A stretch of 49,682 bases of DNA from positions 1 through 49,682 of IMG/VR virus record IMGVR_UViG_3300015202_000015; one strand, 5' to 3'. Below, piece after piece: positions 1-49,682 of the stretch. The DNA comes from a virus. A program made the position numbers and the translations under genes. The notes under the pieces were generated by a model. That model was not told the DNA's origin. It did not search any database and saw nothing but the letters and a program-made list of their open reading frames with translations. Numbering within the stretch: the first letter of the stretch is position 1; each line of letters starts with the position of its first letter.

Positions 1-1
1 G

Positions 2-295
2 AACGCCTCACCAATGGATCTGACCGGCTGTACTGCGTTGATGCAGGTGCGTCGCGACATAGCCGATACGTCCCCCATTTTTTCTTTGTCAACTGCCAAC
101 GGTGGAATTACGCTAGGCGGAAACACGGGCATCATTACGTTAAAAATGTCAGCTGCCGCCACTGCGGCGCTGACGATCGACTGGGAGGGTGAGCTATGGT
201 GTCACGGCTTGCTGCTCACTTCCGCCGACGGCGTAACGGTAAATAAGACCTACCAGGGAACGATAATCGCTCTACCAAGTCAGGTACGCCCGTGA
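2..295 (+). CDS. Virion-associated protein, 5' end outside the window
   Basis: The frame is open from the first base of the window, so the methionine at 14 is probably internal and the gene is cut by the window edge. The visible part (about 97 codons) has the pattern of small phage structural proteins built as beta-sandwiches: a DLTG motif near the start, an NGGI(T)LG motif in the middle, and a closing segment ending in a GTI-type strand. I know this pattern from proteins encoded next to tail-fibre genes, but no precise function is established. Its stop overlaps the GTG start of the collagen-like fibre gene by 4 bases (GTGA), so the two are likely translationally coupled. Family assignment is by eye and is moderate; that the frame is a real gene is well supported. 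Confidence 0.7.
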
Positions 296-2298
296 GCACG
301 AACGACCCTTGCCAACCGACAGTAATCCAGAACCCGACAATCAATGAGTTGGTTCAAGTCGCCGACCCAGTCAGGATAGTCGCCACTATAGAAGGCGGAC
401 CCCTGCTCGCCGGACGTATCGGAGCAACAGGTCCAACAGGCCCACAAGGTGTAACAGGCCCGCAAGGTACAACCGGACCGATAGGCGTCACGGGTCCGAC
501 CGGCGCTGCAAGCACCGTCGCCGGGCCTGTTGGTCCGACAGGTGCAACAGGCCCGCAAGGTACAACCGGACCGATAGGCGTTACGGGTGTCGGCACGACC
601 GGTGCGACCGGACCCGGCGGCGGCGACCCAGGGGTTACTGGCGCAACGGGAGCCACAGGAGCAACAGGGTCGCAAGGTGCAACAGGTGATACCGGACCTC
701 AAGGGGTCACCGGCGTAGGTTACGCCGGCGCAAAAGGCGCAACAGGCGCAACAGGTTCTCAAGGTCCGCAAAGCCCGCAAGGCGCGACAGGTCCGACAGG
801 GGTTGGTCTGCGGGGAGCCACCGGCGCCACAGGAACCACAGGTCCGCAAGGACCGACGGGCGCTACCGGCGCCACAGGTGTGCAAGGCCAAACAGGCGCA
901 ACCGGTGTAACCGGAGCCGCCGGAGATACAGGATTCAGCGGTAGCACAGGCAGCACGGGCGCAACCGGTGTAACCGGAGCCGCCGGAGCTACAGGAGTCA
1001 GCGGTAGCACAGGCAGCACGGGCGCTACGGGCGCAACCGGAGCCGCCGGAGCTACAGGAGTAAGCGGTAGCACAGGCAGCACAGGCGCTACGGGCGCAAC
1101 AGGCGCTACGGGCGCAACCGGTGCAGCAGGTGCAGCAGGTGCAGCAGGCGCAACAGGCGCAACAGGCGCAACCGGCGCAACAGGATCCACCGGCACCACG
1201 GGTGTTATTGGCCCTACCGGCGCAACCGGCGCAACCGGCACAACCGGCACAACCGGCACCACGGGTGCTGCAGGAGCGACAGGTGCTACAGGTGCTACCG
1301 GCCCGACAGGTGCTACCGGCCCGACAGGATCAGCCGGACGCAACGCGGGGCTGAACTATACGTTCCTGTCTTCGATCACCGGTGGCGATCCCGGTGCGGG
1401 AAATATCAAGTTCAACAACTCGTTCATTGATACCTCAACCAATATCCGTATCAGTGTGACCGATGCCGATGGCGTGGATAACAGCACGCTGTTGGTCGAA
1501 ATGTATGCGTCAACCAGCCCGGTCAAGTGCTCGCTGATTGTGCGCAAAGACGGCGACCCATCGGCGACCAAAATATTCGGCATAACTAACGGCTCGGTAG
1601 GTAGTGGTTACGTCACGCTCGACATCAACTTAATCGGTGAAGGCGGCGGGGCATTTGCCAATCTGGATACGGTAAAACTTGAATATGCGTTTGTCGGTGA
1701 TGTCGGAGCTGCAGGCCCAACGGGTACAACGGGCGCCACCGGCGCTACCGGGGCAGGTGCTACCGGTGCCACGGGACCGTCCGGCGCTACGGGCGCATCT
1801 GGCGGCGGGGGCGGTGGCAGCACTCAATTTTCGATGGTAAGTGCGGCGATTAGCGCGGATATTGGCACGCTACAGGCCCCTGGGTCTGGCGATCTAACGC
1901 TCGGTGTTAAGTTTTTTTTGACGTCGGCAAAAAGCTGTACTGGTGTGAATTTCTATTGGATACCGACAACCTCGACAACGATTCGCGCATCAATTTGGGA
2001 TGTATCCGGCGCAACGGAACTCGCGCATATCGACGTCATCACTTCCAGCGCTGGCAATTATACGGGTACGTTTTCCACCGCCGTATCGATGTCGCCCTAC
2101 AAGCTATACATCGTGTCGATCTACGATTCCGCCGGGAGATTTGGATATGCAGGATGGGCTGGCACGGAGGCGGTTTATCCATACAACACCGGCCTAATGG
2201 TTTTCATAAATTTTGATATGTCGGGCGCAGGTCAATCGATTCCAGCGACATCAAACACGACAGGATATTTCTATCCGATAGACCCCGTACTTACTTAA
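292..2298 (+). CDS. Collagen-like phage fibre / adhesin
   Basis: A 668-residue protein starting at a GTG that overlaps the previous stop. Residues 1-40 form a short N-terminal, probably particle-binding, segment. Residues 41 to about 350 are roughly 100 Gly-X-Y triplets dominated by GAT, GPT and GST, a collagen-like rod expected to trimerise. Residues 350-470 are a non-collagenous domain, followed by a short second collagen-like stretch (about 474-507), a run of six glycines, and a C-terminal globular domain (about 515-668). That last domain resembles beta-sandwich domains such as DUF4082, though this is a weak match by eye. Collagen-like rods are known in phage tail fibres. The likely role is a virion fibre that presents the C-terminal domain for receptor contact. 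Threonine-rich triplets are typical of bacterial and phage collagens, which lack hydroxyproline. Confidence 0.85.
415..1345 (+). repeat. Gly-X-Y coding tandem repeats
   Basis: The DNA encoding the main collagen-like rod is highly repetitive, with 9-base units (ggcgcaacc and variants) and longer near-identical blocks around 945-1100 that encode the same GSTGSTGAT-type motif three times. Such repeats can expand or contract by slippage or recombination, and short reads could misassemble them. They also create long antisense open frames that are not genes. Confidence 0.85.
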
Positions 2299-2301
2299 GT
2301 G

Positions 2302-2340
2302 ATGTTACCTGTGCAATTTAAACTCGACGCGGGTCACTAA
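2302..2340 (+). CDS. Possible 12-residue leader peptide
   Basis: A tiny frame (MLPVQFKLDAGH) begins three bases after the fibre gene and its TAA overlaps the ATG of the next small frame (TAATG). No clear ribosome binding site is visible. The only support is its place in a chain of overlapping stops and starts; it may be just a chance frame or a coupling leader. Confidence 0.2.
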   Translation: MLPVQFKLDAGH

Positions 2341-2450
2341 TGACCGTCATGGATTTCAACGCGTTCATCAAGTTCAACGCGGATGTGCCGTTCAATGGCG
2401 ATCTGCCCGGAGCGAATGACCCGGCCGACATCGGTTTGGGGCGCTTATGA
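2340..2450 (+). CDS. Small hypothetical protein, 36 residues
   Basis: This frame starts at the ATG in a TAATG junction and ends in an ATGA junction with the next gene. The alternative start at 2349 would give 33 residues. The product is acidic, with two short FN.D-type segments (FNAFIKFNAD and PFNGDLPG) and no membrane helix or cysteine. It fills what would otherwise be a gap of about 150 bases in a region where genes are otherwise contiguous. I recognise no family. Confidence 0.4.
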   Translation: MTVMDFNAFIKFNADVPFNGDLPGANDPADIGLGRL

Positions 2451-2740
2451 CACTTGTCACTAAAGGTCCAGGTGCCATGACGGCGCACGCCGGCTGGATC
2501 GCTTCATTGCTTGTGGCGTGTATTAGCGCTATCGTCTACTACGGAAAAAGCGTAGGCGAGTTCGAAGCGCAAATAGCAGCGCTGAACAAGCAGGTAGTAG
2601 ATATTCGCGAGGAACGCGCGATACTTATGGTTCAGCGCAATCGTGAAAACGACATACGTGACAAAGTGAACGACCGACAAGACGCGGAGATACAGGAGTT
2701 GAGACGGGATGTACTCGCGCACTGTAAAGGAGGGAGGTAA
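2447..2740 (+). CDS. Small membrane protein with coiled coil, holin candidate
   Basis: A 97-residue protein. Residues about 12-32 form one hydrophobic helix (WIASLLVACISAIVYYG) followed by a charged heptad-like helix (about 36-90) rich in E, R, Q and I/L. This N-terminal-anchor plus coiled-coil layout is common to phage lysis-region membrane proteins such as holins with one helix and inner-membrane spanin-like proteins. Spanin function is better assigned to the Rz/Rz1 pair downstream, so a holin or holin-accessory role is the working guess. The start overlaps the previous small frame (ATGA). The function is inferred from position and topology only. Confidence 0.6.
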   Translation: MTLVTKGPGAMTAHAGWIASLLVACISAIVYYGKSVGEFEAQIAALNKQVVDIREERAILMVQRNRENDIRDKVNDRQDAEIQELRRDVLAHCKGGR

Positions 2741-2741
2741 T

Positions 2742-3071
2742 GTGGATTATTTGCTCACAGCGATTGGATTGGCCCTTGTCGGGCTATCCATCGCGGTATT
2801 GCGCGTAATGCGCATACAGGGTAGGCAACTGGCTACGCAGGCTTCGGTCGACGAGCGGGTTAACCGTCTGGAAAACTCCATGTCTTCATTTCGCTTGGAC
2901 CACAAAATGCTTGACGCACGCATCACAGAGCAAATACGAAAAGCCCTGCTCCCGGTCCACGCGCGAATAACGCAGATCGACCGCACCAGCAACGAGATTC
3001 TAAGTATTGTGGGCGACATGGCGGCGGTTATGAACGTCAAACGCGAGGACAATGATGGCCCCACCGCATAG
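2742..3071 (+). CDS. Small membrane protein with coiled coil, holin/antiholin candidate
   Basis: I choose the GTG at 2742 because a perfect Shine-Dalgarno sequence (AAAGGAGG, 2726-2733) lies 8 bases upstream; the ATG at 2709 has none. The 109-residue product begins with a hydrophobic helix (residues about 3-21, LLTAIGLALVGLSIAVL), then basic residues (RVMRIQGR), then a long amphipathic helical region. It has the same architecture as its upstream neighbour, so the two may be a holin/antiholin pair or partner subunits. That is inference from topology and gene order; no family signature is recognised. Confidence 0.65.
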   Translation: MDYLLTAIGLALVGLSIAVLRVMRIQGRQLATQASVDERVNRLENSMSSFRLDHKMLDARITEQIRKALLPVHARITQIDRTSNEILSIVGDMAAVMNVKREDNDGPTA

Positions 3072-3372
3072 CCAGCAGTTGCGAGAAAGAATAGACGGGT
3101 TGACTTACCGTTTTCGCGGTGAGCATGCGCAGCAACAGTTGGTAGAGCTCGGCGCGGAAGCGGTAACGCTGCTGCAGGAATTGAAAAAAGAATTGTTGCA
3201 GCCGGCGACGAATAGCCAGGAAGTATTGGCGGGATTGGCGCTGCTGTTCGAGTCGATAGCGAAAGTACAAGTGGCGCAGGGACGAAAATATTTTGTCCGC
3301 GATACGAAAATGTTCGACGAAAGCCAAGAGCTGCTGCGTCGGCAGTTCAATTACGAGGAGTCATCGACATGA
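3052..3372 (+). CDS. Soluble helical protein of the lysis region
   Basis: A 106-residue protein overlapping the previous gene by 20 bases; two adjacent ATGs (3052, 3055) are possible starts. It has no membrane segment. The sequence is predicted mostly helical, with repeated leucine and alanine positions (LLQELKKELLQ, VLAGLALLFESIAK). I do not recognise a family. It sits between small membrane proteins and the candidate endolysin, so it may be cytoplasmic and accessory to lysis or particle assembly. Confidence 0.6.
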   Translation: MMAPPHSQQLRERIDGLTYRFRGEHAQQQLVELGAEAVTLLQELKKELLQPATNSQEVLAGLALLFESIAKVQVAQGRKYFVRDTKMFDESQELLRRQFNYEESST

Positions 3373-3467
3373 CCGTACAACAGCAGGGCATGGCAGCAGG
3401 TCTGGGCGTAGTCGCGTTGGCGCTGTGTTGCCTCGCGGCGGCTATCTACGTATGGATTAACCCATGA
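3369..3467 (+). CDS. 32-residue single-helix membrane peptide
   Basis: This gene is easily missed because it is so short. It starts in an ATGA overlap with the upstream gene and ends in an ATGA overlap with the endolysin candidate. The product has a short polar N-terminus (MTVQQQGMA), one hydrophobic helix (about residues 9-30, including two adjacent cysteines) and ends WINP. Size and topology suit a small holin, antiholin or pinholin-like peptide next to the muralytic enzyme. The overlapping start and stop and the conserved hydrophobicity support it being real; the function is inferred. Confidence 0.6.
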   Translation: MTVQQQGMAAGLGVVALALCCLAAAIYVWINP

Positions 3468-4135
3468 TCGCGGCGTCGGCAACGCCCCTTGGCGTCAGAT
3501 TAAACAACCCGTTGAATTTGCGGCCGCTCCCCGCAGGTAGGTTGTGGGACGGGCAGGTGGGCAATTACGACACTGGTACGATCGGGGCGTTTTGTAATTT
3601 CAAAGCCGCCGTGAATGGGTTTCGCGCTGCGATGAAGAACTTGCAGGCGTATGTAACGCAAGGCAAGACGACGCCGCGCGCCATCACCAACACGTGGGCA
3701 CCGCCGGCGGATAACAATCCGACCAGCGCGTACATCACCAGTGTATGCCTGAACGCGGGGTTTACTCCTGACCAGACGTTGAACCTGGCGCTTTACGACG
3801 ACGCATATGCGTTGCTGTACGCGATGACTGTGCAAGAGCAGGGTTCGTTCGACAAGTATTTTAAACCCTGGCAGTTGAATGAAGGCCTGCGCCTCGCTGG
3901 CGTCGGCAATGTGCCGGTTTCTGGCGTGCACAAGATTATTGCGCAGACAGGCGGCGCGGTTGCGGCGGCGGCTACGGCCGCACCGGAGATTCAATCAGCG
4001 ATCGCAAACGTCGCGCCAAACGTGATGGCGATTCCATCGCCAACGTTGCACGCAGTGTACCAAGGCATCACAGTAGCCGCCGCGGTGATCGGGTTGTATG
4101 GCCTTGTCGTGTTTGCCAAGCGGAACGGAAAGTGA
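3464..4135 (+). CDS. Lysozyme-like muralytic protein with C-terminal membrane anchor
   Basis: A 223-residue protein. Residues 11-150 match the phage family often annotated as structural lysozyme / virion protein P5: RLNNPLNLRP near the start, WDGQVG, G(A)FCNFKAAVNGFRAA, TT.RAI...WAPPADNNPT.AYI. The family is thought to have a lysozyme or transglycosylase fold acting on peptidoglycan. Residues about 199-218 (ITVAAAVIGLYGLVVFAK) form a hydrophobic helix followed by a short basic tail, joined by an Ala-rich linker, which suggests a tail anchor with the catalytic domain either in the periplasm or exposed after holin triggering. It lies directly upstream of the spanin genes, so it is the best endolysin candidate. 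There is no N-terminal signal peptide. Confidence 0.75.
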   Translation: MIAASATPLGVRLNNPLNLRPLPAGRLWDGQVGNYDTGTIGAFCNFKAAVNGFRAAMKNLQAYVTQGKTTPRAITNTWAPPADNNPTSAYITSVCLNAGFTPDQTLNLALYDDAYALLYAMTVQEQGSFDKYFKPWQLNEGLRLAGVGNVPVSGVHKIIAQTGGAVAAAATAAPEIQSAIANVAPNVMAIPSPTLHAVYQGITVAAAVIGLYGLVVFAKRNGK

Positions 4136-4467
4136 TGTTTGTCTGGATGAAACTGATTCCCTTGCGAGACTGGGCTGGCGCTGCGGCGCTGCTCGGTATT
4201 TTCCTGGGCTACGTGATGTGGTCGGCGCACGAACGCAACATCGGCGAAGCGCGGTGCCAAGCCCAGATCCAAGTCGTTACCGAGCAAGCCAAAGTGCAAC
4301 TCGATGCGCTTCGCTCGCCGGCCGATCCCATCGTCAAAGAGTACAACGCGCTAAACGAGGCACTTAAAAATGCGAAATTCACTCCGATCAAGCCTGCTGC
4401 TACTAATTTGCCTTGCGCTGTTGACGATCCTGCCAGCGTGCTGTCCGTCAACGATTCGCGTCGGTGA
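4135..4467 (+). CDS. Rz: Rz-like inner-membrane spanin
   Basis: A 110-residue protein starting in a TGATG junction after the endolysin candidate. It has an N-terminal membrane helix (about residues 11-30, WAGAAALLGIFLGYVMW) and then a hydrophilic helical region with long coiled-coil character, the layout of i-spanins that span the periplasm. Its 3' third overlaps an out-of-frame lipoprotein gene, the classic Rz/Rz1 arrangement. Assignment rests on topology, overlap and position after the endolysin candidate; spanins diverge too fast for sequence motifs to help. Confidence 0.8.
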   Translation: MFVWMKLIPLRDWAGAAALLGIFLGYVMWSAHERNIGEARCQAQIQVVTEQAKVQLDALRSPADPIVKEYNALNEALKNAKFTPIKPAATNLPCAVDDPASVLSVNDSRR

Positions 4468-4660
4468 CAAAGCGCTAACGTGCTCCAACGTGTGCTACGC
4501 CGGTTGCCCTGCGTTGCTGGAGTGGAACGGGAACCTTAGCAAAGCCAATGTCGACGGGTACCTGAAAGACGATGGCGATAAGTACAAGTTGTGCAGCTTG
4601 TCGCGTAGTAAATGCATCGAGTGCCTGGACGCGCTGAAAGTGACGCACGAGAAACCTTGA
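4370..4660 (+). CDS. Rz1: Rz1-like outer-membrane spanin lipoprotein
   Basis: A 96-residue protein whose first 98 bases overlap the Rz-like gene in another frame. It has a basic start (MRNSLR), a leucine-rich signal core and an LPAC lipobox, so Cys24 would be lipidated by signal peptidase II. The mature part is not proline-rich as in lambda Rz1; instead it holds eight or more cysteines (CC, then C at NVC, AGC, LC, KC, EC), which is unusual and could mean disulphide-bonded folding or dimers. The proline at lipobox position -2 is uncommon but tolerated in some lipoproteins. With its partner it would fuse inner and outer membranes in the last step of lysis. Confidence 0.8.
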   Translation: MRNSLRSSLLLLICLALLTILPACCPSTIRVGDKALTCSNVCYAGCPALLEWNGNLSKANVDGYLKDDGDKYKLCSLSRSKCIECLDALKVTHEKP

Positions 4661-4917
4661 TGTCGACCGAGTTTATCGGTGCGACGTTTGAATTGTTCGG
4701 CAAGCTGTACGAATTTGTGGTAACGGATCTGGAGTGCTGCCATCAACGCGAGTTCGACCGAAGTAAACTGACATGGGAAACGCAAGCGCCACTCGAAAGC
4801 CCCGACGAGCTGATTCTGTTCCTGTCGTACCGGAATGTACCAGTGATGTCGTACCGACTATGCCCGTCGACGGGGGTGGTGGAGTTCGAGATGACGCACA
4901 CACAGCGACTTCATTGA
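4660..4917 (+). CDS. Hypothetical protein between spanins and terminase
   Basis: An 85-residue protein beginning in a TGATG overlap with the Rz1-like gene. It has no membrane segment. It has alternating strand-like segments (FIGATFELFGKLYEFVVTDLE, LILFLSYRNVPVMSYRL) that suggest a small beta-rich fold. Its last 145 bases are overlapped by the longest version of the small terminase gene. No family recognised. Confidence 0.6.
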   Translation: MSTEFIGATFELFGKLYEFVVTDLECCHQREFDRSKLTWETQAPLESPDELILFLSYRNVPVMSYRLCPSTGVVEFEMTHTQRLH

Positions 4918-5369
4918 CGGCACTACCGCGCGCAGTGAGCATGCTCACCGCCGCCGAGGAGGAGTTCGTCCATAACGTTGAAGTGCTCGGGCTGCCGATG
5001 CGCCGCGCCGCGGAGCTCGCCGGGTTCCCGCTACAGCGCGTGCGCGAGCCGCACATCATCCAGGCGCGAGAAGTTCGCCGGCAGGAGTCGCTGCGCCGGC
5101 TCACCATCACGAAGGAAGACTCCGCGCGCGGTATCCTCGATGCGATCGACCGCGCGCGTATCATCGCCGAGCCGGCGACGGAGATCGCCGGATGGAAAGA
5201 GATCAACAACATGTACGGCCACAACCAGGCAGTGAAAATCGACGTGCAGCTCAACGCCACGGTTGAAGTCCTGCAGAAACAAATCAAGGGTATTTCTACC
5301 AGCGATCTCGTCAAGTCGCTGGAAGCGGGGAACGTGATTGACGGCGACTTCTACCAAATTTCGCCATGA
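4773..5369 (+). CDS. Small terminase subunit (TerS)
   Basis: Up to 198 residues, directly upstream of the large terminase region. The segment from MLTAAEEEFV onward (VLGLPMRRAAELAGFPLQRV) looks like the N-terminal helix-turn-helix of terminase small subunits, which bind the packaging site; next come a helical oligomerisation region (EDSARGILDAIDRARII) and a C-terminal tail. The ATG at 4773 gives the longest product but overlaps the previous gene by 145 bases and has no good ribosome site; ATGs at 4860 and 4938 are also possible. The proline- and glycine-rich first 55 residues are low in conserved features, so a start at 4860 or 4938 may be the true one. Confidence 0.7.
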   Translation: MGNASATRKPRRADSVPVVPECTSDVVPTMPVDGGGGVRDDAHTATSLTALPRAVSMLTAAEEEFVHNVEVLGLPMRRAAELAGFPLQRVREPHIIQAREVRRQESLRRLTITKEDSARGILDAIDRARIIAEPATEIAGWKEINNMYGHNQAVKIDVQLNATVEVLQKQIKGISTSDLVKSLEAGNVIDGDFYQISP

Positions 5370-5575
5370 ATTACGCGCAGGTAATGGACATGCTGCACGC
5401 TTACGAAGCTGCTCACAATCGCCGGCCTACGTGCATCAAAGTCGGGTGCGCAGCGTACAACAGCATGCGTCGTGAGATACCGCTGATGTATTGGGAGTTC
5501 GGGCCGAGTGGAGCACCTATGATTAATGGTGCCCTGGTTCTTGTACACCCTACATACGAAACATCCATAGCATGA
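5366..5575 (+). CDS. Small hypothetical protein between terminase genes
   Basis: A 69-residue soluble protein joined by ATGA overlaps to both terminase genes. It has the segment HAYEAAHNRRPTCIKVG near the start and ends in a strand-like stretch (LVLVHPTYETSIA). The length and position suit a small DNA-packaging accessory, but no motif shows it. Real gene status is well supported by the double overlap. Confidence 0.65.
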   Translation: MNYAQVMDMLHAYEAAHNRRPTCIKVGCAAYNSMRREIPLMYWEFGPSGAPMINGALVLVHPTYETSIA

Positions 5576-7437
5576 CCGAGCCGGTAAAAATCCCCTGCCG
5601 GTGCTGCGGTCAGGACCGTGAGCTTGATGAATACCGCGTATTCAAGTCGCCGCTGCGTATCGACTTCTGCCACTGGTGCGAAAAGAAAGAAGGCACCATA
5701 ACGCTGTACCGACGCTACTCCTCCTACGGTACGCCGGAGATTATTCAGGCCGTGTTTTCGGCAGAGCGTACGCCGGTAGGGAAACGCTCGGCTGAGCAGA
5801 CACGGCTGCTAGTGCCAGCGAAAGAGCGCGAGCAGCCGAAAGACCGCACCGCGCTGATTGAGCTGGAGCTGAAGCGCCGGGAGCTGTGTCGACGCAGCCT
5901 GATTTATTACACGACAACGTTCGATCCGACATACACGCCAGGCTGGGTGCACCACGACATCGCGCGCCGGTTGGAAAAGTTCATGTTGTCCGTCGAGCTA
6001 GGCGAGGCACCACGGCTAATGATTTTCATGCCGCCGCGTTTGGGGAAGTCCAGATTAGCCTCTGACATGTTTCCGTCGTGGATGCTTGGACACCACCCCG
6101 AATGGCCGATAATTGCGTCGAGTTACGGTCAGGACTTGCCGGTAGGATTCTCGCGTAATATTCGGGACCGTATAAAAGACGCCGAGTACCAAGCCGTTTT
6201 CGATAGCACACGTGTACGCGCCGATTCGCAAGCAGTAGAAAGTTGGACCACGACAAAAGGGGGTGGTTACAAGGCGTCCGGTGTAGGGGTAGGGATCAGC
6301 GGTTTTGGCTATAAGGTGGGTATAATCGATGACCCAATCAAGGACTACGAAGCAGCGCAGTCGCAGACGATTCGCGAAGCAACATGGGGTTGGTATCAGT
6401 CGGTATTTCGTACGCGTGCTGCGCCGGGCGCGGGCATTATTTGTATTATGACACGCTGGCACGATTCTGACCCCGCCGGAAAACTCATCGAGGCAGAAAA
6501 GCAGCTCCGCGTAGCAGGAGTTCCCGAGGAACAGATCGAAGCGTGGGAAGTGGTGTCGTACCCGGCGCTCGCCGAGCACGACGAGTATTTGATGGAAGAT
6601 GGCTCGATCCGACAAGGTGAGCCGGCGGAGGGGGAAGTACCGAAACGCTTATTGCGGCGCGCGGGCGAGGCGCTGCACTCGGAGCGGTATTCGCGAAACG
6701 ATTTGCTCAAAGTCAAGAACGGCATGGCGCCGGGTATTTGGTCCGCGCTATATCAGCAGAACCCCACACCCGATGACGGCGACTACTTCCAGAAGAGCCA
6801 GTTCCGTTATCGGATATTGGACGAGGAGTACATAAAGATCGCGCGCGTGTTTATCACGGCAGATTACGCGCTGGGCAAGAAACAGCGTAGTGACTGGACG
6901 GTATTCGCGGTGTTTGCACTGACCGCGAACGACGATCTGTACGTGCTCGATGTGCTGCGCGGACGATGGAAGTCGCCGAAAATTATCGAAGGCATCGTCG
7001 GATTGATCGAAAAGTGGAAGCCTGAAGTCTATGCCGGCGAGCAGGGGCAGATTCATTCGGCGATATGGCCATTGGTGCAACCGGTACTGGAAGCCAAGCG
7101 CTTGTTCGTCACAGTAGACGACTCGCTGCAGCCGATTCAAGACAAAGAGGCGCGCGCCCGGCCGTTGCAGGCGCGTATGAGCATGGGTAAGTTGTTCTTT
7201 TCCTACGCGGCGAGCGAGCGTCCTACTATTGTCGAAGAAGTGGAGCGTGAACTATTGAGGTTCCCCAACGGCGCGCACGATGATATTGTGGACGCGTTGG
7301 CGTGGGGAGCGAGGCTCGCACTGGTCACAACCTTACCCACAGGGTTTGTTCCGAAGAAGGTACCGAGTTGGCGCGACGAGCTGGCAAAAGAGCTTCGTGC
7401 CGATCAACGTGGCAAGCTATCTCACATGGCGGTTTGA
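5572..7437 (+). CDS. terL: Terminase large subunit with N-terminal zinc ribbon
   Basis: A 621-residue packaging motor. The ATPase half has a Walker A-like loop PPRLGKS (residues 154-160) and a Walker B VGIIDDP (249-255, with D253 and D254); ITRW-like coupling motif MTRWHDSD follows. The nuclease half has the RNase H-like acidic residues: D431 in ITADYALG and the HDDIVDA cluster (569-575). It drives ATP-powered loading of DNA into the prohead and cuts the concatemer. An additional N-terminal module of about 90 residues carries C9-x2-C12 and C33-x2-C36, a zinc-ribbon pattern not usual in TerL. Starts in an ATGA overlap. The portal gene follows after two bases. Confidence 0.93.
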   Translation: MTEPVKIPCRCCGQDRELDEYRVFKSPLRIDFCHWCEKKEGTITLYRRYSSYGTPEIIQAVFSAERTPVGKRSAEQTRLLVPAKEREQPKDRTALIELELKRRELCRRSLIYYTTTFDPTYTPGWVHHDIARRLEKFMLSVELGEAPRLMIFMPPRLGKSRLASDMFPSWMLGHHPEWPIIASSYGQDLPVGFSRNIRDRIKDAEYQAVFDSTRVRADSQAVESWTTTKGGGYKASGVGVGISGFGYKVGIIDDPIKDYEAAQSQTIREATWGWYQSVFRTRAAPGAGIICIMTRWHDSDPAGKLIEAEKQLRVAGVPEEQIEAWEVVSYPALAEHDEYLMEDGSIRQGEPAEGEVPKRLLRRAGEALHSERYSRNDLLKVKNGMAPGIWSALYQQNPTPDDGDYFQKSQFRYRILDEEYIKIARVFITADYALGKKQRSDWTVFAVFALTANDDLYVLDVLRGRWKSPKIIEGIVGLIEKWKPEVYAGEQGQIHSAIWPLVQPVLEAKRLFVTVDDSLQPIQDKEARARPLQARMSMGKLFFSYAASERPTIVEEVERELLRFPNGAHDDIVDALAWGARLALVTTLPTGFVPKKVPSWRDELAKELRADQRGKLSHMAV

Positions 7438-7439
7438 CG

Positions 7440-9572
7440 ATGGGCAATACAAGCAGTTTCAAAGACCGAAGTGCCTACGATAATTACAATAATTATCGGT
7501 ATTGCTACGACAACGGTCATGACGAGTGGGTGGCGAAAGCCAGCCGGTGTTTTGATTTCTGGCAGAGCAAACAGTGGGAGGCGGGAGATCGCGCCCGACT
7601 TGAAAACGCCAATCGCCCCGCATTTACGTTCAACAAGCTGGCGAAGCTGATACGCGTCATGAAGGGTATTCAAAAAGCCCTCAGTAACGACGTGCGGTTC
7701 ATGCCGGTGCAAGACGCCGACATCGCTGCCGCGCAGGTGCGCGACGCGCTATGGTTGCACGAGCAGAACATGAACCACTTGTCGTTCGTCGAATCCGAAG
7801 TGTGGGAGCGCGGGCTTATCATGTCGCGCGGCTACTACAATGTGCGCGTCAAGTTCGACGATAATTTCCAGGGCAACGTCAGCATAAAACCGCGGCGCAG
7901 CCAGGATGTGGTACTCGACCCGTGCATCGACAGTTACGACCCGGATGATTGGGGGCAGGTGTACGAAATTCCGTGGTGGTCAAAGCAGGACATCGAGCGC
8001 GAGTTCGGCAAGCACGCCGCTAACGAACTGACTAACGCGCCGATGCCGGACTGGTACGACTACGACGACCGGTTCATGGCGCAGCGACTTGGCCATCTGC
8101 CGTATTACAACTACTCGGGTATGGCAGATGAAAAATTAGTACGCGGCTTCCGCATGCTAATGCGCCAGTACCGAACGATGAAACGCAAAGACGTTTTCGT
8201 CGACATGCAGACCGGCGAGATCAGCGATATTCCGACAACGTGGGATCGCGAGCGTATCAGCAACGTGCTGTCTACCGTGCCAGGACTGGGTACCGATCGG
8301 CGCGACGTGGAAATTGTGCGCTGCGTGACATCGTGTGAAAACACAGTTTTGAAAGACGAGGAAAGCATATACACCGGTTTCACGGTCGTACCGTTTTTTC
8401 CCGAATTCGTCGACGGTGTATCGAAGGGCGCGCTGGAAGATCTGATCGATGGCCAGGTCATGTTCAACAAGGTGACGTCGCAGGAAATGTCGATTCTCAA
8501 CTCGTCGGCCAACGGCGGGTATAAGCTCAAGCGTGGCAGTTTGCTCAACATGACCGTCGAGGAGCTGGAAGAAATCGGCTCCCGGCCGGGCAGTGTGTTC
8601 GAGCTGAAAGAAATTTCTGACATGGAAAAGATCGAGCCGAACGCGCTGCCGGCCGGGCACGATCGCATGAGTTTCAAGTCGGACCAGATCATGAACGACT
8701 TGTCTGGCGTCAGTAATCAGGCACGGGGATTCGCGCGCGAAGACGTGGCCAACGAAGCAATCATGTCCAATCAGGCGGCGAGCGAGATCAACTTCGCCAG
8801 TTGGTTGAGTAATTTGCACCGTTCCAAGCAGCTCGTGGCGCGGCAGGTAGAGCGTTGCTGGAAAGCCTATTACACCGAGACGCGTATTCTGCAGATCAAT
8901 CAAGGTTCGTCATTCCGTCCGCAGATGCAGTCGGTGACGATCAATCAGCCGACGCCGGAAGGCACCGTTGCGAACGATATTTCGGACGGTAAATTCTCTA
9001 CGGTCCTGGTGCCGTCGCCGACGCGCTCGGCGCTTAACTCCAGCGATCTGAAAGACCTCATCATGCTGCGCAAAGAACTGGGTATCCAGATCCCGGACGA
9101 CATCATGGTCGAGGCGTCCAATGTGCAGGATAAGCTCAAGATTATTACGCGCCTGACCGGGGACGGCAACGCTGACGCGCAAGCGAAAAAGCAACAGGAG
9201 GCCGAGCAGCACCAGAACGATCAGGAGCTGGCAAAAGCCAAGGTTGCCAAGGAACAGAGCGCGGCGCAGCTCAATGAAGCGCGCGCCAAGAAAGCCGAAG
9301 GCGAAGCCGGCAAAGACCCGGATGCGGCGTATCGCGAAGTGGAAATGGCGCGCATTGCGTCGGAGCACCAAAGTAGCCAAGCGCATATTGCTATCGACTG
9401 GGCGAAGCTGCGCGCAACACGCGATGATAAGCAAAACCGCACAGCGATGGATATAACGAAGCTAGATCACGGCGCTGCGGAGGCGCGCAAAGACCGTGAC
9501 CACGATATGTCGAAAACGAAAATGCAAGGGCTACAACGCCGTACCGCAACAAAACAACCCGCCGCTAACTAG
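7440..9572 (+). CDS. Portal protein, P22 type
   Basis: A 710-residue protein from the ATG at 7440, two bases after the terminase stop. A longer frame back to 7302 would lie inside the terminase gene and is not credible. The N-terminal half matches large P22-like portals: FW(Q)SKQWEAGDRARLENANRPAFTFNKL, then the DP(C)ID.YDPDDWG.VYE wing segment and a G(L)SNQARGF-type stretch near residue 420. The C-terminal 140 residues are a charged helical region with many A, K, E and Q, like the barrel helices of P22 portal that reach into the capsid. It forms the dodecameric DNA gateway at one capsid vertex and docks terminase and neck proteins. Confidence 0.9.
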   Translation: MGNTSSFKDRSAYDNYNNYRYCYDNGHDEWVAKASRCFDFWQSKQWEAGDRARLENANRPAFTFNKLAKLIRVMKGIQKALSNDVRFMPVQDADIAAAQVRDALWLHEQNMNHLSFVESEVWERGLIMSRGYYNVRVKFDDNFQGNVSIKPRRSQDVVLDPCIDSYDPDDWGQVYEIPWWSKQDIEREFGKHAANELTNAPMPDWYDYDDRFMAQRLGHLPYYNYSGMADEKLVRGFRMLMRQYRTMKRKDVFVDMQTGEISDIPTTWDRERISNVLSTVPGLGTDRRDVEIVRCVTSCENTVLKDEESIYTGFTVVPFFPEFVDGVSKGALEDLIDGQVMFNKVTSQEMSILNSSANGGYKLKRGSLLNMTVEELEEIGSRPGSVFELKEISDMEKIEPNALPAGHDRMSFKSDQIMNDLSGVSNQARGFAREDVANEAIMSNQAASEINFASWLSNLHRSKQLVARQVERCWKAYYTETRILQINQGSSFRPQMQSVTINQPTPEGTVANDISDGKFSTVLVPSPTRSALNSSDLKDLIMLRKELGIQIPDDIMVEASNVQDKLKIITRLTGDGNADAQAKKQQEAEQHQNDQELAKAKVAKEQSAAQLNEARAKKAEGEAGKDPDAAYREVEMARIASEHQSSQAHIAIDWAKLRATRDDKQNRTAMDITKLDHGAAEARKDRDHDMSKTKMQGLQRRTATKQPAAN

Positions 9573-9581
9573 GAGTAGACG

Positions 9582-10577
9582 ATGCACGTAGACGACGATA
9601 CCAAGCCTGATTTGGGCGATGAAATCACTGACGCAAATCGCGACATCGCCGCTGAGCGCGAGCGCGATGCGAGCGGGCGCTTCGCCAAAGCCGACGACAA
9701 AACGGACGCCACAGATGCCGATGCAGAAAAGGTAAAGGCAGATCTAGCGGAAAAAGCAGCAGCAGAAGCCGAAGCCGCGAAAGCGGGTGAGAAAGAACCT
9801 GTCGACGACGAAGAGGAAGAAGAGGAAGCCAAGCCGGAAAAAGAGTCTCGGCTGACGCGTCGCATCGCGAAAATAACGTCGGATCGGGACACCGCGCGCG
9901 CACAAGCAGAGCAGGCGCGTATTGACCTTGCCATTGAGCGCGCCGCGAATCAACAGCGGCAAGTGCGCGTCAACCCCTTGGACACGCTCAATAAGGAGCT
10001 GGATACGCTGTATGAAAAAGTGGAAGAAGCGCGCGCCGACGGCGATCGCGCTACTGCCGCGCGATTGCAGCGTGAGATCGACACAAAAAATCGGTTGGTC
10101 ACTCGGATGGAAAGTGAGCCTGAAGTAGAGCGTAAAACGGCGCAAGCGATCGAAAACAACCGATTCAATTCCATGCTCGAAGTGGTAGAGGCGCGTATCC
10201 CTTCGCTCGACCCGCGGCACGAGGACTTTGATCCGACCGCTGCTGGAGAGATCGAGTTCCAGGTCCAGGCGTATGAAAAAGCGGGCATGGCGCCGTCAGA
10301 CGCGCTACGCCGCGCCATTTTGCTGGTATACCGCGAAGATCCGTTCGGTAAACAGGCTGCTGTCGCGCAGGGTAAGGAAGTCGATAAGCCCGTCGCCAAA
10401 AAGAAAGAAACGGACATTGCGAAAAATCTCGACGCCAAGAAACGGGATCTGCCGGCGGATGTGCGCAGTGCCGGCGTCGAAGGCGACAAGAAGCTGGACG
10501 TCAACAAGCTGACGGACGAGGAATATTACGCGCTGCCCGAGAGCAAGCGCGCACAGCTGCGCGGCGACAACGTGTAA
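9582..10577 (+). CDS. Scaffolding protein candidate
   Basis: A 331-residue, highly charged protein with a clear ribosome site (AGGAG before ATG 9582). Residues 1-90 are acidic and disordered-looking, including an EEEEEE run; residues about 95-165 form a coiled coil; the C-terminus is basic and helical (KKKET, KKRDLP, SKRAQLRG). Placement between portal and major capsid genes, high charge, helical content and a basic C-terminus are the usual marks of phage scaffolding proteins, which guide shell assembly and then leave. No sequence family is recognised, so this is a call from position and composition. A strong terminator follows. Confidence 0.75.
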   Translation: MHVDDDTKPDLGDEITDANRDIAAERERDASGRFAKADDKTDATDADAEKVKADLAEKAAAEAEAAKAGEKEPVDDEEEEEEAKPEKESRLTRRIAKITSDRDTARAQAEQARIDLAIERAANQQRQVRVNPLDTLNKELDTLYEKVEEARADGDRATAARLQREIDTKNRLVTRMESEPEVERKTAQAIENNRFNSMLEVVEARIPSLDPRHEDFDPTAAGEIEFQVQAYEKAGMAPSDALRRAILLVYREDPFGKQAAVAQGKEVDKPVAKKKETDIAKNLDAKKRDLPADVRSAGVEGDKKLDVNKLTDEEYYALPESKRAQLRGDNV

Positions 10578-10598
10578 ACTTTATTTGCATGTGGCAGC

Positions 10599-10630
10599 AA
10601 AAGGGCTTGCACTACGCAAGCCCTTTTGTT
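10599..10630 (+). terminator. Rho-independent terminator after scaffold gene
   Basis: A perfect 12-bp stem, AAAAGGGCTTGC (10599-10610) and GCAAGCCCTTTT (10616-10627), with a 5-base loop. The stem's own T tract supplies the U run, and the matching A tract upstream could let it work on both strands. It separates portal/scaffold transcription from that of the capsid gene. Confidence 0.85.
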
Positions 10631-10784
10631 ATATAAGCGCTATCGACTGGCACACGTAATGTGCTCGACCTAGCAAAAACGTTATTTTGCGACAATCCGC
10701 TAAGCCTGATGCGTAACAGGGCAAAGTAAAGACAACCGCGTAATTCTGCGCGTATTTGCCATTTTTGCTTAGCGGAGAACAGCA
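10628..10784 (+). promoter_or_regulatory. Capsid gene leader and candidate promoter
   Basis: An AT-richer, non-coding stretch of about 157 bases between the terminator and the capsid start. A weak sigma-70-like pair is possible: TTGCAC (10607-10612) and TATATA (10630-10635), 17 bases apart, but it overlaps the terminator stem. A short inverted repeat GCACA/TGTGC lies near 10652-10666. The rest is an untranslated leader that includes a 10-bp inverted repeat described separately. A dedicated promoter before the capsid gene would fit the preceding terminator and the high level of capsid protein needed. Confidence 0.4.
10696..10776 (+). repeat. Inverted repeat that can pair with the capsid ribosome site
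   Basis: TCCGCTAAGC (10696-10705) and GCTTAGCGGA (10767-10776) are perfect reverse complements, 61 bases apart. The second arm includes most of the GGAG Shine-Dalgarno sequence (10774-10777) of the major capsid gene (ATG 10785). If the arms pair in the mRNA the ribosome site would be closed. The repeat is directly seen; the control function is inferred. Confidence 0.6.
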
Positions 10785-11906
10785 ATGCTGACTAATTTCG
10801 GCGCGCTCACTACCAACCAGCTGACCTCTTGGTCGCGCGAGTTCTGGGGTGAAGCCCGCAATCTATCGTTCCTCATGGCCTTCGTCGGTGACGGCCCCGG
10901 TTCCATGATCCAACGCATTACCGAGCTCAAGTCGACCAACGACGGCGCTCGCGCAGTTATCACTTTGGTCAACGACGCCACCGGTGACGGTACCGTCGGC
11001 GACAACACACTGGAAGGTAACGAAGAAGCTCTGAAGTCTTCGGACCAAGTTATCCAGCTCGACCAGATGCGGCATGCGCATCGATCGGAAGGCGAAATGG
11101 CGCAACAGCGCGAAGTCGTCAAGTTCCGTGCCGAAGCGAAAAGCACGCTGACGTACTGGGCTTCTGACCGTGTCGATCAGCTTGGATTCTTGACGTTGTC
11201 GGGTGTGTCTTACGCATTCAACACCGACGGTTCGACGCGCATTGGTTCGCAGTTTCCACTGCTTACTTTTGCCAGCGACGTGAAAGCGCCAAGCACCAAG
11301 CGGTTCTACCGCTGGAACAACGCTGCTCAAGCGCTGCTGCCGGGTGATACCACGCAGATCGTTGCGACCGACACCCCGAGCTGGGCGATGTTGGTAGCTA
11401 TGAAAGCTGCAGCGACGAACTCTTATATTCGCCCGTTGCGTATGAACGACGGCATCCAGATGTTCAACGTCTTCATGTCGCCGAACGCCATCGCCAAGTT
11501 GAAGCTGGACAACAACTTCCTCGAAGCCTGGCGCTACGCGCAGATCCGCGGTGAGAAGAACCCGATCTTCAAGGGTACTCCGCTCGGCGGCAAGGAAGGC
11601 ATTTACATCGACGGCATGAACATCCTCGAATACCGCCACGTGTACAACACCCTAGGTGCTGCATCGGGCGCGAAATGGGGTTCTGGCGGCACGATCGATG
11701 GTTGCCGAGTCTTGCTGTGCGGTGCGCAAGCACTCGCATTCGCCGACGTCGGTGGCGCCAAGTGGGTCGAGAAACGCTTCGACTACGACAATTCGCCCGG
11801 CATCGCGGTCGCCAAGAAAATTGGTATCCTGAAGCCGCAGTTCAATTCCATCTATTCGAAGTCTACCGAAGACCACGGTGTACTTTGCGTCGATGTGGCC
11901 ACTTAA
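10785..11906 (+). CDS. Major capsid protein, N4-gp56 family
   Basis: A 373-residue protein with good overall match to the N4-gp56 / phage_capsid family (formerly DUF4043): LTSWSREFWGEARN near the start, the GDGPGSMIQRITEL and G.NTLEGNEEAL loops (E-loop region), DQMRHAHRSEGEMAQQR (spine-like helix), KAAATNSYIRPLRMNDG, and FNVFMSP..IAKLKLD. The C-terminal part carries GAQALAFADVGGAKWVEKRFDYDNSPGIAV, typical of the family. It forms the HK97-fold shell. The ribosome site GGAG is 7 bases before the ATG. Codon use is regular, as expected for a highly expressed gene. Confidence 0.9.
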   Translation: MLTNFGALTTNQLTSWSREFWGEARNLSFLMAFVGDGPGSMIQRITELKSTNDGARAVITLVNDATGDGTVGDNTLEGNEEALKSSDQVIQLDQMRHAHRSEGEMAQQREVVKFRAEAKSTLTYWASDRVDQLGFLTLSGVSYAFNTDGSTRIGSQFPLLTFASDVKAPSTKRFYRWNNAAQALLPGDTTQIVATDTPSWAMLVAMKAAATNSYIRPLRMNDGIQMFNVFMSPNAIAKLKLDNNFLEAWRYAQIRGEKNPIFKGTPLGGKEGIYIDGMNILEYRHVYNTLGAASGAKWGSGGTIDGCRVLLCGAQALAFADVGGAKWVEKRFDYDNSPGIAVAKKIGILKPQFNSIYSKSTEDHGVLCVDVAT

Positions 11907-11921
11907 TAGGAGTTGGCAGAC

Positions 11922-12311
11922 ATGGCAATTCAGACCAAAGTAGCAGCGCGCCAATGGCCGCTGGAAGCCGTGGGTTCGGCAGGTACTTCGCAAATCGGCG
12001 CCGGCAACGAGCTGATTTTCAAAATCCCGCCCAACTCGTTTTTGAAAAGAGTGCAAGTGACCGGGATTACCGTTTTTGACGGTACCGGCGCTGTCACTGG
12101 AACGCTTACCGACGGCACCACCGTATTCGTCAACGCGCAGTCGTTGAAGGCTGCTGGTGACGTCACGGTAGCCGTGGCTGACAAGTACTACCCGACGGGC
12201 GCAACGTTGACGTTCAGCGTTACTGACGCCAACGCCAATTCGACTGTCGGCCAAGCGCTTGTGCTTTTGACGTACGTGGGCCTGAACCGCCAGAACGAGG
12301 TTCAGGAGTAA
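11922..12311 (+). CDS. Capsid decoration-like or head-associated protein
   Basis: A 129-residue protein starting at ATG 11922, which has an AGGAG ribosome site nine bases upstream; the in-frame TTG at 11913 overlaps that site. The sequence is beta-rich and threonine/valine-rich (GTGAVTGTLTDGTTVFVNAQ, ATLTFSVTDANANSTVGQALVLLTYV). Position just after the capsid gene and before a terminator, co-transcribed with it, suggests a capsid decoration or head-stabilising protein made in comparable amounts. No specific family is recognised. Confidence 0.65.
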   Translation: MAIQTKVAARQWPLEAVGSAGTSQIGAGNELIFKIPPNSFLKRVQVTGITVFDGTGAVTGTLTDGTTVFVNAQSLKAAGDVTVAVADKYYPTGATLTFSVTDANANSTVGQALVLLTYVGLNRQNEVQE

Positions 12312-12349
12312 CGAGCAGGGTAGCGGCGCTGGCAGGCCGTGATTGCAGT

Positions 12350-12382
12350 GGAGGGCGGACTCCTAGCCGCCCTCCTCTTTTC
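12350..12382 (+). terminator. Rho-independent terminator after capsid operon
   Basis: A 9-bp GC-rich stem, GGAGGGCGG (12350-12358) and CCGCCCTCC (12367-12375), with an 8-base loop, followed by TCTTTTC. It would limit read-through from the capsid and decoration genes into the less abundant neck and tail genes. Confidence 0.75.
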
Positions 12383-12394
12383 TAGGAGGTAATT

Positions 12395-12964
12395 ATGAGT
12401 TTGGCAATGGTTGAAATGGTGTCGCTTCGATCCTTCCGGTTGGCAACAACGACCGGTCATATCATGCATTTCGTGGCAGGCGAATCGAAAATGGTACCGC
12501 AGCCGGCAGTGCAGCAAGCAATGGCGCAGGGGTGCGTGCCGAAGAAAGACGTGCAGACGTTGTTCGAAGACACTCGCAGTACGCGCTACCAGGTGAATGG
12601 GGAGCTGCGACAGTCGGTGCTGTTCCTGGCGATGGAGGCGTTGTCCAAAGAGAACAAGTCCTCTAACTTCGACGCGGCCGGTATGCCGCGGGTGGATGTG
12701 GTGTCTTCCTACGTTGGTTTCGACGTCCCGCCAACCGAATGCAAAAAGCTCTACAGCACGTTCGTCGAATTGTCTAGCGCTGGCGAGATCGCTTACCACA
12801 AAGACGCCAAGGCTGTGATTGACATCGTGCAGGCGCAAGATCAGCGCGAGCTGATGGCGCAACTGCCGTTCACCGGGCTTTCCGAAGCGGACGTGAAAGG
12901 GCTGTCCATCCGCGACAAGCGCCAGAAAATGCTGGAGTCGTTTCCCGGATTGACTGTCGCGTAA
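12395..12964 (+). CDS. Head-neck region structural protein
   Basis: A 189-residue protein with a strong ribosome site (AGGAGG, 7 bases upstream). The N-terminus (MSLAMVEMVSLRSFRLATTTGHIMHFVAGE) is followed by V..AM.QGCVPK and a C-terminal helical half. I have seen this N-terminal pattern in phage proteins located between capsid and adaptor genes, but know no assigned function. The order after capsid/decoration and before the adaptor candidate suggests a head-completion or connector-associated protein. Confidence 0.6.
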   Translation: MSLAMVEMVSLRSFRLATTTGHIMHFVAGESKMVPQPAVQQAMAQGCVPKKDVQTLFEDTRSTRYQVNGELRQSVLFLAMEALSKENKSSNFDAAGMPRVDVVSSYVGFDVPPTECKKLYSTFVELSSAGEIAYHKDAKAVIDIVQAQDQRELMAQLPFTGLSEADVKGLSIRDKRQKMLESFPGLTVA

Positions 12965-12967
12965 ACG

Positions 12968-13666
12968 ATGATTGCGTATTTCACTGACGAACTAGCTACG
13001 GTATTTCGGGGCGAAGTAGCGGACATCCTTGAAGGGGTCGACGCTAACCACCCGGATAGCGAAAATCTGTGGAAAAACGTTGAGATTCATCAGTACCAAA
13101 CCGAAGCTGCCGACATGCTGTCGAAAGATGTCGGTGGTCGGTACAAGATTCTTACGTTCCCTCTGTCGATCGGTGTTCAACTTGTACCTCTACCGCGGTC
13201 AGTGTTGCATATTCGTCAGGCACGGTTAGTAACGTTCGGGCATACGATTAACCCCGCCAACGCGGATGATCGCACTACGCGCTGGGAAAATGACTACTGG
13301 GAGTTCCTCAACAGCGCGTTCTGGACTGCGCGGGGCACACCCACGGTGTACGTGCGGGATTACAACAGCAGCGGGTTGCTGTTGGCGCCGATACCGGCAC
13401 AGGTAGATACGCTGGAATTGCAGTGCGCGGTGACGCAAGGGGTGCCTCTCGGTCCAGGCATGCCGCTACCGTTCCTCGACACCGAGGATCAGCGGCTCAT
13501 GCTTCACTACATGAAGTACCTCGCTTACATGAAACATGATGCGGATGTGTTGGATCTGACGCGTTCGACCATGTTCAAAAAACTGTTCGATGATGGCGCG
13601 GCGATTCGCGAAGTACGGCTGCGCAGCTACCGGCGTCGCCCCGGCGTCGTAAAGACGGACTGGTGA
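12968..13666 (+). CDS. Head-tail adaptor candidate (DUF6682-like)
   Basis: A 232-residue protein three bases after its neighbour. The layout, an N-terminal helix, long central beta region (PTVYVRDYNSSGLLLAPIPAQVDTLELQCAVTQGVPL) and then a helical C-terminal region (EDQRLMLHYMKYLAYMKHDADVLDLTRSTMFKKLFDD), matches phage adaptor proteins that bind under the portal ring. In that family, the W..D(Y)WE segment and the sequence LHY..KYLAY.K.DAD are typical. It likely builds the first ring of the neck. The last few residues overlap nothing; the next ATG lies one base after the stop. Confidence 0.7.
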   Translation: MIAYFTDELATVFRGEVADILEGVDANHPDSENLWKNVEIHQYQTEAADMLSKDVGGRYKILTFPLSIGVQLVPLPRSVLHIRQARLVTFGHTINPANADDRTTRWENDYWEFLNSAFWTARGTPTVYVRDYNSSGLLLAPIPAQVDTLELQCAVTQGVPLGPGMPLPFLDTEDQRLMLHYMKYLAYMKHDADVLDLTRSTMFKKLFDDGAAIREVRLRSYRRRPGVVKTDW

Positions 13667-13667
13667 T

Positions 13668-14975
13668 ATGGCGATTCCCACTGAGCGCGAGCTCGTACCG
13701 CGTGGGCCGTGGCCCGAGGGCGCGAACAATGTTGCGCGTGAAGACTCGATCCCGTCGGGGCAGTTCCGTAGTGGCATCAATGTCGATGTGTACCCTGGCG
13801 GTAAATTACGTCGCCGCCGCGGGCAGGCGCTGAGCACGGCACAAGCCGGCTCGCGCTGCGCGTGGAGCGACGGTCACTACGCGCTGTTTCGCGCGGCGGG
13901 GAGCTTGTACCGGTTCGTTCCCGGCCAAACACCGCTGCTGTTGTGCTCAGGGCTGCAGATCGACGCCGATATGGCGTACTGCAGCGTCAACCAGTACATC
14001 TACGTGTCCGATGGCGCGCAGGCGCTGCGCGTAGACACGCAGAGCAACGCTGTGCGTGCGTGGGGACTGCCTACACCCTTGGGGCAACCTACGCTGACGG
14101 CTACGGCCAACGGAGGGCTCGACGCCGGCACATACCAGGTGGCCATCACCTATCTGGACGCCAGCAAAGAGGAGTCAGGCTCGACGTTGTCTACGCAAGT
14201 GGACGTGGTTCAAGGCGGGGGCATAGCACTCAGTGCGTTTCCTCCCGCGCCGGCCGATGTCGCCGCCGTCAATATTTACTTGACCCAAGCCAATCAGGTA
14301 GAAATGTGTTTGTACGCCACGGTGCCGTACAACGTGTCGTCGGTGCAGCTGTTCCGGGATAACTTCGGGCGCCCTCTGCAGACGCAATTCCTATCCCCGC
14401 TGCCCGCCGGCAACGACGCGGCGTTCACGCTCGGCCGGTTGTTTGTGGCTATCGGCAACAGCGTGTGCTGGTCGGAAGCGCAACGGTACGGGCTGTTCAG
14501 TGCCGAGTTCAACTATGTGTCCTACGCAGCACCAGTAGTGTTGCTTGCGGCAACCGCACCTGGTGCGCAGTCGCAAGGGCTGTTTGTTGCCACTACAGCA
14601 CGCACGTATTTCCTGCAAGGTACGGCGCCAGGGCAGTTCAATAGCATTTTGGCGTACACGGCAGGTGCGGTGCCCGGTACGATGACCATGATTTCTGGCT
14701 CGTACTTCGAGGCAGACGGTGTGCCAAACGTGCCGGTACCGGTGTGGGTATCGACGGTCGGCACCGTGTGTATCGGCATGCCGGACGGCACGGTGCGCCC
14801 GCTGACGGAAGGGCGGTTTGCAATGGCGGTTGGTGAGCGCGGGTCAGCCATTTTTCGCGAACTCGATGGGGTGCGGCAGGCGCTGTTTACGATGCGTCCG
14901 CCAACGGCGACGTCTCCGTTGGCAGCGACGGACTCGCTGACAATCACCCGAGTGAAAAACGGGTTATCGCTATGA
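13668..14975 (+). CDS. Tail hub / stabilisation protein candidate, propeller-like
   Basis: A 435-residue, beta-rich protein with repeating blade-like segments, for example ALFRAAGSLYRFVPGQ, QYIYVSDGAQALRVDT, GTYQVAITYLDASKEESG and RTYFLQGTAPGQF. The start GPWPEGANNVAREDSIPSGQFRSGINVDVYPGGKLRRRRG resembles phage proteins at the neck that adopt a beta-propeller, comparable in role to P22 gp10. A fibronectin-like stretch sits near residues 140-215. The product likely closes the portal or forms the tail hub. Structural class is inferred by eye; no direct homology to gp10 is claimed. Confidence 0.6.
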   Translation: MAIPTERELVPRGPWPEGANNVAREDSIPSGQFRSGINVDVYPGGKLRRRRGQALSTAQAGSRCAWSDGHYALFRAAGSLYRFVPGQTPLLLCSGLQIDADMAYCSVNQYIYVSDGAQALRVDTQSNAVRAWGLPTPLGQPTLTATANGGLDAGTYQVAITYLDASKEESGSTLSTQVDVVQGGGIALSAFPPAPADVAAVNIYLTQANQVEMCLYATVPYNVSSVQLFRDNFGRPLQTQFLSPLPAGNDAAFTLGRLFVAIGNSVCWSEAQRYGLFSAEFNYVSYAAPVVLLAATAPGAQSQGLFVATTARTYFLQGTAPGQFNSILAYTAGAVPGTMTMISGSYFEADGVPNVPVPVWVSTVGTVCIGMPDGTVRPLTEGRFAMAVGERGSAIFRELDGVRQALFTMRPPTATSPLAATDSLTITRVKNGLSL

Positions 14976-15211
14976 AGGTCATTTTCAATGGTAAGCCTGT
15001 TGCGATGCCGTTGCCGCAATCGATAAACGTGGCGCACAAAGAAGTTTCCAATGTGCCGGCAAGCAGTTATGCTGCGCGCATGGACATATGCAGGGCGTGC
15101 GAGTTCAGAAAAGACTTCGCCGCGGGCGCGCTCCAGTGTACGCAGTGTGGGTGCTTCATGAATTTGAAAGCGCATTTCTCCGGGCAAAAATGCCCTGTCA
15201 ATAAGTGGTGA
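14972..15211 (+). CDS. Small zinc-ribbon protein
   Basis: A 79-residue protein starting in an ATGA overlap. The C-terminal half holds C40-x2-C43, C56-x2-C59-G-C61 and C74-P, with the closing CP..KW. This pattern recurs in small proteins encoded among phage structural genes and most likely binds one or two zinc ions. The N-terminal half (MKVIFNGKPVAMPLPQ) is beta-like. Biochemical role is unknown; it might be a minor virion or assembly factor. Confidence 0.7.
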   Translation: MKVIFNGKPVAMPLPQSINVAHKEVSNVPASSYAARMDICRACEFRKDFAAGALQCTQCGCFMNLKAHFSGQKCPVNKW

Positions 15212-15221
15212 GGTAATCGAC

Positions 15222-15797
15222 ATGCTCGGCAAACACACAAACGAATTTATGCGCGCCATTCGTAACGGCCGTTTTGAACGCACCGACGACGGGCGGTTAC
15301 TGCTGCCTCAGTCGAAGACGTTCATCGGCGGTATCTTCGGTATTTCGCGCAACGGCGGTCCGATCGAAGTTCTCGATAACACTGTTGTGTACCAAGGGCT
15401 CGACTACCTGTTCAACGTAGGTGGCCTTTTGCATACACCGATGTACATCGCACCTTTCGCCAATAATACGGCGGTAGCGTCGACGCTGACCGCCGCGACG
15501 TTCGCATCGACGCAGGGTGAGTTTACGAACTACGTCGAGACGACACGACAACTGTGGTCGCCACCCGGCGGCGGATCTGCCAACGGCGTCGTTACCAACA
15601 GCGCGGCTCCGGCGACGATCACGATCAGTACCGGCGGACAAACAGCGGTGTACGGCGCAGGCTTGGTAACGGCGTCGGCCAAGAGCGCAACGACCGGCTA
15701 CCTGTTCTGCGCGGCTTTGGCCACGACCGCCAAGACGGGTCTGGAAAACGGTGAGACGCTGAGCTTCAACTATACGATCGCCGCGACGAGCACGTGA
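15222..15797 (+). CDS. Phage structural protein of unknown function
   Basis: A 191-residue protein with a moderate ribosome site (GAGGTAATCGAC before ATG 15222). It begins MLGKHTNEFMRAIRNGRFERTDDGRLLLPQ and then becomes rich in Ala, Thr and Val with beta periodicity, including a V.QGLDYLF.VGG segment and ending TLSFNYTIA. Similar proteins occur among phage tail genes. Likely a tail or fibre-associated subunit; no catalytic motif is visible. Confidence 0.6.
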   Translation: MLGKHTNEFMRAIRNGRFERTDDGRLLLPQSKTFIGGIFGISRNGGPIEVLDNTVVYQGLDYLFNVGGLLHTPMYIAPFANNTAVASTLTAATFASTQGEFTNYVETTRQLWSPPGGGSANGVVTNSAAPATITISTGGQTAVYGAGLVTASAKSATTGYLFCAALATTAKTGLENGETLSFNYTIAATST

Positions 15798-15800
15798 TTT

Positions 15801-18788
15801 GTGGCTACACGCTACGCTTTGCCTCGACGCCTTATAGTACGCGGCGATGCAAGCGTAGCTGCTAAGTACACAGCGCGCGGCGATACGTTGCTCGGGCAGT
15901 TGATGCAGCAGCTCGGCGAGAGCGGGCTCAAGCAGGGGCGGCAACGGATTGTTGAGCGCGGTGTAATATTCACTGTTGCCTTCGACTCCGTTGTCCCTTC
16001 GCTGACGATCGACGTCACCGGGATAGAGTCCGGCGTCTTGAGTCCTGACAAAGTATCGCTATGGATACCCACCGGGTTCGTTGTCTATCCGGCGTCGGAA
16101 GCTGCGCCCGCCGGCTGGGGCACGCCCGTGGTGCAGGATACCGGCGATAAAATAACGCCTTATACGGTAACAAATACTTCGCCGGGGCTCGCGTTAAATC
16201 GATGGACACCGGGGGGTCCACTTGGGCAAGTGCTTCTCTCTACCGTAGCGAAAGCCGGATACCCAGCGAACCGCGCCAACGTAGTGGTGCCTTCAATGTA
16301 TGACCCGAAGTTCGGGCCAGCGTTGAAAAAGAAACTTCCTGCGCTCGGCTCAGCAACCCCGTTGACAGCTTATCGTATTGAGTTCGTCGACTTCAGCGCA
16401 CAGAGCCCCGCCCCCCAAGGTGAGCAGCTTGCTATTGCTAACAACAAGCGCGCAGTATTTGAAAAGGTAAATGCTCACCGTGTAGGTATTGGGCGAGATC
16501 CGTTGCTGCTGCCGGTACGGGGGTTTTTTGACTCGGGCCAGATCGCCGCTGAGATCGCTTACGCCTCGCATACGTTGGGGCATATGAGCAACCTGTTTCC
16601 GAAGCACTGGAAAACAGCAGACGACCAGTACATGCACGATGGTGCGCGCGAAAATGTGCCTGGGGTAGACGCTACGTCTCGTAGTCATAATTTCACTCAG
16701 AACGTGGTTGCAAATGGATTTCCTCCCATTCCGCAAACTGGCGTGGACGCAAACGGATACCCAGTGTTTGACGTTCCCAATCCGGGACCGCCGATCACTC
16801 CCACACAGGCCGTAAACGGGTGGCTTGGATCTCCAGCGCATAAAGCAACAATCGAATCGGCTAGCTGGGACGGGTTTTCTACGACAACAAATATTGGAGT
16901 GCGCAAAAATTTCGCTGCGCAAGATTTTATTCGTTGTGACCAGTGGATCGGGTGCGGCAACCGGACGTGGCAGTCGAGTCACGCGGAGATACCCGTACTG
17001 AGTTGGTTCGGGTTCAATGCTTTGAATTTAGCGTGGGAGACTTGGCCGTGTAGCTACGCCGGCCCCGGTACTTGCCCGCCACCGACTGACCCATTGACTG
17101 AGCTTGGCAACATCGTCGATAGCAATGGTTTTTTTTGGCTGAACTACACTTATGCCAAAAAAACTAGTTCGTCACAACATGCCGTCAAAGAGCCTGCGTT
17201 GGATAATCGTATTTTCGCACGCGGGCGCTGTATCGCCATCGCCCCGAACAAAGGCGTCGTTTGGGCTGCTGCGATCCAGAAGTTCCCGAGCAACAACGCT
17301 ATTGTGCTTGACACTTATCGCTTGGTCGCACTTGTACATCACCAGGACGAACAGCTACCGAGAACAAAAGCCTACGGCATGACGCCATTTTTGCACGTGT
17401 GGTATTGCGACATGCCTGGTGACAAGTTTCTGGCGGTAAATGCGCCGGCCATAATTCGCGGCGTGTTCGGGCACGAAGGCGACGAAGGCTTCGCATGGGA
17501 CGAAGTGAATAACTCCTGCTCATGGCGAGACGGCGGCGTGGTCGACGTAGGGACTTCTGACGGATCAACTCGCGATCTGCTTAAGTATGCCTCGCAGTGG
17601 GTGTTCAATAGCGTTGGTATGAAAGCCGCGTGTTTACGCGACACAGGTGTTTACTCGGACTACCTGGATGCTTTTTGGCCGCATGATAGCTTTGGTGCGC
17701 TGCGGTGCTATGAATCCGGCGACCCGTTGTTCAACTACATAGAAGGGCTTCCGGCATCACCGATAGAGCTTACGTTTACAGGTGACGAGCAGGGTAACTA
17801 CTCGGTTTCAAAGCAGTGGCTCGGGACCGGTCCCGCTGGGCACTCGCCAGCTGTTATCCATCTGGCAGATGTTTACTCCAGCTTCGTAGACCCTGTGGTC
17901 AGCAGTGTGGAGCAGTTCGATGCGTTTGTGCAGCCAGTAGCTGTGGGCTACGACACGCACGATGCGCTGGTCTACGCGAGGCGCATATCCGCGCAAGCGT
18001 TGAGTACGTCGGATCTGGCGGGACGGATATTCGCCGGGATGTCGTTCGGCGGGTACGACGATCCGTGGAACACGCGGTTCACTGGGTTTGTGTCGCTGTC
18101 GATTGCAAACCAAGGGCAGGCAAATGACACATGGCATGGTAACTTCCAGGTCATCGACATGAAAGATGAGGTAGTCGGGCTGGTCGGTACGCGTGCATTC
18201 TGGTCGATTCAGTATTTTCCGTTGGGAGACCCGCACTACGGCGCGCTGCGAGTCGACTACACGTCGTGGTTGTTGGTCAACTGGTATCAGACTCCGCAGC
18301 TATTTAATAACGTGCGCGTCTGGCGCAAAGGCGCGTTGCTGCACGAGCAGAAATATGCCAGCCCGGACGGCGCGGTGATTGACCTGGGCGAAGTATGCTA
18401 CCAGACTACTCCGCAGGCGGCAGGCGGCGGCGGTACGCAGCTGTCGATCGGCGTATTTCTGCCTTTGTCGACGGCGCCGAATGTTCTGTTTTCGTACACC
18501 AGTAATCGCGCGAGAGAATGGATCATGTCTTACGAGTTCTACCCACAGCCAAACACGGGGTACGTTGCTACGTCGCCGGGGTGTATCTGTGGGCGCGAAA
18601 CGTTGGATCTGTCTTTACCCGATTACTCGTGCAAACCATACATTACCGAGCTGACAGTGCGCACCGATACTTCGTGCGTAACTCGCGGAGGACGTACGAC
18701 AAGTTCGTTCGAAGCTGCATCGCCAGTGGTAGCTTTGACACAAACAACGGGTGTGAACCCCCACTTCTTATATGCGAGAACGGTATGA
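15801..18788 (+). CDS. Large tail protein with embedded CAP (SCP/PR-1) domain
   Basis: A 995-residue protein starting at GTG 15801, three bases after the previous stop. Residues about 50-200 are beta-rich. Residues about 215-372 carry CAP-superfamily features: an N-terminal helix VFEKVNAHR, then A.SHTLGHM with H257 and H261, H279 before GARENV with E284, then W341-LGSPAHK (H347) and TNIGV. These match the conserved His/Glu/Trp-x2-SPxH pattern of SCP/PR-1/YkwD proteins. The remaining 600 residues are beta-rich, with several WW/YW aromatic clusters, and probably form the tail or receptor-binding body. CAP domains in phage virion proteins are rare; a surface-binding or enzymatic role in entry is inferred. 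Confidence 0.75.
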   Translation: MATRYALPRRLIVRGDASVAAKYTARGDTLLGQLMQQLGESGLKQGRQRIVERGVIFTVAFDSVVPSLTIDVTGIESGVLSPDKVSLWIPTGFVVYPASEAAPAGWGTPVVQDTGDKITPYTVTNTSPGLALNRWTPGGPLGQVLLSTVAKAGYPANRANVVVPSMYDPKFGPALKKKLPALGSATPLTAYRIEFVDFSAQSPAPQGEQLAIANNKRAVFEKVNAHRVGIGRDPLLLPVRGFFDSGQIAAEIAYASHTLGHMSNLFPKHWKTADDQYMHDGARENVPGVDATSRSHNFTQNVVANGFPPIPQTGVDANGYPVFDVPNPGPPITPTQAVNGWLGSPAHKATIESASWDGFSTTTNIGVRKNFAAQDFIRCDQWIGCGNRTWQSSHAEIPVLSWFGFNALNLAWETWPCSYAGPGTCPPPTDPLTELGNIVDSNGFFWLNYTYAKKTSSSQHAVKEPALDNRIFARGRCIAIAPNKGVVWAAAIQKFPSNNAIVLDTYRLVALVHHQDEQLPRTKAYGMTPFLHVWYCDMPGDKFLAVNAPAIIRGVFGHEGDEGFAWDEVNNSCSWRDGGVVDVGTSDGSTRDLLKYASQWVFNSVGMKAACLRDTGVYSDYLDAFWPHDSFGALRCYESGDPLFNYIEGLPASPIELTFTGDEQGNYSVSKQWLGTGPAGHSPAVIHLADVYSSFVDPVVSSVEQFDAFVQPVAVGYDTHDALVYARRISAQALSTSDLAGRIFAGMSFGGYDDPWNTRFTGFVSLSIANQGQANDTWHGNFQVIDMKDEVVGLVGTRAFWSIQYFPLGDPHYGALRVDYTSWLLVNWYQTPQLFNNVRVWRKGALLHEQKYASPDGAVIDLGEVCYQTTPQAAGGGGTQLSIGVFLPLSTAPNVLFSYTSNRAREWIMSYEFYPQPNTGYVATSPGCICGRETLDLSLPDYSCKPYITELTVRTDTSCVTRGGRTTSSFEAASPVVALTQTTGVNPHFLYARTV

Positions 18789-19255
18789 CGCTGCAGGTAT
18801 CTACAGGGCTTAAAAAACTTTTTATGGCGCCTTTCGTGAGAGCGTTTAGTGGAGGCGCCATCGCTGTTTACGGCGGCGCGCGCCCCGCGACCGCCGATGT
18901 AGCTGCTCCCACTGCACCGCTCGCGTGGATAACGCATAACGGCTATCCGTGGGTACCGGGGAGTTTGGGTGCAGGACTTGGTTTTCTACAAGACGGCCCG
19001 TTGGTTGTAAATGATCCGGCGCAAGAGTGGCTATGCGCGCCTATCACTGCGGGGACAGCAACGTGGTGGAGGCTTTTTAGCGCGTCGCCCGCAGAGAATT
19101 TTGCGACAAACTACGACTTGGCCCGCGTCGACGGAGACGTCGGAACAATAGGAACAGGTTCGCCGGCAGAGCTGCAAATACATAATACTGGTCTGCTTGT
19201 AGGACAAGTAGTTCCTGTTACCTATTTCCTCTACACTGTGCCACCAATCCTCTAA
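18785..19255 (+). CDS. Tail-associated protein, first of two tandem paralogues
   Basis: A 156-residue protein starting at the ATG at 18785, an ATGA overlap with the CAP-domain gene; longer frames upstream lie inside that gene. Its pattern STGLKKLF...FSGGAIAVYGGARPATAD...GTATWWRLF...GTIG aligns by eye with the next gene. The family is common in phage tail regions, forms beta-rich subunits and has no assigned function. The two genes are about 25% similar by eye, so an old duplication is likely. Exact role, for example baseplate or fibre subunit, is unknown. Confidence 0.65.
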   Translation: MTLQVSTGLKKLFMAPFVRAFSGGAIAVYGGARPATADVAAPTAPLAWITHNGYPWVPGSLGAGLGFLQDGPLVVNDPAQEWLCAPITAGTATWWRLFSASPAENFATNYDLARVDGDVGTIGTGSPAELQIHNTGLLVGQVVPVTYFLYTVPPIL

Positions 19256-19265
19256 GGAGTGCGAC

Positions 19266-19781
19266 ATGAATCAATTTTCAACAGGGCTGCGTAATGCACT
19301 GAACAACAACGATGGCTTGGCGCACCAGCTTACCGGCGTCGCTGCCGGGGCTTCGGCCGGAACGGGTAGTGGGTTTCTGTATTTGTTTGCTGGCGCGGTA
19401 CCGGCTGGCCCAGACGCGGCGCTGGACATGTCCTCCGTGCATACGCTACTCGGCAAAGTCAGCTCCAATGCCGGCGGTAGTACAGGTGTTGCACTCGCCG
19501 CATCTGCGTCCGGCGTGATCCAAAAAAACGCGACAGAAACCTGGTCGACGGGAGCGATGACATTCTCTGGTGCATCTTCGGGCAGCTCGACGTTAACGGC
19601 GACGTTCTACCGTTTTTGTGAGGGGTCGGATAATGGGCAAGGTTCGTCGACTACGCTGCCTCGCATGCAAGGTACGATTGGTACGGATCTGTCTTACGAC
19701 ATGCCGCTGAGCAACAACATATTGGCTGCGGGCGCGAATGAAGTGATCAATACGTGGCAGTATCAGGAAGGTAACTTCTAA
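19266..19781 (+). CDS. Tail-associated protein, second of two tandem paralogues
   Basis: A 171-residue protein with a clear ribosome site (AAGGAG before ATG 19266). It shares with the preceding gene the start STGLRNAL, a GFLYLFAGAVPAGPDAA segment, a TATFYRF segment and a PRMQGTIGTD segment that correspond to the neighbour's. The C-terminus ends in an N/T/W-rich strand region. A structural, beta-rich virion protein is the best guess. The duplication may have allowed the two copies to specialise in different ring positions. Confidence 0.65.
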   Translation: MNQFSTGLRNALNNNDGLAHQLTGVAAGASAGTGSGFLYLFAGAVPAGPDAALDMSSVHTLLGKVSSNAGGSTGVALAASASGVIQKNATETWSTGAMTFSGASSGSSTLTATFYRFCEGSDNGQGSSTTLPRMQGTIGTDLSYDMPLSNNILAAGANEVINTWQYQEGNF

Positions 19782-19787
19782 TTAGCC

Positions 19788-20333
19788 ATGACTTGTTTTT
19801 GGCAGCGATTCGTTAGCGCCGACGATCCAGATTGTATCGTCGCGCCCACAACACGTATTTATATTGCGCCGGGGTATGGGCAATTAGCATTTGGTACTAA
19901 TATAAACAATAGCGGGCCGCTTTCCATTTACGATCAGCTTCCTCCTGTATCGCAAGTTTTCCCAACTAGCGCTACAGTAATCAGTGTATCTGTCTATGCG
20001 CCCGTTGAAGGCAGTTCTGACCCAAGTTGCGAAATTATTACATGGGGGCAAGGATGGCCTACGAGCGTAGAATCCCCCCCTCTTGGGGCGCTACTGCACG
20101 CGCCATATTCTGTAGCTATTTCTTGGGACGCCTACGGCAGCGTCAGCCCCACAAATGATTTTCCAATTGCTGATATTTTAGTCGCATGCGAATTCACTAC
20201 TTCGGACGCGGGTTTAAACTATATCTGGTCCCCTGATACCGCTTATCATGTCGGTGGGGTAATTCTCGTAATGACTATTCAGACTGATTTGGGTATTGGG
20301 TTATACGTGTACTCGCCATCGGCTTGCTACTAA
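19788..20333 (+). CDS. Hypothetical tail-region protein
   Basis: A 181-residue protein starting six bases after the previous stop. Cysteines are scattered (MTCFWQRF, PDCIVAP, PSCEII, VACEF, SACY), and the sequence is beta-rich with many aromatic residues. The local DNA is visibly poorer in G and C than its neighbours, which hints at more recent arrival or relaxed constraint, as is common for receptor-binding components. No family recognised. Confidence 0.55.
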   Translation: MTCFWQRFVSADDPDCIVAPTTRIYIAPGYGQLAFGTNINNSGPLSIYDQLPPVSQVFPTSATVISVSVYAPVEGSSDPSCEIITWGQGWPTSVESPPLGALLHAPYSVAISWDAYGSVSPTNDFPIADILVACEFTTSDAGLNYIWSPDTAYHVGGVILVMTIQTDLGIGLYVYSPSACY

Positions 20334-20335
20334 TC

Positions 20336-20557
20336 ATGCAGCTAATAAAGCACGGCCTCACAACGATTATACCGGGCATCCCAGCAACGCCAGGCAGCAC
20401 CTCTTGCCCTCCCGTGCCGCCGGTGATTACGCCTCCAGGTAGTCCTCCCGGTAACAGCGGGCCTCCGCATGCGTGCCATGTTGTGTACGTATTCGGGCCT
20501 CCGACACCACCAAATGTCGGCCCGACATTGATTAGCGCATTTTTGGAATGCACATGA
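20336..20557 (+). CDS. Small proline-rich protein
   Basis: A 73-residue protein from the ATG at 20336; an in-frame TTG at 20324 overlaps the upstream gene. About a quarter of the residues are proline, with PGIPATPG, CPPVPPVITPPGSPPG and FGPPTPP segments, so most of it is probably extended and flexible. It may act as a linker or a small tail adaptor. It ends in an ATGA overlap with the next gene. Confidence 0.5.
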   Translation: MQLIKHGLTTIIPGIPATPGSTSCPPVPPVITPPGSPPGNSGPPHACHVVYVFGPPTPPNVGPTLISAFLECT

Positions 20558-20997
20558 GCTCCTGCATAGTTATTCCACCATCGTCCGGGGCGCCTGCAAC
20601 TGTTTCTACGAATGCGAATCTGGGCTGGAATGCGGGGGCGTCGAGTATTACATCGTTGTCCGGCAACCTCCATGCGCAGTTTACGGTACCGGTAGCGGTC
20701 GGTGTAATTTGTGGTTTGGCAGCGGTAAGCGCGCCAGTCAGTGTGCCTACGTACGTCACTCACGCCTTCCTTTTTCAGCAACACTTCGGACTAGACAGCT
20801 GCGGAATTATTGAAAATGGGGTAGTGGTAGTTAACCCTTTTACACGCAGCCTTGCGTCTGTTTTTGAGATCCGCCGTGCTAACGAACACGTCACTTATTT
20901 TATTGACGGCGTTCTCGTGTACACATCCAAGCGGCTGTCTACCGGTGAAGTTGTTTTGGTCGGGTGCTTGTTTGCTGCCGGAGACACCATCGGATGA
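20554..20997 (+). CDS. Tail-region protein of unknown function
   Basis: A 147-residue protein from the ATG at 20554, in an ATGA overlap; another ATG lies at 20548. The C-terminal half (VFEIRRANEHVTYFIDGVLVYTSKRLSTGEVVLVGCLFAAGD) resembles lectin-like or jelly-roll phage domains in which a FxIDG..VYTS segment forms adjacent strands. It ends in an ATGA overlap with the GRRG-repeat gene, so the whole run 20,336-22,562 is likely translated as a coupled set. Confidence 0.6.
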   Translation: MSSCIVIPPSSGAPATVSTNANLGWNAGASSITSLSGNLHAQFTVPVAVGVICGLAAVSAPVSVPTYVTHAFLFQQHFGLDSCGIIENGVVVVNPFTRSLASVFEIRRANEHVTYFIDGVLVYTSKRLSTGEVVLVGCLFAAGDTIG

Positions 20998-22562
20998 GCT
21001 TGGTATTCGAATATTTTGTCGGCGCAGGATACGCCGCGGTTTCGGTGACAGGGCGTCGCGGGCGCGCGTATTCAACGTCGGGTACGGGCAACGCCGTATT
21101 GGATAAGGGTCGCCGCGGCAAAACAGCGAGCTCGGGTGGCGACGTAACGGCAGCTCTTGTGGGCCGGCGCGGGCATGCTCTGGCCTACGATACCGCGTTC
21201 AATGGCGCTGCAGCTTATGGCCGTCGTGGGCGTACGTTTTCTGCGTCTATTGCTACTCCCCCATTTGCCGCGGGCTTTGGCTACGGACGCCGCGGTGCGA
21301 CAACGGTATCGGGCAGCTTGTTTGAGTACGTTGCATTTGCTGGTGCAGGACGCCGCGGGCGATCGTTTGCTTCCAACTACAGCACAGCGATTTTAGCGCA
21401 CGGGCGCCGAGGGAAAACCTACGCAACAAACGTCAACCTTTTTAGTACCGGGTTTCTTATTGCGGGCCAAACCGCCGGGTATGTGTACGCATTAGGCGGG
21501 ACAGCGTTTAATCTGTACCAAAGCACGGCACTACTTAGCGATACGCTGGTGCTTAGTATCGGCATGCAATTTAATGACAGCGCAAATTTGTCGGCGAGGA
21601 TCACCGGAGGCGGCGGACGCCGGCGTCAGTCCTACGTGCAAGGAATAAGCATCGAGGACGTTTTTCGCGTTATTAACCGGATCGTTTTGGCCGAGAGCAT
21701 AACGCTGGTCGATACGTCCGTAGCTACGTTGAACACGCTACTGTTCATGGTGGATATGTTGCAGGCAGCAGACAGCACATTGCTGCGCCGCGACGCTATT
21801 TCGGCGGTCGCTGTTGCTGTTCATTACCGCGATCTGCTGCGACAAGGGTTTGTTACTTCGTTTCACGAGTCGATTGTTATCGACGCCGCGCAGAACATCC
21901 ACATCCATAGCTTGATAAAGCTGATGGAAACCATCGACGTCCACGCGACGACGGCGATGAGCGCGGGCATGCTGGTGAGTGCCGTAGATGCGTTGACTAT
22001 CGCAGATCCGTTATCGGCTATGCGCGCTGCGATGATTGGGCTGACGGACTCAGCGTTCATCGGGGGGCACTTTACATTCGCCGGTCTTGACTACACGATC
22101 TACGCGATGACCACGGTTGGCGCCGCGGTATCGGAGTATCAGGGCTGGAAGTTCAATTCGTTCTTCGTGGTCGACGGTATCGCTTACGGCGCGGACGACA
22201 CCGGTGTTCATGTGCTTGATGGGCCTGACGACAACGGCACGCCGATCGACGCATCAGTACGCGTCGGGTTGTCCACGTTGGGGTCGACGCTGTACAAAGC
22301 CGTTCCTGACGTCTATATCGGGTACACGTCCACTGGCGCTATGGGGTTGAAAGTAATTACTACGGACCGCGGCGTAAAGAAAGAAAACTGGTACGCACTG
22401 AGTGCGATCCCGAGATCTAGTAACGCCCCGGCGCGCTTCGCAGTCAGTACAGGGCTTCACTCTGTATACTGGGGGTTCGAGATCACTAACGCCGATGGCG
22501 CTGATTTTGAGTTAGACTTCATTAGCGTGTGGCGCATGACTTTGACGCGGAGAAAGACGTGA
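20994..22562 (+). CDS. Virion protein with seven GRRG repeats
   Basis: A 522-residue protein from ATG 20994. Residues 20-141 hold seven copies of G-R-R-G-x, starting at residues 20, 39, 57, 76, 98, 119 and 137, spaced 18-22 residues apart, each usually followed by a small polar residue and an aromatic or alanine. A degenerate GRRRQ appears at 208. The codons for the repeat differ between copies, which argues for selection on the protein rather than simple DNA duplication. The central region is helical; residues about 370-522 form a beta-rich domain (DDTGVHVLDGPDDNG, ENWYAL, VYWGFEITNADGADFELDFI) typical of phage tail proteins. The repeats may bind nucleic acid or another acidic surface. Confidence 0.7.
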   Translation: MSLVFEYFVGAGYAAVSVTGRRGRAYSTSGTGNAVLDKGRRGKTASSGGDVTAALVGRRGHALAYDTAFNGAAAYGRRGRTFSASIATPPFAAGFGYGRRGATTVSGSLFEYVAFAGAGRRGRSFASNYSTAILAHGRRGKTYATNVNLFSTGFLIAGQTAGYVYALGGTAFNLYQSTALLSDTLVLSIGMQFNDSANLSARITGGGGRRRQSYVQGISIEDVFRVINRIVLAESITLVDTSVATLNTLLFMVDMLQAADSTLLRRDAISAVAVAVHYRDLLRQGFVTSFHESIVIDAAQNIHIHSLIKLMETIDVHATTAMSAGMLVSAVDALTIADPLSAMRAAMIGLTDSAFIGGHFTFAGLDYTIYAMTTVGAAVSEYQGWKFNSFFVVDGIAYGADDTGVHVLDGPDDNGTPIDASVRVGLSTLGSTLYKAVPDVYIGYTSTGAMGLKVITTDRGVKKENWYALSAIPRSSNAPARFAVSTGLHSVYWGFEITNADGADFELDFISVWRMTLTRRKT

Positions 22563-24448
22563 GCGATGGGTTTTTCACTTGTGGGATCGGGTCGTCCGGC
22601 GCCGCGGCGGAAGTTCTTTCGCATTTCCGCACGCTTGACCAATTTACAACTAAGTTCGTTGAACAGGCGCTGACGTTCACCGATAAGCTGGGTACATTTC
22701 AGCTACCTAATTTGTCGTTCACGGTACCTGTTGTAGATGTCACCAAATACAGCATCACCGCACCGGGAGCTTTACCAACGCTCGGAGCGGTTAGCGATAA
22801 GCTATTTACGGACACGGTACCCACGGCGCCTAATTATGTTAATCCAAATCCCGTGTCGTTGGACCCTTTGGTCGCTACTGCTCCGGAGGTTCCGGCGCCT
22901 ACCTTTGCTCTTGCGCCGGGAGTGTACTCGCCGACGTTTCGTCCGCCAGTTGAACTTACTGACATAGTCAATCCGGTATTTGGCGATCACACGCGCTCGA
23001 TCATTCCGCCGACACCGCGCAATATCGTGCTGCCGACGCTGCCAGTAATAAACTGGGATGCGATCACTTTTGATACGACGCCGCCGGCATTCACTGCGGT
23101 ACCTCCGGATGCACGGGACTTCGCGTTTACTCCCGACACTTACACAGTAAAAATCGCAGACCAAGTGAAGCCGGCCATATTGGCCATGCTAAATGGCACG
23201 ACGGGTTTACCGGCGGCGGTAGAGAATGCGATATGGGCGCGCGCCGCGGAGCGTGAGAGCATGCTGGCGTTCCGTGCCGAGCAGGAAGCGGTAGGGACAG
23301 ACGCGTCTCGCGGGTTCACGATACCTTCGGGCGTACTGAATGCGGCGCGCGCTCGCGTGCGTCAAGACGCCCAAGACAAGCGCGTCACGCTATCGCGAGA
23401 CACGATGATCCGTACGCATGAAGTATTGATTGAGCAGCTCAAATTCGCTGTGGCGCAAGGGCTCGCTTACGAGACTCTGTTCATTCAGCTCTACTCGACA
23501 GTGCAAGGGTTGCGGTTGGATGCCGCTAAGTTTGCGGTGAACATTGCGCTGCAGGTATTCCAGGCGTTCGTCACCAAGTTCCAAGTCGACGCCGAGCTGA
23601 CGCGCCTGCGCGCGGAGCTGGCGCGCGATCAAATTCAGGTAGCACTCGGCAAGCTGCAAGGCTACGAGGCGCAGCTGCGCGCCGATCAAATTATCGGGCA
23701 GCTCAACCAGCAGGATCTGGACCGATACCTCGGGCTGCTCAATGCGGTACTTACCGACGCGAAAATATACGAAGCGGAAATCAGCGCGGCGAAGCTGCTG
23801 ATCGACGAACAGTCGCTGAAGCTACAGCAGGAGCGTACGCAGATCGACGCGGAACTGGCCAAATTGCAGGCGAGTGACATCGAAGCGCGTATCTGGTCGT
23901 CGAGCATCCAAGCCGAGGCTACAAAGCAGTCAGCGTGGGGAACGCGGGCGCAGACTTATGTGGCGCAAGTGCAAGCCTGGGGCACCGAACAGAACGTCAA
24001 GATCGAAAACCTGCGCGCGCAGATCGCCGCGAACGGTGACATAACGGCACGGTACGAAGCAGGAATCACCGGGTTCAACGCCAAGGCGAACTACGTGCGC
24101 ACGCAGGCTGAGTTGATTGTGCAGAACAACCAGACGGCGATTCAAGGTTACAGCGCGCAAACGTCGGGACTGTCGTCGTTTAATCTGGCGACAATTGAGC
24201 AGATGCGAAACCACATTACGGCGCTGCAGCAGAATGTCGAGCTCGCTATCAAGAACGGCGAAATCAATGTTCAGAACAGCTTGGAAGGTAAGCGGCTGGA
24301 AGAACAAGCGCTATCGACGGCGACGCAGGCGCTTTCACAGTTGTCATCAAGTGCGTTGTCTGGCCACAGCACGAGTGCAAATATCGGCGACACCTCGTCG
24401 CAGAACTACGGTTGCAGCTACTCGACCAGCCAGTCGTTCAGCACTTGA
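22559..24448 (+). CDS. Long helical virion protein
   Basis: I start this 629-residue protein at GTG 22559 because GGAG lies six bases upstream and the GTGA overlap matches its neighbours; an ATG at 22529 would overlap the upstream gene by 34 bases. Residues 1-200 are proline- and threonine-rich with repeated APxxP segments; residues about 215-590 are almost entirely helical with heptad patterns rich in A, Q, L and E; the last 40 residues are Ser/Gln-rich. This layout fits a trimeric needle, tail shaft or ejection protein. No family name is recognised. Confidence 0.65.
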   Translation: MSDGFFTCGIGSSGAAAEVLSHFRTLDQFTTKFVEQALTFTDKLGTFQLPNLSFTVPVVDVTKYSITAPGALPTLGAVSDKLFTDTVPTAPNYVNPNPVSLDPLVATAPEVPAPTFALAPGVYSPTFRPPVELTDIVNPVFGDHTRSIIPPTPRNIVLPTLPVINWDAITFDTTPPAFTAVPPDARDFAFTPDTYTVKIADQVKPAILAMLNGTTGLPAAVENAIWARAAERESMLAFRAEQEAVGTDASRGFTIPSGVLNAARARVRQDAQDKRVTLSRDTMIRTHEVLIEQLKFAVAQGLAYETLFIQLYSTVQGLRLDAAKFAVNIALQVFQAFVTKFQVDAELTRLRAELARDQIQVALGKLQGYEAQLRADQIIGQLNQQDLDRYLGLLNAVLTDAKIYEAEISAAKLLIDEQSLKLQQERTQIDAELAKLQASDIEARIWSSSIQAEATKQSAWGTRAQTYVAQVQAWGTEQNVKIENLRAQIAANGDITARYEAGITGFNAKANYVRTQAELIVQNNQTAIQGYSAQTSGLSSFNLATIEQMRNHITALQQNVELAIKNGEINVQNSLEGKRLEEQALSTATQALSQLSSSALSGHSTSANIGDTSSQNYGCSYSTSQSFST

Positions 24449-24594
24449 TGGACAAGCTGCAAAAAAAGATTTACGCCCCCGTGCGAACGGCGGCGCTCGC
24501 GCGCCAAGAGCAAGCGAAAGCCGCACTGGAACGGCGCAACCCCGAACGGTATAAGCGAGTTCCCAGCCACACACGAAAACCCGTTCCGCGCTAG
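24448..24594 (+). CDS. Small basic protein, 48 residues
   Basis: Starts at the ATG in a TGATG junction with the helical virion gene. The product is strongly basic, helical in the middle (TAALARQEQAKAALERR) and ends RKPVPR. An in-frame frame extends upstream to 24412 but has no ribosome site. Small basic peptides like this occur among internal virion genes; no function is known. Confidence 0.5.
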   Translation: MDKLQKKIYAPVRTAALARQEQAKAALERRNPERYKRVPSHTRKPVPR

Positions 24595-24641
24595 TAAGGC
24601 AGCGGTTTGAATGCCGACCAGTAAGCTGATAATGTGTGCCT

Positions 24642-25154
24642 ATGATAGCCATCGACCTCAGCGGTACCAACGGCCCGTCTCAGCGGTTCCTCAGTGGAAT
24701 AGCGCGCCGGTCTAACGACGCTGCGGCGGCGGCTTCGTACGCGAAACAGAACTACGATCCGGGGTTCAATGCTTCGACACGCGCTGACGCAGTGTCGTTC
24801 GGTAATGACGCAGCTGCAGCTAAGTCAGCGCAAGGGGCGGTCTATGGTTCGATCGCTCAGCGCGATGACCCGAATCGTTACGGCTCGGTAGCTAGCCGGC
24901 AGTTCGGCTCGTTTTTCGGACCGGACGGCGCCGCTAATCCGGACGCTCCGCAAAATCAGCAGCAAGGTATACAGCGCCGCGCCGCGCCGGCGGCGGCGAG
25001 CCAGCCCAGCGGCAGTGTTCCGCAAGGTGGGATTTCTCCAGCCTTTCTGAGCCAGTTGTTTAGCGGGTTCCAGCAGCGCCGCCCCAGCGCCGTCTCCGCG
25101 GACCCGACGACAGCTTTTGAAGACGATAACGAACGAGAAGACGATCATGGCTAG
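24642..25154 (+). CDS. Internal virion protein candidate
   Basis: About 171 residues from ATG 24642; the GTG at 24636 is an alternative and neither has a strong ribosome site. The sequence is low-complexity, rich in Ala, Ser, Gln and Asp, with RRSNDAAAAASYAKQNYDPG near the start and FLSQLFSGFQQRRPSAVSADPTTAFEDDNE at the end. The phrase D(D)PTTAF also appears near the start of the giant protein downstream, which hints at a shared targeting or packaging signal. Likely an ejected or internal head protein; unproven. Confidence 0.5.
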   Translation: MIAIDLSGTNGPSQRFLSGIARRSNDAAAAASYAKQNYDPGFNASTRADAVSFGNDAAAAKSAQGAVYGSIAQRDDPNRYGSVASRQFGSFFGPDGAANPDAPQNQQQGIQRRAAPAAASQPSGSVPQGGISPAFLSQLFSGFQQRRPSAVSADPTTAFEDDNEREDDHG

Positions 25155-26811
25155 TGGAAATCAGGCATTTGACAATGCAAAGCGCGGCCGACTCCCGGTA
25201 GGGCGTAGCTTTAATCCGGGGCTGACAGCGCCGGATGACGGCGCGGGTTACACGTACGGCACGCCTTCCACGAATGTGCTGACGCAGCCCGCTCCTGTAG
25301 GACCAGCGGCGAGTGGAGGCGCAACCGCGAATCCAACACCGGCGCCTTCCGGTGATCCTACGGCGGATAGCGCACCTAATTTTGGGCCGCCTAACCCTAG
25401 CGCAAGCGCGATCATTGCCAACGGAATATCGACAATGGGTAACGCCGTCAAGCAGGCTGTTGCGGCTTCACCACCTGTACCGGTTGCGCAACCAGACGCC
25501 ACTGCGGCTGTTCCGCAGCGCAACACGGTAGGTGCGGCGCTGCCGGACGGCGTGGCACGTTACGGTGATAGTACGGGTGCGCAGATTTATATGGGGAAAG
25601 GCGCCCACGGCGAGCCAGTGTTTTCTGACACGGTACGCGGCGCGCAAAATATCAATCCGCGCACGGGCGCACAGTACACCGGTGACGGTAGTGTTCCCTC
25701 TTCGATCCCGCTCGATCCCGCCGATCATGCGCGCGCTGCTGTGGGCGCGCTGCGCTCCGGCGGAGCGCAGTTGTTCGGGCGCATGCCAACGAACGAACCG
25801 CAGCCAGCGAGCAACGCCGGGCCTGACCAGACTGCACAGACAGATGCGTCGATCGCGCGCTTGCGTGGTGCACCAAACGGCGGCAATGAGTTTGCGCGTA
25901 ATACGGTGGGCATGAACGCCGAACAGGCGCTGTATATGAACCCGGCGCAGCGACAGGACGCGGTGCTGCGTTCGATCGCGGCCAACCAAGATCCGAACCT
26001 CGACGCGGAGACGCGCAGTTCCAATGCCGCGCTTATTCGTCAGCTCGGCGTGCCTGCCGTGCAAGGGAACGGCCAGCCGGGACAACCCGGCCAGTTCGGA
26101 CAACCGGGCCAGCCCGGTGGTCTGACGCAGGCGCAAGCTGTAACTCTCGGGCTGAAAAGCAACGCTGAAGCCAACAAACAGACGAACGTTGACGCCGAGC
26201 GGCGTATTGCGCAAGAGAAGGAAGGCCAAGGTCGCGCGAACGATACTTTCAACAGCTATTACGGTGCGCTGAAGGACAACACGGCGTTGGACGAGCCATC
26301 GCGTCGACGTATCGCTTCGGTGCAGTCGTTGCCGGAGCTGGCCGCGCGAGATCCGAATTACCTGGACTCGGAAGCCGGTCGCGCCGCTGTGGGTAATCTC
26401 TACGACTACGCCAACAAGGCATTACACCCGCGCGGTATCGCGCCGGGCGGTCCCGGCGTCAATAATCTGCATCCGGGCGACCCGGTCGACATCGAGGAAC
26501 AAAATGGTCTCGGCGCATGGCTGCGGGGCTCGAAGTACAGCATGTCTGGCCCTTACGCGCGCCCTGATCCGGCGCACCCCGGCACCATGATCGCTGCGAA
26601 TGCAAATGATCCTGGCGCGAGTCGTAACACTTACCAAGGCAGTAGCTTGTTCGGCCCTAATATTTTAGATGGCCGTCAGAGCAACATTACGCCGGAACTC
26701 GCCACGGTGTTAGGTAAGAATAACGAAAATCTCGGTCGCTACGCGCCGATTTTCCAAGAACTTGCGCGCCGACAAAAACAGCAACGTATCAAGTCTTCTG
26801 GTAGCCAGTAA
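25147..26811 (+). CDS. Internal virion protein, Pro/Gly/Gln-rich
   Basis: A 554-residue protein from ATG 25147, with GAGAAG eight bases upstream and an 8-base overlap with the previous gene. It is largely low-complexity: the first 150 residues are Pro/Ala/Thr-rich; a GQPGQPGQFGQPGQPGG tract sits near residue 320; the C-terminal 200 residues look more ordered and helical. Its stop overlaps the ATG of the giant protein (TAATG). Order and style fit the set of proteins ejected with DNA by short-tailed phages. I cannot name a family. Confidence 0.6.
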   Translation: MASGNQAFDNAKRGRLPVGRSFNPGLTAPDDGAGYTYGTPSTNVLTQPAPVGPAASGGATANPTPAPSGDPTADSAPNFGPPNPSASAIIANGISTMGNAVKQAVAASPPVPVAQPDATAAVPQRNTVGAALPDGVARYGDSTGAQIYMGKGAHGEPVFSDTVRGAQNINPRTGAQYTGDGSVPSSIPLDPADHARAAVGALRSGGAQLFGRMPTNEPQPASNAGPDQTAQTDASIARLRGAPNGGNEFARNTVGMNAEQALYMNPAQRQDAVLRSIAANQDPNLDAETRSSNAALIRQLGVPAVQGNGQPGQPGQFGQPGQPGGLTQAQAVTLGLKSNAEANKQTNVDAERRIAQEKEGQGRANDTFNSYYGALKDNTALDEPSRRRIASVQSLPELAARDPNYLDSEAGRAAVGNLYDYANKALHPRGIAPGGPGVNNLHPGDPVDIEEQNGLGAWLRGSKYSMSGPYARPDPAHPGTMIAANANDPGASRNTYQGSSLFGPNILDGRQSNITPELATVLGKNNENLGRYAPIFQELARRQKQQRIKSSGSQ

Positions 26812-29800
26812 TGGCTATCGGCTCCTCGATGTATGACAGCAACGGCCGGTTCATTGGATCGGCCTCGGACATGTTGGCGTCGTTGCCATCGGCCGCTCGG
26901 CGCCCTTCGGATGATCCGACGACGGCGTTTGCCCCGGCAGACTACAGTGCACCGACGGCCGCACCTACCGATGACTCCACCGTATTTGGGCGCAATCTGC
27001 GCCGCGCGGTGGGCGACATCGGCCCGGAAGTGCGTAGCCTGGCCGGCCTAGGACAATCTGCACTCGGTTTCACCGACGCCGGCCGCGCCAATATCCAGCA
27101 GGGGCAAAGCGACATTCAGCAGAACGCGCTGCGTGACCCGGACCAGACGCTGAACGACACCGTGCGTGACGGTAATTGGGGGGACTACGCCGCGGCAAAA
27201 TTCGGTGCGCTGCTGCCGTCGGCAGCGATGATGCTGCTGCCTGGCGGCGTCACCGGCAAAGTAGCCGGTAAAGTAGCGACGACCGCCGCGCGCAGCGGTA
27301 TTACATCGCTGGCTGAGTCTTCCGCTGCAAAGTATGCCGCCGATCAACTGGCGTCGGGTGCGCTCAAGGTGGCCCCGCAAATCGCTGAGAAGTACGGCGC
27401 CGAGGCGGCGACAAGAGCGGCGTTGAAGAAAACGGCCGAGGAAGCGCTTCCTGACGCGCTCAAAACAGTGCGCTACGCCAACCCCGAGCTGGCTGCGTCA
27501 ACAGATGCCGCAGCAGCACAAGCCGGCGCGTCTGCGCAAGCAGCGGGTAATTACGTCGGTACCGCCGCCGGCGCATTACCCGGTGTGGCCGCGGGCAGTA
27601 ACCAGGACATTCTCGACGCTACTAGCGCGGATGACCAACAGACGCGCGCGATCAAAGGGCTCGTCGGCAGTACGGTCGGCGCTGCGCTGTCAGCCGTTAT
27701 CCCCGGCAAGCTGCTTGAGCGACTCGGTGGCGGTGGGGCAGTGAAAGACGCTGTCAGTGCGACTGCGCAGCGGTTCCTGCCGGCGGTCGCCAAAACCGCC
27801 GTGAAAGAAGGTGCGCTGATGGCCGGTTTGAATACCGTGCAAACGGCTTCAGCACTGGCAACACACAGTTGGATGACTGACCACTTCGACATTCTGCCGC
27901 CGGGCGCGGCGATGCAGTACGCCGATTCGCTCGCTACCGGGCTGATGTTCGGTACGGCGTTCGGGGCGGTCGGCGGTGTGGCAGAGCATGCGCCCCGTGT
28001 GGACTTTGCCGCGCAACGCGCGAAGTTGGCGACGGGCATGCAAGATTCGGTCAACAATTTGCGCGCCGCCGTGAAAAAAGGCATGGGGGAGACAGAATCT
28101 GCTCCTGACACGGGAACCCCCGTGCCAGAGCAAAAACCGGTGGCGGCTGAGCCGGCGGCGGCTGCGCCTACTGCAGAAGGGCTGGCTACGTCCGAAGTCA
28201 ACCCGTCAGACCTGAGCGGGGACGAACGTAGCGCGTTCGACCGATTTACGCAGAACAGACAGGGGCTACAAGACAAGGCTGACCAGGACGTAGAAAGCGC
28301 CAAGCGCTCCGATGACATCGAGGCCAGGTACGCGCAGTTTATGAAATCGGGCGAAGGGGAACTGGGAAACGCCCCGCGCGCGCCAGTCAACCCGGTGCCG
28401 CTCGACTCTCGGCTGCAAAACACCTTGATGTCGTTCGTCCCTCACGACAGCTTGTTGTGGAAGTTTCCCGAGACCGCACAAGCGGTGGCCAAGACCGCGG
28501 AAAAACTGTTCACAGGTACGGACCCGAGCGAGCTCAACCCGAAACATCTGGCTATTCTTAACGAAGCAGTCGGTTCGGCAGAGCTGGAGCGGTGGGCGCA
28601 CGACGGCCCCGCGTTTGGCGAAATGACGGACCTGACAAAAAAGGTCAGCAACGAAACTGCCGATACGACGAAACTGACCGAGCAGGAACAGAACACGCAG
28701 ACAGCGCAGGGGCTGGAGCGCCAGCTCAGCACATTGCCGCCGGGCGCGGAACGCGACAAAGTACAGGCTCAGCTCGCTGATGCTCAGTCGCGTACGTCTG
28801 CGGCGCAGATCGACGCCCACGACGATCCGCGCGCGCCTGCGCCAACAGATTCCGCGGAGTTCTCCCCGAAGCCAGACGAAGGCAAAGCGGTCGGTATCAA
28901 CGACCGCCCGGTCGAGGATCTGCCGACGGCGGCGCTGTCGCAGAAAGTGATCGATGCCACACCGGGCACACCTGAGCATGCGCAAGCGCAAGCGGATCTT
29001 CGCGACAGTCTGATCGGGCACCGTGATACGGACCCGAACCGCCAGTACCGTGAAATGCGTACGGGCGAAGGCAAAAATAACGTCATCGTTGGCAACAACG
29101 ACGCACAAGTACAGAAAACGCTCAAGCGCGGTTTCGAGATCGAGTCCGACCATCCGGGCAAACCGTTGATTGTCGACATTCAGAACCTCGTCAAGAAAAA
29201 GCTCAGTGGCGCCGACGGCGAGCGCATGGCTGGTAATGCCTTTGGCGCGCTGACGGAGACAATGGGCGATCTCCAGCTGGCCGGCGTCAAGGTCAAGCCG
29301 GAAACGATCAAGGCCGGTGTGGAGTACGCGCCGGGGGCAAAACTCACGCCGAACCAGGCGATGCGTTTGCGCATGGAGGCGAACGCAGCGGTCAAGCCGG
29401 CGCACGCCGGCAAAGTGCTCGACGCAACGGTTGGCATAAACACGAAGGCGCGCGGCGATTTACGCACTGCAAACTCAGTCGGCGCAGTTGACCGTGCGCG
29501 CCAAGCTGAAGGTACGGTACGTGAGGTAGCGAACCGTGGGGCGCTCGCGCAGGAAAAACTGAGCGCCGCGCGGCGCAATAGCGATGTGCAGGAAGTGAAG
29601 CCTGTCGGTGAGGCGGACAACCGTATTGACGACGGCCAGCTGCTTACACGCCGGGCGCCGCCAGAGGCGCCTGCGCCGGACTCGCGCGCGCCGGGCGAAG
29701 CAGCGAAAGTAGAACAGGCCGGCGGTATTGCCGATGTGCAGCACGCCGGTCCGTACGACAAGGTACTGACTAAAGCGCGTGAGGATCTGATCGACGCCAA

Positions 29801-32800
29801 GACGCCAGCGGCGCGCGGGGCGATCAAGCACGATACCGGGGTAAAGATCGGCCAGGCCGAGTTGGACAAGCAACTCGTACGCAGCCAGATTTCTGACGCT
29901 CGGTACACGCGCGAAACCGCTGCACTGAAAGACTACAGCACCGGCAAGTCGCGCGACTATTTGCAGCGCGCCGGCAAGGGCGAGTTCGATCATTTCAAGG
30001 TCACTGAGTCGCGCGGTGAGAACGCGGAGCCGAAAGAAAGTGCTGACGCCGTAGCGAAACAGGAGTCGACTCCCGCGACTGGTGCGACCGAGCCGAAGAA
30101 CGCCGCGCGCAAAGCGGTTGATCCTGCTGAGGCCAAACTGGCGAAAGCCGACGCTGAAGCGCGCAGCGATAAACTCGACGAAGACATCAAAGTCGGTTTC
30201 GACGAAGCAGCGAAAGACGAAGGCCCGCACGACGTTCGCAAAGAGACACAGGCGATGAACGCGGTGCTCGATCGCGTAGGGGTGGCGTCGCGCGTGCGCG
30301 TGCACACGCTGCCGGAGAACATGCGCGAAGGGCGCTCCGGGCTGTACCGGCCGGGTAATAATACGATTTATATCAACCCTAACCTGCATGGCGCCAAGCG
30401 CGTGGAAGTGCTGGCGCACGAGCTGGGCCATCACATTCTGCGCAATACCATCGGGGAGCAGCTGGAGCACGCCACACCTGAACTGCGCGACGCCCTGCTG
30501 GCCGATCACGCTGCGTGGGTCGAGTCGCACAACGCCGACAGCAAAGTGTCAGATGTACTGGCGTCGCGCAAACCATACTTCCGCGCCGGGGCGATCGAAG
30601 AGGGCAGCAACGGCATGACCGTGGCTGAGCTGGCCGCGTCCGACAAGAAAAAAATGTCCTACCTGTTCGATCACGAGGAATATCTGGCGGACAACATCGC
30701 CAAGTTCCTCACGCAGAACAAAGAAAGTCAGTCGATCATCGGCAAGTTTTTCAGTAGCATCGCCGACACGCTGCGGTCGGCGTATGACGCGCTATTCAAA
30801 GCTGGCGAGGACAAGTACAAGCCAGCACCCTCTGTGGAAAAATGGATGCAGGGGCTGTTCGATCAGAACGTGCGTGACGCGTCCGGCGCGCTGGGCGAAA
30901 CGCTGCCCAAGGAAACGGCCGATGCCGGTGTCAGCGCCGCGGTGCATATGGCGCACAACGACGGCGGTGCCCCGCCGATGCCGCCGGGGAAAAACGGAAT
31001 CGCTGGCGGTGCTGGCGCTCCACGTGGAACTTCGGTGCTTGAGGAGCCAGGGTTCGCTCCGTACAAAACGTTTGTGGAAAACCATCTGAGTCCTGACGCG
31101 CGCGGCATCGCCGAGCGCGCGCTCTATCGTCGCGTTCTCATGGACAAGATTCGCGAAAGCTACGAGCACGACGTGCCGCTGCAGAAAGCGCTCGAAAACC
31201 CCGAGCACGAAATCGCTGCGCTGATGTACGTCGGCGACAAGATGCTGCAGGACGGCCGCATTACGTTGGGCCCGAAGGCTACCGAAGTCACGCTTGGCAT
31301 CCGCACCAAATTGTTCAAGATGCTTGGTGTGGCCGGTGACAACGATTTCGCGATCAAACTGTTCGAAGACATCCGCAGCGGAGAGATCAAGCGTACGCTC
31401 GACGCCGGCAACAAGTACGACGTGCGCGATCGCGTGGCAGATGCGAAAGGCGACAACGCCACGCGGCAGCGTATTTTCAACGCGGTCAGCCAGGTGAATC
31501 GCGATAGTATCTACCAGCCGTGGCGCCGGCAGTTCTATGGCACTACGAATAACGCGCACCTGTCTTACACCCCAGCACTACGCGCGGCGAACGCGCTGTT
31601 CAAGGTCGGCACCGGTGCTATCAGCGAACACGCCGGGTACGAACAACAGCGCATGCGCGGTATTCAAGGGTTTAATACGCAACTCGGTAAGGCGCTGGGA
31701 GAACTGAAGCCTGTTGATTTGACTGCGGTGAGTCAGCACTTGCGCGAACACACGACACCGACAGACGCAGCACATGCTAACGCCGTGAACGGCGCGTACC
31801 AGCTGACCCGTGATATGTTCGACTACGCGCGTAAAGCTGGTGTTGCCATAAAAAGCCGCGGGCCGAATCATTTTCCAGTAGTCATGGACCCGACCGAAGT
31901 TGTAAAACGTGAAGGCGATTTCCGCGCGCTGGTCGGCAAGCCTGAGTTTGAGGAAGGGATTCGCGCCGTACTCAACGACACGAAGTCGACGCATGCTGAG
32001 CTGATCGACAAGCTCGTCAAGATGGCGTCGAGCACCGCGTCCGAGCATGAAGTCAGCACGGTCAACCCGCTGGCGCCGCCGGACCTGCGCGCACTGAACC
32101 CGCGTGTGTTACAAACGATCTACGACAAGGGCACGCCGGAGGACATCAAGGCGTTCGCCGATTTCCAGCAGAAAGATCTGTCGCAGTCGCTGTTCCCCTA
32201 CATCACTGGGTTGGTCAATCGCGCCGAATTCGCGCGGCGTGCCGGCGACGATGGTAGCCGCTTGCACGCACTGTTCGCGAAAGCCGTAACTCAAGGCGCG
32301 CACGAGAAGGACATTCAGTACACGAAGGACGCGATCGCAGCGTTCACCGGTGCTTACGGTGCCGACGGGAGCCCGTTTGTACGATCGATCTTCGGCGACA
32401 AGGCAGCGAAGTGGGTAACGTCGACGCCGGTGAAGCGATTCACGGACACCGCGCTGGCTTACCAGAACGTGCGTAACCTGTCGTTGTCGCTGCTGTCGGC
32501 ACTGGCGGACCCGATGGGTATCGGCGTGCGGTACGGTGGTATCCGCAGCATGGAGGATTTGTCGCAAGCGTGGAAATCGTTCAGTGGCGGCATGGGCGCG
32601 ATCTTCAAAACCTCGTCGTCGCAAGATCTGCGCGACCAGGCCAGTATTATCGCAATGGCCGGCGACTACATCACCAGCAGCATCCTGTCGAGTGAGTATT
32701 CGCCGAACGCCGCGGGCATCGGTGCCAAGGTCAGCGACTTCATGTTCAAGGCCAATGGGCTGTCGAAGTACGTCGAGGGCACACGGTACATGGCGCTCTC

Positions 32801-33317
32801 GGCGGCGAATGCGTTCCTGCTGAAGCACGCTGCCGGCCGTGACGCCAAGCACTCGGCACGGTATCTACGCGAGCTAAAACTGGAGCCGGGCGATGTGGTG
32901 CCGGGAAAAAACGGTTTCGTCAAAGCGCTCACGCAGGACGATCTGCGCACGGCCACGCCCGAGGAGGCCGCGCGCGATGAGCGCGTCAAGGCGGCGCTCA
33001 ATCAGTTCGTCGACGAGTCGATTCTACGCACCGACGCCGGCCAGTCGCCGCTGTACTTCAACGACCCCGCGTTTCGCCTGGTGACGCAGTACAAGCAGTT
33101 CATGTACGCCTTCGACTCGCAGATATTGGAGCGCATCACGCACGAAGCGCACTACTCAAACTTCGCTCCGATCGTACCGCTGCTGGCTTACGTGCCGGTG
33201 ACGATCGCCGCGGAAATGACACGTGCCGCGATCCAGTACGGTCCCGGCGGGAACCCGGCGCAGCAGGACTTCGGCCCGCTGGACTGGGCCGCGGGCGGGG
33301 CATGCAGATGGGGGTAG
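26811..33317 (+). CDS. Giant polyvalent-type internal virion protein with metallopeptidase motif
   Basis: As read, 2,168 residues; the intact form is probably about 2,223 (see the out-of-frame tail). Residues 1-400 have hydrophobic, Ala/Gly-rich helices that could interact with membrane. A zincin-like segment follows: H1203-E-L-G-H1207, with an ExxxD motif (E1290 to D1294, in HEEYLADN) as likely third ligand. Residues about 1,850-2,160 match the conserved C-terminal domain of large phage polyvalent proteins (LSLSLLSALADPMGIGVR, GLSKYVEGTRYMALSAANAFL, YKQFMYAFDSQILERI, YVPVTIAAEMTRAAI). Such proteins are packaged and ejected to act on cell wall, host proteins or defence. Metallopeptidase activity is predicted from motif only. 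Confidence 0.8.
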   Translation: MAIGSSMYDSNGRFIGSASDMLASLPSAARRPSDDPTTAFAPADYSAPTAAPTDDSTVFGRNLRRAVGDIGPEVRSLAGLGQSALGFTDAGRANIQQGQSDIQQNALRDPDQTLNDTVRDGNWGDYAAAKFGALLPSAAMMLLPGGVTGKVAGKVATTAARSGITSLAESSAAKYAADQLASGALKVAPQIAEKYGAEAATRAALKKTAEEALPDALKTVRYANPELAASTDAAAAQAGASAQAAGNYVGTAAGALPGVAAGSNQDILDATSADDQQTRAIKGLVGSTVGAALSAVIPGKLLERLGGGGAVKDAVSATAQRFLPAVAKTAVKEGALMAGLNTVQTASALATHSWMTDHFDILPPGAAMQYADSLATGLMFGTAFGAVGGVAEHAPRVDFAAQRAKLATGMQDSVNNLRAAVKKGMGETESAPDTGTPVPEQKPVAAEPAAAAPTAEGLATSEVNPSDLSGDERSAFDRFTQNRQGLQDKADQDVESAKRSDDIEARYAQFMKSGEGELGNAPRAPVNPVPLDSRLQNTLMSFVPHDSLLWKFPETAQAVAKTAEKLFTGTDPSELNPKHLAILNEAVGSAELERWAHDGPAFGEMTDLTKKVSNETADTTKLTEQEQNTQTAQGLERQLSTLPPGAERDKVQAQLADAQSRTSAAQIDAHDDPRAPAPTDSAEFSPKPDEGKAVGINDRPVEDLPTAALSQKVIDATPGTPEHAQAQADLRDSLIGHRDTDPNRQYREMRTGEGKNNVIVGNNDAQVQKTLKRGFEIESDHPGKPLIVDIQNLVKKKLSGADGERMAGNAFGALTETMGDLQLAGVKVKPETIKAGVEYAPGAKLTPNQAMRLRMEANAAVKPAHAGKVLDATVGINTKARGDLRTANSVGAVDRARQAEGTVREVANRGALAQEKLSAARRNSDVQEVKPVGEADNRIDDGQLLTRRAPPEAPAPDSRAPGEAAKVEQAGGIADVQHAGPYDKVLTKAREDLIDAKTPAARGAIKHDTGVKIGQAELDKQLVRSQISDARYTRETAALKDYSTGKSRDYLQRAGKGEFDHFKVTESRGENAEPKESADAVAKQESTPATGATEPKNAARKAVDPAEAKLAKADAEARSDKLDEDIKVGFDEAAKDEGPHDVRKETQAMNAVLDRVGVASRVRVHTLPENMREGRSGLYRPGNNTIYINPNLHGAKRVEVLAHELGHHILRNTIGEQLEHATPELRDALLADHAAWVESHNADSKVSDVLASRKPYFRAGAIEEGSNGMTVAELAASDKKKMSYLFDHEEYLADNIAKFLTQNKESQSIIGKFFSSIADTLRSAYDALFKAGEDKYKPAPSVEKWMQGLFDQNVRDASGALGETLPKETADAGVSAAVHMAHNDGGAPPMPPGKNGIAGGAGAPRGTSVLEEPGFAPYKTFVENHLSPDARGIAERALYRRVLMDKIRESYEHDVPLQKALENPEHEIAALMYVGDKMLQDGRITLGPKATEVTLGIRTKLFKMLGVAGDNDFAIKLFEDIRSGEIKRTLDAGNKYDVRDRVADAKGDNATRQRIFNAVSQVNRDSIYQPWRRQFYGTTNNAHLSYTPALRAANALFKVGTGAISEHAGYEQQRMRGIQGFNTQLGKALGELKPVDLTAVSQHLREHTTPTDAAHANAVNGAYQLTRDMFDYARKAGVAIKSRGPNHFPVVMDPTEVVKREGDFRALVGKPEFEEGIRAVLNDTKSTHAELIDKLVKMASSTASEHEVSTVNPLAPPDLRALNPRVLQTIYDKGTPEDIKAFADFQQKDLSQSLFPYITGLVNRAEFARRAGDDGSRLHALFAKAVTQGAHEKDIQYTKDAIAAFTGAYGADGSPFVRSIFGDKAAKWVTSTPVKRFTDTALAYQNVRNLSLSLLSALADPMGIGVRYGGIRSMEDLSQAWKSFSGGMGAIFKTSSSQDLRDQASIIAMAGDYITSSILSSEYSPNAAGIGAKVSDFMFKANGLSKYVEGTRYMALSAANAFLLKHAAGRDAKHSARYLRELKLEPGDVVPGKNGFVKALTQDDLRTATPEEAARDERVKAALNQFVDESILRTDAGQSPLYFNDPAFRLVTQYKQFMYAFDSQILERITHEAHYSNFAPIVPLLAYVPVTIAAEMTRAAIQYGPGGNPAQQDFGPLDWAAGGACRWG

Positions 33318-33481
33318 ACGCGCTCGAAGGGCATAGCTATGGCTCGCTGGGCGGCTTCGATATTGGCCCCACCGGTCAGCAGGCGCTGGAGCTGGCTAAA
33401 ACTGCGTCGGGGCAGTACGATGCGAGTCGCACCGCGGTGGACGCGCTGCCACTATCCAACATCATCAAACATCGACTCTAG
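33300..33481 (+). other. Out-of-frame C-terminal tail of the giant protein
   Basis: In the frame one base back from the giant gene, the sequence from about 33,300 continues as GMQMGVDALEG.., then SLGGFDIGPTGQQALELA and ends LPLSNIIKHRL at a TAG (33479-33481). This conserved-looking end directly follows the usual C-terminal domain of such proteins, so it appears to belong to them. The break falls at GGGCGGGGC (33293-33301): one additional G in the G4 run would join the frames. It may be a sequencing error, a real mutation, or frameshifting; the site does not fit the usual X-XXY-YYZ slippery pattern. Confidence 0.7.
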
Positions 33482-33489
33482 GAGGTCAT

Positions 33490-33933
33490 ATGTACGAGAA
33501 CGACGATCAGACTAAAGCGCAGGCGGAAACCGATACGCGCGCCACGCGTGAGAAGTTGGACGCGATTATGTCGCAGCCTGATTGCGCTATAGTTGCAGAA
33601 GGTCTAGGTTTTGCCGACGGGTATCCTAGCAACTCCTTGCTTTTCGCCGCGGACGCTATTCTAACGACCGCTCCCGACATCCTGGCGCAAGCCAAGGCCG
33701 AGCAAGAAAACCGCGCAAAGTTCTATGACGCGCCGTCCGGTGAGCGTAGTATGGCGAAAACAGTCGCCGCATTTAATGCCATGTACGGTACCGCGCTTAC
33801 GGAAGTGCAAGGGTGGCAGTTCATGGTACTGCTGAAAATGGTACGTGCCTCCCAAGGCAGCGCTCGGACTGATAACCATGTCGACCAGACGTCGTACTCG
33901 GCGCTGGCCGGCGAAGCTGCACTGCATAAATAA
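33490..33933 (+). CDS. Conserved phage protein resembling DUF6378
   Basis: A 147-residue protein with a strong ribosome site (TAGGAGGTCAT before ATG 33490), formed partly from the previous stop codon. The C-terminal half (ERSMAKTVAAFNAMYGTALTEVQGWQFMVLLKMVRA, then YSALAGEAAL) matches a widespread phage family of all-helical proteins related to DUF6378. Its function is not established; some relatives sit near nucleotide-metabolism genes. Here it lies at the end of the late operon. Confidence 0.7.
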   Translation: MYENDDQTKAQAETDTRATREKLDAIMSQPDCAIVAEGLGFADGYPSNSLLFAADAILTTAPDILAQAKAEQENRAKFYDAPSGERSMAKTVAAFNAMYGTALTEVQGWQFMVLLKMVRASQGSARTDNHVDQTSYSALAGEAALHK

Positions 33934-33949
33934 CAGCGTAGGAAGTACC

Positions 33950-34135
33950 ATGAAAGACGACGTCATAAAAAAAACGGGCATGACCGACGGCAAGAGCAAT
34001 AAGCTCGGTATGGGTGGGCGTGCGCAGCAGCTGAAAATGGCAGGTGTACCGTCCGGCGTTATCGGCGCGATTGCCCGCTCCAAAGGCGCCGCGCCTGGTC
34101 AAAGCAACTATCGCGGCGGAATACGTCGGCGATGA
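33950..34135 (+). CDS. Small basic phage protein, 61 residues
   Basis: ATG 33950 has a good ribosome site (TAGGAAG, 6 bases upstream). The product is basic and glycine-rich: a lysine/aspartate start, then GKSNKLGMGGRAQQLKMAGVPSGVIGAIARSKG and an RGGIRRR end. Short proteins of this type are found near structural genes of related phages; the glycine pattern may indicate nucleic-acid or membrane contact. Stop overlaps the next ATG (ATGA). Confidence 0.65.
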   Translation: MKDDVIKKTGMTDGKSNKLGMGGRAQQLKMAGVPSGVIGAIARSKGAAPGQSNYRGGIRRR

Positions 34136-34467
34136 ACGAAGAACTGCGTCTGGAAGAAAAACTGTGTAGGTCGTTCGAGCATATCGAACATCTTTTGCGT
34201 CAACTTGAGGAAAAACTAATGTCTGGATTATCTGATCTGCAAGACCAAATTTCGGCGTTGCAATCCAATGCGACCAACGTCGCCGCGACGCTGACTGCTA
34301 TCGAAGCCAAGCTCGCCACCCTTTCCGCTAATACCATCACGGATGCGGATCTCGAAGCCTTGTCTACGCAAGTGGCTTCGGCGAACACCGTCATTACGTC
34401 TGCCATCGCGACGGCTACGCCTACGCCGACGCCCACTCCGGCCCCTGCACAAGGACCAACGTCATGA
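34132..34467 (+). CDS. Coiled-coil protein with two possible starts
   Basis: From ATG 34132 (ATGA overlap) the product is 111 residues; from ATG 34219, which has the better ribosome site (GAGG, 8 bases upstream), it is 82 residues. The first 30 residues are a charged amphipathic helix (EKLCRSFEHIEHLLRQLEEK), and the rest is a heptad-patterned coil ending in a TPTPTPTPAPA tail. It may be made in two forms. Probably an oligomeric structural or accessory protein; no family recognised. Confidence 0.6.
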   Translation: MNEELRLEEKLCRSFEHIEHLLRQLEEKLMSGLSDLQDQISALQSNATNVAATLTAIEAKLATLSANTITDADLEALSTQVASANTVITSAIATATPTPTPTPAPAQGPTS

Positions 34468-35141
34468 GCAAATTTACTACCGCTATCGAATCCGCACTAT
34501 CCGATCTAGGCGCTGAGCTGTCTGCCGGCGAGCAAATCGTTGTCGGGTGGTTTCACCGTCTGTTGAGCCACCACAAAGCCGGCGATGTTATTCCCCCGGT
34601 ACCGCAGTCTGGTACGGCTACACCGCCGGCTAACGCCATCGGCTCGGGCGACGCCGCTGTACCTGTCGTAACGCCGGCACCTGCACCACCTGCACCGACG
34701 ATTGCCGAAATTGCAGGTTTGCCAGCCGGCGCAGTTCTGACGCACGGCATCTGCGGTATGACCGATGCCGTCAAAGCCAAGGTCGACGCTATTCGCGCGC
34801 GAAATCCGAATTCGAACGTATTCAGTGCGTTCTATGCATCATTCATGCGGCCGTTGCTGACGACCGACGATCAGCGGATCGAGGCCGATTGGCAAATGAC
34901 GCAGACGTATCCAATGATTCCCGGCGCTGAATTTGACCCCGTCGCGATTGCAAAAGAGGTATCAGGCTTGCAGCCTGTTACGTCCGTGCATCCGTTTGTA
35001 CTCGGCTCGGGCGTTGTTCCGGGATGCGTGATCTTTCACGACTCGTTCAAGACCGAAGCCGATGTGCTGGCAAAGATCGACGCGATCGATGCGGCTGGTG
35101 GGTATTCTGGCGAGGGCGCAAGCGGTATCGTCGCGCACTAA
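34464..35141 (+). CDS. Last gene of the late operon, hypothetical protein
   Basis: A 225-residue protein in an ATGA overlap. Residues 1-40 are helical (FTTAIESALSDLGAELSAGEQIVVGWFHRLLSHH), 41-78 are a Pro/Ala linker, and 79-225 form a folded-looking region with alternating strands and helices. The N-terminal helix plus linker is reminiscent of tail-associated proteins, but I cannot assign a role. It ends at the cluster of hairpins before the convergent junction. Confidence 0.6.
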   Translation: MSKFTTAIESALSDLGAELSAGEQIVVGWFHRLLSHHKAGDVIPPVPQSGTATPPANAIGSGDAAVPVVTPAPAPPAPTIAEIAGLPAGAVLTHGICGMTDAVKAKVDAIRARNPNSNVFSAFYASFMRPLLTTDDQRIEADWQMTQTYPMIPGAEFDPVAIAKEVSGLQPVTSVHPFVLGSGVVPGCVIFHDSFKTEADVLAKIDAIDAAGGYSGEGASGIVAH

Positions 35142-35182
35142 GTCTCAGTCTGAGACCCGACAGAATTAGGCCAAGTCCTAAT
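35142..35182 (+). repeat. Two small hairpins after the last late gene
   Basis: GTCTCA-GTC-TGAGAC (35142-35156) starts right after the stop codon, and ATTAGG-N6-CCTAAT (35165-35182) follows. Together with the terminator just downstream they form a row of three hairpins in the 3' untranslated region, which might protect the transcript end. Confidence 0.6.
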
Positions 35183-35188
35183 AGTCAG

Positions 35189-35226
35189 TAAATAAAAAAG
35201 GCTCCGTGAGGAGCCTTTTTTATTTA
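35189..35226. terminator. Bidirectional terminator at the convergent junction
   Basis: A perfect 17-bp inverted repeat: GGCTCC/GGAGCC core (35200-35205 and 35210-35215), a GTGA loop, and flanking A6/T6 and TAAAT/ATTTA arms. It gives a GC stem plus U tract on both strands, so it would end both the late (plus) and early (minus) operons. The stop codon of the first minus-strand gene lies inside it. Confidence 0.9.
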
Positions 35227-35529
35227 TGTAGTCCTAAGCAGGACAGTAATTTTGTCGTTTGGTACGATGAACACGGCGTTACCAAAAGGAAGGTATACGG
35301 CCTTATTGGCGCCGTAGCGAACAGCTAAGTAGTTCGTCCAGGCAAACCACTCGCTGTCAAAGTAAGCCTCGAATGTTCCCGGTGTTCTCGTTGGCAGCAT
35401 GAGCTTGAACACTGACACTGGTATACCGTAAGCCACAGCCAATGCACATTGAGGTAACGGCTCTAGCAACTGCTCGGGCTCGTCGATCGCTTCTGCGTAT
35501 TGCCGGCGAGTGAGCAATAGCTCAGTCAT
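35224..35529 (-). CDS. Hypothetical protein, last gene of the minus operon
   Basis: A 101-residue soluble protein with a good ribosome site (GGAG before the ATG) and an 8-base overlap with the upstream gene. It has an N-terminal helix, LTRRQYAEAIDEPEQLLEPLPQ, and a C-terminal part with strand-like segments (EAYFDSEWFAWTNYLAVRYG, VYLPFGNAVFIVPNDKI). I recognise no family. It is followed immediately by the bidirectional terminator. Confidence 0.6.
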   Translation of the reverse strand: MTELLLTRRQYAEAIDEPEQLLEPLPQCALAVAYGIPVSVFKLMLPTRTPGTFEAYFDSEWFAWTNYLAVRYGANKAVYLPFGNAVFIVPNDKITVLLRTT

Positions 35530-35713
35530 GTGGTAGCTCCTTTGCTCCTACCCATACCCAAGCCTGTACCCACGCGCCTGCGGTCGCGCACTCACTTATT
35601 TTTGCGTCTGAATCTACGCACAGATCCGCACTGTCGTTGGCGTAGTTTATTTGGGCCAAGGTGACGTACTGTTGGCGGCGCTTTTCTGCGGCTTCGTCTG
35701 CATGCGCGATCAT
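35522..35713 (-). CDS. Small hypothetical protein, 63 residues
   Basis: ATG at 35713 overlaps the upstream stop (ATGA); a longer frame to 35830 lies within the upstream gene and is not supported. The product starts with a charged helix (IAHADEAAEKRRQQYVTLAQI) and ends with aromatic residues (AWVQAWVWVGAKELPHD). Soluble, function unknown. Confidence 0.55.
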   Translation of the reverse strand: MIAHADEAAEKRRQQYVTLAQINYANDSADLCVDSDAKISECATAGAWVQAWVWVGAKELPHD

Positions 35714-35967
35714 AGCGCCGTCTCGAAGCCGTTGTAGAAAATTGTGTCCGCTACGCACGGCTCGTCGAACTCGACGATACTGGGACGCAGCGCGATGTTT
35801 CCACTCACTACTAAAGTGATCAGCCGACACGTTTGTACGTAATGGCGAACGTTGTCTGTAATCTGGATCAGAGAAATAGGCGGTGGAATTACTCGAACGA
35901 TAGGGAATGCTGTACCGAGTCCGACGCCGAAGGAAAGCAGCAGCAGCAGCGTAGGCGAAATTTTCAT
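35710..35967 (-). CDS. Small exported protein candidate
   Basis: An 85-residue protein with a clear N-terminal signal-like segment: MK, then SPTLLLLLSFGVGLGTAFP, with a possible signal peptidase I site after GTA. The mature part has two cysteines (QTCRL, EPCVA), which could form a disulphide in the periplasm. It is joined by 4-base overlaps to both neighbours. A small exported phage protein in an early/middle operon might modify the envelope or block superinfection, but that is speculation. Confidence 0.6.
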   Translation of the reverse strand: MKISPTLLLLLSFGVGLGTAFPIVRVIPPPISLIQITDNVRHYVQTCRLITLVVSGNIALRPSIVEFDEPCVADTIFYNGFETAL

Positions 35968-36185
35968 TGCTTGGTTCCTTCGGCTGCTATCTCCGCGTTC
36001 GCGGCTTTGATGATGTCAGCGAGTGCATCGGTGTTTCCTGCTTCGATAAGCACAGTCAGAAACAGTGTGCTTTTCACGATACCAAGGTGCTGCTCGAAAG
36101 CGTACCCAACAGCGCGTAAACGGCGTTCAAACACAGGCAGCTTGTAGCTATCGATGACGATACCGGCTTTAATTTGGGTTGGCAT
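35964..36185 (-). CDS. Small hypothetical protein, 73 residues
   Basis: A soluble, mostly helical protein (KLPVFERRLRAVGYAFEQHLGIVKSTLFLTVLIEAGNTDALADIIKAANAEIAA). It is the first gene of a set of four overlapping small genes at the end of the minus operon. There is an untranslated gap of 74 bases upstream with no clear promoter or hairpin. Function unknown. Confidence 0.6.
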   Translation of the reverse strand: MPTQIKAGIVIDSYKLPVFERRLRAVGYAFEQHLGIVKSTLFLTVLIEAGNTDALADIIKAANAEIAAEGTKQ

Positions 36186-36259
36186 TAGCTACTTCCTTCG
36201 GTTTCGTAGGGACTTGACGATGACAATAGAATGAAATAATACGCTGACCAAAGACTGCA

Positions 36260-36724
36260 TCACGCGCCAGAGAGTTTTTGAGTCCACGGTGCTCCTATGC
36301 CCATTCGGTGAGCTATTACTTCTGCAATTTCTGCGTGCGACATGGCGTGCGAGGCGTGCTTACCCGTTGCCCAATCGAACGGAGAATTAAGCAACAACGC
36401 CGTTTTATTAGGCAGGCCGACAATGACCCAGGCGTTGCTTTCCACCGTCCACCGTCGTGTCAGCCAGCGCAATTGCAGCACGGTCAGGCGCCCTTGCGGC
36501 TGTTTCTTCATGCCAGGAATCGGAGCTACGTACACAATACTCGACTTGGGAATACTGTCGATTTTCTTGTATTCGATCCACAGATCGTGGTGGCCATTTT
36601 CCCAGCCGTCGTAATACTTGTCCGGTGTGCCGTTGGCGGCGGCCGTCGCACCGGTCATGGACTGCCGATGTAGCTGCGGCGGTAGATGTTTCTCAATGGC
36701 TTTGATGTGTGCTTTTTCGAGCAT
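36260..36724 (-). CDS. VRR-NUC-like nuclease
   Basis: A 154-residue protein with AGGAG before its ATG. It shows the VRR-NUC / PD-(D/E)xK pattern: NGTPDKYYDG (D35), HHDLWIEYKK (D47, E51, K53), Q..WL.R after the core, and WVIVGLP as the closing strand. VRR-NUC domains are structure-specific endonucleases found in Holliday-junction-processing enzymes and in many phages, where they may resolve branched DNA before packaging. Motif positions and total size agree with stand-alone phage members. It lies just downstream of a terminator, so it may have its own promoter, although none is evident. Confidence 0.8.
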   Translation of the reverse strand: MLEKAHIKAIEKHLPPQLHRQSMTGATAAANGTPDKYYDGWENGHHDLWIEYKKIDSIPKSSIVYVAPIPGMKKQPQGRLTVLQLRWLTRRWTVESNAWVIVGLPNKTALLLNSPFDWATGKHASHAMSHAEIAEVIAHRMGIGAPWTQKLSGA

Positions 36725-36740
36725 GTGGGGCTCCTAGTAA

Positions 36741-36776
36741 ATAAAAAAGCCGCGCAGTCGAAACCACGCGGCTTAA
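36741..36776 (-). terminator. Rho-independent terminator (minus strand)
   Basis: Stem AAGCCGCG (36747-36754) with CGCGGCTT (36767-36774) and a 12-base loop; read on the minus strand it is followed by TTTTTTAT. It lies just downstream of the Ala-rich coiled-coil gene and upstream of the nuclease gene. Confidence 0.8.
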
Positions 36777-36799
36777 GGTATTGCCTTGGTGCTCCGTGC

Positions 36800-37264
36800 T
36801 CAGTTCGGTGCGAGCTTACTCGCGTGGTGCTGTTCTTCGATCTTGAAACGTGCGGCTTCGGCTTTCTGCAGCGCAGCAACGGCTTTGTCGTTGTCTTTGC
36901 TGATCTGCTTGAGCGCTTTGCTGACGTCTTTCTTGGCGTCGTTCGCGGCTTTCAGCTTGCCGGCGGCGTCGGCCACCGCGGCTTTCTCGGTTGCCGAGTC
37001 GGCGTAAGTAGCGTCTTCAGCGGCGTGCAGTGCCCGTGTGGCGACGATTACAGCGTCGTTGGCACTGCGAACGTTGCTGCGTGCTGACTTGAGATTGTCA
37101 GCGGCGGTCTTGGCAATGGTCTTGGCGTCAGCAACAGCGTTTTTTGCATCGGCGCGGGCTTCACCCAAGGGCTTACCGTTGACCAAGATGGGCTTGCGGC
37201 CACGAACGACCGGGTTGGCGGGAGTGGTGGAAACGGAGGAGATAGCGCTTTGAACTTCGGACAT
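36800..37264 (-). CDS. Alanine/lysine-rich coiled-coil protein
   Basis: A 154-residue protein with a short disordered N-terminus (EVQSAISSVSTTPANPVVRGRKP) and then a single long helix of about 110 residues rich in A, K, D and E (for example ADAKNAVADAKTIAKTAADNLKSAR). This looks like a rod or DNA-compacting, histone-like helix. It lies between a candidate ssDNA-binding gene and a terminator. It could be a small abundant nucleoid or replication accessory protein; no family is recognised. Confidence 0.6.
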   Translation of the reverse strand: MSEVQSAISSVSTTPANPVVRGRKPILVNGKPLGEARADAKNAVADAKTIAKTAADNLKSARSNVRSANDAVIVATRALHAAEDATYADSATEKAAVADAAGKLKAANDAKKDVSKALKQISKDNDKAVAALQKAEAARFKIEEQHHASKLAPN

Positions 37265-37303
37265 GAGAACCTCGATGATGGATGACAGGGTAGGGACGGT
37301 GGA

Positions 37304-38098
37304 TTAGCGGCGAGCAGGTGCGACTCGTGCACCTGTTGGCCGGGCGGGTACGCCGCGACGCGGCGGTGGAGCTTTCGCGGCGTACGCTGCGAAATCGGGT
37401 TTGCGGGTGAGTAACGGAAGGCACTCGGCACGACGGGCGGCATGCGCAGCATAGTCGGGGTTCGGTACCGGTGAGTGGAAGCTGAGCGTGGCATACGTGC
37501 CGGCCGGCGTACCGTGTACGTCGATAACGGCCTTGATCGGCGGGCCACCGAGTGCGCGCGCGATCATAGGTACGATCGCATCGAATGCCTTGATCGACGT
37601 CGGCGTCACCGACAGCGTGTAGATCGGGGCACCCGGCTCGTTGTGCGCGTTCGGGTTGTCCGGGTCGACCAGCAGAAACGCCAACTCGCGCGTGTTCTTG
37701 CAGGCTTTGCCCATACCAGTCGCGGCCGAGCCGAACTGGTTATTCGGGCAGGCACCGCACGCATCGGCTTGACGCAACGGCGAGTCCGCTTCAGGCACCA
37801 TCGTGCTGATGACTTTGCCGATGGCGTAGCAGTCCGGTGGGACCAGGTTGTTACGGTCGTAGGGCTGCAGATACAGTTCGTTGCGCGATGTGAAATCGAG
37901 AATGACGATACGAATGTCGGGGCCGAGATCCAGACCTTCGGGAGACGTGAAGCTGCCGCTGGGTTCGATCTTGAAGCGCCGACCACCAGGCTGGCCTACC
38001 ATTTCCTTGAGGGCTTGGACTTCTGCGGCGAGTTCGCTGTCGAGCGTGGCGATGGACTGGGAGGGTTTAACAGTGGCGAGAGCTTTTTTGGTTGCCAT
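37304..38098 (-). CDS. Cysteine-motif replication-region protein, possible ssDNA-binding
   Basis: A 264-residue protein. The centre holds C-G-A-C-P-N-N-Q-F-G-S and, after GMGK, a further C (ACKNTRE), a pattern I associate with a phage protein family encoded beside DNA polymerase. This cluster may bind zinc. Beta-rich segments surround it (DIRIVILDFTSRNELYLQ, IYTLSVTPTSIKAFDAI, TYATLSFHSPVPNPDY); the C-terminus is basic and disordered (PPPRRGVPARPTGARVAPARR). Single-stranded DNA binding or a replication clamp role is possible, given a beta core, disordered tail and location. The function is not proven by motif. Confidence 0.55.
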   Translation of the reverse strand: MATKKALATVKPSQSIATLDSELAAEVQALKEMVGQPGGRRFKIEPSGSFTSPEGLDLGPDIRIVILDFTSRNELYLQPYDRNNLVPPDCYAIGKVISTMVPEADSPLRQADACGACPNNQFGSAATGMGKACKNTRELAFLLVDPDNPNAHNEPGAPIYTLSVTPTSIKAFDAIVPMIARALGGPPIKAVIDVHGTPAGTYATLSFHSPVPNPDYAAHAARRAECLPLLTRKPDFAAYAAKAPPPRRGVPARPTGARVAPARR

Positions 38099-38136
38099 GA
38101 GTTTTCCGTAGGTAAGTGGCTAAGTAAATAAGTGGC

Positions 38137-38520
38137 TTAGAGTGGTTTGACAGTCAGTTTTTCCTGCTTGAACTCCTTCAGACCGGGGATCTCCTTACCG
38201 CCGCGCGTATCTTTTAACTCGGTGTAGGCTTTCTGTCCGATGCGGCGCTCGAACAGGTGTAGTGCTTTGTTGCGGTAAACGAACTGAGCGAACTTGTCGA
38301 AGTCGTCGAACTGCGCGCGGATGCTGATTTTGATTTCCGCCATCGCCTTATCGCCTTTGAATACCTTCATGCCCGCTTCGTGCATGAGGGATACCAACTG
38401 CGTTTCGAGGGTGGCGATCTCCAGTTTCAACGGCGCCACTTTTAGTTCCGCGGCTTCGTTGAGCTTGTCGATGGCTTTCTGCTTGGTGTTGATTGCTTCG
38501 CAAAGATCGCTTATGTTCAT
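38137..38520 (-). CDS. Coiled-coil protein near DNA polymerase
   Basis: A 127-residue protein. Residues 1-50 form an antiparallel-type coil (INTKQKAIDKLNEAAELKVAPLKLEIATLETQL), followed by a small folded region and a C-terminal IPGLKEFKQEKLTVKPL. This layout resembles phage proteins such as Gam-like or Gp157-like nuclease-inhibitor relatives, although the match is only in shape. Such proteins usually protect phage DNA or aid recombination. Assigned here only as conserved phage protein. Confidence 0.5.
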   Translation of the reverse strand: MNISDLCEAINTKQKAIDKLNEAAELKVAPLKLEIATLETQLVSLMHEAGMKVFKGDKAMAEIKISIRAQFDDFDKFAQFVYRNKALHLFERRIGQKAYTELKDTRGGKEIPGLKEFKQEKLTVKPL

Positions 38521-38543
38521 TGTCGTTTTTCCTAGTTAATGTG

Positions 38544-38726
38544 TCAAGTTGTTTTCAAATAATCTTTCATGCCTTTCAGCAGCACCAGTCTCGCCCCCGC
38601 CGTCATCTTCAGCTCGTGGTCGGCGAGGCGAGTTTTTGCCTGGGCGTCTTTGTGTCCCTGCTCGTAGAAATGTTTCGATGCACTTTCGACGGCGTGTACG
38701 AGGAATTTGAATTCCTGCGGGGTCAT
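38544..38726 (-). CDS. Small helical protein after DNA polymerase gene
   Basis: ATG at 38726 overlaps the polymerase stop (ATGA), giving 60 residues. It is helical throughout (QEFKFLVHAVESASKHFYEQGHKDAQ, GARLVLLKGMKDYL). Longer frames upstream are inside the polymerase gene. No known family. Confidence 0.6.
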   Translation of the reverse strand: MTPQEFKFLVHAVESASKHFYEQGHKDAQAKTRLADHELKMTAGARLVLLKGMKDYLKTT

Positions 38727-40657
38727 TTGTCGTACACCTCGGAAATATGCGCGTCGACAGCCAGCGGTAAATCCACTGCCCACGCAGGTGAAGTGGTCAT
38801 TATCTTTTCGACAACCGCCATAGTTTTTTCAGCAATCGACTCCGGCACGACCAAGACCATTTCATCGTGCGTCGTCAGTGCCAAACGTACTTTCGGCAAC
38901 TGAACGATTTGCATCATCTGGTGTGCGAGTACCTGCCGCGCCATGAACTGCGTGCGATTTTCAACGGCGAGGCCACCGTAGAGTTTTTTACGGGTCAACG
39001 TCATTTCGCCGAACCGGTTTCGCCGTACTTCGCTCACGTAGGTCAGCTGATTCTGTTCGTCCACAGCGATACCGTCGTAGCGCATCGACAAGCCTGTCGG
39101 CTCGTGGTGGCAGAATCCTGTTGTACCTACGCCCTCGTACACGACACCATGCTTGTGCGCGATACGTGTCTTGCCGAGGAACGCTGCGGTCATTACTGAC
39201 ATGGTTGATTTCCAGTCGTTGACGATCATGTAGTTCGCCGCGCGCCAACCGTATACGAAGGCTTTCGCGTCTTCGTCGGAAATATCGACGGCGGGGCCGA
39301 ACTGCCCGATGCGGAGCATCCCGGCGAAACGCGGTGCGCCCGCACCGTAGCCACACCCCAACACGCCGGTCTTGCCGACGAATCGCTCTTTCGTCGTAAT
39401 TAAATCGGCTGATTTATGATACACATTCGCCGCAGTCTGCTTATACACGTCCTGCTTATTTCGGAAGGCTTCGACAACGTCGTTTTGTCCGGCGTACCAC
39501 GCAGTCATCCGTGCTTCAATCTGCGCCAGGTCGACAATAAGCAGCTTGTACCCCGGCGGCGCGTGCAACGCCTTGCGCATACCTGATCCACGGTCGAGAG
39601 CCTGCAGGTTGGAATCGTCGCCGCCGGTCCAGCGGTACGTGCGCGCCTTGGCGTAGGACAGGTACACGGGTAGCGCTGGCAGGTGCGCACGTGACGCCAA
39701 CAGCGCCGACTTGCGCTCCAGGTTCACTGATTTGATCGCGAACCGCGCCTCTACCAGTTGACGCACACGTTTGTTCTCGTGCGCCAGCAGGCTCTTGAAG
39801 GCCAGATCCGATGCTGCGAGTGCAGGGATAAAGTCCTCCGGTACCGCGGCTTCGTTAGCGGCTTCGAGTGCTTTCTTTTTCGCTGGCGACAGCTTGGTAG
39901 GTATTTCTACACCGAGCGCTTCCAGCATCGGCATAAATGAGGCGTTACTACCGAGCTGCGTGCGCGTCACTTTCAGCGCTTTTAGGAGTGCTGCTTTGCG
40001 TGCTGTCTCACCTTCTGAGACTGCCAGCATGGCAGCGCCGTCGACCTTCAGCACCGGCTGCGCGAACATACGCACCGTCGCGTCAATGATGCGCAGCTCT
40101 TCCACCGGCAGGAACGGGAGCAGCTTGCCGAAAATGAACCACGCGTCGTCGATGTCATCCCCGGCGTATGCAGCCAGTGCCTTGTACTCGGCTTTGGTAA
40201 GCTCGCGCTTACCCTTTACGTCGACCAGCGCCTGCGCTTTGGCTTTGCCTTTGCGCCCGAAGGCTTCGGTGAGTGCCTTCAACGACGCGCCGACCTGAAG
40301 AGGCATGATCGGACGCGACATCGACATCGTATCGAAGTACATCGCCGGTACTACACCGTAGTGGTGCGACAGGATCAGCCCATCAAATTGGGTGTGGTGG
40401 GCAAGCATGCCGTTGCGCTTCCAGTTCACCGTCTTGACCCAGCGCGAGAACTGCGCCGGGCTTAGCACCATTGGCTTCGTCTCGTGGTTCCAGCGCACGC
40501 TAACGCACTGCGTGGCGAAGCGCGAGTCGATGACGTACTCCGTCGTCGCCATTTTTTTCAGCGAGTAGTCGTTGTCGTAGTAAGTTTCCCAGTCTAACCC
40601 GACGATGCCGTCGAGTTTGAAGTGTTTGCACAGATTTGCGTGGGTGGTGGGAGTCAT
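38723..40657 (-). CDS. Family A DNA polymerase with 3'-5' exonuclease
   Basis: A 644-residue replicative polymerase of the Pol I family. Exonuclease: GLDWETYY (D22, E24), AHHTQFD, and YAGDDIDDAW (DEDDy type). Polymerase motif A: IVDLAQIEAR (D376). Motif B: R425-x3-K429-x3-L433-x3-Y437-G. Motif C: THDEMV (H597, D598, E599). All core residues are present, so it should be active. Leu433 stands where E. coli Pol I has Phe762 and T7 has Tyr, a site that affects nucleotide selection. No 5' nuclease domain is present, as usual in phage enzymes. Genes before and after overlap by 4 bases each. Confidence 0.93.
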   Translation of the reverse strand: MTPTTHANLCKHFKLDGIVGLDWETYYDNDYSLKKMATTEYVIDSRFATQCVSVRWNHETKPMVLSPAQFSRWVKTVNWKRNGMLAHHTQFDGLILSHHYGVVPAMYFDTMSMSRPIMPLQVGASLKALTEAFGRKGKAKAQALVDVKGKRELTKAEYKALAAYAGDDIDDAWFIFGKLLPFLPVEELRIIDATVRMFAQPVLKVDGAAMLAVSEGETARKAALLKALKVTRTQLGSNASFMPMLEALGVEIPTKLSPAKKKALEAANEAAVPEDFIPALAASDLAFKSLLAHENKRVRQLVEARFAIKSVNLERKSALLASRAHLPALPVYLSYAKARTYRWTGGDDSNLQALDRGSGMRKALHAPPGYKLLIVDLAQIEARMTAWYAGQNDVVEAFRNKQDVYKQTAANVYHKSADLITTKERFVGKTGVLGCGYGAGAPRFAGMLRIGQFGPAVDISDEDAKAFVYGWRAANYMIVNDWKSTMSVMTAAFLGKTRIAHKHGVVYEGVGTTGFCHHEPTGLSMRYDGIAVDEQNQLTYVSEVRRNRFGEMTLTRKKLYGGLAVENRTQFMARQVLAHQMMQIVQLPKVRLALTTHDEMVLVVPESIAEKTMAVVEKIMTTSPAWAVDLPLAVDAHISEVYDK

Positions 40658-40875
40658 TCGTCTTCCAATTCGTCTTTATCGCCAAATTCATTGGTGATTG
40701 CTTCGTTGCCTGCTCTTATGCAGACGTCTTCTAATGTTTCGGCAAAATTACTTAGTTGTTCGATCCGCTCGGCTTCTGTCTCACCGGGGAAATCGTCTGG
40801 CGTCCATACTATGCTTCTGCAACCAAGTTGCGATAATTCGTTTATTAAAATATGAATACAGTCGTAATCAACCAT
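40654..40875 (-). CDS. Small acidic hypothetical protein
   Basis: A 73-residue acidic protein overlapping the polymerase start by 4 bases. It has a short N-terminal DYDCIHILINELSQLG helix, an IVWTPDDF strand, a helical middle (AERIEQLSNFAETLEDVCIRAG) and a very acidic end. No known family; coupling suggests it is made in proportion to polymerase. Confidence 0.6.
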   Translation of the reverse strand: MVDYDCIHILINELSQLGCRSIVWTPDDFPGETEAERIEQLSNFAETLEDVCIRAGNEAITNEFGDKDELEDE

Positions 40876-40878
40876 AGT

Positions 40879-41193
40879 TTACTCCTCGTACTTGTCTACG
40901 ACGCAGTCATCACTATGCCAGTATTTCGCTGCTAACAAAGGTGACTTATCGGTAATCCGCTCGACTGCGTCTTGTGGGTTTTGCTGAACGAGCATGCTCT
41001 CTGCGATTTTGGTATAGTCGTCAGCGTCCTTATCTGCGACGCAGTTATCACTACCGCAAGCATTGCAGTCGCTGCTATCGAGTAACCACCGGACTTCCCA
41101 TTCCTGAGCTTCGACATTCCACGCCGCTAATGCGTCGCTAGTGACATTCGTGCTGCCGCAGATGTCGCAGACTTTTTGCACGCGCTTACTCAC
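40879..41193 (-). CDS. Zinc-finger-like hypothetical protein
   Basis: A 104-residue acidic protein with C9-x2-C12 and C43-x2-C46, a typical zinc-ribbon spacing, preceded by a VRW/AAWN-type strand region; another cysteine follows at 51 and one near the end. The remainder is acidic and helical. This architecture occurs in several small phage proteins that probably bind nucleic acid or protein through the ribbon. Function unknown. Confidence 0.65.
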   Translation of the reverse strand: MSKRVQKVCDICGSTNVTSDALAAWNVEAQEWEVRWLLDSSDCNACGSDNCVADKDADDYTKIAESMLVQQNPQDAVERITDKSPLLAAKYWHSDDCVVDKYEE

Positions 41194-41509
41194 CGACAGG
41201 TACTCCCCACATCACGCCAAGCTGTGTAGCGAAATACACCGCGCCGGCTGGGGTTGGGAAGTCGGCGATCGTAACTGAGTCGCGGAACCTACCGTCGACC
41301 CAAGATACAACGAACGAAAAATGGTTAGCTATTTCTACTATTGGTAGCCCCTCCTTACTTAGTAATCCGCTTTCTTTCGGTGGGCGCTTTGTGTCACTTA
41401 CCCGCAATGCTGTGGCAAACTCTGGTTTCCCCCACGTCTCCAGCGCCTCCAGAATCGCTCGCGCTTCGTCAATTGGGTGCAACGTGCTGGTTACAAAATC
41501 AAGGTTCAT
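41186..41509 (-). CDS. Hypothetical protein
   Basis: A 107-residue protein with an 8-base overlap to the next gene. It begins MNLDFVTSTLHPIDEARAILEALETWGKPEFATALRV and has a likely beta core (VEIANHFSFVVSWVDGRFRDSVTIADFP). I recognise no family. Gene reality is well supported by overlaps on both sides. Confidence 0.6.
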   Translation of the reverse strand: MNLDFVTSTLHPIDEARAILEALETWGKPEFATALRVSDTKRPPKESGLLSKEGLPIVEIANHFSFVVSWVDGRFRDSVTIADFPTPAGAVYFATQLGVMWGVPVGE

Positions 41510-42099
41510 GCGATGGCTCCGTTTTCAGTAAACTCATATTCATTGGCCAGGATGTTGTTATCTACCTGTTCGTCGGCGTTGTGCCATTCGTAGGATTTTT
41601 CCAGCTCGCTGTAGAACCAACGCATTAGCTCGCGGCAAGTATCGGTGAAGTCATTTTCAAACTCCGCGCTGTGTTCGTTGTCCATCTCGAACTGCGTGCA
41701 GCCTTCGTGCGAGTAGCTACCGCGATGTTTAATGGTGCACGCGGCATTCGGCTCCAGCCTAGCGTAGCTACGAAACTCCTCGACGATACGCGTCAGCTGC
41801 TCATCGAGCGGGTGCAAACGGTCTAAGCCGGTTTCGTCAGGGAACGCAAACCGCTGCGCTGTCCACTGCCCGGTGAAATGCGCACCGTCGCCTTGCGACC
41901 AAAAGCCCGACCAACCAAATTGCAGTGTGGATTCATCAAACCCCACGGCTACCAGTAGCTCGGTCAAGTCCTCCTGTGGTGGTTCAGCGTAAAAAGTTTC
42001 TCCCTCCAAACACTTGCGCCACCACTCACGTGCACGCTCTTTGGCTTTGTCGGTAAGCTCGTCGAATGTGTAGAGCGTTACTTCAATTTTACGAGACAT
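41506..42099 (-). CDS. Conserved phage protein sometimes annotated antitoxin-like
   Basis: A 197-residue protein with FDELTDKAKERAREWWRKCLEGE at the N-terminus and FGWSGFWSQGDGAHFTGQW in the middle, features of a widespread phage family. Databases often carry the label antitoxin of a toxin-antitoxin stability system for relatives, but I know no experiment to support this. The C-terminal part is acidic and helical. No toxin partner is visible next to it. Real role unknown; it is likely an early/middle protein. Confidence 0.65.
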   Translation of the reverse strand: MSRKIEVTLYTFDELTDKAKERAREWWRKCLEGETFYAEPPQEDLTELLVAVGFDESTLQFGWSGFWSQGDGAHFTGQWTAQRFAFPDETGLDRLHPLDEQLTRIVEEFRSYARLEPNAACTIKHRGSYSHEGCTQFEMDNEHSAEFENDFTDTCRELMRWFYSELEKSYEWHNADEQVDNNILANEYEFTENGAIA

Positions 42100-42952
42100 T
42101 GGAAAATCCTAGTTGTTTGGCCATGTGCTCCAGTTCGTCGTACAGGATCGTATGACAGCCGATAATCAAGTCGCCATTGGCTGTGACTTCACGCAGATTG
42201 AAGTCGCCGATGCGTAGTCCGGAAACAGAGTGATCTAGTGCGCCGCTTCGGCGCTTGGTTATGATTCGCCACAACAATGACGCGACATTGCTCGGCACAA
42301 TCGCGCCGCGCGAGGTTTCGATGTTGTCGCCTTTAATACGCAGCGCCGTTGGTAGTAAATGGCTTTCCCTAAAAAAGATGATATTGCCTTCGCGCCATGC
42401 CGCCAAGTCTTCGACCGCTTGCTCGCGGAGAATCTCTTCGCGCGCTTTTTGCTTATCCTCTTCAGCCTTTGTAGCAAGCATTCCGTCGGCAATCGTTTTC
42501 GATATGTAGTCGTCGTCAAGCGGATTAACCATGGCGCTCGGTACGAATCGAGCTGCGTATTCACTCATGTGCGCGTGCAGCTCTTGCGCTTTGGCTACGT
42601 ACTCGAATTTACGCTGCCGAGCTTTTATGCTCTTTTCGAGCAGCTGTGCGACTGTGTTGTGCATATCTACCAAGTTGTCAGCGTGACGATTATGCAGTAC
42701 GTGCTGCACGCGAAACACTTCGACTGGTAGCCCGCGCAACGCGCTTTCTACAGCGCGCATGTGCGACGCCGTCGACGATGAGTATGTGCCCGTCGTAACA
42801 AATACCGTGTTGTCGTCGATGAACGTCGCCATTGGAAAGTGGTAGCCGTACGAATAAATCGTTGACCCCTCAAAAAATATGTTACCGTTTCTGCCTTTTT
42901 CTTTATTAAGGCTCGCCCACGTATGAGCGATACCACCATAGTTGCGGGACAT
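42089..42952 (-). CDS. Conserved phage protein (DUF8033-like)
   Basis: A 287-residue protein with a strong ribosome site (AGGAGG). The N-terminus contains FFEGSTIYSYGYHFPMATFIDDNTVFVTTGTYSSSTASHM, a motif set I recall from a widespread phage/plasmid family; then a helical middle with EEDKQKAREEILREQ, and a C-terminal domain ending GDLIIGCHTILYDELEHMAKQLGF. The last segment resembles a small domain used by several phage proteins. Its function is not established. Confidence 0.65.
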   Translation of the reverse strand: MSRNYGGIAHTWASLNKEKGRNGNIFFEGSTIYSYGYHFPMATFIDDNTVFVTTGTYSSSTASHMRAVESALRGLPVEVFRVQHVLHNRHADNLVDMHNTVAQLLEKSIKARQRKFEYVAKAQELHAHMSEYAARFVPSAMVNPLDDDYISKTIADGMLATKAEEDKQKAREEILREQAVEDLAAWREGNIIFFRESHLLPTALRIKGDNIETSRGAIVPSNVASLLWRIITKRRSGALDHSVSGLRIGDFNLREVTANGDLIIGCHTILYDELEHMAKQLGFSNVS

Positions 42953-42970
42953 CGTAGCCTCCTAGAGCTA
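42953..42970 (-). promoter_or_regulatory. Repeated ribosome-site cassette, copy 1
   Basis: Before the 42,952 start the minus strand reads AGCTCTAGGAGGCTACGATG. The same cassette occurs before the next two strongly initiated upstream genes (43,399 and, with AGCTTTAGGAGGCTAATATG, 44,010). Confidence 0.7.
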
Positions 42971-43399
42971 TCTTACCCAGTACGTTTCGCCGTCGAAATC
43001 GAGGGCCGTGTAATCAGACTGCAGCCGCTCAGCGGCCTCCCCCCAGTCGATACAATTGAAAGGCCACTCAGAATTTTTTACTTCGTGTCCATATAGTTCT
43101 TCCGCTAGCTCTCTGGAGTACTGCTCGAAGTACGAGTCGCTAATTAAAGTAACTCCGTGATACCAGTCCTCGGCGTATTGTCCGCCTTGTAGTGCTAGTT
43201 TTTTCAGCGCAGAAAGCTCGTCTTCGTTCACCTCCCGCCAATTCCGCAGCGCCTCAGTAGCAGCTTTAAGCTCCTCAGTTTGATCGTCATGACACTCGTC
43301 GATGGCATCTTGTAGTTGTTCTAATTCGTCGGTTAGTTCTTCGATCCGCTCAGTTACGTCCCTGCTGTCGATCGTGTCTTCGTTGTTGCGAATTTCCAT
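42968..43399 (-). CDS. Conserved phage/mobile-element protein with N-terminal coiled coil
   Basis: A 143-residue acidic protein. Residues 5-60 include a heptad-rich helix (VTERIEELTDELEQLQDAIDE); the C-terminal half has YHGVTLISDSYFEQYSRELAEELYG and WPFNCIDWGEAAERLQSDYTALDFDGETYWVR, a pattern shared by many phages and conjugative elements. Acidic surface and this WP..IDW motif are reminiscent of antirestriction-like DNA mimics, but this is only a resemblance. It has the repeated ribosome-site cassette. Confidence 0.65.
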   Translation of the reverse strand: MEIRNNEDTIDSRDVTERIEELTDELEQLQDAIDECHDDQTEELKAATEALRNWREVNEDELSALKKLALQGGQYAEDWYHGVTLISDSYFEQYSRELAEELYGHEVKNSEWPFNCIDWGEAAERLQSDYTALDFDGETYWVR

Positions 43400-43418
43400 C
43401 GTAGCCTCCTAGAGCCAA
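43400..43418 (-). promoter_or_regulatory. Repeated ribosome-site cassette, copy 2
   Basis: The minus strand reads GGCTCTAGGAGGCTACGATG before the 43,399 start; 18 of 20 or more bases match copy 1. The upstream gene's TAG stop lies inside the cassette. Confidence 0.7.
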
Positions 43419-43717
43419 CCCATACGTTCACCGGTGCGTCGCCACACGTCGACAACTTCGGTGTGTGTATGGTGGTCGTTAAAATAAGATAAAAAAACAT
43501 TACTAGTATGACTTAGCTGATCTCTTACTCTACGTGATGCAATAGTTGGTCCTTCCACTGCTTTTATAACAGCTCCTACTGAACACCAACATACTGCTAT
43601 ATCACTTAGTGGTTCTACACGATGCCCGTATTTGTCTTTTGCTAAACTGCCTTGTGTCCACGTCGCTTCGTTACTCACTAACGCGAAGGCTTTTTGAAAG
43701 CATTCTTTTTCGTTCAT
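43409..43717 (-). CDS. DUF6197-like conserved phage protein
   Basis: I choose the ATG at 43717 (ATGA overlap), giving 102 residues; an in-frame GTG at 43726 is possible. The pattern TW(T)QGSLAKDKYGHRVEPLSDIAVCWCSVGAVIKAVEG, followed by a YFNDHHTHTEVVDVWRR segment, matches DUF6197, a small conserved family with a W.QG..A.D..G....A..WC..GA motif. Its function is not known. The conserved aspartate, cysteine and histidine residues could suggest metal binding or catalysis. Confidence 0.75.
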   Translation of the reverse strand: MNEKECFQKAFALVSNEATWTQGSLAKDKYGHRVEPLSDIAVCWCSVGAVIKAVEGPTIASRRVRDQLSHTSNVFLSYFNDHHTHTEVVDVWRRTGERMGWL

Positions 43718-44010
43718 GGTACACACTCGCCGTTTACAAGCTGCTGAACAATGGCGCTTCCGTCGAACGCTATTCCGCGAGCGACGTAGTCCGCGACTAT
43801 TTCACCAAATACTTCTGCTACGTCGTACACAAAGACTCCGCCAAACGATTCGGGTAGCTCTACACTAAGGAATTTGGCGTGATCTACACACGCCTGTACG
43901 TAACCTAGTTCCCCATCCATGCTGCTATAGGTGTTAGCGTTGTCCCGCATCCATTTGTGTACGCCGAATGCGAAATATGCCAAATCCAGCGGGTCTATTA
44001 TAACTTCCAT
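43714..44010 (-). CDS. Hypothetical protein
   Basis: A 98-residue protein with the repeated AGGAGG cassette before its ATG. It is acidic, with a helical N-terminus (DPLDLAYFAFGVHKWMRDNANTY) and central and C-terminal helices (FGEIVADYVARGIAF, SAIVQQLVNG). No family recognised. Stop overlaps the next start. Confidence 0.6.
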   Translation of the reverse strand: MEVIIDPLDLAYFAFGVHKWMRDNANTYSSMDGELGYVQACVDHAKFLSVELPESFGGVFVYDVAEVFGEIVADYVARGIAFDGSAIVQQLVNGECVP

Positions 44011-44030
44011 ATTAGCCTCCTAAAGCTAAT
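44011..44030 (-). promoter_or_regulatory. Repeated ribosome-site cassette, copy 3
   Basis: The minus strand reads AGCTTTAGGAGGCTAATATG before the 44,010 start, matching the other two copies except at the four positions around the start-site spacer. Confidence 0.65.
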
Positions 44031-44045
44031 CAAAGATTGTTGCTT

Positions 44046-44183
44046 TTATTCGCGGTAGCGTTTTCGTAAGTGAAAGAAAAGATCTGACCGCCACGGAGTA
44101 TCGTTATCTGCGTTTTCAATAAACCACCACAGCGCATCTACTAACGGCAAACTGTCGGTGTATTCAAACACTGTTTCGTCCAC
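44046..44183 (-). CDS. Small conserved phage protein, 45 residues
   Basis: A GTG-initiated gene with a good ribosome site (AGGAG, 5 bases upstream), filling what would otherwise be a gap of about 180 bases. The product includes LPLVDALWWFIENADNDTPWRSDLFFHLRKRYRE; the ALWWFIEN segment recurs in short phage proteins I have seen in early regions. Probably a compact helical protein. Function unknown. It is too short for most gene finders' defaults. Confidence 0.65.
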   Translation of the reverse strand: MDETVFEYTDSLPLVDALWWFIENADNDTPWRSDLFFHLRKRYRE

Positions 44184-44192
44184 ACGTTTCTC

Positions 44193-45206
44193 CTACTCGA
44201 TCATCGCCAGTGCTTTGTCCATTGCTGCCTGTTTGATGCTGTTGCCTTTACCGAACCAGGCGCTATTCAAGCGGTTCTCCTGGCTGCGTGCCGGCATGCC
44301 GAAGTCCACATCCCGCGTGACAGCATTAACCAAGCCCCACAGTGTGCCGCGCGCGGATTCCAGGTGCGCGCCCGGCGAGTTGAATAGGGCTGAGGTCATA
44401 CGGGCGAAGAACTTTTCCGCTGTTTTGTCGGCGCCGTCTTTCGCGCGGAACTCGCGGATCTTGTCTTCGGAATCGAGGCCGTAGTACACGTCGAGGAAGA
44501 ATCGTGTGGACTCTTCTTTACTGACTGTATGCTGAGCCATCGCGTGCGCTGTAGACGAAAACTTCGACCAGGCATCGCCGATGTTGAGATCGAGCTTTAC
44601 CTTATCGGCGTCGAATGTAGCCGAGTGCGGTACTGTTACGTCGGCTTTACCTGTGTTGGCGGCGAAGGACAATGTGTTGTTGCATACCACGCGGATCGAT
44701 GTGAACCGTGCCTGTGTCGCCATTGAGCCGTCAAACGATGTTGCCAGCAGCAGATAACCGCGCACGATGTCGTTACCCCGCAGCTGCATCGACTCGTTGG
44801 TGTTGGCGAGTGCCCATATCTTTTTGCCGTCTTTCAACGCGCCGGCTGTTTCCAAGGTGAAACCGTGACGTTCCGTCAGGTCACGGTAGAACTCGATGAC
44901 TTCGCGCGGTTGCACGGGCTTGTAGCGGTTCGACACGATGCTGAGCGGACTGCCGGTATCGCTGCGGTACAGCACCACGTTGTCTTTCGCTTCGCAGCGT
45001 TCGCTTAGCGACTCGCCACACATACCGATTGTCTGGCGTTGGTATTGCACAACTGCGCTGCGTGCCTCCCAGTCGAGTCCGGCCTGCTGTTGCCACGTGA
45101 GTAGCTCGGCGCCGGGTTGGAGCTGTTGCCCGAGTCCGTGCCATGGTGTTGTGCCGACGTAAGCGATACCGGCTTTGCCGGTGGTAAAATCAAGTGCGTG
45201 AGCCAT
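44193..45206 (-). CDS. DUF932 phage/plasmid-related protein (TIGR03299 type)
   Basis: A 337-residue protein with AGGAGAAGGAA before its ATG. The sequence matches the DUF932 / TIGR03299 family: WHGLG near the start, DNVVLYRSDTG.PLSIVSNRYKPVQPREVIEFYRDL, then FTSIRVVCNNTLSFA and, toward the end, RGTLWGLVNAVTRDVDF. The family is very common in phages and plasmids, and although the biochemical role is not established, it is usually near replication or recombination genes, as here. Length and conserved blocks are complete. Confidence 0.88.
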   Translation of the reverse strand: MAHALDFTTGKAGIAYVGTTPWHGLGQQLQPGAELLTWQQQAGLDWEARSAVVQYQRQTIGMCGESLSERCEAKDNVVLYRSDTGSPLSIVSNRYKPVQPREVIEFYRDLTERHGFTLETAGALKDGKKIWALANTNESMQLRGNDIVRGYLLLATSFDGSMATQARFTSIRVVCNNTLSFAANTGKADVTVPHSATFDADKVKLDLNIGDAWSKFSSTAHAMAQHTVSKEESTRFFLDVYYGLDSEDKIREFRAKDGADKTAEKFFARMTSALFNSPGAHLESARGTLWGLVNAVTRDVDFGMPARSQENRLNSAWFGKGNSIKQAAMDKALAMIE

Positions 45207-45215
45207 TTCCTTCTC

Positions 45216-45581
45216 CTAGAAAGGTGGATCAATTTCAGTGTGTGATTTCCACGGTCCGTGTTGGTTGCAACCGCGGTTACGTTGGCTTCTGTCTCGCATG
45301 TTTTCCTTGTTCGTTCCTGGTATCAGATGCTCAGGATTGACGCAGTTGGCAGTGTCGCAGGTGTGACGTATGACAAGGGGTTTCTCGGGTGGCTCTCCTT
45401 TGTGGTGGCACCACGACACGCGGTGGGCTTTCTCGCAAGACCATCGGGTCTCGCGGCGAATACGTACGTTGCCATGACCGTTCTGATCGCGCGCGCCGGT
45501 GAATAACCAGCACTCTGTAAAGTCGTCAACGACGACTTTCAGCATCATGCGGTCATAGGGAGTCATGCGAGATATACACAT
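45216..45581 (-). CDS. HNH endonuclease
   Basis: A 121-residue protein with the HNH_3-type layout: CWLFTGARDQNGHGNVRIRRE, then the core EKAHRVSW and RHTCDTANCVNPEHLIPGTNKENMRD. The His (in AHRVSW and IRHTC), Asn and His residues, and the two cysteines (HTC, ANC) that bind zinc, are in the expected places. Such free-standing nucleases in phages are usually homing endonucleases. It overlaps the small membrane-protein gene by 29 bases; a start at 45566 is also possible. Confidence 0.85.
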   Translation of the reverse strand: MCISRMTPYDRMMLKVVVDDFTECWLFTGARDQNGHGNVRIRRETRWSCEKAHRVSWCHHKGEPPEKPLVIRHTCDTANCVNPEHLIPGTNKENMRDRSQRNRGCNQHGPWKSHTEIDPPF

Positions 45582-45756
45582 ATTTATTGCCTATAAAGCA
45601 CGCCGCTAATAGCCCTCCAAAGTTGAAGAACACAGACAAAAAAACGGGTGCTAGCCAATAGCTATAGCCGCTATTTACGGTAGACAAAAATAAACAAAAT
45701 GTAGCCCCTGCGCTAACGATTTGCATGGCAAGCAAAGGCCGTAAAAGTTTTGACAT
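45553..45756 (-). CDS. Small two-helix membrane protein
   Basis: A 67-residue protein with two hydrophobic helices (about residues 8-28 and 33-54) linked by a short polar turn (VNSGYSY), and basic residues at the start. It may be an inner-membrane protein of the early/middle set. It has the outward form of a small holin or a superinfection-exclusion protein, but lies away from the lysis cassette. Function unknown. Confidence 0.55.
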   Translation of the reverse strand: MSKLLRPLLAMQIVSAGATFCLFLSTVNSGYSYWLAPVFLSVFFNFGGLLAACFIGNKYVYISHDSL

Positions 45757-45799
45757 CTTCGTTTCAGGTCCAGTTATTTCGGTACGTTATAACCACAAA

Positions 45800-46072
45800 C
45801 TACTCAGCGTTATCTAGTGCTGACGGTGTCCAGCCGCATAGTTTAAGCGCCCATATTGCTAGTGCTACAGAATTATATGGATCTTGTGGGCGCTCTTCCC
45901 ATTGTGTATGTGTGATCGAAACTGAAGCACCGGCTTTTCTAAGATTATGTCCTGATACTGGCTTCAACTTTATATGCGTTGTGAACTTTTCAAACTCCAC
46001 ACGAATCAGCTTCGTACGTTTTCCATATCCGTTACATTCAAGTCCGATAGTTCCACCTTCATTGGTACTCAT
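45800..46072 (-). CDS. Small beta-rich hypothetical protein
   Basis: The ATG at 46072 (ATGA overlap) gives 90 residues; longer frames run into the exonuclease gene. The sequence GGTIGLECNGYGKRTKLIRVEFEKFTTHIKLKPVSG suggests a small beta sheet, followed by a helical C-terminus containing PYNSVALAIWALKLCGW. Function unknown. Confidence 0.55.
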   Translation of the reverse strand: MSTNEGGTIGLECNGYGKRTKLIRVEFEKFTTHIKLKPVSGHNLRKAGASVSITHTQWEERPQDPYNSVALAIWALKLCGWTPSALDNAE

Positions 46073-46590
46073 TTCAGCCCCAGTTCTTTGGCGATCAGCT
46101 GCAGATGCAGCGCTTGGTGCTTGGCGTCTTCGAGCGCGTCGTGTGCCACGAAGTCGTGCTCTGGTGGCTTGATGTGTGGCACGAGTGACTTTAGTGTTCG
46201 GTAGCAGCGATCGAGCCGGTAGTGCCAAGGGTCGATTACGCCGACTGATTTACAAAGATCCTTGACAATGGCGTTGTCGAACATCGTGCCGTTACCCCAT
46301 ACGCCTTCGGCACCATCACAGAAATTTCGTAACTCGGCAAGGGCTGCGCATACCCCTGTTTCTGGCATACTTAAAAGCATTTTTTGCGCGTCATTCGATT
46401 GTTTCAACCACCAGATCGCCGTGTCGCCGTAAGCACGGCGTCCTGCGTATTCCTGCGAAGCTACGTTGAGCCGCTCGTGGAACTCTGTGCTCAGCCCACG
46501 CCCGGCCAAATCAAACTTTACTGCGCCGATACTGAGCACTACAGAGTCCAGGCTTGTACCCAAGGTTTTGATGTCGATCATTGCGTGCAT
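46069..46590 (-). CDS. DnaQ-like 3'-5' exonuclease with altered first motif
   Basis: A 173-residue protein with a good ribosome site (GGAG, 6 bases before ATG 46590). It has the DEDDh exonuclease fold order: MIDIKTLGT (motif I), VWGNGTMFDNAIV (motif II, D), and HDALEDAKHQA (motif III, H and D). It most resembles the Rv2179c-like phage exonuclease group. Motif I normally reads D-x-E; here it is D6-I-K8, so one metal ligand is replaced by lysine. If real, activity could be reduced or absent. It follows the zinc-finger gene with an overlap. Confidence 0.8.
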   Translation of the reverse strand: MHAMIDIKTLGTSLDSVVLSIGAVKFDLAGRGLSTEFHERLNVASQEYAGRRAYGDTAIWWLKQSNDAQKMLLSMPETGVCAALAELRNFCDGAEGVWGNGTMFDNAIVKDLCKSVGVIDPWHYRLDRCYRTLKSLVPHIKPPEHDFVAHDALEDAKHQALHLQLIAKELGLK

Positions 46591-46796
46591 TTGCTGCTCC
46601 AGTCGTGGTGGGTGTCGCGGATATGGTCGTGGATGCCATTAGGGCGTATGCGCTTGCCACAGTGTGGGCAACCGACTTTGAGTACGGGTGCTGGCTTAGC
46701 TTTCCGGGCACACTGTCGGCTGCAGTAGCGCGGATAACCGGGTGCTTCCCCTTCAATCGCCGTACCGCAGTGTTCACAGAGTGTGCCGTCGAGCAT
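46578..46796 (-). CDS. Double zinc-finger protein
   Basis: A 72-residue protein with two zinc sites: C7-x2-C10 with C25-x3-C29, and C43-x2-C46 with H58-x4-H63, the second being C2H2-like (CPHCGKRIRPNGIHDHIRDTHH). It overlaps both neighbours. Presumably nucleic-acid- or protein-binding and possibly a partner of the adjacent helicase or exonuclease; that is inferred from adjacency. Confidence 0.75.
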   Translation of the reverse strand: MLDGTLCEHCGTAIEGEAPGYPRYCSRQCARKAKPAPVLKVGCPHCGKRIRPNGIHDHIRDTHHDWSSKCTQ

Positions 46797-48151
46797 TAGC
46801 TGTGCCTCCCTTTAATCAACTCCAGCAAGTCGATCATCCGCTCCTCTTTGGCGAAAAGCCGCTCGTAGACCTGGCGTTCGACGGTGTCTGCCGCTTCGAC
46901 AAGGATCGTGTTGGTAGCTTTGGTTTGTCCGCCGCGGTACACGCGATGAATCGCCTGCTTAAGCAGATCGGCTTCATAGATCGGCGAGGAGATGATCGTT
47001 GTATCGGCTTGTGTCAAGGTCAAGCCGTGCGCGCCGGTTTTCGGATGCAGTAGCAGAGTTTTGTACGTGCCACGCTGGAAGTCCTGCACGATACGATCAC
47101 GCTCACGGTCACTGACACTGCCGTCGATCAGTGCGAAAGAGTAACCACGTTTGTCAAACTCTTTGCTGAGTTCGTCGCGTTGATGTGTCCAGTTGAAAAA
47201 CACCACGCTGTGCTCACGCTCATCGACCAGATCGGCGATCAGGCCGTAGCGTTGGTTGTCGATTAGTTCGTAGTGCCGATCACCGTTGCCTGAGTAAACC
47301 GCCCCTGACGCCAGCTGCAGCAATTTTGTGCGCATGCTAGCCGCATGCACGGCATTGACAACGCTGTTCTCGAACAACAACACTGCGTCGTTTTCCATTT
47401 GCGTGTACAACTGCTTGGCACGGCGGCTGAGTTGAAACAGCTTCGTGTCGCGGTGGTTCGCCGGCACGTCCGTCATGACGTCCTCGAACGCGTGCCGGAT
47501 CGTGATGTCGGAAATCAACTCATCGACTGCTTGTGCAGCGCCGGGCTTGTCGTCCCAGCGCAGATGGCGTGGATCAGGCCCAACTTGCGTAGGTGTCTGC
47601 ATGGCATTACGCAGTTTGAAGTACGACGTACCTAGGCGGGCGCCGTCGTCGACGAACATCATCGGGTTCCACAGCTCGATCACACTGATCGGATTCGGCG
47701 TGCCTGTCATGCAGTAGCGGTGTTGGAAGTGCTTGCGAATCTTGAGCAAGGCTTTGGAGCGCTGCGACGTCGGGTGCTTGTACGCCGTCGACTCGTCAAT
47801 GATGCAGTGGTCGAAGTCTTTAAGTAGCTTCGGGTTACTAGCAAGCCACTTCACTGCGTCGATGTTCGTGATGACGATGTCGGACTTCAGCCGAAACGCT
47901 TCCTCGCGGTTATCGGCATACGCGAGCGAAGCGGTAAGACCCGAGCCGAATTTTTCAATGTCCACAGCCCATGCTGCGTACATCAAAGTCTTTGGGCAAA
48001 GCACCAAGGCGCGACCAGGACGTACCCGGTTTCGGTATGTGGCAATTTGGCCTCTCGTTTTTCCAGTACCCGGATCAGAGAAGTCGTTGCCTCGGTCGCG
48101 TGTTGCGAAAAAGTTAATCGTTTGCTCTTGGTGTTTCCACGGCTTAAGCAT
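46796..48151 (-). CDS. SNF2-like superfamily 2 helicase/ATPase
   Basis: A 451-residue protein with full SF2 motifs: Q-motif-like start (LKPWKHQEQTI), motif I DPGTGKT (26-32), motif Ia (ALVLCPKTLMYAAW), motif II DEST (119-122), motif III TGTP, and motif VI QAIHRVYRGGQTK. This matches compact phage SNF2 proteins, which translocate on double-stranded DNA and may aid replication, recombination or removal of bound proteins. No nuclease or HIRAN domain is fused. It overlaps the genes on either side. Confidence 0.9.
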   Translation of the reverse strand: MLKPWKHQEQTINFFATRDRGNDFSDPGTGKTRGQIATYRNRVRPGRALVLCPKTLMYAAWAVDIEKFGSGLTASLAYADNREEAFRLKSDIVITNIDAVKWLASNPKLLKDFDHCIIDESTAYKHPTSQRSKALLKIRKHFQHRYCMTGTPNPISVIELWNPMMFVDDGARLGTSYFKLRNAMQTPTQVGPDPRHLRWDDKPGAAQAVDELISDITIRHAFEDVMTDVPANHRDTKLFQLSRRAKQLYTQMENDAVLLFENSVVNAVHAASMRTKLLQLASGAVYSGNGDRHYELIDNQRYGLIADLVDEREHSVVFFNWTHQRDELSKEFDKRGYSFALIDGSVSDRERDRIVQDFQRGTYKTLLLHPKTGAHGLTLTQADTTIISSPIYEADLLKQAIHRVYRGGQTKATNTILVEAADTVERQVYERLFAKEERMIDLLELIKGRHS

Positions 48152-48485
48152 TGCGTGTACCTTCCCAGTCGACTTGTTCGGTAGTGATAAGTTTGCGTAT
48201 GCAGCGTGCGGCCAAGTCGGGGGTTATGCTGGTGTAATAGGATTCTTCGGGGTAAAAAAGATCTTTAGCAGTTTCGTCGTTTATGACTAGCATCGATGCC
48301 GCTCCGCTGCTGCTAAACGGAGTATATTTATTCCCGAAAAACTGTACTGCGGCACCACCTATACAACAGGTTGTTCCGCAGTCGGTAGCTAGCTTAAACC
48401 TACGCATGTCAAAAGCGACTCCGTTTTTCTCAGGTGCGCCAGTTTCCAGCCACTCGGCGATTTCGGCTAAACGTTCGGTGTTCAT
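48144..48485 (-). CDS. Conserved phage protein with CIGG motif
   Basis: A 113-residue protein in an 8-base overlap with the helicase start. It contains AEIAEWLETGAP near the start and CGTTCCIGGAAVQFF in the middle, a motif common to small phage proteins of unknown function. The two cysteine pairs may bind metal. The C-terminal part is helical (PDLAARCIRKLITTEQVDWEG). No defined role. Confidence 0.65.
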   Translation of the reverse strand: MNTERLAEIAEWLETGAPEKNGVAFDMRRFKLATDCGTTCCIGGAAVQFFGNKYTPFSSSGAASMLVINDETAKDLFYPEESYYTSITPDLAARCIRKLITTEQVDWEGTRNA

Positions 48486-48486
48486 T

Positions 48487-49218
48487 TCAGACTCCTACAG
48501 GACAGGCACCGGTGCCACGTGGTGAGTATGGGCAGTATCGGCAGTTGTGGGTATTGGGATTCGGGCGCCAGAGCTTCTCGGTCATGAGTCGATCAGCGCG
48601 TTGTTGAAAGCGTCCGACGTAAGCAAGGGCTTGGTCGCGGGTATATTCGACAGAGCGTATCCAACCTTCGTCGATGTACCACAACTCGCCTGTGATTTTG
48701 TCGGCCCATTCAAAACGAAGCGCAGCAATAGCCGCGTAGAGCTGGATCTGTTGCACGTGCTCCACGGCTTTATAGCCGCTTTTACCGGTCTTGTAGTCGC
48801 AAGCGATCACGTGCCGGTTGGTGGTATCGGTGACATTAAGATCGAGCTTGGCCCACAGCCAGATGTTGCTACGATCGCGCGAACGCTTGTCGACATCGAG
48901 CTGGCTGATGTCGAACCAGTCGCTGTCGAACCACCAGTCTTGTTCTGTGGTAGCGAGCTGCTGTGCGTAGAGCTGCTGTGCGTGCTCCAGAATCGGTTTG
49001 AATTTGGACAGCGCGCGGGCTGTCGACGCAGCCAGTCCACCTAAGCCGCTTACATAGTCTTCAAGGATCTTGTGCTCGCGATTGCCGCGTTCGAGTGGGT
49101 TATCGGCCGGTCGTTCAGGTTCCGGCAGTTTGTCGATTTTGCTGAGTTTTACCTGGAATGGACAAGTCTCGTACTTGGTGAGTGTACTGAACGACCAGTT
49201 AGCTATGCCGTTACTCAT
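48487..49218 (-). CDS. RecB/Cas4-like nuclease with Fe-S cysteines
   Basis: A 243-residue PD-(D/E)xK exonuclease from ATG 49218; a longer frame upstream lies within another gene. Motifs: SFSTLTKYETCPF (C19), ACDYKTGKSG (D and K), QLYAAIAAL (Q-x3-Y type helix). Cysteines C226, C229 and C239 (NCRYCPYSP...ACPVG) plus C19 match the four-cysteine Fe-S clamp of AddB/Cas4 nucleases. The predicted role is 5' or 3' resection of DNA for phage recombination. It precedes the helicase in the same operon. Confidence 0.85.
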   Translation of the reverse strand: MSNGIANWSFSTLTKYETCPFQVKLSKIDKLPEPERPADNPLERGNREHKILEDYVSGLGGLAASTARALSKFKPILEHAQQLYAQQLATTEQDWWFDSDWFDISQLDVDKRSRDRSNIWLWAKLDLNVTDTTNRHVIACDYKTGKSGYKAVEHVQQIQLYAAIAALRFEWADKITGELWYIDEGWIRSVEYTRDQALAYVGRFQQRADRLMTEKLWRPNPNTHNCRYCPYSPRGTGACPVGV

Positions 49219-49415
49219 GTCGATTGTTTCCCGTTTCGGCGTTCTTTTTTCTTGGTTTGTTTTCGCTCCCACAGCTCGTTTTTTATTTGAGTAGCGCCGA
49301 ACTTCACTGCGCTTTTTGCTGAGCTGTTTTGCAGGAGTCGCGCAGTAACGAGTTCGCCAGCATCGCGCAAAAGCTGGTACTTGGCTTTGCTCATGCCGCT
49401 GATTATTCGAGTCAT
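49215..49415 (-). CDS. Small basic helical protein
   Basis: ATG at 49415 overlaps the previous stop (ATGA), giving 66 residues. The sequence is mostly basic and helical (AKYQLLRDAGELVTARLLQN, QIKNELWERKQTKKKERR). A longer frame upstream (to 49538) is within the neighbouring gene. No family recognised; may be DNA-binding. Confidence 0.6.
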   Translation of the reverse strand: MTRIISGMSKAKYQLLRDAGELVTARLLQNSSAKSAVKFGATQIKNELWERKQTKKKERRNGKQST

Positions 49416-49682
49416 GGCGAGGCCTTGATAAACTCGCCTTCCGAACTGAGCGAATACCATGTGTCTGCTTTGATGCCATTTTCGCCGACCTTGCTCGCAC
49501 GGATGTGGATCAGTTCGTAATCGTTGTTTCGGTAGCAAAGGACAATGGCGCTGCCTGCAGATGCGCGCGCACGACCGGCGTAGCCCGATGAGATTGCGAC
49601 TGACTGCGCGCCGCTGACTTCCGCCGCCGAGCTGTTGCCGGTGTTCGTCGCCGCCGATCTGTAGCCGGTGTTCGTCGCCGAC
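49412..49682 (-). CDS. Repeat protein, N-terminus beyond the window
   Basis: The frame is open from the right edge to a TGA at 49412-49414, about 89 codons. It begins with S-A-T-N-T-G-type nonapeptide repeats (TNTGYRSAA, TNTGNSSAA), then GAQSVAISSGYAGRARAS, and a folded end: AIVLCYRNNDYELIHIRASKVGENGIKADTWYSL, then EGEF. This matches a family found in phages and prophages in which a pentapeptide-like repeat region of variable length precedes the VGENGIKxDTWY domain. Function unknown. No start codon is in view, so it is easily overlooked. Confidence 0.75.
   Translation of the reverse strand, partial: SATNTGYRSAATNTGNSSAAEVSGAQSVAISSGYAGRARASAGSAIVLCYRNNDYELIHIRASKVGENGIKADTWYSLSSEGEFIKASP
49637..49680 (-). 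repeat. 27-base coding repeat at the right edge
   Basis: The 17-base block gccggtgttcgtcgccg occurs at 49637-49653 and again at 49664-49680, 27 bases apart, and encodes the ATNTG repeat of the truncated protein. More copies probably lie beyond the window. Confidence 0.85.

Follow-up and report, generated by a model that had tools for sequence, protein, structure and literature searches.

Seven GRRG motifs at the N-terminus of a podovirus tail protein as probable turns of a β-repeat array

The window analyzed here, the whole 49,682-base stretch of virus record IMGVR_UViG_3300015202_000015, encodes a 522-aa tail protein in which the tetrapeptide GRRG recurs seven times near the N-terminus. We propose that this podovirus tail protein opens with an array of seven to eight β-repeats, each of ~20 residues, in which the GRRG copies form the turns between strands; the probability of roughly 0.7 that we attach to this proposal covers only the identity of the array and the turn assignment. 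In the homologous units the turn would contain proline (approximately A-x-L-[LPxP]-x-L-x-A-S-G-x4), and from sequence comparison and a structural model we conclude that GRRG probably stands in place of this LPxP tetrapeptide, the turn having presumably been changed to GRRG across seven consecutive units in the phage of the window. That the arginines serve in contacts is much less certain.

The protein consists of the N-terminal array of seven plus one units, a central helical-repeat region and a conserved C-terminal domain (Table 1), and its start ATG sits within the stop of the preceding gene (ATGA, a 4-base overlap). Translation of the gene confirmed all seven motifs at the residues given in the preliminary description, with spacings of 19, 18, 19, 22, 21 and 18 residues, and in 20,000 composition-preserving shuffles, whether of the full protein or of residues 1-160, GRRG never occurred more than twice. 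The glycine and arginine codons vary among the copies, pairwise codon identity within the motif being 0.36 vs. 0.32 expected from the codon usage of this phage, and a search for direct repeats at the DNA level in the array region found none. The codons are thus about as different as chance allows, which indicates that the motif is held at the protein level, as had been claimed, and that no trace of recent duplication is left; recent duplication of the GRRG units was rejected on this codon randomization. Residues 1-160 carry a net charge of +15, and when they were tested for a collagen-like Gly-X-Y pattern, glycine was not found at every third residue. A further, degenerate copy had been placed at residue 208, but this is a lone GRRR, 71 residues past the last GRRG unit and within an insertion relative to L136 (IMGVR_UViG_3300047160_017940), the closest homologue found. 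The array seems to close with an eighth, non-GRRG unit, since LIAGQTAGYVYAL (~residues 154-167) pairs, by eye, with RLFAQQSPGFAQL, the eighth PxF unit of L136.

Table 1. Positions, in the window, of the array gene, its repeat units and the related genes.
Feature	Positions	Strand	Remarks
Head-closure Hc3 protein (phrog_8040)	13668..14975	+	same structural block as array gene
Upstream gene, 149 aa	20548..20997	+	matches phrog_26502 positions 92-188
Array gene	20994..22562	+	522-aa virion structural (tail) protein; ATGA overlap with gene upstream
GRRG copy 1	21051..21062	+	residue 20
GRRG copy 2	21108..21119	+	residue 39
GRRG copy 3	21162..21173	+	residue 57
GRRG copy 4	21219..21230	+	residue 76
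GRRG copy 5	21285..21296	+	residue 98
GRRG copy 6	21348..21359	+	residue 119
GRRG copy 7	21402..21413	+	residue 137
Probable eighth unit without GRRG	21453..21494	+	~residues 154-167; inferred from by-eye alignment
Isolated GRRR (GGGGRRRQSY)	21615..21626	+	residue 208, outside array
Conserved C-terminal domain	22086..22559	+	~residues 365-522; common to phrog_26502/phrog_12240
Downstream virion gene (phrog_10969)	22559..24448	+	bait for syntenic homologues

The structural block of the genome is of podovirus type, with a terminase large subunit, a portal, a major head protein and Hc3. Within it, the 522-aa protein has matches to two profile families: phrog_26502, from KPP25-type phages and annotated as virion structural protein, matches residues 298-518 (E 4e-19), and phrog_12240, of F116/LKA5 type, matches the central and C-terminal residues 176-498 (E 1e-17). 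According to a published description, F116-like phages are podoviruses that bear long tail fibres (PMC5217972). The C-terminal half also matches a solved protein identical in sequence to KPP25 gp06 (PDB 26gp, 26la and 44nx; profile E 9e-18). The upstream domain and the array, which form one chain in phrog_26502, are split in the window between the genes at 20548-20997 and 20994-22562. In another locus, L146, a single gene joins Hc3, the head-closure protein, to this C-terminal domain (34% identity, E 7e-18), and the fusion, which is an indirect sign and not a location, suggests that the domain sits at the tail hub. In that gene (L146:2659-4347) the domain with which the array protein ends, in the window as in KPP25-type phages, forms the C-terminus of Hc3; the window encodes Hc3 and the array protein in two different genes. 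No match was obtained by tblastn of residues 1-165 against phages or with the full 522-aa protein against plasmids, two scans of genome contigs found no relatives, and a literature search on the repeat and on the KPP25 structure returned nothing useful.

Other genes of the window were recorded alongside. Two adjacent genes (18518-19255 and 19266-19781) both match phrog_3758, a virion structural protein family, and are likely a duplication; KPP25 gp07, of the phrog_3758 family, is found in PDB 44nx together with gp06. The gene at 19788-20333 encodes an acidic protein (-13) starting with MTCFWQ, and a counterpart lies at the same place in L139 (L139:3180-3698). A long, 668-aa collagen-like Gly-X-Thr protein of tail-fibre type is encoded at 292-2298, and the 2168-aa protein encoded at 26811-33317, which matches phrog_30152 at the C-terminal end and, mid-protein, a family of metalloproteases (HELGHH motif), is probably an internal or ejection protein.

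To find arrays in related phages, the downstream gene (phrog_10969) was used as bait, which gave twelve syntenic loci, and the genes upstream of the bait were then read. Several homologues of the array gene start with arrays of ~17-23-residue units. The L136 homologue (49% identity) has the first of its seven A-x-P-[KHRA]-[FM] units at residue 21, one residue later than in the window, with spacings of 20, 21, 19, 23, 21 and 20, and in L139 seven LP units are spaced by 18, 21, 18, 23, 21 and 18; both arrays equal that of the window in unit number and agree with it in start and spacing. Each of L149, L147 and L148 carries some eleven units of LPxP type, such as TAALTLPAPVVAAGNINVTG in L149, and protein UIS65491 of Acidovorax phage AP1 has six GPL units. 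No Pfam model matches the ~20-aa LPxP repeats that make up the arrays of these genes. The window protein shares the several N-terminal units of 17-23 residues (seven, with spacings of 18-22), but it carries GRRG in 7/7 units and none of the proline turn motifs (LP, PxF or GPL), and we therefore regard it as a variant of the array rather than a plain member. A search for further GRRG repeats, proposed in the preliminary description, was carried out by scanning viral contigs for three GRRG motifs spaced as in the window, with two DNA probes that sample some codon combinations only; the matches listed were collagen-like, out-of-frame or low-complexity, and none of them resembled the window array.

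Pairwise comparison of the array interiors was not significant (z below 1) and short-unit HMMs of the array gave no matches, so the evidence for kinship among the units comes from gene position, the flanks on either side, the number of units, their spacing and a position matrix. Both ends of the array can be aligned with L136 (MSLVFEYF/MTAIVFEAF and the NYSTAILAH/NYAIAAMPH region). The order of the spacings, when the window, L136 and L139 were taken jointly and compared with permuted orders, gave a P of about 0.002, and only 0.07-0.13 when the window was compared with L136 or L139 singly. When a position matrix was derived from 43 units of proline type and the GRRG residues were left unscored, the best fit placed the first arginine on the proline, and this optimum was equalled in 10 of 2000 shuffles over all offsets. 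Unit 3 of the window, TAALVGRRGHALAYDTAFNG, aligns gap-free with the L149 unit given above.

The suggestion that GRRG forms a turn comes from the models. The fold prediction called for in the preliminary description gave no usable fold for the 522-aa protein itself, which AlphaFold modelled, with four sequences, at a mean pLDDT of 30 only. The model of L149, based on an 11-sequence alignment, reached a mean pLDDT of 46 (27-54 in the array), and in this low-confidence model LPxP is the exact four-residue gap between two strands in 8/8 units read. By analogy, GRRG is predicted, with low confidence, to be a four-residue turn between two β-strands. Foldseek searches with the L149 model returned tailspikes as the best PDB matches at a TM of 0.19, with T7/P22 tail proteins and carbohydrate-binding modules as further low-TM matches, and all of these were discarded as evidence. 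If the units do fold as β-hairpins, the array could project as an elongated β-structured stalk or linker from the C-terminal domain, which would probably be the part seated on the tail hub. One di-arginine per turn would then be aligned along an edge of the stalk, and this basic row, if exposed, would most likely touch an acidic partner surface, either that of an adjacent protein of the virion or a polyanion on the cell surface.

The di-arginines had originally been read as a possible charged ladder for DNA, LPS or an acidic partner protein. The protein-level repeat in a virion protein and the strong local positive charge agree with that reading for the window protein, but as a general function it does not hold, the arginines being replaced by P-x-F, LPxP or GPL in homologues at the same position. 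With array limits drawn by eye, the net charge is +15 in the window, +13 in L136 and +14 in L148, near zero in L139, L147, L149, AP1 (+2) and KPP25 (-2), and -8 to -13 in L008 and L144. Because these charges differ so widely, charge is not a family property; a charged ladder is possible in the window protein but is not a conserved function of the family. The outcome that the preliminary description had named as refuting the ladder, homologues in which the arginines are not conserved, is seen here, and the net charge of their arrays ranges from -13 (L144) to +14 (L148). Basic turns occur among the relatives only in the closest one, L136, where the residues following the turn prolines are K, K, H, R, R, A and H; in tests chosen after seeing the sequence, 6/7 basic residues gave a binomial P of about 2e-5 and K/R alone (4/7) a P of about 0.003. 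In a weaker form of the ladder, then, a basic turn may be a shared trait of the lineage that comprises L136 and the window phage.

Compatible with the β-repeat identity, and possible though doubtful, is the view that the di-arginines are a cationic ladder selected to bind LPS or another anionic surface polymer, which would make the array a putative receptor-binding element. Seven identical tetrapeptides with randomized codons in otherwise divergent units point in this direction, as do the charge of residues 1-160 and the basic residues after the L136 prolines, whereas the neutral or acidic arrays of homologues argue against it. More broadly, conversion of a structural β-repeat turn into an arginine ladder in all seven units could have created a new electrostatic contact surface on the tail, for LPS or for an acidic virion partner; we hold this to be unlikely, but if true, tail binding could be altered through changes confined to the turns of the repeats, the fold being left as it is.

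It is also unlikely that the GRRG array has no kinship with the LP and PxF arrays and arose independently or by insertion at a tolerant N-terminal site. Standard methods cannot align the array interiors, L007 is 43-45% identical in the C-terminal part without having any array, and the array of L008 is of a different type from that of the window, all of which would fit such an origin. Against it, both array ends align with L136, unit number is equal and spacing similar, and the position-matrix optimum sets arginine on proline. Since L007 has no array, the family does not depend on having one. The array-less locus (L007:3631-4968) has a separate upstream gene bearing YadA-head-like repeats.

Contact of the arginines with packaged or exiting DNA, putatively in the tail channel, is improbable: the L146 fusion does tie the C-terminal domain to a head-closure or tail-hub protein, but the charge is absent from homologues and the KPP25/AP1-type array adjoins a globular domain that, by eye and with no profile match, appears lectin- or SPRY-like and not a channel component. 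A recent tandem duplication or a low-complexity artefact of a GC-rich frame is scarcely credible, given that the frame is a conserved gene with seven units in homologues and that its codons are at chance identity with no DNA repeat in the region, even though the pattern scans for GRRG arrays matched mostly collagen-like or out-of-frame low-complexity sequence.

Identification of the GRRG copies as turns of a β-repeat array would describe a short repeat array that is common to podovirus tail proteins, matches no Pfam model and has in KPP25 gp06 a solved relative with which it can be compared. One motif per unit can switch wholesale among close relatives (LP, PxF or GRRG) while the number and spacing of the units are kept, so that what the turn and its charge do is open to direct test.

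Among known systems, KPP25 gp06 (phrog_26502) has the same C-terminal domain, short LP-bearing units at the same place and an upstream domain equivalent to the 149-aa upstream gene; unlike the window, it combines upstream domain and array in a single 620-aa chain, lacks GRRG and has a near-neutral array. The structural protein UIS65491 of AP1 similarly joins an upstream domain, six GxAxLGPLxAxG units (period 17-21) and the C-terminal domain in a single chain, with GPL in place of GRRG and little net charge in the array. Members of phrog_12240 (F116/LKA5-type) share the central repeats, the C-terminal domain and a similar gene order, but the LKA5 and 8P proteins have neither an N-terminal GRRG array nor an LP array. 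Most similar is L136, in which the genes are likewise split, the seven units lie at matching positions, the array is basic and most turn prolines are followed by a basic residue; it differs in having an A-x-P-x-F/M motif in place of GRRG. Taken together, these comparisons are consistent with the window array being a tail-protein β-repeat array whose turn has become basic, the arginine ladder representing a local variant of a design that is more widespread among phages.
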